Source: Candidatus Woesebacteria bacterium GW2011_GWB1_33_38 (lineage in GTDB: Bacteria > Patescibacteriota > Microgenomatia > UBA8517). From it: 33,819 nt of DNA. The translations under genes were made by a program, and so were the position numbers. Position 1 is the stretch's first letter. Every line of letters starts with the position of its first letter. Shown one piece after another: positions 1 to 33,819 of this stretch. The DNA lies in contig LBPF01000011.1 in assembly GCA_000990005.1 (NCBI GenBank), positions 1 through 33,819 on the forward strand, in the 5' to 3' direction. The notes under the pieces are model-generated. The model saw only the letters and a program-made list of their open reading frames with translations, had not been told where the DNA came from and did not search any database.

Positions 1-255
<255 letters not shown>

Positions 256-321
256 AATAAAAATTTGTAAGTGTTTAATATTAACTATTTAAATTATAAT
301 ATCCTTCAGTTGTCAGAGTAC

Positions 322-449
322 TTAAGTCTTGGTGATTTGAGCGTGGTGGAACTACCTAATTCCATTCCGAACTTAGAAGTAAAACGCCACAGCGCTGACG
401 ATAGTTGCCAGGCAACTGGCCGCGAAAATAAGTCATCGCCAAGACTTAG
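322..449 (+). rRNA. rrf: 5S ribosomal RNA
   Basis: Conserved 5S blocks are visible: GAGCGTGGTGG, TTCCATTCCGAACTTAGAAG, AACGCCACAGCGC and GCGAAAATA. Helix I is formed by AAGTCTTGGTGAT (324-336) and ATCGCCAAGACTT (435-447). The pairing continues outward through AGAGTACTT and AGGTACTCT (about 315-456), giving a 22-bp helix that probably serves as a processing stem. The mature ends are estimated. The 85-aa ORF in the track over this region is a shadow of the rRNA. Confidence 0.93.
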
Positions 450-464
450 GTACTCTCTAGAAAG

Positions 465-488
465 TCCCGTATTAAAGCGGGATTTTTT
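465..488 (+). terminator. rRNA operon intrinsic terminator
   Basis: The sequence TCCCG-tattaaag-CGGGA forms a 5-bp GC-rich stem (plus a possible G-U pair) and is followed directly by six T residues at 483-488. It sits 9 nt beyond the 5S processing stem, where an rRNA operon terminator is expected. Confidence 0.8.
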
Positions 489-533
489 ATTGGTTAAATT
501 TGTATTATTCGTAATGCCTTGCTTCTGACGAAG

Positions 534-559
534 TAAGTCATCGCCAAGACTTAGGTACT
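534..559 (+). repeat. Second copy of the 5S rRNA 3' strand, followed by a T-run
   Basis: The 26 nt from 429 to 454 (TAAGTCATCGCCAAGACTTA then GGTACT) recur exactly at 534-559, 105 bp downstream. The second copy is followed by TTTTTTT instead of CTCT. No matching second 5' strand is present, so this is not a second 5S gene. It may be the remnant of a deleted tandem 5S gene, or a backup terminator that would pair with the 5S 5' strand. Confidence 0.85.
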
Positions 560-612
560 TTTTTTATATAGACGGGGTGATTGTTCAAGTGCTTGAAGTT
601 AGTTTTTTGAAG

Positions 613-1284
613 TTAATGAAAAATATCTTTCTTTAAATCGTTTGCCAGACCTAGAAAGAATTTTTCCATTTCTGTAATTTTAAATGGGATTAAGACTTTA
701 GGATAATCTTCAGTCTTAATATCTTTAATCCTAATAAATTGATTTGCGAGATTGATTTTATCAATATTCCAGTCAAATTTTGCCTTAGCTAGTAAAATTA
801 ATTTATTAATCTCAAGTTTTTCTTTTTTGAATATAAAATACAAATCAATATAATCTCTTGTTCGAGGCTTCATAAATAGTGTATGAACTTTATTTGTAGT
901 AATATCTATCAAACTATCAACACTTAGATTTTTAAATTTAAGATCCCTTTCGATCCTTGGAAATGGATAGTAATTAAAATCTATCTTTAATTTATCCCCA
1001 TCTTTATAAATTAAATGATAACTAATTAACCCTAAAAATTGTGTACGATCAAATCTTTTAATTCTTAACTTTTGGGAATTTTTTTTCAAAAAGGCGTCAA
1101 TTGAAGGAAAGTGGACTTCTTTTTCTTCAGTAAACAAATCAATATCTTCTGAAAATCTATGATGCAAATAAAATTCAGCCAAAGCTGTTCCACCAGTTAA
1201 GTAGAACCTTTTAGTTATTTGGCTTTCGGTTCCGATAAATTCCAAAAATTTAGATTGTTTGGGAGTAAGTATAGTTTTCCCCAT
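613..1284 (-). CDS. AbiEii/AbiGii-like nucleotidyltransferase toxin (module 1)
   Basis: A 223-aa protein of the nucleotidyltransferase AbiEii/AbiGii toxin family (Pfam PF08843 type). It shows the NTase signature: GGTA at residues 31-34 followed by RFSEDIDLF at about 43-51, where the two acidic residues should bind metal. Known members transfer nucleotides to cellular targets such as tRNA 3' ends and act as toxins in type IV systems or phage-abortive infection; the target here is unknown. It overlaps the 3' end of the upstream 87-aa ORF by 70 nt in another frame, which suggests a translationally coupled pair. The start ATG lies inside the upstream gene. It is convergent with the rRNA operon. 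Confidence 0.85.
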   Translation of the reverse strand: MGKTILTPKQSKFLEFIGTESQITKRFYLTGGTALAEFYLHHRFSEDIDLFTEEKEVHFPSIDAFLKKNSQKLRIKRFDRTQFLGLISYHLIYKDGDKLKIDFNYYPFPRIERDLKFKNLSVDSLIDITTNKVHTLFMKPRTRDYIDLYFIFKKEKLEINKLILLAKAKFDWNIDKINLANQFIRIKDIKTEDYPKVLIPFKITEMEKFFLGLANDLKKDIFH

Positions 1285-1478
1285 AATAGATATTCCATTG
1301 CTCTTTTTTTGTATGGATCAAGTCTATCAGATATATTAGGCCAAGCCTTAACTACTTCATTCCTATCAAGTTTTCCCCCATCCAAGCCATAGTTTATAAG
1401 CTGTGTTATCTTCCAAAGTTTATATTCTTTTGGATTTGTTTTTTTAAATTCTTTTTCATCAGTTGACCAGTTAATCAT
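1215..1478 (-). CDS. Small protein paired with the NTase, probable antitoxin
   Basis: An 87-aa soluble, charged protein with no motif I can name firmly. It begins MINWSTDEKEFKK and contains YGLDGGKLDRNEVVKAW, a type of small protein I associate with genes directly upstream of AbiEii-like NTases. It is the first gene of a two-gene operon and its last 70 nt overlap the NTase gene. A good -10 box (TATAAT on the minus strand, 1490-1485) lies 6 nt before the ATG, so the message would be almost leaderless. The antitoxin role is inferred from position only. It is much shorter than a typical AbiEi (about 190-200 aa). Confidence 0.65.
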   Translation of the reverse strand: MINWSTDEKEFKKTNPKEYKLWKITQLINYGLDGGKLDRNEVVKAWPNISDRLDPYKKRAMEYLLWGKLYLLPNNLNFWNLSEPKAK

Positions 1479-1542
1479 GTTGTTATTATACCATTATTGA
1501 GATATACTTCTCATACTTAATAAAGAAAGGTGGTTATGATAA

Positions 1543-2649
1543 GTGGCAACAAAAACAACTAAACAAGCTTCAAAAGCTGTTACTATGGCTGATTTACTTG
1601 CAAAAAGTAAATCATCAATTCGTAATCTGGCATTAGGTCAAAAAGTTAGAGGTACTGTTATTCAAAAATTATCTAAATCTTTAATCCTTGATATAGCAGG
1701 AAAAGCTGAAGGTGTTGTTAGCGAGAAGGCTTTTGCAGAAGCAAGAGAATATATTAGCAAGCTGAAAGTAGGGGATGAAGTAATAGCAACAGTCTTAGTT
1801 CCTGAAATGAGAGATGGATCAACTCTATTATCTTTACGTGACAGTGTTTCAGCTGCTGTTTGGCAACACATTGAGGAAAGCTATAAAAATAAAACAGAAG
1901 TTGCTGTTTTTGCCAAAGCCTTTGCTGGATCAGGTATTACAGTTGATGTAAATGGTGTTGCCGGATTTATTCCCACATCACAACTTTCTAAAGAATTTAG
2001 TAAAAACCCTGCAAGCTTGGTAGGTAAATATTTCAAAGCTAAAGTAATCGAACTTGACAAACAAAAGAATAAATTAGTTCTTTCAGAAAGAGAAGTAACT
2101 GACGCTAAAGATATTGCCCTTGCTAAAAAGGCTTTAGAATCAGTTAAAGATGGAGATGTCTTTGAAGGTATTGTAACAACAGTTGCCAATTTTGGAATAT
2201 TCGTAAAAATAATAATTGACGGCTCAAATGTTGAAGGATTAGTTCATATATCAGAATTATCTTGGGGTAAGGTGCAACATCCTTCTGAAATGTATAGTGT
2301 TGGAGATAAGGTAAAAGTTACTGTTATTGGTAGGAAAGATAATCCACAAACAAATGGAAAGTTGGCCTTATCTATAAAACAGGCCAAGCGTGACCCATGG
2401 ATTGATGTAGACAAAAAATACAAAGAAGAAGATAAAATAACAGGAAAAGTAAGTAAAGTTACAGATTTTGGTGTGTTTATTGAACTTGAAGCAGGTGTTG
2501 AAGGTTTAATTCACATCACAAAGATTGCTCCAGGTAAAAAGTTCTCAGTAGATGATGGAGTTAATTGTTATATTGAAGAAATTGATCCAAAGGGTAGAAA
2601 AATTTCATTAGGGTTAGTTTTAACTTCAGTTCCAGTGGGGTACAAATAA
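1543..2649 (+). CDS. rpsA: 30S ribosomal protein S1-like, four S1 domains
   Basis: A 368-aa protein with a short lysine-rich N-terminus and four S1 RNA-binding repeats at about residues 29-100, 113-184, 200-280 and 294-362. The last two carry the typical F-G-[VI]-F-V and GLVHISEL / GLIHITKI signatures; the first two are more divergent, as in other S1 proteins. It should bind mRNA leaders and help recruit them to the 30S subunit. GTG is the start: AGAAAGGTGG lies about 9 nt upstream, and the nearby ATG at 1536 opens only an 8-codon frame. Four domains instead of the six in E. coli is common outside Proteobacteria. It is followed by an AbiE-type pair and radA on the same strand. Confidence 0.9.
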   Translation: MATKTTKQASKAVTMADLLAKSKSSIRNLALGQKVRGTVIQKLSKSLILDIAGKAEGVVSEKAFAEAREYISKLKVGDEVIATVLVPEMRDGSTLLSLRDSVSAAVWQHIEESYKNKTEVAVFAKAFAGSGITVDVNGVAGFIPTSQLSKEFSKNPASLVGKYFKAKVIELDKQKNKLVLSEREVTDAKDIALAKKALESVKDGDVFEGIVTTVANFGIFVKIIIDGSNVEGLVHISELSWGKVQHPSEMYSVGDKVKVTVIGRKDNPQTNGKLALSIKQAKRDPWIDVDKKYKEEDKITGKVSKVTDFGVFIELEAGVEGLIHITKIAPGKKFSVDDGVNCYIEEIDPKGRKISLGLVLTSVPVGYK

Positions 2650-2656
2650 TTACTCC

Positions 2657-2686
2657 TTGACACGATTACTTACACTGTTGTATATT
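2657..2686 (+). promoter_or_regulatory. Promoter of AbiE-type module 2 (leaderless)
   Basis: TTGACA at 2657-2662 and TATATT at 2681-2686 are separated by 18 bp. The ATG of the next gene begins 9 nt after the -10 box, so the transcript would start at or within a few nucleotides of the start codon. No Shine-Dalgarno sequence is present. Confidence 0.75.
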
Positions 2687-2694
2687 GACAGTAT

Positions 2695-3285
2695 ATGGAA
2701 TCGTACAATTTAGGAGTTTTATCTAAAAAAATATTAGAATCTGGCATAGATTTGTTTTCTTCAAAAACCTTAATAAAATTATTAGAAATTAATAATGAGA
2801 GGACTTTTTATAGGATTATTAACGATTTTATTAAAAATAAAATCTTAATTAGCATCGAAAAAGATAAATATTGCATAGCAGGTAAAAATATTAATTCGTT
2901 TAAAATTGCAAATTTTTTATACCAGCCTTCATATATTTCACTTGAAACAGCATTAAATTATTGGGGAATTTTATCACAATTCCCATTTGAAGTGGCTAGC
3001 ATTACCTTAAAAAAGAGTGTTACTAAAAAGTTTGATGGAAAAGTATATGTTTTTAGCCATATTTCAAGTAAGTATTACGGAATGTTTACAAAGAAGGATG
3101 GAATGCTAATTGCACTTCCAGAAAAAGCACTTTTTGACCAAATATATTTTGCTTCAAAGGGAATTAGGCTTATTAATTTTAATGAATATGATTTAAAAAA
3201 TATTAATAAAAGAAGATTTTTTGAAATATGTAAACAATTAAAAGCAGATAGCAATATAATGAATTTAGCTAATAAAACATGTTAA
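2695..3285 (+). CDS. AbiEi-like antitoxin / transcriptional regulator (module 2)
   Basis: A 196-aa protein of the AbiEi type. The N-terminal ~65 residues look like a winged helix (ERTFYRIINDFIKNKILISI), followed by the characteristic NFLYQPSYISLETALNYWGI segment at about residue 75-95 and a C-terminal domain with PEKALFDQIYFASKGI. In known AbiE systems this protein represses its own operon and neutralises the NTase partner. It overlaps the toxin gene by 7 nt (ATGTTAA). It is a clear paralogue of the protein at 26212-26796. Its promoter overlaps the end of the rpsA region and predicts a leaderless message. Confidence 0.85.
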   Translation: MESYNLGVLSKKILESGIDLFSSKTLIKLLEINNERTFYRIINDFIKNKILISIEKDKYCIAGKNINSFKIANFLYQPSYISLETALNYWGILSQFPFEVASITLKKSVTKKFDGKVYVFSHISSKYYGMFTKKDGMLIALPEKALFDQIYFASKGIRLINFNEYDLKNINKRRFFEICKQLKADSNIMNLANKTC

Positions 3286-4046
3286 CCATTAATCAAGTAA
3301 AAGAACTTTCAAAACATTTAAAAATAAATGATAGTGTAATAATTAGGGAATATGTGCAACAGATTTTTTTAAAGGAACTATACGAAGAAAAATATTCTAG
3401 AAACATATTTTTTAAGGGAGGTACAGCAATACGATTAATTCTTGGAGGGACAAGATTTTCTGAAGATTTGGACTTCACGGTAGATGGAAATATAAGAGAT
3501 TTTAATTTGTTTATTAGTAAATTTTTTAAAAAACTTGAAAAATTATATGGATTTAACTTTAAGAAAAGAACAACAACTGTAGGTGAAAAATATTTACTAA
3601 CTGTTGATTCAAAAACTAATGATTATAAAATATATGTAAATTTAGACTTTTCCTTTAGAGAGAAAGTATTAGTGCCTGCCAAAGAAATTATCTCTACTGA
3701 CTATCCAGTCATTTTTACTTCCTTTATTACCTATATGGATAAAGAAGAAATATTAGCTGAAAAAATTAGAGCGATAATGACAAGAGAAAAAGGTCGTGAT
3801 ATTTATGACTTATGGTTTTTGTTAAACAAGAATATTTTGATAAGACAGGAATTAATCAAAGAAAAATTAAAATATTATAGTATTTATAAATTTGAATTTA
3901 ATGATTTAATTAAAAGAATTGAAAAATTTAGTAAAGAAAAATTTGTATTAGACCTAAGACCTTTCGTGCCTATAAATGAAAGAGAAAAGCTTGCATATTT
4001 TTTTGATTATATTATTTCTTTTTTGAAGAAAAAATTACATCAATGA
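3279..4046 (+). CDS. AbiEii-like nucleotidyltransferase toxin (module 2)
   Basis: A 255-aa NTase of the AbiEii family. The core motif is KGGTAIRLILGG (residues 46-57) plus RFSEDLDF (59-66). The conserved C-terminal segment REKGRDIYDLWFLL supplies further active-site residues typical of the family. Expected role: toxin that adds nucleotides to an RNA or protein target, held in check by the upstream AbiEi-like protein. Its stop overlaps the radA start as ATGA (4043-4046), so radA is likely translated by coupling from this gene. It is a paralogue of the NTase at 26793-27509. Confidence 0.85.
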   Translation: MLTINQVKELSKHLKINDSVIIREYVQQIFLKELYEEKYSRNIFFKGGTAIRLILGGTRFSEDLDFTVDGNIRDFNLFISKFFKKLEKLYGFNFKKRTTTVGEKYLLTVDSKTNDYKIYVNLDFSFREKVLVPAKEIISTDYPVIFTSFITYMDKEEILAEKIRAIMTREKGRDIYDLWFLLNKNILIRQELIKEKLKYYSIYKFEFNDLIKRIEKFSKEKFVLDLRPFVPINEREKLAYFFDYIISFLKKKLHQ

Positions 4047-5356
4047 TTAAATCCTCAATTTTTGTTTGTCAGCAATGTGGTAATGAATTCTCTAAATGGT
4101 TTGGAAAGTGCACTGCTTGCGGAGCGTGGAATAGTTTGGTAGAAACAGCAAAATTTACGAATGCTAAAAAAGGAAATGCTAAAAAGATAAATTCAGGACA
4201 AAAACTAGAAATACAGAAGCTTACAGATATTAAAGCTGACAAAATGCAAAGAATTACAACAGGCATATCAGAACTTGATAGGGCATTGGGTGGGGGAATG
4301 GTAACAGGACAAGTAATTTTAATTGCAGGGGAACCTGGTATTGGAAAATCGACTTTGCTACTGCAGGTAGCTAATAGTCTACAGTCGACGGTTTATGTAT
4401 CAGGAGAAGAATCGGCAAATCAGGTGGCCATACGGGCTAAAAGACTGGGAATAAACAACAAAAGTATTCAGTTTTTGGAAAGCACGGATGTCGATGAAAT
4501 TTTGCAGACGCTGTCGACTGTGAGCAATAAACCATCGGCAGTCATTGTTGATTCCATTCAAACCATGTCGACAAACGATCTTACTGGTCTTGCTGGTTCT
4601 GTTGGACAGGTAAGAGAATGCGCCTTTAGACTTTTAAAATTTGCAAAAGTTAATAATATCCCACTTATTTTAGTAGGTCATGTTACTAAGGAAGGAACTG
4701 TGGCTGGTCCTGCAGTTTTGGCCCATATAGTTGATACTGTTTTGTGGTTTGAGGGAGACAAACAATCAAACTTGAGATTACTTCGATGTGTCAAAAATAG
4801 GTTTGGGGCAACAGATGAAGTGGGTATATTCTCAATGGAAGATAAGGGGTTAGTTTCTCTTGATAATCCTGAAAAACTATTTTTAGAGCAAGACAAAACA
4901 AATGTGGCAGGATCTGTTGTTTCCATCTTAATGGAAGGAACAAGATCAATTTTAATTGAAATCCAATCACTTGTTGTTCCCACCAAGATGGCCTTTCCGA
5001 GAAGGGTTGCACAAGGAATTGATTCAAAACGTTTGGAGATGCTTTTAGCAGTACTTTTTAGAAGAGCCAACGTCCCTCTTTATGATATGGATGTTTTTGT
5101 AAATGTTGCAGGTGGTATAAAGGCTCAGGATCCTTCAGTTGACTTGGCAATTTGTCTTTCAATTGCCTCATCATTTTTTGACAAGCCACCTCCAAAAAAA
5201 TTTTTGGCAGTTGGGGAGTTGGGGTTATCTGGAGAGATCAGGGCTGTTTCGTTCCAAGAAAAAAGAATTAAAGATTCAAGAAGGTTAGGATTTAGTGATA
5301 TTGCCTCATCATCAAGCTTCAAATATCTTCCACAAGTTATCCACAATTACTTCTAA
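4043..5356 (+). CDS. radA: DNA repair protein RadA
   Basis: A 437-aa RadA/Sms protein. The N-terminal zinc finger has C9-x2-C12 and C23-x2-C26. The RecA-like ATPase follows, with Walker A GEPGIGKST at 96-104 and the RadA-specific KNRFG motif at 251-255. The C-terminal third is a Lon-like domain (DVFVNVAGGIKAQDPSVDLA, then VGELGLSGEIRAV). RadA promotes branch migration and processing of recombination intermediates. The length is close to the usual 450-460 aa, and all domains are intact. The start ATG overlaps the stop of the toxin gene (ATGA) and no independent promoter or clear ribosome site was seen just upstream, an odd arrangement for a housekeeping gene. Confidence 0.95.
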   Translation: MIKSSIFVCQQCGNEFSKWFGKCTACGAWNSLVETAKFTNAKKGNAKKINSGQKLEIQKLTDIKADKMQRITTGISELDRALGGGMVTGQVILIAGEPGIGKSTLLLQVANSLQSTVYVSGEESANQVAIRAKRLGINNKSIQFLESTDVDEILQTLSTVSNKPSAVIVDSIQTMSTNDLTGLAGSVGQVRECAFRLLKFAKVNNIPLILVGHVTKEGTVAGPAVLAHIVDTVLWFEGDKQSNLRLLRCVKNRFGATDEVGIFSMEDKGLVSLDNPEKLFLEQDKTNVAGSVVSILMEGTRSILIEIQSLVVPTKMAFPRRVAQGIDSKRLEMLLAVLFRRANVPLYDMDVFVNVAGGIKAQDPSVDLAICLSIASSFFDKPPPKKFLAVGELGLSGEIRAVSFQEKRIKDSRRLGFSDIASSSSFKYLPQVIHNYF

Positions 5357-5362
5357 TTATAA

Positions 5363-5386
5363 AAAATGCCGTAAAAACGACATTTT
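5363..5386 (+). terminator. Probable terminator after radA
   Basis: AAAATG-c-CGT-aaaa-ACG-a-CATTTT forms a hairpin with 9 base pairs and one internal mismatch. It begins 6 nt after the radA stop codon, and its own 3' arm supplies a T-rich tract. A weak but plausible intrinsic terminator. Confidence 0.55.
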
Positions 5387-5442
5387 ATATACCAAAAATA
5401 CTATAGGGACAAATAAAACATAGAATATTTTTACTATAGGAT

Positions 5443-5472
5443 TTGACAAGAGACCGTGAAAGGTAATATACT
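5443..5472 (+). promoter_or_regulatory. Promoter of the candidate structured RNA
   Basis: TTGACA (5443-5448) and TATACT (5467-5472) are separated by 18 bp, a near-consensus housekeeping promoter. No ORF follows for almost 400 bp; instead the predicted start (about 5479) is followed by strong stem-loops. The octamer ACTATAGG occurs twice just upstream (about 5400 and 5433). Confidence 0.7.
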
Positions 5473-5478
5473 TGAAAA

Positions 5479-5725
5479 TAGATTTGATTAAGAAGCAAAA
5501 AGAGCATTGCTACCGCTGGGTTATCTCTCCCGAATAATCGGGAAAAAACTCACCACGAGTAGAAATGCTCTTTAAGAACTAAATTTGTCTTATGGACAGG
5601 AAAACCTTAAATCTTGTAAGACAAATCGTAAATAGACTAGATGTAAATTAGAGAAGTGTCAATAGCCTTTTAGTGGTTTTTAGGGAAGGGTGGTGGGTTG
5701 GGCAGGCTTACTACCCTTTCCTAAA
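5479..5725 (+). ncRNA. Candidate structured noncoding RNA upstream of rho
   Basis: This interval lies in the only protein-free stretch over 300 bases (5357-5859). Three strong structures follow the promoter. First, 5499-5573: AAAGAGCATT pairs perfectly with AATGCTCTTT, inside which CTAC pairs with GTAG, TGG with CCA, and TCCCGA-ataa-TCGGGA forms a 6-bp tip hairpin. Second, ATTTGTCTTA (5583-5592) pairs with TAAGACAAAT (5617-5626). Third, 5681-5694 pairs with 5710-5723 over 14 bp with two G-U pairs. I do not recognise RNase P, tmRNA, SRP RNA or a known riboswitch core. It could be one RNA of about 245 nt or only the first hairpin domain. The 3' end is uncertain because no U-tract follows the last stem. 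Confidence 0.5.
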
Positions 5726-5762
5726 GATTATTATAAGATTTTACTGAATCAAAATTATCTCA

Positions 5763-5790
5763 TTGACAGTCTAATAAGAAGATGTAAAAT
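5763..5790 (+). promoter_or_regulatory. Promoter of rho
   Basis: TTGACA (5763-5768) and TAAAAT (5785-5790) with 16-bp spacing. Transcription would begin near 5797, giving rho a leader of about 63 nt that contains the 16-bp tandem repeat. Confidence 0.65.
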
Positions 5791-5798
5791 TAAATTTG

Positions 5799-5830
5799 TT
5801 TAGTTAAGTTTTAGTTTAGTTAAGTTTTAG
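5799..5830 (+). repeat. 16-bp tandem repeat in the rho leader
   Basis: TTTAGTTAAGTTTTAG occurs twice back to back (5799-5814 and 5815-5830), followed by a third partial match, CCCCTTTTAG. It lies wholly within the predicted untranslated leader of rho, downstream of its promoter. It may be a regulatory or simply a slippage repeat. Confidence 0.85.
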
Positions 5831-5859
5831 CCCCTTTTAGTTTTTAGATTATTTAATTC

Positions 5860-7065
5860 ATGCAAAAAGACGAACCAGTAACCAGTACATCTAGCAATAC
5901 GTTTGAAAGACAAATCCCTGATGCAAACCTCCCAACGGAATATGTTAAAGGAGTTTTAGACATTGCCCATGAGGGTAGTGGTTTACTTCGTCCAAAAAAC
6001 TTCGCTCCAAGCCAAGATGATATTTATATTTCAAGCTCACAAATTAGAAGATTTAACTTAAGAGTTGGTGATTTAGTTGGAGGACAAGCAAGAAGGCCTA
6101 AAGAAAATGAAAGATACTGGGGTTTATTAAAAGTTGAAAACGTAAATGATGAAGATGTAGAGAAATTTTTGGCTAAACCAAGAATAAATTTTGATGATTT
6201 GATGGTTATTTATCCAGATGAACAATTAAAACTGGGAACAGCTGAGGACATTTTAACTACCAGAATGGTTGATCTTTTAGCCCCAGTTGGTTTTGGACAA
6301 AGAGCTTTGGTAGTTTCGCCTCCAAAAGCTGGTAAAACATGGCTTGTTAAGGATATCATTGCCGGAATTGCAGAGAATTACAAGGAAAGAGTGCACTTGA
6401 TGGCAGTTTTAATAGGGGAACGTCCTGAAGAGGTAACTGATATTTTAAGAAATTTGGAAAAAGTTACTGATGGTAAAGGCGAAATAGCAGCTTCTAATTT
6501 TGATGAAGCTCCAAGTGATCAAACAAGAGTGGGAGAGTTGGCACTGGAAAGAGCCAAAAGACTTGTTGAAAACGGTCGTGATGTTGTGATAATGCTTGAT
6601 TCCATTACCAGAATGGCAAGGGCATATAATTTAGCCCTTCCTACATCAGGTAGAACATTAACAGGAGGTTTTGATCCAGTAGCCTTATATCCTGCCAAGA
6701 AGTTTTTTGGAGCAGCGAGAAACATTGAAAAAGGTGGGAGCTTAACAATTATTGGTACATGTTTAGTTGAGACAGGAAGTAGGATGGATGACTTGGTGTA
6801 TGAAGAATTTAAGGGAACTGGAAATATGGAGCTTCATTTAACACGTAAGCTTGCAGAGAAAAGGGTCTTCCCAGCAATCGATGTTAGTAAGTCAGGAACA
6901 AGACAAGATGAGCTTCTATTTGGTAGAGAGAAACTTACAAAAGTTAATACATTAAGAAGAATGATAGACATGATCAGTGAAGATGAAAGAACAGAAGCAC
7001 TTCTTGAAAAACTTCTAAAAACTAAAGATAACGATAAATTCTTAGATTCCCTCAAAACCATCTAA
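5860..7065 (+). CDS. rho: Transcription termination factor Rho
   Basis: A 401-aa Rho protein. The cold-shock-like RNA-binding domain covers about residues 25-100 (YVKGVLDIAHEGSGLLRP). The ATPase domain has Walker A PPKAGKT (154-160), the catalytic segment GERPEEVTDI, Walker B VVIMLDSITRMARAYN (242-257), the Q-loop region GRTLTGGFDP and R-loop YPAKKFFGAARNIEKGG. Rho is a hexameric RNA helicase that ends transcription. There is no long N-terminal insertion like those of Actinobacteria. It has its own promoter and a repeat-containing leader; no good Shine-Dalgarno sequence precedes the ATG. Confidence 0.96.
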   Translation: MQKDEPVTSTSSNTFERQIPDANLPTEYVKGVLDIAHEGSGLLRPKNFAPSQDDIYISSSQIRRFNLRVGDLVGGQARRPKENERYWGLLKVENVNDEDVEKFLAKPRINFDDLMVIYPDEQLKLGTAEDILTTRMVDLLAPVGFGQRALVVSPPKAGKTWLVKDIIAGIAENYKERVHLMAVLIGERPEEVTDILRNLEKVTDGKGEIAASNFDEAPSDQTRVGELALERAKRLVENGRDVVIMLDSITRMARAYNLALPTSGRTLTGGFDPVALYPAKKFFGAARNIEKGGSLTIIGTCLVETGSRMDDLVYEEFKGTGNMELHLTRKLAEKRVFPAIDVSKSGTRQDELLFGREKLTKVNTLRRMIDMISEDERTEALLEKLLKTKDNDKFLDSLKTI

Positions 7066-7505
7066 ATTTTATTAAGTTGAAGCCAGCTTCCAATCATTTC
7101 ATAAGGAACTTTTATATCAAGTAAAATACTGGTCATAGAATATGCACCCTTTATTTTTTTGGCATCTATTCGCCCCGATATTATTAAATTCGGCATTCCT
7201 TTAACTGGTAATTCAAATATAGTTGTTTTATTATCACCATTAAGAGTTTCTTCATATGTAGCTTCGCCTGTCGTTTTTAATCTAGATAAATAATGTGCAA
7301 TCATTTCATTTTCTTCTCGTTTCTTCCCTGTTAGAGTTTGTATTTTAGGACCTATTGGTTCAGGATTTTTTCCTTGATTGCTAACCCAAGAATAAACTTC
7401 AATATGAAATCCATCACTCACATCTTTTGGATCGATCTCACTTTCACTATTTGTTTCCCAATCATATCGAAGATTTTTTAAATAATGACAAGTTCCAGGG
7501 TTTAC
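7062..7505 (-). pseudogene. 5'-truncated ORF of unknown function
   Basis: The ORF track gives 119 aa from a GTG at 7421, but the same frame stays open upstream to a TAA at 7506-7508, and those 28 extra codons read as plausible protein (NPGTCHYLKNLRYDW). No ATG, GTG or TTG occurs between 7505 and 7421, so the coding sequence appears to have lost its 5' end. The remaining protein is soluble and mixed alpha/beta with no motif I recognise. It lies between rho and the DUF4143 ATPase promoter region, on the opposite strand to both. A working short gene from GTG 7421 cannot be excluded, but no ribosome site precedes it. Confidence 0.5.
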
Positions 7506-7546
7506 TTAAAATCGCCTAATCTTTCGAAACCGTACAGTCTTAATTT

Positions 7547-7594
7547 GTTACAAAATGGTACTTGATTGTAACACAAGATGTAGTAAAATGGACT
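7547..7594 (+). promoter_or_regulatory. Promoter with 33-bp-spaced direct repeats for ATPase 1
   Basis: Two related 15-mers, GTTACAAAATGGTAC (7547) and GTAGTAAAATGGACT (7580), are 33 bp apart, about three helical turns. Between them is TTGATT (7562-7567), and the second copy contains the -10-like TAAAAT (7584-7589), 16 bp away. The ATG starts 7 nt after the -10 box. The same layout, with matching 15-mers, 33-bp offset and TTGATT at the same position, is found before the paralogous ATPase at 27564. Confidence 0.6.
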
Positions 7595-7595
7595 T

Positions 7596-8903
7596 ATGTT
7601 CAAAAGAAACATTGAAGCCGAACTCCTTGAATGGAAATTAAGCCCGATAAGAAAACCATTAATAATACGAGGGGCTAGACAGGTTGGAAAGACAAGTGTT
7701 GTTCGCCAATTTGCAAAGAATAATTTTGATTATTTATTTGAGGTCAATTTAGAAAATAAAGAAACTTATAGAAAATTTGAAGCTGTAGTAAGTGTCGAAG
7801 ATTTTTTAAAGAGACTCGAAATCTCTCAAAATAGGAAATTTGTGAGTGGTAATTCACTTTTATTTATAGATGAAATTCAAGAATCTTCAGATGTGATGAA
7901 TTTGCTACGCTTTTTTGCTGAAGAAAGGCCAGATATCTACTTAATAGCCACAGGATCATTACTTTCTGCAAAGATTAACTCAAGTTTTAAGATTCCAGTT
8001 GGTAGAGTTGAATATAAATATCTTTATCCGCTTAACTTTAGCGAATATTTAGAGGCAACAGAAAATACAATCTTAAAAGAAGAAATTAATAAAGTTAAAT
8101 TAAGCGATGAACAAAGTTTGCATGAGATTGCTTGTCAACAATATAGAAATTATGTGTTTATTGGAGGTATGCCTGAGGTTGTTGCTAGTTTTGCTAGAAA
8201 CCAAAACTATATTGAAGTTAAAGAAGTTTTATCACGATTGTACGATACTTATATAGAAGACGTCTCTAAATATGCCAAAAGACAAAGCCAAAAAAAATAT
8301 TTAGAGTGGGTGGTTGAGATGGGACCAAAATTTGCAGGAGAGCGTTTCAGGTATGAAAATTTTGGAGATTCTGGTTATAAAAGCCGTGAAATGTCAGACG
8401 CATTCCATGTAACCGAAAAGGTTATGATATTAAACCAAATTGTTTCAGTAAATTCTACAGTTTTACCATTAAATTTTAAATTTAAGAGACCTAGAAAACT
8501 AATTTGGCTTGATGTAGGAATTGTTAATTATTTGAACAATGTGTATCCTGAAATGTTAAAAGGAATTTATGCTGGTAAAATTATGGAACAAATTGTTGGG
8601 CAGACATTGATATCAAAATTTAAAGGTAGATCGTTTCAGTTAGGTTATTGGGCAAAAGATAAAGATGAAGGAAACGCTGAAGTCGATTTTTGTTTTCAAT
8701 ATAAGAATAAAATAGTAGGAATTGAAGTAAAATCGGGAGTCGGAGCGAAGAGTAGATCGCTTGCCAATATGGTTAAAGTAGGAAAAAATAATGTTATTCC
8801 AGTTCAGATTTCATGGAATAAACTGGAATTTAAAAAAGATTGTGTATTATCAATCCCTTTTTATCTGTTAGAAAGAATTGATGATTTTCTAGATCTGGTA
8901 TAA
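7596..8903 (+). CDS. AAA ATPase with DUF4143 C-terminal domain (copy 1)
   Basis: A 435-aa ATPase of the AAA_14/DUF4143 type. Walker A is GARQVGKT (26-33), Walker B LLFIDEIQ (87-94), and a sensor-like IATGSLL follows near 117. The C-terminal DUF4143 part ends with EVDFCF...IVGIEVKSG, which resembles the E-x-K core of PD-(D/E)XK nucleases. The family is widespread in bacteria and archaea and is often found among accessory and defence genes; its molecular role is not settled. It is preceded by a distinctive promoter and no Shine-Dalgarno sequence, and followed by the M23 peptidase gene after 12 nt. It is a paralogue of the gene at 27564-28865. Confidence 0.9.
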   Translation: MFKRNIEAELLEWKLSPIRKPLIIRGARQVGKTSVVRQFAKNNFDYLFEVNLENKETYRKFEAVVSVEDFLKRLEISQNRKFVSGNSLLFIDEIQESSDVMNLLRFFAEERPDIYLIATGSLLSAKINSSFKIPVGRVEYKYLYPLNFSEYLEATENTILKEEINKVKLSDEQSLHEIACQQYRNYVFIGGMPEVVASFARNQNYIEVKEVLSRLYDTYIEDVSKYAKRQSQKKYLEWVVEMGPKFAGERFRYENFGDSGYKSREMSDAFHVTEKVMILNQIVSVNSTVLPLNFKFKRPRKLIWLDVGIVNYLNNVYPEMLKGIYAGKIMEQIVGQTLISKFKGRSFQLGYWAKDKDEGNAEVDFCFQYKNKIVGIEVKSGVGAKSRSLANMVKVGKNNVIPVQISWNKLEFKKDCVLSIPFYLLERIDDFLDLV

Positions 8904-8904
8904 T
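8878..8904 (+). promoter_or_regulatory. Promoter of the M23 peptidase gene
   Basis: A perfect TATAAT (8899-8904) overlaps the TAA stop of the preceding ATPase gene, with TTGATG (8878-8883) 15 bp upstream. The ATG is 11 nt after the -10 box, leaving a leader of only about 4-5 nt. Confidence 0.6.
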
Positions 8905-8915
8905 GGTCATTCACG

Positions 8916-9998
8916 ATGGATGATTTTGTCAAAATTGCAGATGAGTTAAAGGTTTTTTCAAAAGAACTTTTATTTTATTTAAACAAAAAACTTCATTTTT
9001 CATACATTCATTTAGAAGAAAATAAAAATGCATTTGTTTCGTCTTTATATAAACAAAGAGGTAGGCTTTCAAGAAAGTTAATTCATACGGGTATGGCAGG
9101 TTTAGTTGGTGTTGGTATGATGATAGCTCCGGTTATAGCACAGGAATTCCCAGGTAGAAGTGTTAACCCTTGGGAAGTTGAAGGAAGTCCACAAGTACTT
9201 TCAGCCACATCAGAATCTGATGGTATCGAAACTTTGGTTTCTGAAAAAGTAAGAGATGGAATTAAAGAATTTAAAGTAGAGGAGGGAGATACTGTTGCCT
9301 CAATTTCCAAAAAATTTGGGGTAGATGAAAATACTATTCGTTGGCAAAATAATTTAGTAAATGACAAGATAAAAATAGGTCAAGTTTTGCAAATCCTACC
9401 AGTTACAGGTATTGCCCATAAGGTAGTAAAAGGTGATACGGTTTATTCGATTGCTAAGCGTTTTGATACAGAAGCGCAGGGGATTGTAGATTTTCCATTT
9501 AACGCATTTAGTAATGATGAAACATTTGAACTGGCAATTGGTCAAATAGTTATTGTTCCAGACGGTGTCAAACCTGCTGAGGTTACTGCTTCACCAAGAA
9601 TTAAGCAAATCACACCCGATGCAGGATCTATTGTTGCTTCCGGAAGTTTTGTTTGGCCAACCAATGGTACGATTTCTCAGAATTTTGCTTGGTATCATCC
9701 AGGGCTTGATATAGCCAATCGTGCTGTACCAAACATCTTAGCTGCCGATTCCGGCACTGTAACATATGCTGGATGTCTAAATTGGGGCTACGGTTGTCAT
9801 GTTAGGGTTGATCATGGCAATGGATATACAACGCTTTATGCCCATCTCCAACAGATTTATGTGACAGTAGGCCAAAGAGTGGGAAGGGGTAATACCATAG
9901 GTAAAATGGGTTCTACAGGAAGATCTACAGGACCCCATCTTCACTTTGAAATTGTTCGAAACGGAGTCAAACTGTCACCATTGACAGTTTTGAAGTAA
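8916..9998 (+). CDS. LysM / M23 peptidoglycan endopeptidase
   Basis: A 360-aa envelope protein. An N-terminal cytoplasmic stretch is followed by a hydrophobic segment at about 57-76 (MAGLVGVGMMIAPVIA), either a signal anchor or a late signal peptide. Two LysM repeats follow (about 118-162, VEEGDTVASISKKFGV; and 167-216, VVKGDTVYSIAKRF). The M23 domain at about 244-355 has the zinc ligands H261 and D265 and the HLH motif at 341-343, with H310 also conserved, so it should be an active metallopeptidase cutting peptide cross-links. LysM repeats target it to glycan. It starts 12 nt after the ATPase stop and has its own promoter. Confidence 0.93.
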   Translation: MDDFVKIADELKVFSKELLFYLNKKLHFSYIHLEENKNAFVSSLYKQRGRLSRKLIHTGMAGLVGVGMMIAPVIAQEFPGRSVNPWEVEGSPQVLSATSESDGIETLVSEKVRDGIKEFKVEEGDTVASISKKFGVDENTIRWQNNLVNDKIKIGQVLQILPVTGIAHKVVKGDTVYSIAKRFDTEAQGIVDFPFNAFSNDETFELAIGQIVIVPDGVKPAEVTASPRIKQITPDAGSIVASGSFVWPTNGTISQNFAWYHPGLDIANRAVPNILAADSGTVTYAGCLNWGYGCHVRVDHGNGYTTLYAHLQQIYVTVGQRVGRGNTIGKMGSTGRSTGPHLHFEIVRNGVKLSPLTVLK

Positions 9999-10111
9999 TT
10001 ATATATTATTTATTTTTTGGAATTGGGGCTATTTTTTTGTTGTTTTTACATCAATCAACCCAAACAAATTAAATTTCTTTTTAGGCATTAATACCATTAT
10101 AATAAGGGATT

Positions 10112-10182
10112 GGGCTGTTAGTACAGCGGTAGTACATACCCTTCGCATGGGTAAAACGGCGGTCCGACTCCGCCACAGTCCA
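10112..10182 (+). tRNA. tRNA-Ala (anticodon CGC)
   Basis: A 71-nt cloverleaf folds cleanly. The acceptor stem is GGGCTGT with ACAGTCC, including the G3-U70 pair that is the main alanine identity element. The D-arm is GTAC/GTAC, the anticodon stem ACCC/GGGT with loop TTCGCAT (anticodon CGC at 10144-10146), and the T-arm GGCGG/CCGCC with loop TCCGACT. The discriminator is A and no CCA is encoded, so CCA must be added. TATAAT at 10098-10103 is a likely -10 box. Its last six bases are part of the 123-nt repeat that recurs at 12029. Confidence 0.93.
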
Positions 10183-10299
10183 CTTGACATTTTTATAGAA
10201 TAAATAATAATTAAACTATGAAACTAAAACCACTTCATCCCAAGAAATACTTTTTACGATTCTTATCGCTTGCCAACAAGTTTTTGATGAACCTGAAGC
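10177..10299 (+). repeat. 5' direct repeat R1, copy 1
   Basis: This 123-nt segment starts in the last bases of tRNA-Ala (AGTCCA), contains TTGACA (10184-10189), AT-rich -10 candidates (TAATAA/TAATTA near 10205-10213) and the first codons from ATG 10218, and matches 12029-12152 (124 nt). The only differences I see are one A in the AT-rich leader and the length of a short A-run (A2 here, A4 there). Homology stops abruptly after GAACCTGAAGC. Confidence 0.92.
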
Positions 10300-10831
10300 C
10301 AGTTTTTGCCCATGTGATATAAAAACGGAAGGTTATACACATGTGTGCGTGGATAACAAAATTAAAATATGTAAATGTAATAACTCAACACGACTTTGTG
10401 GTTTCGTTGAAACTTATAATGGTAATTGTTCTAAAACAGGTAAGATTTGTGTTGAAAAAAATTCATGTCAAGCCGGTTGCGAATATAAACCAGATGATGT
10501 TTGCGTAGGTGGTGGTATTACTGTAGGTGATTTTAGATGTCAGGAAGGCATAGATAATAATAAACGAGATATTTGTTCGTCCGAGGGACTTTGGAAGTAT
10601 TTTGATGATTGTGCAGTTTATGGTATGAAGTGTAATCGGGACGCCCGGAAGTGTATCCGCATAACTAGTAGCACCAAACCAACTATTAAACCAACTCCAA
10701 AACCAACCACAACATCAAAATCAACCACAACCCCAAAACCAGTTATTTTACCATGTGCCTTTACTTGTGTTCCTTCAAAAATTGAATGTTTAGAAAACGA
10801 TGGTGTTGTAAAATCTAATATCGAAATATAA
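10218..10831 (+). pseudogene. Cysteine-rich, P/T/K-linker protein, copy 1 (frameshifted near the 5' end)
   Basis: The ORF track starts at GTG 10343, but the frame is coding-like further upstream (CQQVFDEPEASFCPCD), while the promoter and ATG 10218 point to an N-terminus MKLKPLHPKKYFLRFLSLA in a different frame. The frames would join if GCCAACAAG held three A residues rather than two. The body has more than 15 cysteines, followed by a low-complexity linker (TKPTIKPTPKPT...) and a C-terminal block CAFTCVPSKIECLENDGVV identical to copy 2. It is probably an extracellular disulphide-rich protein, though the N-terminal segment is a weak signal sequence. Either a pseudogene, a phase-variable gene or one read by -1 slippage at GTTTTTG. 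I do not recognise the family. Confidence 0.55.
10720..10818 (+). repeat. 3' direct repeat R2, copy 1
   Basis: These 99 nt, covering the end of the linker and the C-terminal cysteine block of the first cysteine-rich gene, are identical to 12555-12653. The identity stops at AAATCTAA, just before the two genes end with different codons. Confidence 0.93.
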
Positions 10832-10840
10832 TATATTTTT

Positions 10841-11437
10841 ATGAAAAAAATCGAAACAATATGGAGTTATTTGCTTTGGTTGGCAATTGAAAAAGGGGAA
10901 TTTAAACATACTCAAAAAGCTATAGCCGAATATTTTGACTATTCATTAAGTACAGTAAATTTGGCCGTAAAGCAATTAGCTTTAATAAATGGGATTGATG
11001 TCCGTGGTAAATTTTTTATTGTTAACGATCCTAAAAAAATACTGATATTTTGGTCAACCCATAGAAATATTCAAAAAAGTATTATCTATGAAACTTATGT
11101 AAATGCTCCAATATTGGAAATTGAAGGTCTGATCCCAGCCGAGGTTATATTTGCAGGATATACTGCAGCTAAACATATTTTGAAAGAATCTCCGTCAGAC
11201 TATTCAAAAGTTTATTTTTATATTGATGAGAGAAAAATTATTGAAGTGGAAAATCGTTTTCCGAAAATTGTTGGTACTCCCAATTTAATCATATTAAAAG
11301 CTTATCCAAAACAAATAGAGTGTGGAAACATCACTACTCTTGCTCAAACATTTGTGGACATTTGGAATATGGGTGATTGGTATGCAAAAGATTTTTTAAT
11401 AGAATTGGAAGGGAAAATAGATGGCTTATTATCATGA
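10841..11437 (+). CDS. Winged-helix antitoxin-like regulator (module 3)
   Basis: A 198-aa protein. The N-terminal ~60 residues form a predicted winged helix-turn-helix (QKAIAEYFDYSLSTVNLAVKQLA), followed by a domain with PAEVIFAGYTAAKHIL typical of regulators paired with NTase toxins. It overlaps the next gene by 17 nt, indicating an operon. TATAAT at 10827-10832 is 8 nt before its ATG, so it may be transcribed leaderless from its own promoter inside the end of the cysteine-rich gene. Its likely role is autorepression and neutralisation of the NTase. It is not closely similar to the AbiEi-like proteins of modules 2 and 4. Confidence 0.7.
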   Translation: MKKIETIWSYLLWLAIEKGEFKHTQKAIAEYFDYSLSTVNLAVKQLALINGIDVRGKFFIVNDPKKILIFWSTHRNIQKSIIYETYVNAPILEIEGLIPAEVIFAGYTAAKHILKESPSDYSKVYFYIDERKIIEVENRFPKIVGTPNLIILKAYPKQIECGNITTLAQTFVDIWNMGDWYAKDFLIELEGKIDGLLS

Positions 11438-12038
11438 TTTGGTCACAGAGAAAAGTTGGGAAGAACTTAAGAAATTAAGTAAATCTATAGATTTACTTTT
11501 AATTGGTGGCTGGGCAGTTTATTTATATACAAAAGCTTTAAAATCAAAAGATATTGATATTTTGATTGAATATTCAGAACTTATTAAATTGAAGAAAGAT
11601 TATGAGTTAAACAAAAATGAACGACTTTTAAAATATGAGGCAAGACGAGAAGAAATACAAATTGATATTTATCTTCCACATTATTCAAACATTGGGATTC
11701 CAATAGAGGATCTAATAAAACAAAAAATTTCTCTTGAAGGTTTTATGGTAATAAAAAAAGAATATTTAATTGCACTAAAACTCTTTACGCTTAAAGAAAG
11801 AGGAAGAACTCCAAAAGGAAAAAAAGATTTTTTGGACTTGCTTTCTTTGTTTTTAACAGATGATATTGATATAAAACAAATTTATATTTTAACCAATAAA
11901 TATAAACTAGGCTCGTCAACCTCTTTTTTTGAAGAGATGTTGAATGAATATGTTGAAGTTCCTGAAATTGGTCTGAATAAACATTTATTTAAAAAACTCA
12001 AAGTAAAAATACTTAAATCTCTGGTCAAGTCCACTTGA
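11421..12038 (+). CDS. Nucleotidyltransferase toxin-like protein (module 3)
   Basis: A 205-aa NTase-fold protein with IGGWAVYLYT (about residues 28-37) and the metal-binding K-S-K-D-I-D-I-L segment at about 41-48, the minimal GG...DxD arrangement of NTase toxins. A second acidic strand IQIDIYLPH follows. It is more divergent than the AbiEii proteins of modules 1, 2, 4 and 5. Its final codons (KSST-type end, stop TGA at 12036-12038) lie inside the R1 copy 2 repeat, so the 3' end of this gene was shaped by the duplication. It may have lost its original C-terminus. Confidence 0.7.
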   Translation: MAYYHDLVTEKSWEELKKLSKSIDLLLIGGWAVYLYTKALKSKDIDILIEYSELIKLKKDYELNKNERLLKYEARREEIQIDIYLPHYSNIGIPIEDLIKQKISLEGFMVIKKEYLIALKLFTLKERGRTPKGKKDFLDLLSLFLTDDIDIKQIYILTNKYKLGSSTSFFEEMLNEYVEVPEIGLNKHLFKKLKVKILKSLVKST

Positions 12039-12152
12039 CATTTTTATAGAATAAATAATAATTAAACTATGAAACTAAAACCACTTCATCCCAAGAAATA
12101 CTTTTTACGATTCTTATCGCTTGCCAAAACAAGTTTTTGATGAACCTGAAGC
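12029..12152 (+). repeat. 5' direct repeat R1, copy 2
   Basis: Second copy of the 123-nt repeat found at 10177-10299. It includes the tRNA-derived AGTCCA, TTGACA (12036-12041), the AT-rich -10 region and ATG 12069. It differs by one missing A in the leader and by an A4 run (12126-12129) in place of A2. Confidence 0.92.
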
Positions 12153-12660
12153 AAAAGGAGGTGGAGGGTGTTTTGATAGCTGTAGTGTTGATACGGAAGG
12201 GTATGAAGCTTGTCAGAATAATACGATTTATACCTGTGTCAAAAAATATGGCAAATACTTTTTTGATATAACAGAAAAATGTCGATCTGGATATAAATGT
12301 TTTGTTGAGGGTAATGGTAAACAATGTACTTTTGGTTGTATGTTGGATAACTCTAATGATTGTCAAATTGAAGGTGATTTTCAATGTGCATCAATGAAGA
12401 TGGATACCAAAAGGTACAGATGCACTGATGGCGTTTTGCAATTTTGGGAAGATTGTGCAAAGACACGTTATAATGGTTGGTGTAATCCTAACAGTGGAAA
12501 ATGTATGGCTCGTGCAACTGATAAACCTACTATTAAACCAACACCAAAACCATCATCAACCACAACCCCAAAACCAGTTATTTTACCATGTGCCTTTACT
12601 TGTGTTCCTTCAAAAATTGAATGTTTAGAAAACGATGGTGTTGTAAAATCTAAAATGTAG
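12069..12660 (+). pseudogene. Cysteine-rich, P/T/K-linker protein, copy 2 (frameshifted near the 5' end)
   Basis: Same N-terminal codons as copy 1 from ATG 12069, reaching a stop as AGT TTT TGA. The long cysteine-rich frame (track start TTG 12121) is offset by one base; removing one A from the A4 run at 12126-12129 would join them to MKLKP...LAKQVFDEPEA. The body keeps many cysteines and the DTEGY and DGDFQC-like spacing of copy 1 but is otherwise divergent. It then has the DKPTIKPTPKP linker and the identical CAFTCVPSKIECLENDGVV block. TTT TGA T is also a classic +1-shift-prone string. The stop overlaps the end of the convergent Fic gene by 11 nt. Function unknown; probably extracellular. 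Confidence 0.55.
12555..12653 (+). repeat. 3' direct repeat R2, copy 2
   Basis: Identical over 99 nt to 10720-10818, ending at the same AAATCTAA junction. Here the junction leads directly into the stop region of the opposite-strand Fic gene. Confidence 0.93.
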
Positions 12661-13591
12661 ACCTACCTTTACCGTGGGGGAGAAGTATTCCCAGGTTTGC
12701 CATTTTTGACAAGTCTCTGGAAGCTGTAATTTGACTGACTTTAAAAATCTTCTGCACATCTTTATTGGTTATTTTTTGATTTGGATTCTCTAAAGTACCC
12801 ATAATTTTATTTTGTCTATCTGTAAGTTTCCAACCAAGTTGTCTTACGGGTTCGGAACCTGTAAGTTCAAGATTTTTCAATACTTTTTCCATTCCCAGTT
12901 TAACTCCCTGTGTAAAATATTCAAGCCATTTTGTTGCGTTTTTGTAACGCTCAATTGAATTTGTAGCCTCTTTTAATGAAACTAAATCATCTCTATAGTA
13001 ATCTTCTAAAACTAGAAATCCATTAAGGTCGTAGCCGTATTTGGAAAGAATCAGGTGGGATAAAATTCTTGCAACCCTGCCTGTGGCATTTTCAAAAGGC
13101 GAAAGTTTAATAATTTCAATCTGAATAAGTCCAGATTGTATAACTGGATGGTCTTTACCCGATTCTATAAACTCAAGTATTTTGTTAACCTCAATTTCTT
13201 TAGATTTAAAGTACGAGGCTGTTGAACCGAAAACACTTTTACATAGTAAGTCATAAATATCCAGAATTTTTTTAGGATTTAGTAAGTTTTTTGAACCTGT
13301 CCATTCATTTCTAATATAATTTAAAGTGTTTATATAATTGATAACCTCTTTTTCCTCACCCGACATCTTTTTAGGTAGAGGAGATGAAAGAAGCTTAACA
13401 ATCTGTGTTTTTGAAAGTTTATTATCAGCTAAAGTTAAACCCCAATATGTTTTATTAATATTACTTTCCCAACGGATTTTCTGCTCAATTTTTGGTAAAA
13501 GTGGAGTTAGTAGTATCTTTGTACGTAAGGCTTCAATCTCTTTTAGTGATGTAGTAATTTTATCTGATAAATGGTATGACAGGTTAACCAT
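12650..13591 (-). CDS. Fic-domain protein with degenerate active site
   Basis: A 313-aa Fic-fold protein with a C-terminal winged helix (ITNKDVQKIFKVSQITASRDL). The Fic loop, canonically HPFx[D/E]GNGR, reads SPFENATGR at 164-172: the catalytic histidine is serine, and the anion-hole GNG is altered. The N-terminal inhibitory motif is also unrecognisable (SNINKTYWGLTLADN). AMP transfer is therefore unlikely; a regulatory or structural role is possible. A REP-like palindrome lies inside the coding sequence and encodes LTGSEPVRQL. The promoter TTGACG-17-TAAGAT (13627-13599, minus strand) is 7 nt before the ATG. Confidence 0.85.
   Translation of the reverse strand: MVNLSYHLSDKITTSLKEIEALRTKILLTPLLPKIEQKIRWESNINKTYWGLTLADNKLSKTQIVKLLSSPLPKKMSGEEKEVINYINTLNYIRNEWTGSKNLLNPKKILDIYDLLCKSVFGSTASYFKSKEIEVNKILEFIESGKDHPVIQSGLIQIEIIKLSPFENATGRVARILSHLILSKYGYDLNGFLVLEDYYRDDLVSLKEATNSIERYKNATKWLEYFTQGVKLGMEKVLKNLELTGSEPVRQLGWKLTDRQNKIMGTLENPNQKITNKDVQKIFKVSQITASRDLSKMANLGILLPHGKGRSTF
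12843..12865. repeat. REP-like palindrome inside the Fic gene
   Basis: CTTACGGGTTCGGAACCTGT followed by AAG, an imperfect palindrome (one mismatch in 11 bp arms) around the core GGTTCGGAACC that also flanks the RAYT transposase at 16292-16930. Confidence 0.75.
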
Positions 13592-13598
13592 GTAAATA

Positions 13599-13627
13599 AT
13601 CTTATCAATTAGTTATCAGGACGTCAA
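13599..13627 (-). promoter_or_regulatory. Promoter of the degenerate Fic gene
   Basis: On the minus strand TTGACG and TAAGAT are spaced 17 bp, with the ATG 7 nt after the -10 box and no Shine-Dalgarno sequence. Confidence 0.65.
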
Positions 13628-13712
13628 GTCATGTAACCATTCACCCTGTCAAGGCTAATTATAACATATTTGGTAAGATTGAGATAAGATAACTATGAAT
13701 GCAAATTGCCTC

Positions 13713-13744
13713 TTGACAAGATATTTGTCTAAGGACCATACTAT
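13713..13744 (+). promoter_or_regulatory. Promoter of the tatA-like gene at 13777
   Basis: TTGACA (13713-13718) followed by CATACT/TACTAT (13737-13744) at 18-20 bp. It leaves a leader of about 27 nt with GTGGGGTGA as a possible ribosome site before ATG 13777. Confidence 0.5.
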
Positions 13745-13776
13745 TATCTAAGGAAAGTGGGGTGACTTTATAAAAG

Positions 13777-13920
13777 ATGTTAAAAAATATAGGTGCAACT
13801 GAAATTATAGTAATTGCTGTTTTACTTTTAGTCTTTTTTGGAGGTAAAAAACTTCCGGAACTTGCAAAAGGAATTGGTGATTCTATAAAAGAGTTCAAGA
13901 ATGCAGTAAAAGGAAAGTAA
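13777..13920 (+). CDS. TatA/TatE-like protein (47 aa, not in ORF track)
   Basis: A 47-aa protein translated by hand. It has a hydrophobic N-terminal helix (IIVIAVLLLVFFGGKKLPEL) followed by a short amphipathic helix (KGIGDSIKEFKNAVKGK), the hallmark of TatA/TatE with the FGxxKLPEL hinge. TatA oligomers form the pore of the twin-arginine translocase. It is shorter than typical TatA (60-90 aa) but complete in the conserved part. A ribosome site GGGGTGA lies upstream. It ends 3 nt before the 777-aa surface protein gene, so the two are probably co-transcribed. It is closely similar to the protein at 17321-17473. Confidence 0.88.
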   Translation: MLKNIGATEIIVIAVLLLVFFGGKKLPELAKGIGDSIKEFKNAVKGK

Positions 13921-13923
13921 TAT

Positions 13924-16257
13924 ATGTGTTCTGCCCAAAATAAATTATATAAATCGCACAGGATATGTGCAAAGATTGCTACTCTCACAATGGGGGTAGC
14001 TTTCTTGTTATTAAGTACTGGAAACGTCATGGCTGCAGACACCACAATTGGAGAGTATTTGTATGATGATAATTATTTACCCGATACTGGAGCTGTTTGT
14101 GTCTTAAATGTTAAAAATCCTGATAGTAGTGCAAATATTACAAATCAATCATTAACAACTACAGCTGACGGGTGGTATGGACATACTTTTACTTCACCTT
14201 CTACAGTTGGTTATTATCGAGCTGAAATATGCTGTGACACTGGGGGGGATCATCTATGTATAGACAAAAGCTTCGAAATTAATGAGGCTGTAGACAGTAA
14301 TCCGTCGACTAACGACATCTCTTCCGCTGTTTGGGGATATTCTGGAAGAACACTGACTGGATTTAATAATCTTGTCTCGGATATTTGGGGATACGCTACT
14401 AGAAAATTGACAAGTGGAGAAAATATTGTAACCACCATTACTTCAACAAACATTGAAGAGATTAAAACAACATCTGATGAAACAAGACTATTATTGGAAC
14501 AACTTGTTAATAAGCCAATTATTGAAAATTCTTTTGAGGAGTTTACTGATTTTGATTTGATTGGAAAAATAAAAGATGGTCAAAAAGTATCAAACGAACT
14601 CTATATTAGTATACTTTTGGCACAATCTACAATTGATAGGGTAACAAAAGATTGGGGTAAACTATCAAATAATCAAATAGTTGAGTCTATAAGTGAAGTT
14701 AAAGAAGTATTAGGTGAAGAGTCTGATTCATCAAGCTCTGATACTTTGTTCGGTAGAGTAAATTTTTTGAGAGATTCCTTTGGATATAAAGAGGCTGATT
14801 TGATATATGAAGATATCCAAGCAGTTAAAGATTCCTTGAATTTTACTCAAACGACACTTGCGGTTAATGGGCAAAAAACCGTTTCTCTACAAAAAGAGTT
14901 TTCAAGCGGATCAACCTACCTTAAATCAAGTGAAAAGTCACTTGCAATTATTAATAAAAGACTCAAAGAGTCAGAAGGATTGTCTACTCTAATTGATACA
15001 AATTTAAATCAAGCCATAAATGTATTAGGTGGCTGGACAACAATGACTGAAAGAGAAAAGAATGAATCAGTCGATGGGTTAACTAAATCGACATTATCTT
15101 TAAATAGAGTTCCAAAAGTTTCAAATGTGCTATCTTCTGTATATGAAAACATAGTTGGAGATAAAAAACTTAAGAATAAACTTTTTTCGATTCGTGCAAT
15201 ATTATATTCAAATAAAAAACTTCTAGCAAATGGATCAAAGGCAGTTTTACTAACAAATTGGCTTGAAGAGGGTAGTTTGGTTATAAAAACCTTAATTACA
15301 AATCCATCAACCCTGATTTCTCAAGACGTACCGCTTAGATATTATCTTCCAAAAGAGCTTAAGAAGGAGGATGTAATTGAAACTGATGCTGGAGTAGAAG
15401 TTAAATATGATACAGATCAAGAACAATTATATGTTGAGGGTAACTTTATTCTTAAGCCTGCAGAAACAAAAACAATTAAAGTTAGAGTTGAAGATGTTTG
15501 GACTATAAGTGAGGGAGAAATTGATACTCTTAAAGCACAATCAGATAGTTTGATTAAGCCATTAGAAAAGTCTGCCTTTTTTGCTCAAGGAATAACACTA
15601 AAAAGTGATATTGATATTTCACTTGAAAAGGCAAGGGGACTAATTAAAGATGGTGTAACTCCTGAAGCAAAGATTAAATCGTATAGAGAAGCTGAGCTTG
15701 AAATCATAAGCGCAGAAGAAAAGTTAGAAAAACTTAAAGATATGGTCAGTCAAGCAAGTTCCTCAGGATCGATTTTAGGCTTTGTTGGTGGAAGCCAAGC
15801 AATTGCAGTTTGGGGAATAGTCTTAGCGGTCGCAACTGCTTTTGTATTCATGACAGTTTATATGAAAAAGTTAATGGGAAAAGAGACTGCCAAGGCAAAA
15901 GTCGTTGTTCACAAGACTAATAATTATGACAAACTGGCCGTATTTTTAGTAGTTGCTACAATCTCTGGGCTGTTGTCATCAATTGGTGTTAAGAAGTTGG
16001 TTTTACCAACTTACGCAAGCCAAAATAAAGAGGTTCTTGGGACTTCTGTGGTCGATTACAAGACTATTAAAATAGTAAAACTGGTTGACATATCTGGAGT
16101 TGTTAAAACATATCAAAATGAAGGTACTGAGGCAGTTTTAGAAATTTTCGATTCAGGCAAAGTAGCAGTTGAAGTTGAAAGAGGAGAAAAAAGAATTAAG
16201 ATTATTGTTGATCAAAAAGAGGCCTATGTTGACCTTCACAACGTATTTAGCGAGTGA
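13924..16257 (+). CDS. Large secreted, membrane-anchored protein of unknown function
   Basis: A 777-aa protein. It has an N-terminal signal peptide (hydrophobic core TLTMGVAFLLL, likely cleavage after NVMA near residue 37), an Ig-like or beta domain with several cysteines (about 38-130), and two copies of a VWGYxxRxLT motif at about 137-165 of a type seen in phage tail proteins. A long helical, probably coiled-coil region follows (about 180-440), then a beta domain and two transmembrane helices near 625-645 and 668-685 separated by a basic loop, and a small C-terminal domain. It lacks a twin-arginine motif (SHRICAK), so Sec export is more likely despite the tatA-like gene immediately upstream. 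I cannot name the family. Confidence 0.75.
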   Translation: MCSAQNKLYKSHRICAKIATLTMGVAFLLLSTGNVMAADTTIGEYLYDDNYLPDTGAVCVLNVKNPDSSANITNQSLTTTADGWYGHTFTSPSTVGYYRAEICCDTGGDHLCIDKSFEINEAVDSNPSTNDISSAVWGYSGRTLTGFNNLVSDIWGYATRKLTSGENIVTTITSTNIEEIKTTSDETRLLLEQLVNKPIIENSFEEFTDFDLIGKIKDGQKVSNELYISILLAQSTIDRVTKDWGKLSNNQIVESISEVKEVLGEESDSSSSDTLFGRVNFLRDSFGYKEADLIYEDIQAVKDSLNFTQTTLAVNGQKTVSLQKEFSSGSTYLKSSEKSLAIINKRLKESEGLSTLIDTNLNQAINVLGGWTTMTEREKNESVDGLTKSTLSLNRVPKVSNVLSSVYENIVGDKKLKNKLFSIRAILYSNKKLLANGSKAVLLTNWLEEGSLVIKTLITNPSTLISQDVPLRYYLPKELKKEDVIETDAGVEVKYDTDQEQLYVEGNFILKPAETKTIKVRVEDVWTISEGEIDTLKAQSDSLIKPLEKSAFFAQGITLKSDIDISLEKARGLIKDGVTPEAKIKSYREAELEIISAEEKLEKLKDMVSQASSSGSILGFVGGSQAIAVWGIVLAVATAFVFMTVYMKKLMGKETAKAKVVVHKTNNYDKLAVFLVVATISGLLSSIGVKKLVLPTYASQNKEVLGTSVVDYKTIKIVKLVDISGVVKTYQNEGTEAVLEIFDSGKVAVEVERGEKRIKIIVDQKEAYVDLHNVFSE

Positions 16258-16260
16258 TTA

Positions 16261-16285
16261 AATTACGGGTTCGGAACCCGTAATT
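16261..16285. repeat. REP palindrome downstream of the RAYT gene
   Basis: A perfect 25-bp palindrome with 12-bp arms around a central G; core ACGGGTTCGGAACCCGT. It lies between the stop codons of the 777-aa protein and the transposase, so it may also act as a bidirectional terminator-like hairpin. Confidence 0.85.
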
Positions 16286-16291
16286 ATGCAA

Positions 16292-16930
16292 TCAATCAGA
16301 TCTGGACAAATCTAAATCTTCATCCTTGTATTTAAATTCTTCAACAAAATATTTATAAGTTTTTATGTTATTATGTTGCATAAAAGTGCTTTCTTTGAAA
16401 TATTCAAGCACAATATTTTTGTTTACCCAACTTAAATTTATATTTCCCATGTAATGAGCGTAACTGGAAAAAGTATCAATCAAGTTTTTAGTATATTTTA
16501 GTGGGTTTTTATGTATATATCTTGAAATATCAAGTAAATAATCTTTGTTTATTACATTAGTAGCTTTGTATTTACCTTGGAATAGAGGACCCTCCCTTTT
16601 GTATTTTTTGTTAAAATACATGCTATATCTTGTAAAAAGTGATTTAGTAAATTTTTTAATTGAATCTTTGTCTTTCTGTTTGATTAAAAGATGTATATGG
16701 TTTGGCATCAAACAAAAAGCCAAAAGTTCAATCTCATCGTAAAAACTTTTCAGGTTCCGAACCTGGAATCTTGAGCCATCTTCAACAGGTGAAAGACATT
16801 CTTTTAGATAATTTAAGAAGACTTTATAGTCTTGTTCGTCTTGGAAAATTAGATTTTTGTTAATACCTCTGTTGTAGATATGATAAATTGAGTTTGGAAT
16901 GTAATATTTAATTGCATTTTTAGCAGGCAT
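16292..16930 (-). mobile_element. REP-associated tyrosine transposase (RAYT, Y1_Tnp)
   Basis: A 212-aa HUH-family single-strand transposase. It has the N-terminal YHIYNRGINK segment, the HUH motif in CLMPNHIHLLI (about 81-91) and the catalytic-tyrosine helix ISRYIHKNPL (about 143-152), with GPLFQGKYKA between them. RAYT proteins act on single-stranded REP palindromes and are usually single-copy genes flanked by them. Here matching palindromes lie on both sides, and a third, inverted one is inside the coding sequence, contributing SRFQVRNLKS between the two conserved blocks. The gene is intact. It is the last gene after the PrsW-like gene on the same strand. Confidence 0.9.
16750..16764. repeat. 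REP-like palindrome inside the RAYT gene
   Basis: CAGGTTCCGAACCTG, a 15-bp perfect palindrome with a central C. It shows the REP core in inverted orientation relative to the flanking copies and lies within a poorly conserved stretch of the transposase. Confidence 0.8.
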
Positions 16931-16939
16931 ATAAATATA

Positions 16940-17317
16940 TTACATTACGGGTTCGGAACCCGCAAGACTGATTTGGTTGAATAAGTAGTGAATTAGGATT
17001 GCGAGTGTTAGGCCGAGCCACCAGAGATTTCTTTTATGGCGAAGCTGAATCTCATTAAAATATTGCATTACAAGAAGGGTTGTTATGTGCATGGGAGTTA
17101 CTACAAGAAAGCGAAAAAAAGAGGGATTGGGATTAAGAAAATAGAAAACAGCTTCAGAGAAAGAGAATAGAAAACCTAAAATAATAACAACTCTAGTAGA
17201 GCTTGTTGATTTGGCAAGAAATAATTTATATAATTCCTCAATAAAATAAGGGTAGGGCAGGAATTTTTCTACCAATAAAAGAAAGAAAGGGCCAATTAGA
17301 GAGAATAGATAAACCAT
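16940..17317 (-). CDS. Small PrsW/CPBP-like membrane protein
   Basis: A 125-aa, strongly hydrophobic protein with about four transmembrane helices. It carries EELYK (about 27-31), FSFSEAVFYF (about 51-60), PMHITTLLVM (about 75-84) and HYLFNQ (about 110-115). This order of E-E, E and H residues in membrane helices resembles the glutamic-type PrsW/CPBP intramembrane proteases; the match is by motif only and the protein is short for the family. It begins 3 nt after the stop of the preceding tatA-like gene, so it belongs to the Tat operon. Its C-terminal residues are encoded by a REP palindrome, which suggests the original 3' end was altered. Confidence 0.6.
   Translation of the reverse strand: MVYLFSLIGPFFLLLVEKFLPYPYFIEELYKLFLAKSTSSTRVVIILGFLFSFSEAVFYFLNPNPSFFRFLVVTPMHITTLLVMQYFNEIQLRHKRNLWWLGLTLAILIHYLFNQISLAGSEPVM
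16945..16965. repeat. REP palindrome upstream of the RAYT gene
   Basis: CGGGTTCGGAACCCG (16948-16962) with further near-symmetrical flanks (TTA/CAA). It lies 15 nt before the RAYT start and overlaps the 3' end of the PrsW-like gene, supplying its last codons (AGSEPVM). Confidence 0.85.
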
Positions 17318-17320
17318 TTA

Positions 17321-17473
17321 TTAGTTTTCTGATTTGTTGCTAACTGATTTTTTAAATTCTTTGATAGAATCTCCAATTCCTTTTCCAAGTTCTGGCAGTT
17401 TTTTGCCTCCAAAAAGAATTAATAAAACTACGGCAATAATTATAATTTCAGTTGTTCCGATATTTTGTAACAA
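17321..17473 (-). CDS. TatA/TatE-like protein (50 aa, not in ORF track)
   Basis: A 50-aa protein read from TTG 17473. The sequence has NIGTTEIIIIAVVLLILFGG followed by KKLPELGKGIGDSIKEFKKS, an unmistakable TatA helix-hinge-helix. The start codon directly abuts the tatC stop, and GGGAGTGA at the end of tatC can serve as ribosome site. It is nearly the same as the plus-strand protein at 13777-13920, so one is a recent duplicate of the other. Part of the Tat operon. Confidence 0.88.
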   Translation of the reverse strand: MLQNIGTTEIIIIAVVLLILFGGKKLPELGKGIGDSIKEFKKSVSNKSEN

Positions 17474-18205
17474 TTAAATCACTCCCTTTCTTAGAACCCT
17501 ATTTAAAAATAGGGTTATTTCAAACAAAAGTATAAGAGGAAGGGTTAAAAGAATCAAGGATAAAATATCTGTCGGAGGCATAATTGCAGCAAAACATATT
17601 GCAACAATGTATGCAATTGGCCGTTGTTTAATAAAAGTAGTAAGTGAGACAATTTTGAATCTCATCAATAAACTCATGGCAATAGGGTATTGAAATGCAA
17701 TACCCATTAAACTTGAGGTAATTAAGATTTTGCTTAAAAGATCAGAGATATCTAACATGTTTCCAATATTTAATTCAAGAGATTTGCTGTAGAAAATTGA
17801 AACAACATAGCGCATCATAAAAAAGCCAAATGTAAAACCGCCAATAAATAAAAATATGGAAAGAGGTAGAAAGGCAATGACAGATCTATACTCTTTTACC
17901 TTTAACGCGGGTCTTAAAAATATCAATAATTGATATATTAAGATAGGTATTGTAGCGATAGTACCTATTAATAATGATGAACTAATTGCCAGGTTTAAAA
18001 ATTGAAATGGGGAAGTAAAAACTATATTAACTTCACCTAAATCAATTAAATTTATTATAAAAACAATTATTTTCTCATAATAAAAAAATCCAGTAACACC
18101 AAAAAGCAGAAAGATAGAAAAAACAAAAAGAAGCCGCTTTCTAACCTCTGACAAAAGAGGAGAGTAACGATTTATATTTTCTTGAATTGTAGGTGTATTA
18201 TTCAC
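17474..18205 (-). CDS. tatC: Twin-arginine translocase subunit TatC
   Basis: A 243-aa polytopic membrane protein of TatC type, with six predicted transmembrane helices. The N-terminal LLSEVRKRLL corresponds to the HLxELRxRL signature, and GGFTFGFFMMRYVVSIF and the later IAFQYPIAMSLL match the TatC pattern. TatC recognises twin-arginine signal peptides. The start is GTG at 18205 (MNNTPTIQEN), 20 nt after the stop of the preceding tatA-like gene. The length is typical. No twin-arginine substrate was seen in this window. Confidence 0.92.
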   Translation of the reverse strand: MNNTPTIQENINRYSPLLSEVRKRLLFVFSIFLLFGVTGFFYYEKIIVFIINLIDLGEVNIVFTSPFQFLNLAISSSLLIGTIATIPILIYQLLIFLRPALKVKEYRSVIAFLPLSIFLFIGGFTFGFFMMRYVVSIFYSKSLELNIGNMLDISDLLSKILITSSLMGIAFQYPIAMSLLMRFKIVSLTTFIKQRPIAYIVAICFAAIMPPTDILSLILLTLPLILLFEITLFLNRVLRKGVI

Positions 18206-18225
18206 TTACTGATTTTTTTTGTAAG

Positions 18226-18360
18226 CTATTTCAAGCTTTGTTTGAATTCTTTAACTGATAAACCGATTGATTTTATAAATTCAGGTAACTTTTTGCTACC
18301 AAAAAATACAATTACTAACAATGAAAGAATTAAAATTTCAGTTGTTCCTAGATTAGGCAT
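18226..18360 (-). CDS. TatA/TatE-like protein (44 aa, not in ORF track)
   Basis: A 44-aa protein from ATG 18360: NLGTTEILILSLLVIVFFGS then KKLPEFIKSIGLSVKEFKQS. It has the transmembrane helix, FGSKKLPE hinge and short amphipathic helix of TatA. Its start overlaps the stop of the upstream 65-aa TatA-like gene (ATGCCTAA), so the two are translationally coupled. It lies 20 nt before tatC. Confidence 0.85.
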   Translation of the reverse strand: MPNLGTTEILILSLLVIVFFGSKKLPEFIKSIGLSVKEFKQSLK

Positions 18361-18550
18361 CTAAACTGACACCCCCCTTCGTTTTTATTTTCTCGACTTC
18401 TTTTTGGGCTCCGCTAAATTCCTTTTTTATTTTCTTTAGTTCTTTTCCAGCTTCACCTGCACTTCTTGCCATTTCAGTCATTTTTTTACTACCGAAGACA
18501 ATTATTAAAACGAGTGCAACTAATATTATTTCTGGTAGACCTATATTCAT
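18353..18550 (-). CDS. TatA/TatB-like protein (65 aa)
   Basis: A 65-aa protein with an N-terminal helix (LPEIILVALVLIIVFGSKKM) and a longer charged amphipathic helix (ARSAGEAGKELKKIKKEF) than the other three Tat small subunits here. This makes it the best candidate for a TatB-like or main TatA role, and it is the first gene of the Tat operon. It starts only 18 nt after the stop of the 432-aa phage-like gene on the same strand, so it may be transcribed with that operon. Confidence 0.9.
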   Translation of the reverse strand: MNIGLPEIILVALVLIIVFGSKKMTEMARSAGEAGKELKKIKKEFSGAQKEVEKIKTKGGVSLDA

Positions 18551-18568
18551 ACGCTAATGATAATCTAG

Positions 18569-19867
18569 CTATTTCAAGGAAGCAAGTGTCGCTTTAAGTT
18601 TAGTAGCTTTAAGAACTTGACCAACAGACCCCGGAGTAGTGTGACCTGTTATTATTTCATCCCATACAGCATCAGCAATGTCGGATGCTGAAGCACCACC
18701 CGCTGGCGTTTCGATGAATGTTCCAGTACCCAAGTCTCTTGTTGCTCCTAAAGTGTTACCTGAGAATGTGTGGTTAAGTCTGACACCTGTTCTAACTACA
18801 CCTGTTCCGACATCAACTCCATAACCAGTATTGTTAAAAATTAAATTATTTTCAAAAATATTGTCGGCTATACTGGCTCCAGCTAGATCTGCCCCGTCTG
18901 TACCATTTCCAGACAAAATACATTGTTTGATTACGGTTTTGGAGGTGCTGGCGCCTATTTTGACTCCACTGAGTACTGAATTTTCCACTGCGGAATTTTC
19001 AATTTGTGTACGAGTACTACTTGATATATCAATTCCATTTCCCGTAACACTTTTAACCCAAACATTTTTAATCAAGGCATTATCACCACTAACTGTTATG
19101 CCATTATCAGTTCCACCACTTGCAGTACCAATATAGAATCCTTCAAATTCGACAGAATCTCCAGAAATGTTGATAGTAGAGGAACCAGCCGTACTTGGGA
19201 TGATTTGGAATTGATAACCAGCACCTCTTATTTTTAGTGAAGATTTTGTAATATTTAATACTTCTGTCGTTGTTGTAATTCCATCCGAATCTGTCGCGAG
19301 TGCAAAGATAATGTCTCCAGCACCAGCTGTTGACAAAGTTTGAGCTTTATTAAATGTTGCAACCGCGTTTGAAGGGGTTAAGCCGTCATTTGAGTCGTTT
19401 CCACTAGTTGGATTCCAATACCAAATTGCACCAACTGATCGATTCCTACCGCGCATGCTTTCCAACATATAAAGCATGCCGTAATTAGCGTCAGCCTGAA
19501 TAATGGTCGGGGAGGATGATTGAGCAATATTAACTTGAGTAAAGGCTGTAGCCTTTAGTGGATTATTAGCATATTGGTTAATAGCAACTAAATTTCCCCC
19601 TGAAATAGTGCACCCAATCGTATCAGGACCCAGCCTTGCTTCGAATGCAATTCTCCAGTCGTTTATAAGTTCTAGGGTAATTCCGATATAACTGCCTGCA
19701 CCTAAAGCTTGTTTTCCATAAGCGTTTGCAATATGACCATAATCTAAGTTATTTAAATTTTCTTCATAGAGCCTGATTTGATTTAGTAAATCCTGAATTG
19801 TAACTGATGTCTGGGGACCATCAACTTGAATTACTCTCTCATATTTAAAAAAGGTCAGTGTCGCCAT
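18569..19867 (-). CDS. Phage-structural-like protein with right-handed beta-helix
   Basis: A 432-aa protein without signal peptide. The N-terminal ~130 residues (YERVIQVDGPQTSVTIQDLL, later CTISGGNLVAINQY) resemble a domain I recall from predicted phage structural proteins. The middle (about 150-380) is a parallel beta-helix with repeating N/G-rich turns (DNGITVSGDNALIKNVWVKS), as in tail-associated or adhesin proteins. The C-terminus has IADAVWDEIITGHTTPGSVG, a motif common in phage tail or capsid-associated proteins. It is separated by only 2 nt from the upstream 277-aa gene. Virion or surface attachment function is inferred. Confidence 0.7.
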   Translation of the reverse strand: MATLTFFKYERVIQVDGPQTSVTIQDLLNQIRLYEENLNNLDYGHIANAYGKQALGAGSYIGITLELINDWRIAFEARLGPDTIGCTISGGNLVAINQYANNPLKATAFTQVNIAQSSSPTIIQADANYGMLYMLESMRGRNRSVGAIWYWNPTSGNDSNDGLTPSNAVATFNKAQTLSTAGAGDIIFALATDSDGITTTTEVLNITKSSLKIRGAGYQFQIIPSTAGSSTINISGDSVEFEGFYIGTASGGTDNGITVSGDNALIKNVWVKSVTGNGIDISSSTRTQIENSAVENSVLSGVKIGASTSKTVIKQCILSGNGTDGADLAGASIADNIFENNLIFNNTGYGVDVGTGVVRTGVRLNHTFSGNTLGATRDLGTGTFIETPAGGASASDIADAVWDEIITGHTTPGSVGQVLKATKLKATLASLK

Positions 19868-19869
19868 AC

Positions 19870-20703
19870 TTAATTAAAAACAGATACGTTTATAAATTTG
19901 GTTAATTTATCTCCAATCATTTTGTATGTATAATCTTGGCCAATTTTTATTGCTAAATATTTTTTAGGAATTTCATTTGTTGTGTCAGTTTGAGTAAAAC
20001 TTTGATTTTCTTCATTGAATATAAAGTTAATAACTTGAAGTTTTGTATTAATCGGTAGTTTTTTAATATTAAAACCGCTCAAATTTGTAATTTTGGCATC
20101 TCCATTTAGATATTGAGGGAAGTTTAAACTAATTAGACCTCTATCAAAAAGAGCAATAAACTGGGGGATATTTTCGGCTACTTTTATAGAAAACTCATTA
20201 ACTATTAGATCTTGACCATTAGTTGTTAAAAGATATTCTAATAAATGACGATTAACTAAAACAACTTCCATTTTTTTGTTTAGACAAAAGAAAATTAGCG
20301 TGTCTCGATACTGAAAAAGGGGAGTAAGTTGATATAGATTTAGTACATTCTTAATAGTGGGATCTATTTTGATAGTGGTTAAGTCCAAGATATTCGCACT
20401 ATTTGGAAGATAACAGTTTATCTGCGGGTTATAAATTCGAAAGCCACAACCTACTGCAACATTATTGATTAAATTTATAGTTACATTGTCATCTTTTGAA
20501 ATTGTTACAGTAACTTGCCCTGTTTTTTCTAGTTTTAAGTGGGCTACAGTAGGTGTTTCTAAATAGTAAATAAACGCTTTTTCCTTAGTCTCTTTTTTGA
20601 CCTCAATATCTCCTACAAAAGTTAATAAATAATCAATAATCTTTTGAAAATTACTTTTGAGGTCTTTGATTTTGTGGATATTTCTTAAATAGTAATGAAT
20701 CAT
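19870..20703 (-). CDS. Unknown protein in the phage-like operon
   Basis: A 277-aa soluble protein, mostly mixed alpha/beta with many I, L and N residues, no signal peptide and no motif I recognise. It is tightly packed between the small coiled-coil gene (1 nt upstream) and the beta-helix gene (2 nt downstream), so it is part of the same structural operon. A virion-associated or assembly role is inferred only from the neighbours. Confidence 0.65.
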   Translation of the reverse strand: MIHYYLRNIHKIKDLKSNFQKIIDYLLTFVGDIEVKKETKEKAFIYYLETPTVAHLKLEKTGQVTVTISKDDNVTINLINNVAVGCGFRIYNPQINCYLPNSANILDLTTIKIDPTIKNVLNLYQLTPLFQYRDTLIFFCLNKKMEVVLVNRHLLEYLLTTNGQDLIVNEFSIKVAENIPQFIALFDRGLISLNFPQYLNGDAKITNLSGFNIKKLPINTKLQVINFIFNEENQSFTQTDTTNEIPKKYLAIKIGQDYTYKMIGDKLTKFINVSVFN

Positions 20704-20704
20704 A

Positions 20705-20959
20705 TTACAAAACTTCGTCTATTTCCTTGATGTCTTTTTTAAGTGAAGCAATCATTCCGTCAACTCTTTTCATTTCAGTTTTTTCTTTTTCAATTGCTTC
20801 CTCAAAAACTAAAATGTTTTTCTTTATTTTTTCTTTATATTTAATAAGGTCGTTTACGCCAAATTCCCTAATAACTTTTGTACTTTTAAGTCTTTTTTTG
20901 TCAATTTTTAATTTCATACTTTTAGTTTCATTTGTATTTACTATAATATTGTTCTTCAA
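20705..20959 (-). CDS. Small coiled-coil protein
   Basis: An 84-aa ORF, but residue 15 is a methionine (ATG at 20917) that gives a 70-aa protein beginning 11 nt after the BrnA stop; the longer TTG start would overlap brnA by 32 nt, so the shorter form is more likely. The protein is highly charged (KYKEKIKKNILVFEEAIEKE) and ends in a heptad pattern typical of a coiled coil. It is followed after 1 nt by the 277-aa gene. A chaperone or structural adaptor in the phage-like operon is possible. Confidence 0.6.
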   Translation of the reverse strand: MKNNIIVNTNETKSMKLKIDKKRLKSTKVIREFGVNDLIKYKEKIKKNILVFEEAIEKEKTEMKRVDGMIASLKKDIKEIDEVL

Positions 20960-21221
20960 TTTTTTGAGACAAAAGTATTTTCATCAGAGATTGGTAGGGG
21001 ACATCTTGCATATTTGCCATCATTTTAAGGTCATCAAGCATCATTTGAGGTAGCCGTAAAGTTACTTTAGCGGTTGATGGTTTAAGATTTGATAAATCAA
21101 GTTTAACTGGGTTGTCGAAGTCAAAATAATCTGTGGCATCATGAGTATCCCAAAATTTTATTTCTTCATCTTCATTCTTAAAACTTGGTATTGGTTTAAA
21201 TGTTTTTTTTGTTTTTTTCAT
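20928..21221 (-). CDS. brnA: BrnA-like antitoxin
   Basis: A 97-aa protein with an N-terminal toxin-binding region (DEEIKFWDTHDATDYFDF) and a C-terminal ribbon-helix-helix type segment (VTLRLPQMMLDDLKMMANMQ then VPYQSLMKILLSQKI). This is the usual layout of BrnA antitoxins, which bind the toxin and repress the operon. It overlaps the toxin gene by 26 nt. Confidence 0.85.
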   Translation of the reverse strand: MKKTKKTFKPIPSFKNEDEEIKFWDTHDATDYFDFDNPVKLDLSNLKPSTAKVTLRLPQMMLDDLKMMANMQDVPYQSLMKILLSQKIEEQYYSKYK

Positions 21222-21480
21222 ATTTAATCTTTTCCTTTTTACTCATATCTCTTGCTGAAATTACTCTTACTTTATTATCTCTAATTGTAAAAAGAATTGA
21301 TAAAAATCTTCTCTTGCTAGTTTTACCTAGAGCAGAGTACCTTACTTCAACCAAGGAATGCTTAGGATCCTTTGCAATAACAGGCTTATCAAGTAAAATT
21401 TTCTCACATTCTTTGATAGTAACCCCATGTTTCAACCAATTTTTATTTTTATTACCTTCATCCCAATCAAATTCTTCCAT
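21196..21480 (-). CDS. brnT: BrnT-like ribonuclease toxin
   Basis: A 94-aa DUF497/BrnT protein: FDWDEGNKNKNWLKHGVT at the N-terminus, the central RYSALGKTSKRRFLSILFTI and the C-terminal RVISARDMSKKEK are the conserved blocks. BrnT is a RelE-fold RNase that blocks translation. Toxin-first order is normal for this family. The catalytic-type residues (H18-like, R near the C-terminus) are present. The pair sits within the phage-like operon between the 130-aa and coiled-coil genes, with its own promoter. Confidence 0.9.
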   Translation of the reverse strand: MEEFDWDEGNKNKNWLKHGVTIKECEKILLDKPVIAKDPKHSLVEVRYSALGKTSKRRFLSILFTIRDNKVRVISARDMSKKEKIKYEKNKKNI

Positions 21481-21487
21481 ATTATTA

Positions 21488-21544
21488 ATAATATCATATT
21501 ATAATATGTACATCTTTATACCATACAATTTGAGGTTTTGTCAA
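21488..21544 (-). promoter_or_regulatory. brnTA promoter with palindromic operator
   Basis: On the minus strand TTGACA (21544-21539) and TATAAA (21520-21515) are 18 bp apart. Between the start site and the toxin ATG are two palindromes: ATAATATCATATTAT (21488-21502, 7-bp arms) and ATATTATAATAT (21496-21507). These are good candidates for BrnA binding. Confidence 0.65.
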
Positions 21545-21933
21545 GAAGTTAATTTGTCCCAGAAGGTTTTCTTTTCTTTTTCTTCAGGGTCTAGTTGGCT
21601 TTTACTTATAAATTTACCATCAGGACCTCTTGTAACTCTTTTTGAAGTTGGTTCAACTACTTCGTTAACAACTGTTGGTACAATTGGTTCTTCAATAACT
21701 TCAACATCTTTGGTTAAGATTACTTCTGCCTTACCCTTTTTAGCTTCTTTTTCAAGTCTTTTTTGTTCTGCTAGTTCGTCTAGATATTGCTGCTCTTTGA
21801 TATAATTATCAATTGCTTTTTTAAGTTCTTTTTCAGTGTTTTGACGAAAAACAACAACTCCTGCGGAATTTCTAGCAATATGCATCACTAGATCTCCGTT
21901 TAATGATAGTGATAATTCATATTTTTTATACAT
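21541..21933 (-). CDS. Small phage-like accessory protein
   Basis: A 130-aa soluble protein with an N-terminal beta segment (YELSLSLNGDLVMHIARNSA), a charged helix, and a low-complexity V/E/P-rich tail ending KRVTRGPDGKFISKS. That last motif recurs in small proteins encoded in phage structural regions. It follows the 813-aa gene after 23 nt in the same direction. Function unknown. Confidence 0.6.
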   Translation of the reverse strand: MYKKYELSLSLNGDLVMHIARNSAGVVVFRQNTEKELKKAIDNYIKEQQYLDELAEQKRLEKEAKKGKAEVILTKDVEVIEEPIVPTVVNEVVEPTSKRVTRGPDGKFISKSQLDPEEKEKKTFWDKLTS

Positions 21934-21956
21934 TTGTTTTTTTAATTTCTTTTACT

Positions 21957-24398
21957 TTAGACAAATATTGTATCAGTTGTACGAACAACAGACACGTTTG
22001 TAGGATTTGCACCAACCACTGAACTGTCCTGCTCAAATGGTAAAATATTTCCTGCTTGTCTTGCACGAACTCTAATAAAGATATCACCATCAGTTACTGA
22101 ATGTGTAATTGTCACAGCCTCTGAACCTGGAGTACCAGTTGAGCCTGTTGTTTCGTAAGAATCAATAAATGGTACGTACCAAGTATCTTGTGGGGAAGTT
22201 GTTGTCGCAACAGGTAATGCATTAAATTTAATATTATCTGCAGTTGTTTGACCTGTAATTGCAGGTGAAATTGTTACATTGTTAGCATCAACTATTACAG
22301 ATACATACGAAACAGCATTTGTCTGTGTAACATTTAAGACTAAATCTCCAACTAAACTTGCAGTTCCGATTCCTGTACTAGTTATGTTTGTAGTTGTGGT
22401 ACCTGCTGAAGCTGAAGCTACATTTGTATATGCTAAATTAAATGTTCCATTTGGAGTGTTAGTCCAAGTAGAAAATCTTAATCTGTATTCTCTGGTTGCT
22501 GACGTATCGACAAGCCTAATAACACCACCAACTGTTTTTCCTGGTGAGTCTGTCGTAATTGGTACACCTAAAACTACGGTTGTTGCAGCTTGCGATTGTA
22601 CAGTCGCATTATATTCCGCTTTATTAATATCACCACCACTTGCGGTTAATCTAAAGACTGCCACTTTGTCACCAAGTCTAGTGTTACTTACAGTAATAGT
22701 TGCCTTAGTTGGGGCGAGTCTTACAGTTCCATTATCATCAACCAATTGGAAATTATTGGCATCGGCCGTTAAGTAATCAGAAAGAACAACACCTGGGGCA
22801 CAGAAGAACTTTCCCCCAGCGAATGTTCCAAATGGTGCAGCAGCAATAGGTGTAACTGCAGATGCTTCTGAATTTGGAGTAAATGTTCCTGAAGCAGTGT
22901 CGTCCGTTACTATGTTTGTTGTGTCAAAAGTTCCTCTAGAATTTCGGAGTATGACTATTTTGTCTGTAGTATTAACCTCAACAATTGTTCCTTTGGCGCC
23001 TGAAGTAGTTTGAGTACAAGTATTTCCTTCAGAAAATGTCCCTGTAATGGAACCAGAATATCTTAATCTGTAATCTGATCCTATGTAAAATTGTCCTTGC
23101 AGGCCATCTGTGTTAGTTGTTGCTGTTTCTCCGCGTCTTGTTATGTACTTTGAATATTGATAAACGTTAGCAAGAGAATTTTGATTACAATCAACTGTGA
23201 CGGAATAATTTTCAGGTGTTCCGTTTTCATCAATATCGTTAGTACCTCCATCTGATAGACCTCCATGAGTAATTACAGGTGAGGTTCCGAGTGCAGATGG
23301 ACCAGCTGCGGCCGGAGTACCAGCCGTAACTGTTGCGCTAGATGTTTCCCCTGTTACTGAAGTGTCTGCGTTTGCAAAATTTGTAATCGGATCTCCAATT
23401 AAATAGTAAACGATTGTAGGAGTTGTTCCAGGGGAGCCTGTAACTGATGTAATGACACCTTTCTTGAATGTTCCAGATTTACTTATAACTTCTCCAACTA
23501 CAAAAGTTCCAGTTCCCGAACTACCCGTAAACGTCCAATATCCTGTCTGATTATCCAAATCGTTACCAGTTTGAAGAGGGATAGGATTACGTCCTCCGTT
23601 TGTTAAGTCAACTGTATAATATGAATAAGTTTTAGAATATTGGCGGGCAAAGACTCCAATATAACCTTCATCAGTTTCAACGCCCAACTCTTTTACATTA
23701 ACTAAAATGTCAATGTGTCCATCGCCCCACCAATCAGTTGTATCTTTGTAAGCTGTTAAATTAGCTCCATTTTGACTAATATATAAATGCGTATTAGATT
23801 CAATTGTACCAAGAGTATAAATATTGGCCCAAAGAGATTCGCCTGCAGATGCTGTTGAAGTCCAGGTTGCAGTATGAGCGTTACAAGTTAAAGTTCCTGC
23901 ATCATCAAAGTCGTTAGTTGCAGTATTATCATCAGGCCTAACCCAAAGAATAGAACCTGCACCAGTTCCTTTGACGTCAAGTAATGTGCCTGTATTACCA
24001 CCAATTGTGATATCAAAGCCAATATCTCCGGCAACTATTGAAGTATTATTACAAACGATTTTTAATATACCAGTGTTAGTTCCTGTAACTCTGTCCCAGC
24101 TAGCAGTTTTTAACGCACCTCCTGATAAATATTCAACAGAAGTTCTATCAATAAACCATGGATCTTTATCTCCAGCGTCAATTATTCCGATTGTGTACTC
24201 AGTAGGGGTCTGTGCAGACATTGGAACACCATCATCCATCTGTGTTAACTCGTCAAATTGATTCTGAAGTGCAGAATAAAGAGCATTAACAGTATCTGTT
24301 ACTGTCGGAGTAATGGAAGTATCTCTTGTAATTCTTTTTTGTCGGTTTTCTGCGCCATAATATACAACCCAACGTCCGCTTAATATTGTATCTGCCAT
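21957..24398 (-). CDS. Large phage-structural-like / adhesin-like protein (813 aa)
   Basis: An 813-aa protein, rich in T, S, G, N and V, with no signal peptide. The start MADTILSGRWVVYYGAENRQ followed by a predicted helix (TVNALYSALQNQFDELTQ) resembles a domain I recall from uncultured-phage structural proteins. The rest consists of beta-sandwich or jelly-roll-like segments with repeated GxxGTFV-type turns. The C-terminus (DGDIFIRVRARQAG) resembles that of the 853-aa protein at 30381. It is the first gene of the minus-strand operon that runs to 18569. Likely a fibre, baseplate or surface adhesin component; assignment by resemblance only. Confidence 0.65.
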   Translation of the reverse strand: MADTILSGRWVVYYGAENRQKRITRDTSITPTVTDTVNALYSALQNQFDELTQMDDGVPMSAQTPTEYTIGIIDAGDKDPWFIDRTSVEYLSGGALKTASWDRVTGTNTGILKIVCNNTSIVAGDIGFDITIGGNTGTLLDVKGTGAGSILWVRPDDNTATNDFDDAGTLTCNAHTATWTSTASAGESLWANIYTLGTIESNTHLYISQNGANLTAYKDTTDWWGDGHIDILVNVKELGVETDEGYIGVFARQYSKTYSYYTVDLTNGGRNPIPLQTGNDLDNQTGYWTFTGSSGTGTFVVGEVISKSGTFKKGVITSVTGSPGTTPTIVYYLIGDPITNFANADTSVTGETSSATVTAGTPAAAGPSALGTSPVITHGGLSDGGTNDIDENGTPENYSVTVDCNQNSLANVYQYSKYITRRGETATTNTDGLQGQFYIGSDYRLRYSGSITGTFSEGNTCTQTTSGAKGTIVEVNTTDKIVILRNSRGTFDTTNIVTDDTASGTFTPNSEASAVTPIAAAPFGTFAGGKFFCAPGVVLSDYLTADANNFQLVDDNGTVRLAPTKATITVSNTRLGDKVAVFRLTASGGDINKAEYNATVQSQAATTVVLGVPITTDSPGKTVGGVIRLVDTSATREYRLRFSTWTNTPNGTFNLAYTNVASASAGTTTTNITSTGIGTASLVGDLVLNVTQTNAVSYVSVIVDANNVTISPAITGQTTADNIKFNALPVATTTSPQDTWYVPFIDSYETTGSTGTPGSEAVTITHSVTDGDIFIRVRARQAGNILPFEQDSSVVGANPTNVSVVRTTDTIFV

Positions 24399-24534
24399 AT
24401 TCTTAAATTATATATACTAAAACTAATCTAGTAACCAGTTTGCGCTATCAATAATGTGCTTGTCAACTAACATTATCTGTATCAAATGAGTCGGAATTGA
24501 TACATTTAATCGCTAAAAGTAATAGTCAATTTAT

Positions 24535-25491
24535 TTACCTTCTTTTACCTGCTAGATAGCTGTTAACTGATTCAATTGTTGACAACCAATTTCTTCCTTC
24601 CTTGTGGGCAATTAACTTTCCCTTTCTAACTAGTAGATTAAAGTATTTAGGAGAAAAATTAAAATGTTTACTTAATTCAGAAAGTGTCAAAAATCTTTCC
24701 GAATCGGATTTTATACCGATAATGGTTTCTAAATATATATTTAAGGATCTTTCAACTGATTGAGTGACAAACTCTATAAATGGTAAATAGTTTCCATTAT
24801 CTGCTTTTGAAAGTGTCTCGTAATATTTTTTGCGATCATTCTTTAAAATGACAACTAGTGGAAATCCCTCTCTTAATAATATTATATCCATTACAATCCT
24901 TGCTGTTCTGCCGTTTCCGTCTTCAAAAGGATGAATAGATACAATTTTATGATGTATTAAACTTGCAAGTTCAATTGGATGTAATTTCATTTGGTTTTGT
25001 CTAAACCAAGAAATTAACTCCTGCATTTTGTGGGGTATTTCAATAGCTAGTGGTGGTTTATGTCCAGACCCTGCAATTGCAACATCACCACCTCTGTATT
25101 TTCCTGCAATATTTTTGTCAATTGGTGATATAACCAAACTTTGTATTTGGCGAATTAATGTCTCTGAAATTGTTGGCTTGGAATCAAACTGAACTAAATC
25201 ATAAATAAATTCAAGAGCATCATGATGGCTCTTGGCTTCTAAATGATTTTTAAACGATTTTCCTTTAACTGTAATTCCTTCATTTATTATTAAATAAGTT
25301 TCTTTGTATGTTAGGCTGTTACCTTCGATAGCATTACTGTTGTATGTCATTTCAAGCATGAATCTTTCTCGTAACTTATTAACTACTGTTTTTGAAAGTG
25401 GTCTTTTAAGTTGTAATCTATGCCATTTTTCATCAATTCTTGTTATTGTTTGAAGTGACAAATAGGCAGGTTTTGTATGGTATAACTTCAT
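24535..25491 (-). CDS. Fic-family AMP-transferase, canonical motif
   Basis: A 318-aa class II-type Fic protein. The active-site loop is intact: HPFEDGNGR at 187-195. The N-terminal inhibitory helix carries SNAIEG (52-57), matching the [S/T]xxxE[G/N] autoinhibition motif. The C-terminal ~60 residues contain a helix-turn-helix (LTLSELSKHFNFSPKYFNLL). It should transfer AMP to a hydroxyl side chain of a target protein and be kept inactive by its own Glu56. It is transcribed alone; see its promoter. It contrasts with the degenerate Fic protein at 12650. Confidence 0.93.
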   Translation of the reverse strand: MKLYHTKPAYLSLQTITRIDEKWHRLQLKRPLSKTVVNKLRERFMLEMTYNSNAIEGNSLTYKETYLIINEGITVKGKSFKNHLEAKSHHDALEFIYDLVQFDSKPTISETLIRQIQSLVISPIDKNIAGKYRGGDVAIAGSGHKPPLAIEIPHKMQELISWFRQNQMKLHPIELASLIHHKIVSIHPFEDGNGRTARIVMDIILLREGFPLVVILKNDRKKYYETLSKADNGNYLPFIEFVTQSVERSLNIYLETIIGIKSDSERFLTLSELSKHFNFSPKYFNLLVRKGKLIAHKEGRNWLSTIESVNSYLAGKRR

Positions 25492-25498
25492 AATTAAT

Positions 25499-25526
25499 AC
25501 TATACCATATCTAAAGAAGGTGTCAA
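25499..25526 (-). promoter_or_regulatory. Promoter of the canonical Fic gene
   Basis: On the minus strand TTGACA (25526-25521) and TATAGT (25504-25499) are 16 bp apart. The ATG at 25491 follows after 7 nt, so the message is predicted to be leaderless. Confidence 0.7.
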
Positions 25527-25532
25527 GAATTG

Positions 25533-26012
25533 TTAAGGATTAAGAACGGAAGAAGAATCGTTTGACTGACTAGTAGGTAAGTGTGTTACATTTTTTCTTT
25601 GTGGAATGAGGAAGTCTGCAATACCTGCAAATATATAAAAAATAATTGGAATTATTAGTATTGCCCCTCCGTATGAAATAGCTAAAGTCCAGAGAAGGGG
25701 AGTTATTTTTGCACCAGTTGCAAGTTGTTGGAAGGCATAAATTTCTGCAATAAAGCTTAAAAAGAAGGCAATTCCGAGCTTTTTAAAATATTGACGTTCC
25801 ATAATAGATAAAATTAAAGTAACCGATAACATAATAGCAACTGAACGGACAATTACGGCAACATAAGTCATTGGGTAAAGTTTGAAAAAACTTTCATTTA
25901 AAAATATAAGAGGGTTCGTAATTTGTAATTTAAGCGCCCCTGCAAAATAATCTAGAATATAGGCAAGAAGAAATAAACAGGTTGTTATTACAAGTGTTAC
26001 TTCCTTTTTCAT
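25533..26012 (-). CDS. Unknown four-helix membrane protein
   Basis: A 159-aa protein with about four transmembrane helices (TLVITTCLFLLAYILDYF, YVAVIVRSVAIMLSVTLIL, LGIAFFLSFIAEIYAF and ILIIPIIFYIFAGIADF) and a short polar C-terminal tail rich in S, N and Q. No family recognised. It ends 41 bp before the Fic gene on the same strand, with the Fic promoter in between. A 21-bp palindrome lies just upstream of its start. Confidence 0.7.
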   Translation of the reverse strand: MKKEVTLVITTCLFLLAYILDYFAGALKLQITNPLIFLNESFFKLYPMTYVAVIVRSVAIMLSVTLILSIMERQYFKKLGIAFFLSFIAEIYAFQQLATGAKITPLLWTLAISYGGAILIIPIIFYIFAGIADFLIPQRKNVTHLPTSQSNDSSSVLNP

Positions 26013-26025
26013 AATTACGATATTA

Positions 26026-26046
26026 GATTATAATAGTATTATAATC
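26026..26046. promoter_or_regulatory. Palindromic operator upstream of the membrane protein
   Basis: GATTATAAT-AGT-ATTATAATC, a perfect palindrome with 9-bp arms, 14 nt upstream of the ATG at 26012. It contains TATAAT on both strands, so it may combine a -10 box with a repressor site. Confidence 0.5.
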
Positions 26047-26172
26047 AAGTAATCTTTATGTATAACCATTTACTTTATTTTTCTTATTGGGTGGTGAATT
26101 CATTTGCTATTTCACTCTTTAATTATTTATTTCCTAATAACTTTGTACTAGGAAATTGGAAATTATTTGGCC

Positions 26173-26201
26173 TTGACAAGATTCACTAATTAGTATATTA
26201 T
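26173..26201 (+). promoter_or_regulatory. Promoter of AbiE-type module 4
   Basis: TTGACA (26173-26178) with TATATT (26194-26199, 15 bp) or TATTAT (26196-26201, 17 bp). The ATG at 26212 is 10-12 nt downstream, so the leader is at most a few nucleotides. Confidence 0.65.
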
Positions 26202-26211
26202 TGTCCTAATT

Positions 26212-26796
26212 ATGGAATCGTTATCAATCAGCCAAATAATTAAAAAATTGTCTTTAAAAAATATACCTCTGTTTACTATAAACGAACTAGGGGGAATTTT
26301 GGGTACTGATAATCGTCAAACATTATATAAAAGGATTCAAAGACTTACCAAAAGTGATCTTTTGCAAAAACTTATAAAAGGAAGGTATCTGTTTACATTA
26401 AAAGATACAAATGACTTTACGAAATCAAATTTTTTATATCAGCCGTCATATATTTCAATGCAGTCTGCTTTGTCGTTTCATAATATTATGACTGGGTTTT
26501 CATATCAAATTACTGGAATTACTATTAAAAAATCAAAAAAATTTGTAATAAATGATAAAGATTTTAGTTATTCCCAAATAGATCCTAAATTATTTTGGGG
26601 CTTTGAGAAAAAAGAGGACTTTTTGATTGCAACGCCTGAAAAAGCACTACTTGACTATTTATATTTTTCTACAAAAGGAATTAATAACTTGGATTGGAAT
26701 GAAATAGATACAACAAACCTAGACAAGAAACTACTAATAGAGTGGTCAAGAAAGTATAATAAAATTGTTGTAAGGGAGCTTAAAAAGCATATATGA
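26212..26796 (+). CDS. AbiEi-like antitoxin / regulator (module 4)
   Basis: A 194-aa AbiEi-type protein: winged helix in the N-terminal ~60 residues (TDNRQTLYKRIQRLTKSDLL), then SNFLYQPSYISMQSALSFHN and a C-terminal part with TPEKALLDYLYFSTKGI. It aligns by eye along its whole length with the module 2 antitoxin (2695-3285), so the two modules are paralogues. It overlaps its toxin gene by 4 nt (ATGA), indicating translational coupling. Expected to repress the operon and neutralise the NTase. Confidence 0.87.
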   Translation: MESLSISQIIKKLSLKNIPLFTINELGGILGTDNRQTLYKRIQRLTKSDLLQKLIKGRYLFTLKDTNDFTKSNFLYQPSYISMQSALSFHNIMTGFSYQITGITIKKSKKFVINDKDFSYSQIDPKLFWGFEKKEDFLIATPEKALLDYLYFSTKGINNLDWNEIDTTNLDKKLLIEWSRKYNKIVVRELKKHI

Positions 26797-27509
26797 TTAC
26801 TAACGGTCAAATTAAAAATTTAGCAAAAGTTTTTCAAATCGATGAGTATAGTGTATTCAGGGAGTATCTACAGCTAGTATTTTTAAGCTATCTATATCAG
26901 GAAAGAAAAGCCAATAAACTTCTTTTTAAAGGGGGAACGGCCTTAAGGCTGTTTTTTGGGTCACCAAGATTTTCTGAGGATTTAGATTTTTCTACAAATT
27001 ACAATGATTCTGAAATTATTGAGTTGCTTAACAATGTTGTGGTAAAAATAAAAAAAGAACTACCTAATTTTAGAATTATATCGCTACATAAGGGTACAGA
27101 GGGAATACGTTTTAGAATTCTTTTTAATCAAAAAGAATTTAAGTACCCGTTTAGTATCAGACTTGATTTTCACCAAGAAAAAGAAGTAACAGGCGCAGCG
27201 GTTTCAACTTTGTTAACACAGTTTCCACTGATGATTTTTCCTCAAGTCTATCATTTGTCTGGTGAATCAATTTTATTTGAGAAATTTGATGCATTAAAAA
27301 ATAGAAATAAAGGTCGAGATATATTTGATATATGGTTTTTGTTATCAAGGGGTATAAGGATTACTGATGTCAAAAAAAGTGATATTAAAAATATAGATGA
27401 ATTCTCTCAAAAATTACTTGAAAAAGATCTTGGTCAGTTCTTGCCTCATGGCCAAAAACAAATAATAGCTGTTTTAAAACAAGAAATTATAAAATTGTTA
27501 CAAAAATAA
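26793..27509 (+). CDS. AbiEii-like nucleotidyltransferase toxin (module 4)
   Basis: A 238-aa NTase with KGGTALRLFFGS (46-57) and RFSEDLDF (59-66), and the C-terminal KNRNKGRDIFDIWFLLSRG block. It is a full-length relative of the module 2 toxin. Starts within the antitoxin stop codon. It is followed 54 nt later by the second DUF4143 ATPase, which has its own promoter. Confidence 0.88.
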   Translation: MITNGQIKNLAKVFQIDEYSVFREYLQLVFLSYLYQERKANKLLFKGGTALRLFFGSPRFSEDLDFSTNYNDSEIIELLNNVVVKIKKELPNFRIISLHKGTEGIRFRILFNQKEFKYPFSIRLDFHQEKEVTGAAVSTLLTQFPLMIFPQVYHLSGESILFEKFDALKNRNKGRDIFDIWFLLSRGIRITDVKKSDIKNIDEFSQKLLEKDLGQFLPHGQKQIIAVLKQEIIKLLQK

Positions 27510-27513
27510 TCTT

Positions 27514-27561
27514 GTAACAAACTGGCACTTGATTTTAGTATTACTCGTAATAAACTGGTAT
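27514..27561 (+). promoter_or_regulatory. Promoter with 33-bp-spaced direct repeats for ATPase 2
   Basis: GTAACAAACTGGCAC (27514) and GTAATAAACTGGTAT (27547) match at 12 of 15 positions and are 33 bp apart. TTGATT (27529-27534) and TAAACT (27551-27556) form a -35/-10 pair with 16-bp spacing, and the ATG follows at 27564. The arrangement is the same as before ATPase 1 at 7547-7594. Confidence 0.6.
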
Positions 27562-27563
27562 AT

Positions 27564-28865
27564 ATGTTTAAAAGAAAGCTAGAAAGTCAACTTATTGAAT
27601 GGAAAAATAGTGATGTCCATAAACCCTTGATTGTTCGTGGTGCTAGGCAAGTGGGTAAGACTAGCCTTATTCGAAATTTTGGTACTAAAAATTTCAGTAA
27701 TGTAGTAGAGATCAATTTGGAAAAAGAAACACATAAACAAATGTTTAATAGTGTAATGAGTGTTGAAGATTTGGAAAAGAGAATAAATTTAGGACTAAAT
27801 CAAACAATTTCTGCAGGCAAGACATTAATTTTTATTGATGAAATTCAAGAGTCGCAACGAATGTTGGAGTTACTGCGGTTTATGGCTGAAGAGAGGCAGT
27901 CTTGGCATGTATTAGTCGCCGGGTCACTATTGGAAGTAAAATTGGGAAAGGATTGGAAAATTCCTGTTGGAAGAGTTGGATATAAATATTTATATCCATT
28001 AACCTTTTTTGAATATTTGGAGGCAATGGGCAAAACAAATTTACTAAATGAGTTAAATAATGTTAGTTTTGGGAAGACTGTTGGAGGATCATTATTTCTA
28101 GAAGATGAATTCAGACAATATATTTTGTTGGGTGGAATGCCTGAAGTTATTGCAAATTTTTCAAAGTACAAAGATTATGGCAAAGTCAGAGAAATTTTGG
28201 CAAGGATACAAACAACATATGGCGAAGACGTTGGTAAATATCTAAAAAGTGATGAAGAACGTAAATATTTGGAAGCAGTGATTGAAGACGGTCCACGAAT
28301 TGCTGGTAGTATTTTTAACTATCAGAATTTTGCTGGATCAACATATAAGAGCCGTGAAATGTCTGATGCTGTAAGGAAAATTGAGAGGACGATGTTATGT
28401 ACCCAGTTGCCTGCAATTAATTCTACAGTTTTACCAATTGTTTATAAATACAAAAGGCCAAAAAAAATGATTTGGTTAGATGTCGGAATTGTAAATTTAG
28501 TAAATAATGCATATCCAGAATTAATTAAAGGATTGTATGGCGGACGATTAATGGAACAAATAATTGGGCAAACGCTAATTGCGACGATGTTTGATGGTTT
28601 ATCAAAGCTTTCCTATTATGCAAAAGATAAAGATAAAGGTAGTGCAGAGGTGGATTTTTGTTTTCCGTGGAGAGGGCGTCTAGTTGGAATAGAAGTTAAG
28701 TCAGGTAATACATTTAAGAGTCGATCTTTAACTAAAATGAGAGAAGAAGCAAAAGAAAATCTAATTCCTGTAATGATGACTTGGAATAAGTTTGGAATAA
28801 AGAATGGGGTATACAATATTCCATTTTACTTAGCAGAAAGATGGGAAGAGTTTTTGACAGTTTGA
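27564..28865 (+). CDS. AAA ATPase with DUF4143 C-terminal domain (copy 2)
   Basis: A 433-aa paralogue of the ATPase at 7596. Walker A GARQVGKT (26-33), Walker B LIFIDEIQE near 88-96, the sensor-like VAGSLL segment, and a C-terminal EVDFCFPWRGRLVGIEVKSG with nuclease-like E-x-K spacing. The two proteins align end to end by eye, with blocks such as NSTVLP and KSREMSDA shared. Function in the cell is unknown; members often appear in accessory islands. No Shine-Dalgarno sequence; predicted leaderless. Flanked on both sides by AbiE-type modules. Confidence 0.9.
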   Translation: MFKRKLESQLIEWKNSDVHKPLIVRGARQVGKTSLIRNFGTKNFSNVVEINLEKETHKQMFNSVMSVEDLEKRINLGLNQTISAGKTLIFIDEIQESQRMLELLRFMAEERQSWHVLVAGSLLEVKLGKDWKIPVGRVGYKYLYPLTFFEYLEAMGKTNLLNELNNVSFGKTVGGSLFLEDEFRQYILLGGMPEVIANFSKYKDYGKVREILARIQTTYGEDVGKYLKSDEERKYLEAVIEDGPRIAGSIFNYQNFAGSTYKSREMSDAVRKIERTMLCTQLPAINSTVLPIVYKYKRPKKMIWLDVGIVNLVNNAYPELIKGLYGGRLMEQIIGQTLIATMFDGLSKLSYYAKDKDKGSAEVDFCFPWRGRLVGIEVKSGNTFKSRSLTKMREEAKENLIPVMMTWNKFGIKNGVYNIPFYLAERWEEFLTV

Positions 28866-28868
28866 TAC

Positions 28869-28905
28869 TTGACAAAGTGTTTCTGAAATGGTATGTTTCA
28901 TATAC
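28869..28905 (+). promoter_or_regulatory. Promoter and operator of AbiE-type module 5
   Basis: TTGACA (28869-28874) and TATGTT (28892-28897) with 17-bp spacing. The inverted repeat TGGTAT-gtttcat-ATACCA overlaps the -10 box and is a likely repressor site for the antitoxin. The predicted start point (about 28904) lies after the track's ATG at 28888, which argues for the ATG at 28921. Confidence 0.65.
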
Positions 28906-28920
28906 CAAAAGGGAAACAAA

Positions 28921-29547
28921 ATGAATCGAATAGCAAAATTAACGCTTTTTAAAAATACGCCTGCATTTAACAAGCGTACCTTGCAACGTATCCTAGATAT
29001 TAAAGATGAAGCCTTAAATGCCAATGTTAAAAGATGGTTAAAAAAGGGTGAATTAATTCAACTTAAACGAGGTTGGTATGTAACAAAAGACTATTATCAA
29101 TTGAGTTCAAATAAACAAAATTATTTTGAATGGTTAGCTAACAAATTCAAGGAACCGTCGTATTTATCGATGGAGTATGTATTACAAAAATATAATTTAC
29201 TTTCAGAAGCTGTATATTCGATCACTTCAGTAACATTAAAAAAGACAGGTAATTATTTGAACAATTTTGGTCAATTTAGCTACTATAATATTAACGACAA
29301 CCAATTTATTGGCTATAAAATGTTTCAACGAGGGGAATATAATATCAATGAAGCAACCTTAGCAAAGGCCTTATTCGACTATCTGTATTACAAAATTGGG
29401 AAATTGAATAAAATCACTACTGACTTGTGGGATGATTTACGAATTAACACTGAAGTTATTACTGATGGAGATAAGCTCGAATTTATTAAATATTGTGGGA
29501 TGGAAGGATCAAAAAAGATGAAACAAATTGCAAAATTATTAATATGA
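28921..29547 (+). CDS. AbiEi-like antitoxin / regulator (module 5)
   Basis: The track gives 219 aa from 28888, but that ATG precedes the predicted transcription start. ATG 28921 (MNRIAKLTLF) gives 208 aa and has AAGGGAAA as a possible ribosome site. The protein has an N-terminal winged helix (LQRILDIKDEALNANVKRWL), then EPSYLSMEYVLQKYNLLSEA corresponding to the conserved AbiEi segment, and ATLAKALFDYLYYKIG. It is more distant from modules 2 and 4 but clearly the same type. It overlaps the toxin start as ATGA at 29544-29547. Confidence 0.83.
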   Translation: MNRIAKLTLFKNTPAFNKRTLQRILDIKDEALNANVKRWLKKGELIQLKRGWYVTKDYYQLSSNKQNYFEWLANKFKEPSYLSMEYVLQKYNLLSEAVYSITSVTLKKTGNYLNNFGQFSYYNINDNQFIGYKMFQRGEYNINEATLAKALFDYLYYKIGKLNKITTDLWDDLRINTEVITDGDKLEFIKYCGMEGSKKMKQIAKLLI

Positions 29548-30377
29548 ATATGATTTTAAATGATTTAATTCGGGTATCAGGAGAGTCTAAAAGACTTGGT
29601 ATGTCTGATGGTTACATTAAAAATTACCTAAGAGAATATTTACAAGTTTTTATTCTCAATTTTATTTATTCAAGCAGTAAATTTGGAGACAATCTAATAT
29701 TCACAGGAGGCACTTGCTTGAAACATGTTTACGATCTACCTAGGCTCTCGGAAGATTTGGATTTTGATGTAATAGGTAAATTGACAACAAAAGAATTAGC
29801 CGATGGATTAACTAAATTTTTTAATATTACACATATGTGGAAAGAGGTGACAGTTTCAGTTAAACAACTTGATAGACAAATTTTACTTAAATTTCCATGT
29901 CTTAGAGCCACGGAACTAGCAGGGATGAATGATAGTGACTTACTGTATGTAAAAATGGATCTTAACCGTGATATTGCAAAAGGATATAATGCGGTTGTAA
30001 CCGTAAAATCTGGATATGGAATGAATTACGCGTTAGTACACTATGATTTACCAAGTTTATTTGCTGGTAAAATCTCTGCTGTACTAACTAGAAGACGATT
30101 ATCCGACTATTTTGATTTATTGTGGTTTTTAGAAAATAAAGTAAAACCCAATATGATTAGGTTGAATAATGTGTTAGGGAAAAAAATAACTATAAATAAA
30201 TTAGTAGAATTATTAGATCAAAAAGTAGATGAATTGATGACTAAATATCCATTAGATTTAAAAAGAGATCTGGGTCCGTTTTTGCAAAACCCGAACTTAA
30301 TTGATAGATATATTACAAATTATAAAGAAAGTTATGATGTTGCAAAACAATATCTCACCCTAAGGTCAAAAAAGTGA
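29544..30377 (+). CDS. AbiEii-like nucleotidyltransferase toxin (module 5)
   Basis: The track starts at 29493, but ATG 29544 lies in the ATGA overlap with the antitoxin stop, the pattern used by modules 2 and 4, so I prefer it (277 aa). The NTase core is FTGGTCLKHVYDLPRLSEDL then DFDV (about 53-74). The C-terminal TRRRLSDYFDLLWFLE block corresponds to the conserved helix of the other modules. It ends 3 nt before the stop of the opposite-strand 853-aa gene (convergent). Confidence 0.85.
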   Translation: MNMILNDLIRVSGESKRLGMSDGYIKNYLREYLQVFILNFIYSSSKFGDNLIFTGGTCLKHVYDLPRLSEDLDFDVIGKLTTKELADGLTKFFNITHMWKEVTVSVKQLDRQILLKFPCLRATELAGMNDSDLLYVKMDLNRDIAKGYNAVVTVKSGYGMNYALVHYDLPSLFAGKISAVLTRRRLSDYFDLLWFLENKVKPNMIRLNNVLGKKITINKLVELLDQKVDELMTKYPLDLKRDLGPFLQNPNLIDRYITNYKESYDVAKQYLTLRSKK

Positions 30378-30380
30378 ATC

Positions 30381-32942
30381 TTAGGCTGTCGTATCTTCAA
30401 TTAGTGTAATCGTTGCTGAAAAACCTGAAGAAGTTATTGTGCCTGTTGTTGATGCTGGATAATATTTTACTTCTCCATCTGATGACTTTCTGACCCTTAT
30501 GTAAATATCAGTATCAGCAGTATAGTTAAACGATCCTGTTGCTATTCCGTTTGTAGCTGTACCTGTTCCAGACCCTGCACCTGTTGCAGTAAAGATGATA
30601 CCAACAGTGTTAGATGTCGCTCCGATTACTGTAAAATCAGTAGTTCCGACTGTTATTATTTTATATTTTACATCAATTACAAATGAACCAGCAGTTACTG
30701 TTTCTGTGTCACTATTCATAAGTTGGGAATTGTCATTTGATTTATAAATTGCAGTTTGGGCTGCGGTTACTGGAGAATTGCTGGAATCCACAACGCTAAT
30801 TTTTAAACTAACAGCATTATTAACGGTCGTTGTTGCGCTTGTGCCATTTCTATAAGTTGGTGTACTTCCCGCATTTGTGATGTTTAATGTTACTGATCCG
30901 CCAGAATCGTTAAAAATTGCTGCTGAATTTGTTCCGTTTGATCCAAAACCTGTAAAAATATTTCCACTAAAATCATATGTACCAGCAGTTGTAATTCTTA
31001 TTGCATGACCGGTCGAGGCAGAGCCTGTAAAAGTATTATTTGAAAAGATTATGGGTGAGGAAACTGAACACCACCTGTTTCCAGAGGTGACACCAGTAAC
31101 ATTTATAGCTGAACTATTTATAACAGTTGATCCATTTGTTGTTAAAGTGTCGTTTCCTGCTGGAACGTTTTTGATATTGGCATTTGTTACAGTACAACCA
31201 CTAAAGTTAAGAGTTGGGCAGGAGGTAAAGTTCATTGAGTCGAATGTCATTACATTTCTTAAGGTTACATTTGCACCAACTATTGATAATCCTGTAAAAT
31301 CCCAAGTGGCAGCACTTATTGCAGCTGAATTTATCTCCCAATAATACGGACTAGGGGATGTAACAACAGAGTTGGTATGTTTAATGGTGTCCCCAGATTT
31401 TCCTGCGTAACTTATTCCAATTGCATTATTCTGGCCGTGATAATTTATTTCTCTGTCTGCAAGGCTATAAATTCGTGGAAATTGTAATGCCCCAGCATCA
31501 ATTTGAAAATTAACTCCATCCCCACCTCCAATTTGAATTGGTATATAAGCCAAAAGTCCGGAGGCGCCAGACTTTGCAATTAGGGGAATACGGCAATATT
31601 TACCTACTTCATATAAACCCTGTGTATTTACAGGTGAAGCCGAAGTTCCTCCCGCGACGGTTATTTTTTTAATAAAATGCCAATCCATATATCTAAATGC
31701 TCCTGTAGCATTTTGTCCTTTATGAAGAATTAGCATTTTATCTATTGCTGTAATTGTGGGAGCTGTTGCGCTGTACCCGTATTGTGTTTGTGTCTGGTTT
31801 GGTTGGACTGATATTATTGAAAAACCTGTTCCATTTCCATCTTGATTGTCACGAGCCATAACACGATAACTACGATAATTTGTGCCCTGTCCAATTACAA
31901 GATAAGTACCTCCTTTTTTAATATTTCCCTGATTGTATAATGCCATTTTGGATGTAGAAGCCATAAAACCACCGACAACCCAACCTGTTGTCATGTCAAT
32001 TGCAGTAGTTGGGAAATTGCGTTGATATCCAATGGCATTTGTTGTGGTTGACACTGGAGTACTGTTAATTGATGAAGAATAGGGATTAAATCCAGTGTCA
32101 ACGACTACAGCAGGTGCATCGTAAGTTGTTGCTTGTCCTGCGCCGTTTGGTCCGATATTTGCATAGGTTAATGCTGTAGGATAATTTTCATTATTTAATG
32201 TGGTTGCCGAAAGATACCACGAACAAGTGGAAAGTTTCTGTCCAAGTGAATCTACATCGTCGATGTACGGTGGAACAACTCCTCCAGAAATATTACGGAA
32301 AGCGATAACAAAACGATGGGTAATTGATGATGCACTTAAGTCCCATGTGGGAGTTGGTGTTGCCCCTGCTGTTCGTTGAATGTACCATGCACAAGCTGAT
32401 CCTGTCATCGTAGTTGCAGTTGTTCCACCAGCATCAGAGGAATCTATAAAATGTGTGGGTCCAGGAACAGTAAGTGCTGAAATGGGTGTTGTTGATGGTG
32501 GTTCAATACCCAAGTAATACAATATCAAACAGTCTGCAGTTGTAGTAGTTACAGATGCAGATGTAAAAGTTGAGGCAGTAGTAAAAACTGCCGATGACGA
32601 AGTTGATAAATCATTTGTGACGTCAATTGCAGTTGTAGTATTTACATCCTTAATGATAAACATAGAGACATTTATGGCGTCTGCTGTACCCATTGTAATT
32701 GTGCATGTTTCAGATGATCCTGCCGCGCGTTTCCACCAAACTCCAGATGATGAGGCAGACGCTGATATTTGAGTAACTCCAATTTGTGCCCATCCTGATG
32801 TACCAACGGAAAGTGTTACACCCCCATCGGCATTTGCTGCTACTACTATAATATCGTTTGCAACATGATCAGGCAGGGTAAGGGCATATGAAGTTGCACC
32901 ACTAGTACTAAATTGTGTTAAAAAATCATCAAGATATGCCAT
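30381..32942 (-). CDS. Large phage-structural-like / adhesin-like protein (853 aa)
   Basis: An 853-aa protein, T/S/G/N-rich, without signal peptide. The N-terminal ~220 residues form a beta-rich domain (SYALTLPDHVANDIIVVAAN) like those of predicted phage tail-associated proteins. The middle (about 500-700) has beta-helix-like repeats (IIFSNNTFTGSASTGHAIRI). Near the C-terminus YKIITVGTTDFTVIGATSN and FTATGAGSGTGTA reproduce a motif I know from many phage fibre and structural proteins. The start codon overlaps the end of a response regulator gene by 14 nt, so translation is probably coupled to it. Confidence 0.68.
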   Translation of the reverse strand: MAYLDDFLTQFSTSGATSYALTLPDHVANDIIVVAANADGGVTLSVGTSGWAQIGVTQISASASSSGVWWKRAAGSSETCTITMGTADAINVSMFIIKDVNTTTAIDVTNDLSTSSSAVFTTASTFTSASVTTTTADCLILYYLGIEPPSTTPISALTVPGPTHFIDSSDAGGTTATTMTGSACAWYIQRTAGATPTPTWDLSASSITHRFVIAFRNISGGVVPPYIDDVDSLGQKLSTCSWYLSATTLNNENYPTALTYANIGPNGAGQATTYDAPAVVVDTGFNPYSSSINSTPVSTTTNAIGYQRNFPTTAIDMTTGWVVGGFMASTSKMALYNQGNIKKGGTYLVIGQGTNYRSYRVMARDNQDGNGTGFSIISVQPNQTQTQYGYSATAPTITAIDKMLILHKGQNATGAFRYMDWHFIKKITVAGGTSASPVNTQGLYEVGKYCRIPLIAKSGASGLLAYIPIQIGGGDGVNFQIDAGALQFPRIYSLADREINYHGQNNAIGISYAGKSGDTIKHTNSVVTSPSPYYWEINSAAISAATWDFTGLSIVGANVTLRNVMTFDSMNFTSCPTLNFSGCTVTNANIKNVPAGNDTLTTNGSTVINSSAINVTGVTSGNRWCSVSSPIIFSNNTFTGSASTGHAIRITTAGTYDFSGNIFTGFGSNGTNSAAIFNDSGGSVTLNITNAGSTPTYRNGTSATTTVNNAVSLKISVVDSSNSPVTAAQTAIYKSNDNSQLMNSDTETVTAGSFVIDVKYKIITVGTTDFTVIGATSNTVGIIFTATGAGSGTGTATNGIATGSFNYTADTDIYIRVRKSSDGEVKYYPASTTGTITSSGFSATITLIEDTTA

Positions 32943-33303
32943 ATTTTACGTTTCTTAAGGCCTTTTTTACTAATCCATCAAGATCGAGATCGCTTTTAAC
33001 TATATATTCAATAGCTCCTTTACTTTTTTCTTCATCTTGGGCTAAATTTGAAGCAACTATGACAGGTATGTTTTTTAATTTTTTGTTGGATTTAACCCTT
33101 TTTAAGAATTCATAGCCATCAATTCCTGGAAGTAAAATATCTAAAATTATTGCGTCAGGTATCCAAATCTTAAGAAGTTCTAGTCCATCTTCTGCATTTA
33201 AAACCGCTTTAACCATAAACTTTTTGGCCTTAAACTGCATAGACATGGCCTTACTAATAAATTTGTCATCTTCGACTATTAGTACTTTTGGAGTTTTGCT
33301 CAT
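32929..33303 (-). CDS. Single-domain response regulator 2
   Basis: A 124-aa CheY-like receiver domain without an output domain. Acidic pocket E11/D12/D13, phosphoacceptor D55 (ILDILLPG), S85 and K103 (VKSD) are all present, so it should be phosphorylatable. It overlaps the upstream receiver gene by 4 nt (ATGA) and the downstream 853-aa gene by 14 nt. No histidine kinase is visible in the window. It resembles its neighbour closely and probably arose by tandem duplication. Confidence 0.92.
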   Translation of the reverse strand: MSKTPKVLIVEDDKFISKAMSMQFKAKKFMVKAVLNAEDGLELLKIWIPDAIILDILLPGIDGYEFLKRVKSNKKLKNIPVIVASNLAQDEEKSKGAIEYIVKSDLDLDGLVKKALRNVKYGIS

Positions 33304-33716
33304 ACCTCTAATGACTTTCTGCCATGATCTGACATTTTGATGTAATAAAGTGTTTTTCTGACTATTTCTTGTAAGTCCATGTTGCTTTTAACAAAAAACT
33401 CTGCTGCAGATAGTTTAATTCCTTTTAAGACATCTTTCTCTTGATTTAAATTTGAAGCAATTAAAACAGGCATCCCTTTTAACTTTTCAGTCTTTTTGAT
33501 TTCTGTTAAAACTTCAAAGCCGTCCTTTTCAGGCATTAATATGTCTAGAATTACAGCAGATGGAACCCACTTATTTAATATATCTAAGGCTTCGTCACCA
33601 TTTTTTGCAATTTTAACCTTGAAATTTGCGCTTTTAAATTGTATAGACATAGCTTTGGCAATTAATTTATCGTCTTCAACTATTAGAACTTTGGGGCATA
33701 TCTTCATATTATTCAT
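33300..33716 (-). CDS. Single-domain response regulator 1
   Basis: A 138-aa receiver-only protein with E14/D15/D16, D58 (VILDILMPEKDG), S88 and K110. The start is ATG 33716 or the in-frame ATG 9 nt later (MKICPKVLIV), which may be the true one. It has a short basic tail (HGRKSLEV) past the receiver fold. First gene of a three-gene overlapping unit with the second receiver and the 853-aa protein. A palindrome resembling a mobile-element end lies just upstream. Confidence 0.92.
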   Translation of the reverse strand: MNNMKICPKVLIVEDDKLIAKAMSIQFKSANFKVKIAKNGDEALDILNKWVPSAVILDILMPEKDGFEVLTEIKKTEKLKGMPVLIASNLNQEKDVLKGIKLSAAEFFVKSNMDLQEIVRKTLYYIKMSDHGRKSLEV

Positions 33717-33740
33717 AATATCATTAATCCAATCTTGATA

Positions 33741-33760
33741 CCATGGGCTTTAGCCCATGG
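33741..33760. repeat. Palindrome resembling an IS200/IS605-type end hairpin
   Basis: CCATGGGCTTTAGCCCATGG has 9-bp arms and a 2-nt centre. Together with the flanking GGAGGAAGAAGCCC, this is like the subterminal hairpins of IS200/IS605 or REP-type elements. Any associated transposase or TnpB gene would lie beyond the window end. It differs from the REP family around 16261. Confidence 0.45.
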
Positions 33761-33819
33761 AGGAAGAAGCCCAAATGAGTGGAATTAAGATGTTAAAATG
33801 GGAATGTGGACACAAAAGT

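Follow-up and report, generated by a model that had tools for sequence, protein, structure and literature searches.

Two cysteine-rich gene units with identical ends and divergent middles flank a toxin-antitoxin-like gene pair at a tRNA-Ala locus of a Woesebacteria genome

Organisation of the Two Units

The window analysed here is a stretch of 33,819 nucleotides from Candidatus Woesebacteria bacterium GW2011_GWB1_33_38, a genome of CPR/Patescibacteria type (845 kb, 97% complete). Downstream of a LysM/M23 peptidase gene and tRNA-Ala(CGC), the window contains two units with the order R1-middle-R2 (10177-10831 and 12028-12660), which have the same orientation and lie 1.85 kb apart (Table 1). A winged-helix (wHTH) gene and a nucleotidyltransferase (NTase) gene are located between the two units, as already described in the initial annotation. 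That annotation had also reported a nearly identical 5′ end and an exactly identical 99-nt 3′ end, and both were confirmed. R1 starts with the last 6 nt of the tRNA and consists of two exact blocks, one of 100 nt (10177-10276 and 12028-12127) and one of 25 nt (10275-10299 and 12128-12152). The only difference between the R1 copies is a 2-nt indel, GCC-AA-CAAG in copy 1 versus GCC-AAAA-CAAG in copy 2. The exact R2 repeat is surrounded by a looser match that covers 142 nt at 91%.

Table 1. Features at the tRNA-Ala locus. Positions refer to the window.
Feature	Position	Strand	Evidence or remark
LysM/M23 peptidase gene, left landmark of the hotspot	8916-9998	+	Pfam PF01551, PF01476
19-codon remnant of a surface-protein gene start, MPKKKFNLFGLIDVKTTKK*	10029-10088	-	aligns to the beginning of the gene MPKRNLNLFGL... 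at the corresponding place in G038
tRNA-Ala(CGC), insertion landmark	10112-10182	+	Rfam RF00005 and ARAGORN
R1 copy 1: tRNA 3′ end, promoter, ATG, N-terminal codons	10177-10299	+	matches copy 2 exactly in two blocks
Promoter-like site TTGACA-16-AATAAT in R1 copy 1	10184-10211	+	11/12 consensus positions
Variable middle A: a pair of Cys-rich modules and the beginning of the P/T/K linker	10300-10719	+	
Cys-rich ORF A	10343-10831	+	GTG 10343 is the first permitted start; frame also open 5′ of it, not the frame of ATG 10219
R2 copy 1: linker and short C-terminal Cys stub	10720-10818	+	99 nt exact
Winged-helix protein gene	10841-11437	+	weak HTH hits; left half of promoter/operator replaced by R2
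DUF6036/AbiEii-like nucleotidyltransferase gene	11421-12038	+	PF19502 above cut-off, AbiEii weak
R1 copy 2: opens with the tRNA 3′-end hexamer AGTCCA, without tRNA	12028-12152	+	exact repeats with copy 1
Promoter-like site in R1 copy 2	12035-12062	+	11/12 consensus positions; ATG at 12070, 7 nt downstream
Cys-rich ORF B	12121-12660	+	sole in-frame start TTG; no signal peptide
Variable middle B	12153-12554	+	
R2 copy 2	12555-12653	+	99 nt exact
Fic/HTH gene, right landmark	12650-13591	-	synteny in G038, G037, G026, G017

The tRNA-Ala Locus in Related Genomes

The M23 gene was found in 45 of the 50 family genomes, mostly adjoining tRNA-Ala, and M23 and tRNA-Ala(CGC) form a pair that is conserved across the family. 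Four relatives (G038, G037, G026 and G017) have an empty site, in which a Fic-like gene lies within approximately 70 nt after the tRNA. Because this gene follows the tRNA directly in all four, synteny shows that the 2.5 kb from 10183 to 12650 are, relative to these genomes, an insertion in the window genome.

Several relatives have large surface-type genes between M23 and tRNA-Ala or adjoining them. The surface genes of G027, G034 and G037 have a common N-terminal anchor of 43-52 residues (52-60% identity) and are different beyond it. Those located beside tRNA-Ala (loci L050, L051, L058, L063 and L070) have in common an N-terminal anchor such as GFIDPLSLIAIGFLVVSLIVGT, and their ectodomains are mostly unrelated. 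Some of the relatives' ectodomains encoded at the M23/tRNA-Ala site are cysteine-rich with P/T linkers. The site is a hotspot for surface genes, at which a family with a constant anchor and a variable ectodomain occupies a single locus. Of such a gene, the window retains no more than the 19-codon start remnant (Table 1).

Further right in the window a gene for a REP-associated tyrosine transposase (RAYT, 16292-16930) is flanked by TTACGGGTTCGGAACCCGTAA palindromes (16257-16283 and 16939-16965). It is 92% identical in G038, and a related palindrome is located inside the Fic gene (12838-12864). Two tatA-like genes (KNIGATEIIVIAVLLLVFFGGKKLPELAKGIGDSIKEFK) are present in inverted orientation at 13778-13907 and 17343-17472, the second one adjoining a TatC-like gene.

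The wHTH/NTase Pair and Its Breakpoints

The NTase matches DUF6036 with 24.0 bits (cut-off 23.6); AbiEii remains below the cut-off, and the wHTH protein has no AbiEi match. The NTase carries GG...DID and a further Asp, and homologues are encoded in G033, G027 and G003. With a DUF6036 NTase, a wHTH protein and overlapping genes, the pair appears to be toxin-antitoxin-like. In G033, a wHTH-NTase pair is located between M23 and tRNA-Ala, and the 3′ end of the NTase gene overlaps the 5′ end of the tRNA. G033 and G027 have a conserved wHTH promoter/operator, TTGACTTTCGAT-N-TCGAAATATACT. Compared with these two genomes, the window has lost the left half of the promoter, including the -35 box, and carries the end of R2 there instead. 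On the other side, R1 supplies the last codons and the stop codon of the NTase gene (AAG TCC ACT TGA), and of the tRNA 3′ end only AGTCCA is left. This hexamer recurs at 12028, where the second unit follows it; no copy of it is present at the right end, next to Fic. Judged by comparison with the relatives, these two breakpoints, R2/wHTH promoter and NTase stop/R1, show that the locus was rearranged.

The NTase/R1 junction (12024-12039) contains the palindrome GTCAAGT-CC-ACTTGAC and, after it, ATTTTT; the arrangement resembles a terminator in a scan and is present at copy 2 only. Three further AbiEi/AbiEii-type pairs were seen within the 34 kb (window positions 2695-4046, 26212-27509 and 28888-30377). 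The content of TA/defence-type genes in the window is unusually dense, since it also includes two genes that probably encode DUF4143-type ATPases and two Fic genes.

Both Cysteine-Rich Genes Are Out of Frame With Their Start Codon

The promoter-like site in R1 copy 1 is located 7 nt upstream of the ATG at 10219. Translation from the ATG yields MKLKPLHPKKYFLRFLSLA and then departs from the frame of the Cys-rich protein. Each copy has a single ATG downstream of the shared promoter, and its frame misses that of the Cys-rich body by one base, in opposite directions in the two copies. No in-frame start was found for the copy 1 body before GTG 10343. Neither unit encodes a complete secreted protein as assembled. 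Because the starts are out of frame, both Cys-rich genes are probably silent in this form. The genes for Rho, M23, Fic, a 777-aa protein, the RAYT transposase and TatC in the window all have full-length matches in G038 without breaks; since these neighbours are intact, a general base-calling error is unlikely to be the cause of the frame breaks.

Comparable breaks were found in surface-type genes of the relatives. In G038, which belongs to the same genus, anchor and ectodomain of the surface gene (L048, 9632-14448) are in different frames that meet at a run of seven A, for which switching by slippage, slippage during transcription, decay and a homopolymer error are all conceivable. The G034 gene (L050, 4220-9405) is split into ORFs of 471 and 1229 aa, which are in different frames and meet near GGAAAACTGG. 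Altogether, four surface-type genes in three genomes (the two window copies, G038 and, probably, G034) are off frame at A-runs; the corresponding surface genes show no such break in G010, G027, G029 and G037. At the A-runs, the present sequences do not separate switching by slippage from decay or from homopolymer error.

Two other readings were rejected. Programmed frameshifting would need opposite shifts in the two copies and hence has no common signal. Copy 1 contains ILFTILIAC, in which LIAC resembles a lipobox, and no start codon belongs to it. Neither Lgt nor LspA was detected in the 97% complete genome, while the controls were positive; it is therefore unlikely that LIAC marks a lipoprotein.

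The Middles Diverged Under Coding Constraint and the Ends Did Not Diverge

The middles of 420 nt (A) and 402 nt (B) align over 125 codons, of which 46 encode identical residues (37%). They contain 16 and 13 cysteines, 12 of which are common to both, confirming that the diverged middles keep a cysteine-rich plan. The proportions of changed sites are pN 0.43 and pS 0.62, so that approximately 62% of the synonymous sites differ. Both Cys-rich bodies are open reading frames; among 20,000 Markov shuffles this did not occur once. The 12 kept cysteines and the open frames show that both middles evolved under coding constraint.

The initial annotation had argued that simple, even divergence is inadequate and that conversion of the ends, cassette exchange of the middle or strong diversification of the middle is needed, and it proposed to compare synonymous divergence inside and outside the repeats. 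The comparison bears out that divergence was not even: R2 has no difference at 23.3 synonymous sites, versus a pS of 0.62 in the middle. By our own arithmetic, the chance of finding zero at the rate of the middle is about 1e-10. An evenly diverging duplication is excluded as the origin of the unit pair. Identity at synonymous sites is not explicable by protein constraint, thus recombination (conversion of the ends, exchange of alleles or replacement of the middle) or a recent import of the ends is required. Identical ends combined with strongly different middles point to recent recombination between divergent versions.

Searches for Further Copies, Homologues and Machinery

The genome assembly contains only these two R1/R2 units. 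The initial annotation had proposed to look in related genomes for R1 and R2 and for the sequences between them; no unit with another middle was found in family and class genomes or in the collections of genome contigs and viral sequences. Homologues of the Cys-rich proteins were absent from the 50 family genomes, save for a chance match in G028, and from 373 class genomes, where a match in G275 is explained by its P/T-rich linker. Genome contigs, viral contigs, phages and plasmids yielded none, nor did the Pfam, NCBIfam and PDB sequences. DNA matches of the P/T linker in relatives and elsewhere in the genome were discarded as low complexity; those on contigs C4 and C1 are in unrelated genes. 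An AlphaFold model of copy B reached a pLDDT of 36 and was useless for identifying the fold. We also compared the Cys modules with the surface proteins of G034, G010, G038, G027, G037 and G021, which revealed nothing convincing beyond cysteine spacing. One short module match with G010 was equalled by 1 of 200 cysteine-keeping shuffles and was not reproduced by copy B.

No RVT_1 match was obtained in the genome, while control genomes were positive. A diversity-generating retroelement is ruled out, as the genome has no reverse transcriptase. The genome contains one tyrosine recombinase, encoded on contig C6, and the window none; the element in the window lacks an integrase of its own, as an integrase-driven tRNA element would carry.

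Discussion

We favour, with roughly even confidence, the explanation that the two units are divergent alleles of one gene for a small secreted or surface Cys-rich protein, which are arranged in tandem around a TA-like wHTH/NTase pair in a tRNA-Ala hotspot. R1 would provide promoter, ATG and signal region, the middle the displayed Cys-rich domain, and R2 the P/T/K linker together with the C-terminal stub. Recombination may have joined a G038-like allele (surface gene, tRNA, unit A) to a G033-like allele (wHTH, NTase, tRNA, unit B). In this fusion one tRNA would have been kept, the wHTH promoter cut and the second tRNA reduced to AGTCCA. We infer that the simplest history is one in which two alleles of this locus were fused and the second tRNA was lost. 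Homologous recombination between strains in R1 and R2 would homogenise the ends, and the middle would be exchanged as a block or its diversity kept by selection. The middle would then be the display domain, and alleles with different middles would be present in the population; these alleles are only inferred, because the collections searched yielded the unit from no other strain or species.

Other histories would also generate parts of this pattern. After an old tandem duplication the middles might have diverged in place, the ends being overwritten lately by gene conversion between the copies and no allele imported. Two copies at this distance and in the same orientation are ideal for conversion, which would yield identical ends and homologous middles. 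However, two separate tracts are required, each stopping sharply at the middle. G038, with an M23 protein that is 86% identical, also lacks the insertion, so that an amino-acid divergence of 63% would have had little time to build up in place unless the genes evolved very rapidly. We regard this history as rather unlikely. It is also unlikely, in our estimate, that a short-read assembler strung strain variants of a single locus across the exact repeats of 99-100 nt. These repeats are close to k-mer size and the starts are out of frame, but the R2/wHTH and NTase/R1 junctions put one unit on each side of the pair, and a path between M23 and Fic cannot include the pair without crossing two units. 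In addition, the copies differ by the 2-nt indel, no stray extra copies occur elsewhere in the assembly, and the neighbouring genes are full-length without frame breaks compared with G038. An artefact keeps some weight because the hypervariable locus of another CPR genome, a gracilibacterium, was misassembled until curated (PMC6851277).

The initial annotation had proposed a variation system for a surface or secreted antigen. A surface role is plausible, because the M23/tRNA-Ala site of relatives is occupied by surface-type genes whose products are often rich in cysteine and contain P/T linkers. A working machine for antigenic variation was not demonstrated, and we consider an active system of cassette switching quite improbable. 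A constant promoter and signal region, a constant linker and an exchangeable displayed middle in a surface-gene hotspot would suit it; however, there are two copies only, both with promoter and ATG, and no silent cassettes. Neither a reverse transcriptase nor a dedicated recombinase accompanies them, no variants were seen in genome and viral collections, and the frames are off. The out-of-frame starts, and a protein that has no relatives in the genomes searched, would also fit decaying pseudogenes carried without present role by a TA-like insertion. This is the least credible of these explanations, as long open bodies and conserved cysteines indicate constraint until recently.

Returning to the two-allele explanation, AbiE has been reported to enable stabilisation of mobile elements (PMC3985639), and by analogy the wHTH/NTase pair could guard the tandem against deletions through R1-R1 or R2-R2 recombination. 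A bolder version, to which we give little credence, is a two-allele module with alternative display domains behind a common promoter, leader and linker, held by the TA-like pair, in which the surface genes of the hotspot are additionally switched on and off by one base at A-runs. In such a module, middle B alone would remain after R1-R1 recombination and middle A alone after R2-R2 recombination, and the wHTH/NTase pair would be lost either way. For the question of how surface proteins diversify in host-dependent bacteria with very small genomes, this locus is a concrete place to seek recombination-driven variation in reads of natural populations. Surface-gene swapping in relatives and two alleles with the same ends in one genome are also a warning that such loci can mislead assemblers.

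In silent-cassette antigen systems, of which vlsE and pilE are examples, gene conversion operates between one expression site and several promoterless donors, which have constant flanks and a variable centre. The window units likewise have constant flanks around a variable centre, but there is no silent cassette library, and each copy has its own promoter and ATG. The type IV TA system AbiE (PMC3985639) resembles the pair between the units in the overlapping genes for a wHTH protein and a polymerase-beta-type nucleotidyltransferase, in the inverted-repeat promoter seen in relatives, and in GG...DID plus a further Asp. In contrast to AbiE, the NTase scores with DUF6036 and only weakly with AbiEii, and the wHTH protein has no AbiEi match. 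The gracilibacterium gene is a hypervariable surface gene with PTD repeats, whose initial assembly was wrong (PMC6851277). Here too a CPR bacterium would diversify a Pro/Thr-rich extracellular protein and the locus may trouble assembly; there, however, nucleotides vary in a short repeat array that conserves the peptide, whereas here whole domains differ between two copies flanking a gene pair. In Thermococcales, VARTIG modules contain a surface-protein domain that is hypervariable by recombination between strains or species and lies beside shuffled genes; the recombinase has not been identified (PMC8416519). VARTIG proteins are large archaeal Ig-domain proteins with a variable C-terminal domain and were compared across many genomes, whereas the protein described here is small and Cys-rich, has a variable middle and is known from one genome. 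As a case in which inter-strain recombination diversifies a domain and no recombinase is known, VARTIG is nevertheless the closest parallel in kind (PMC8416519).
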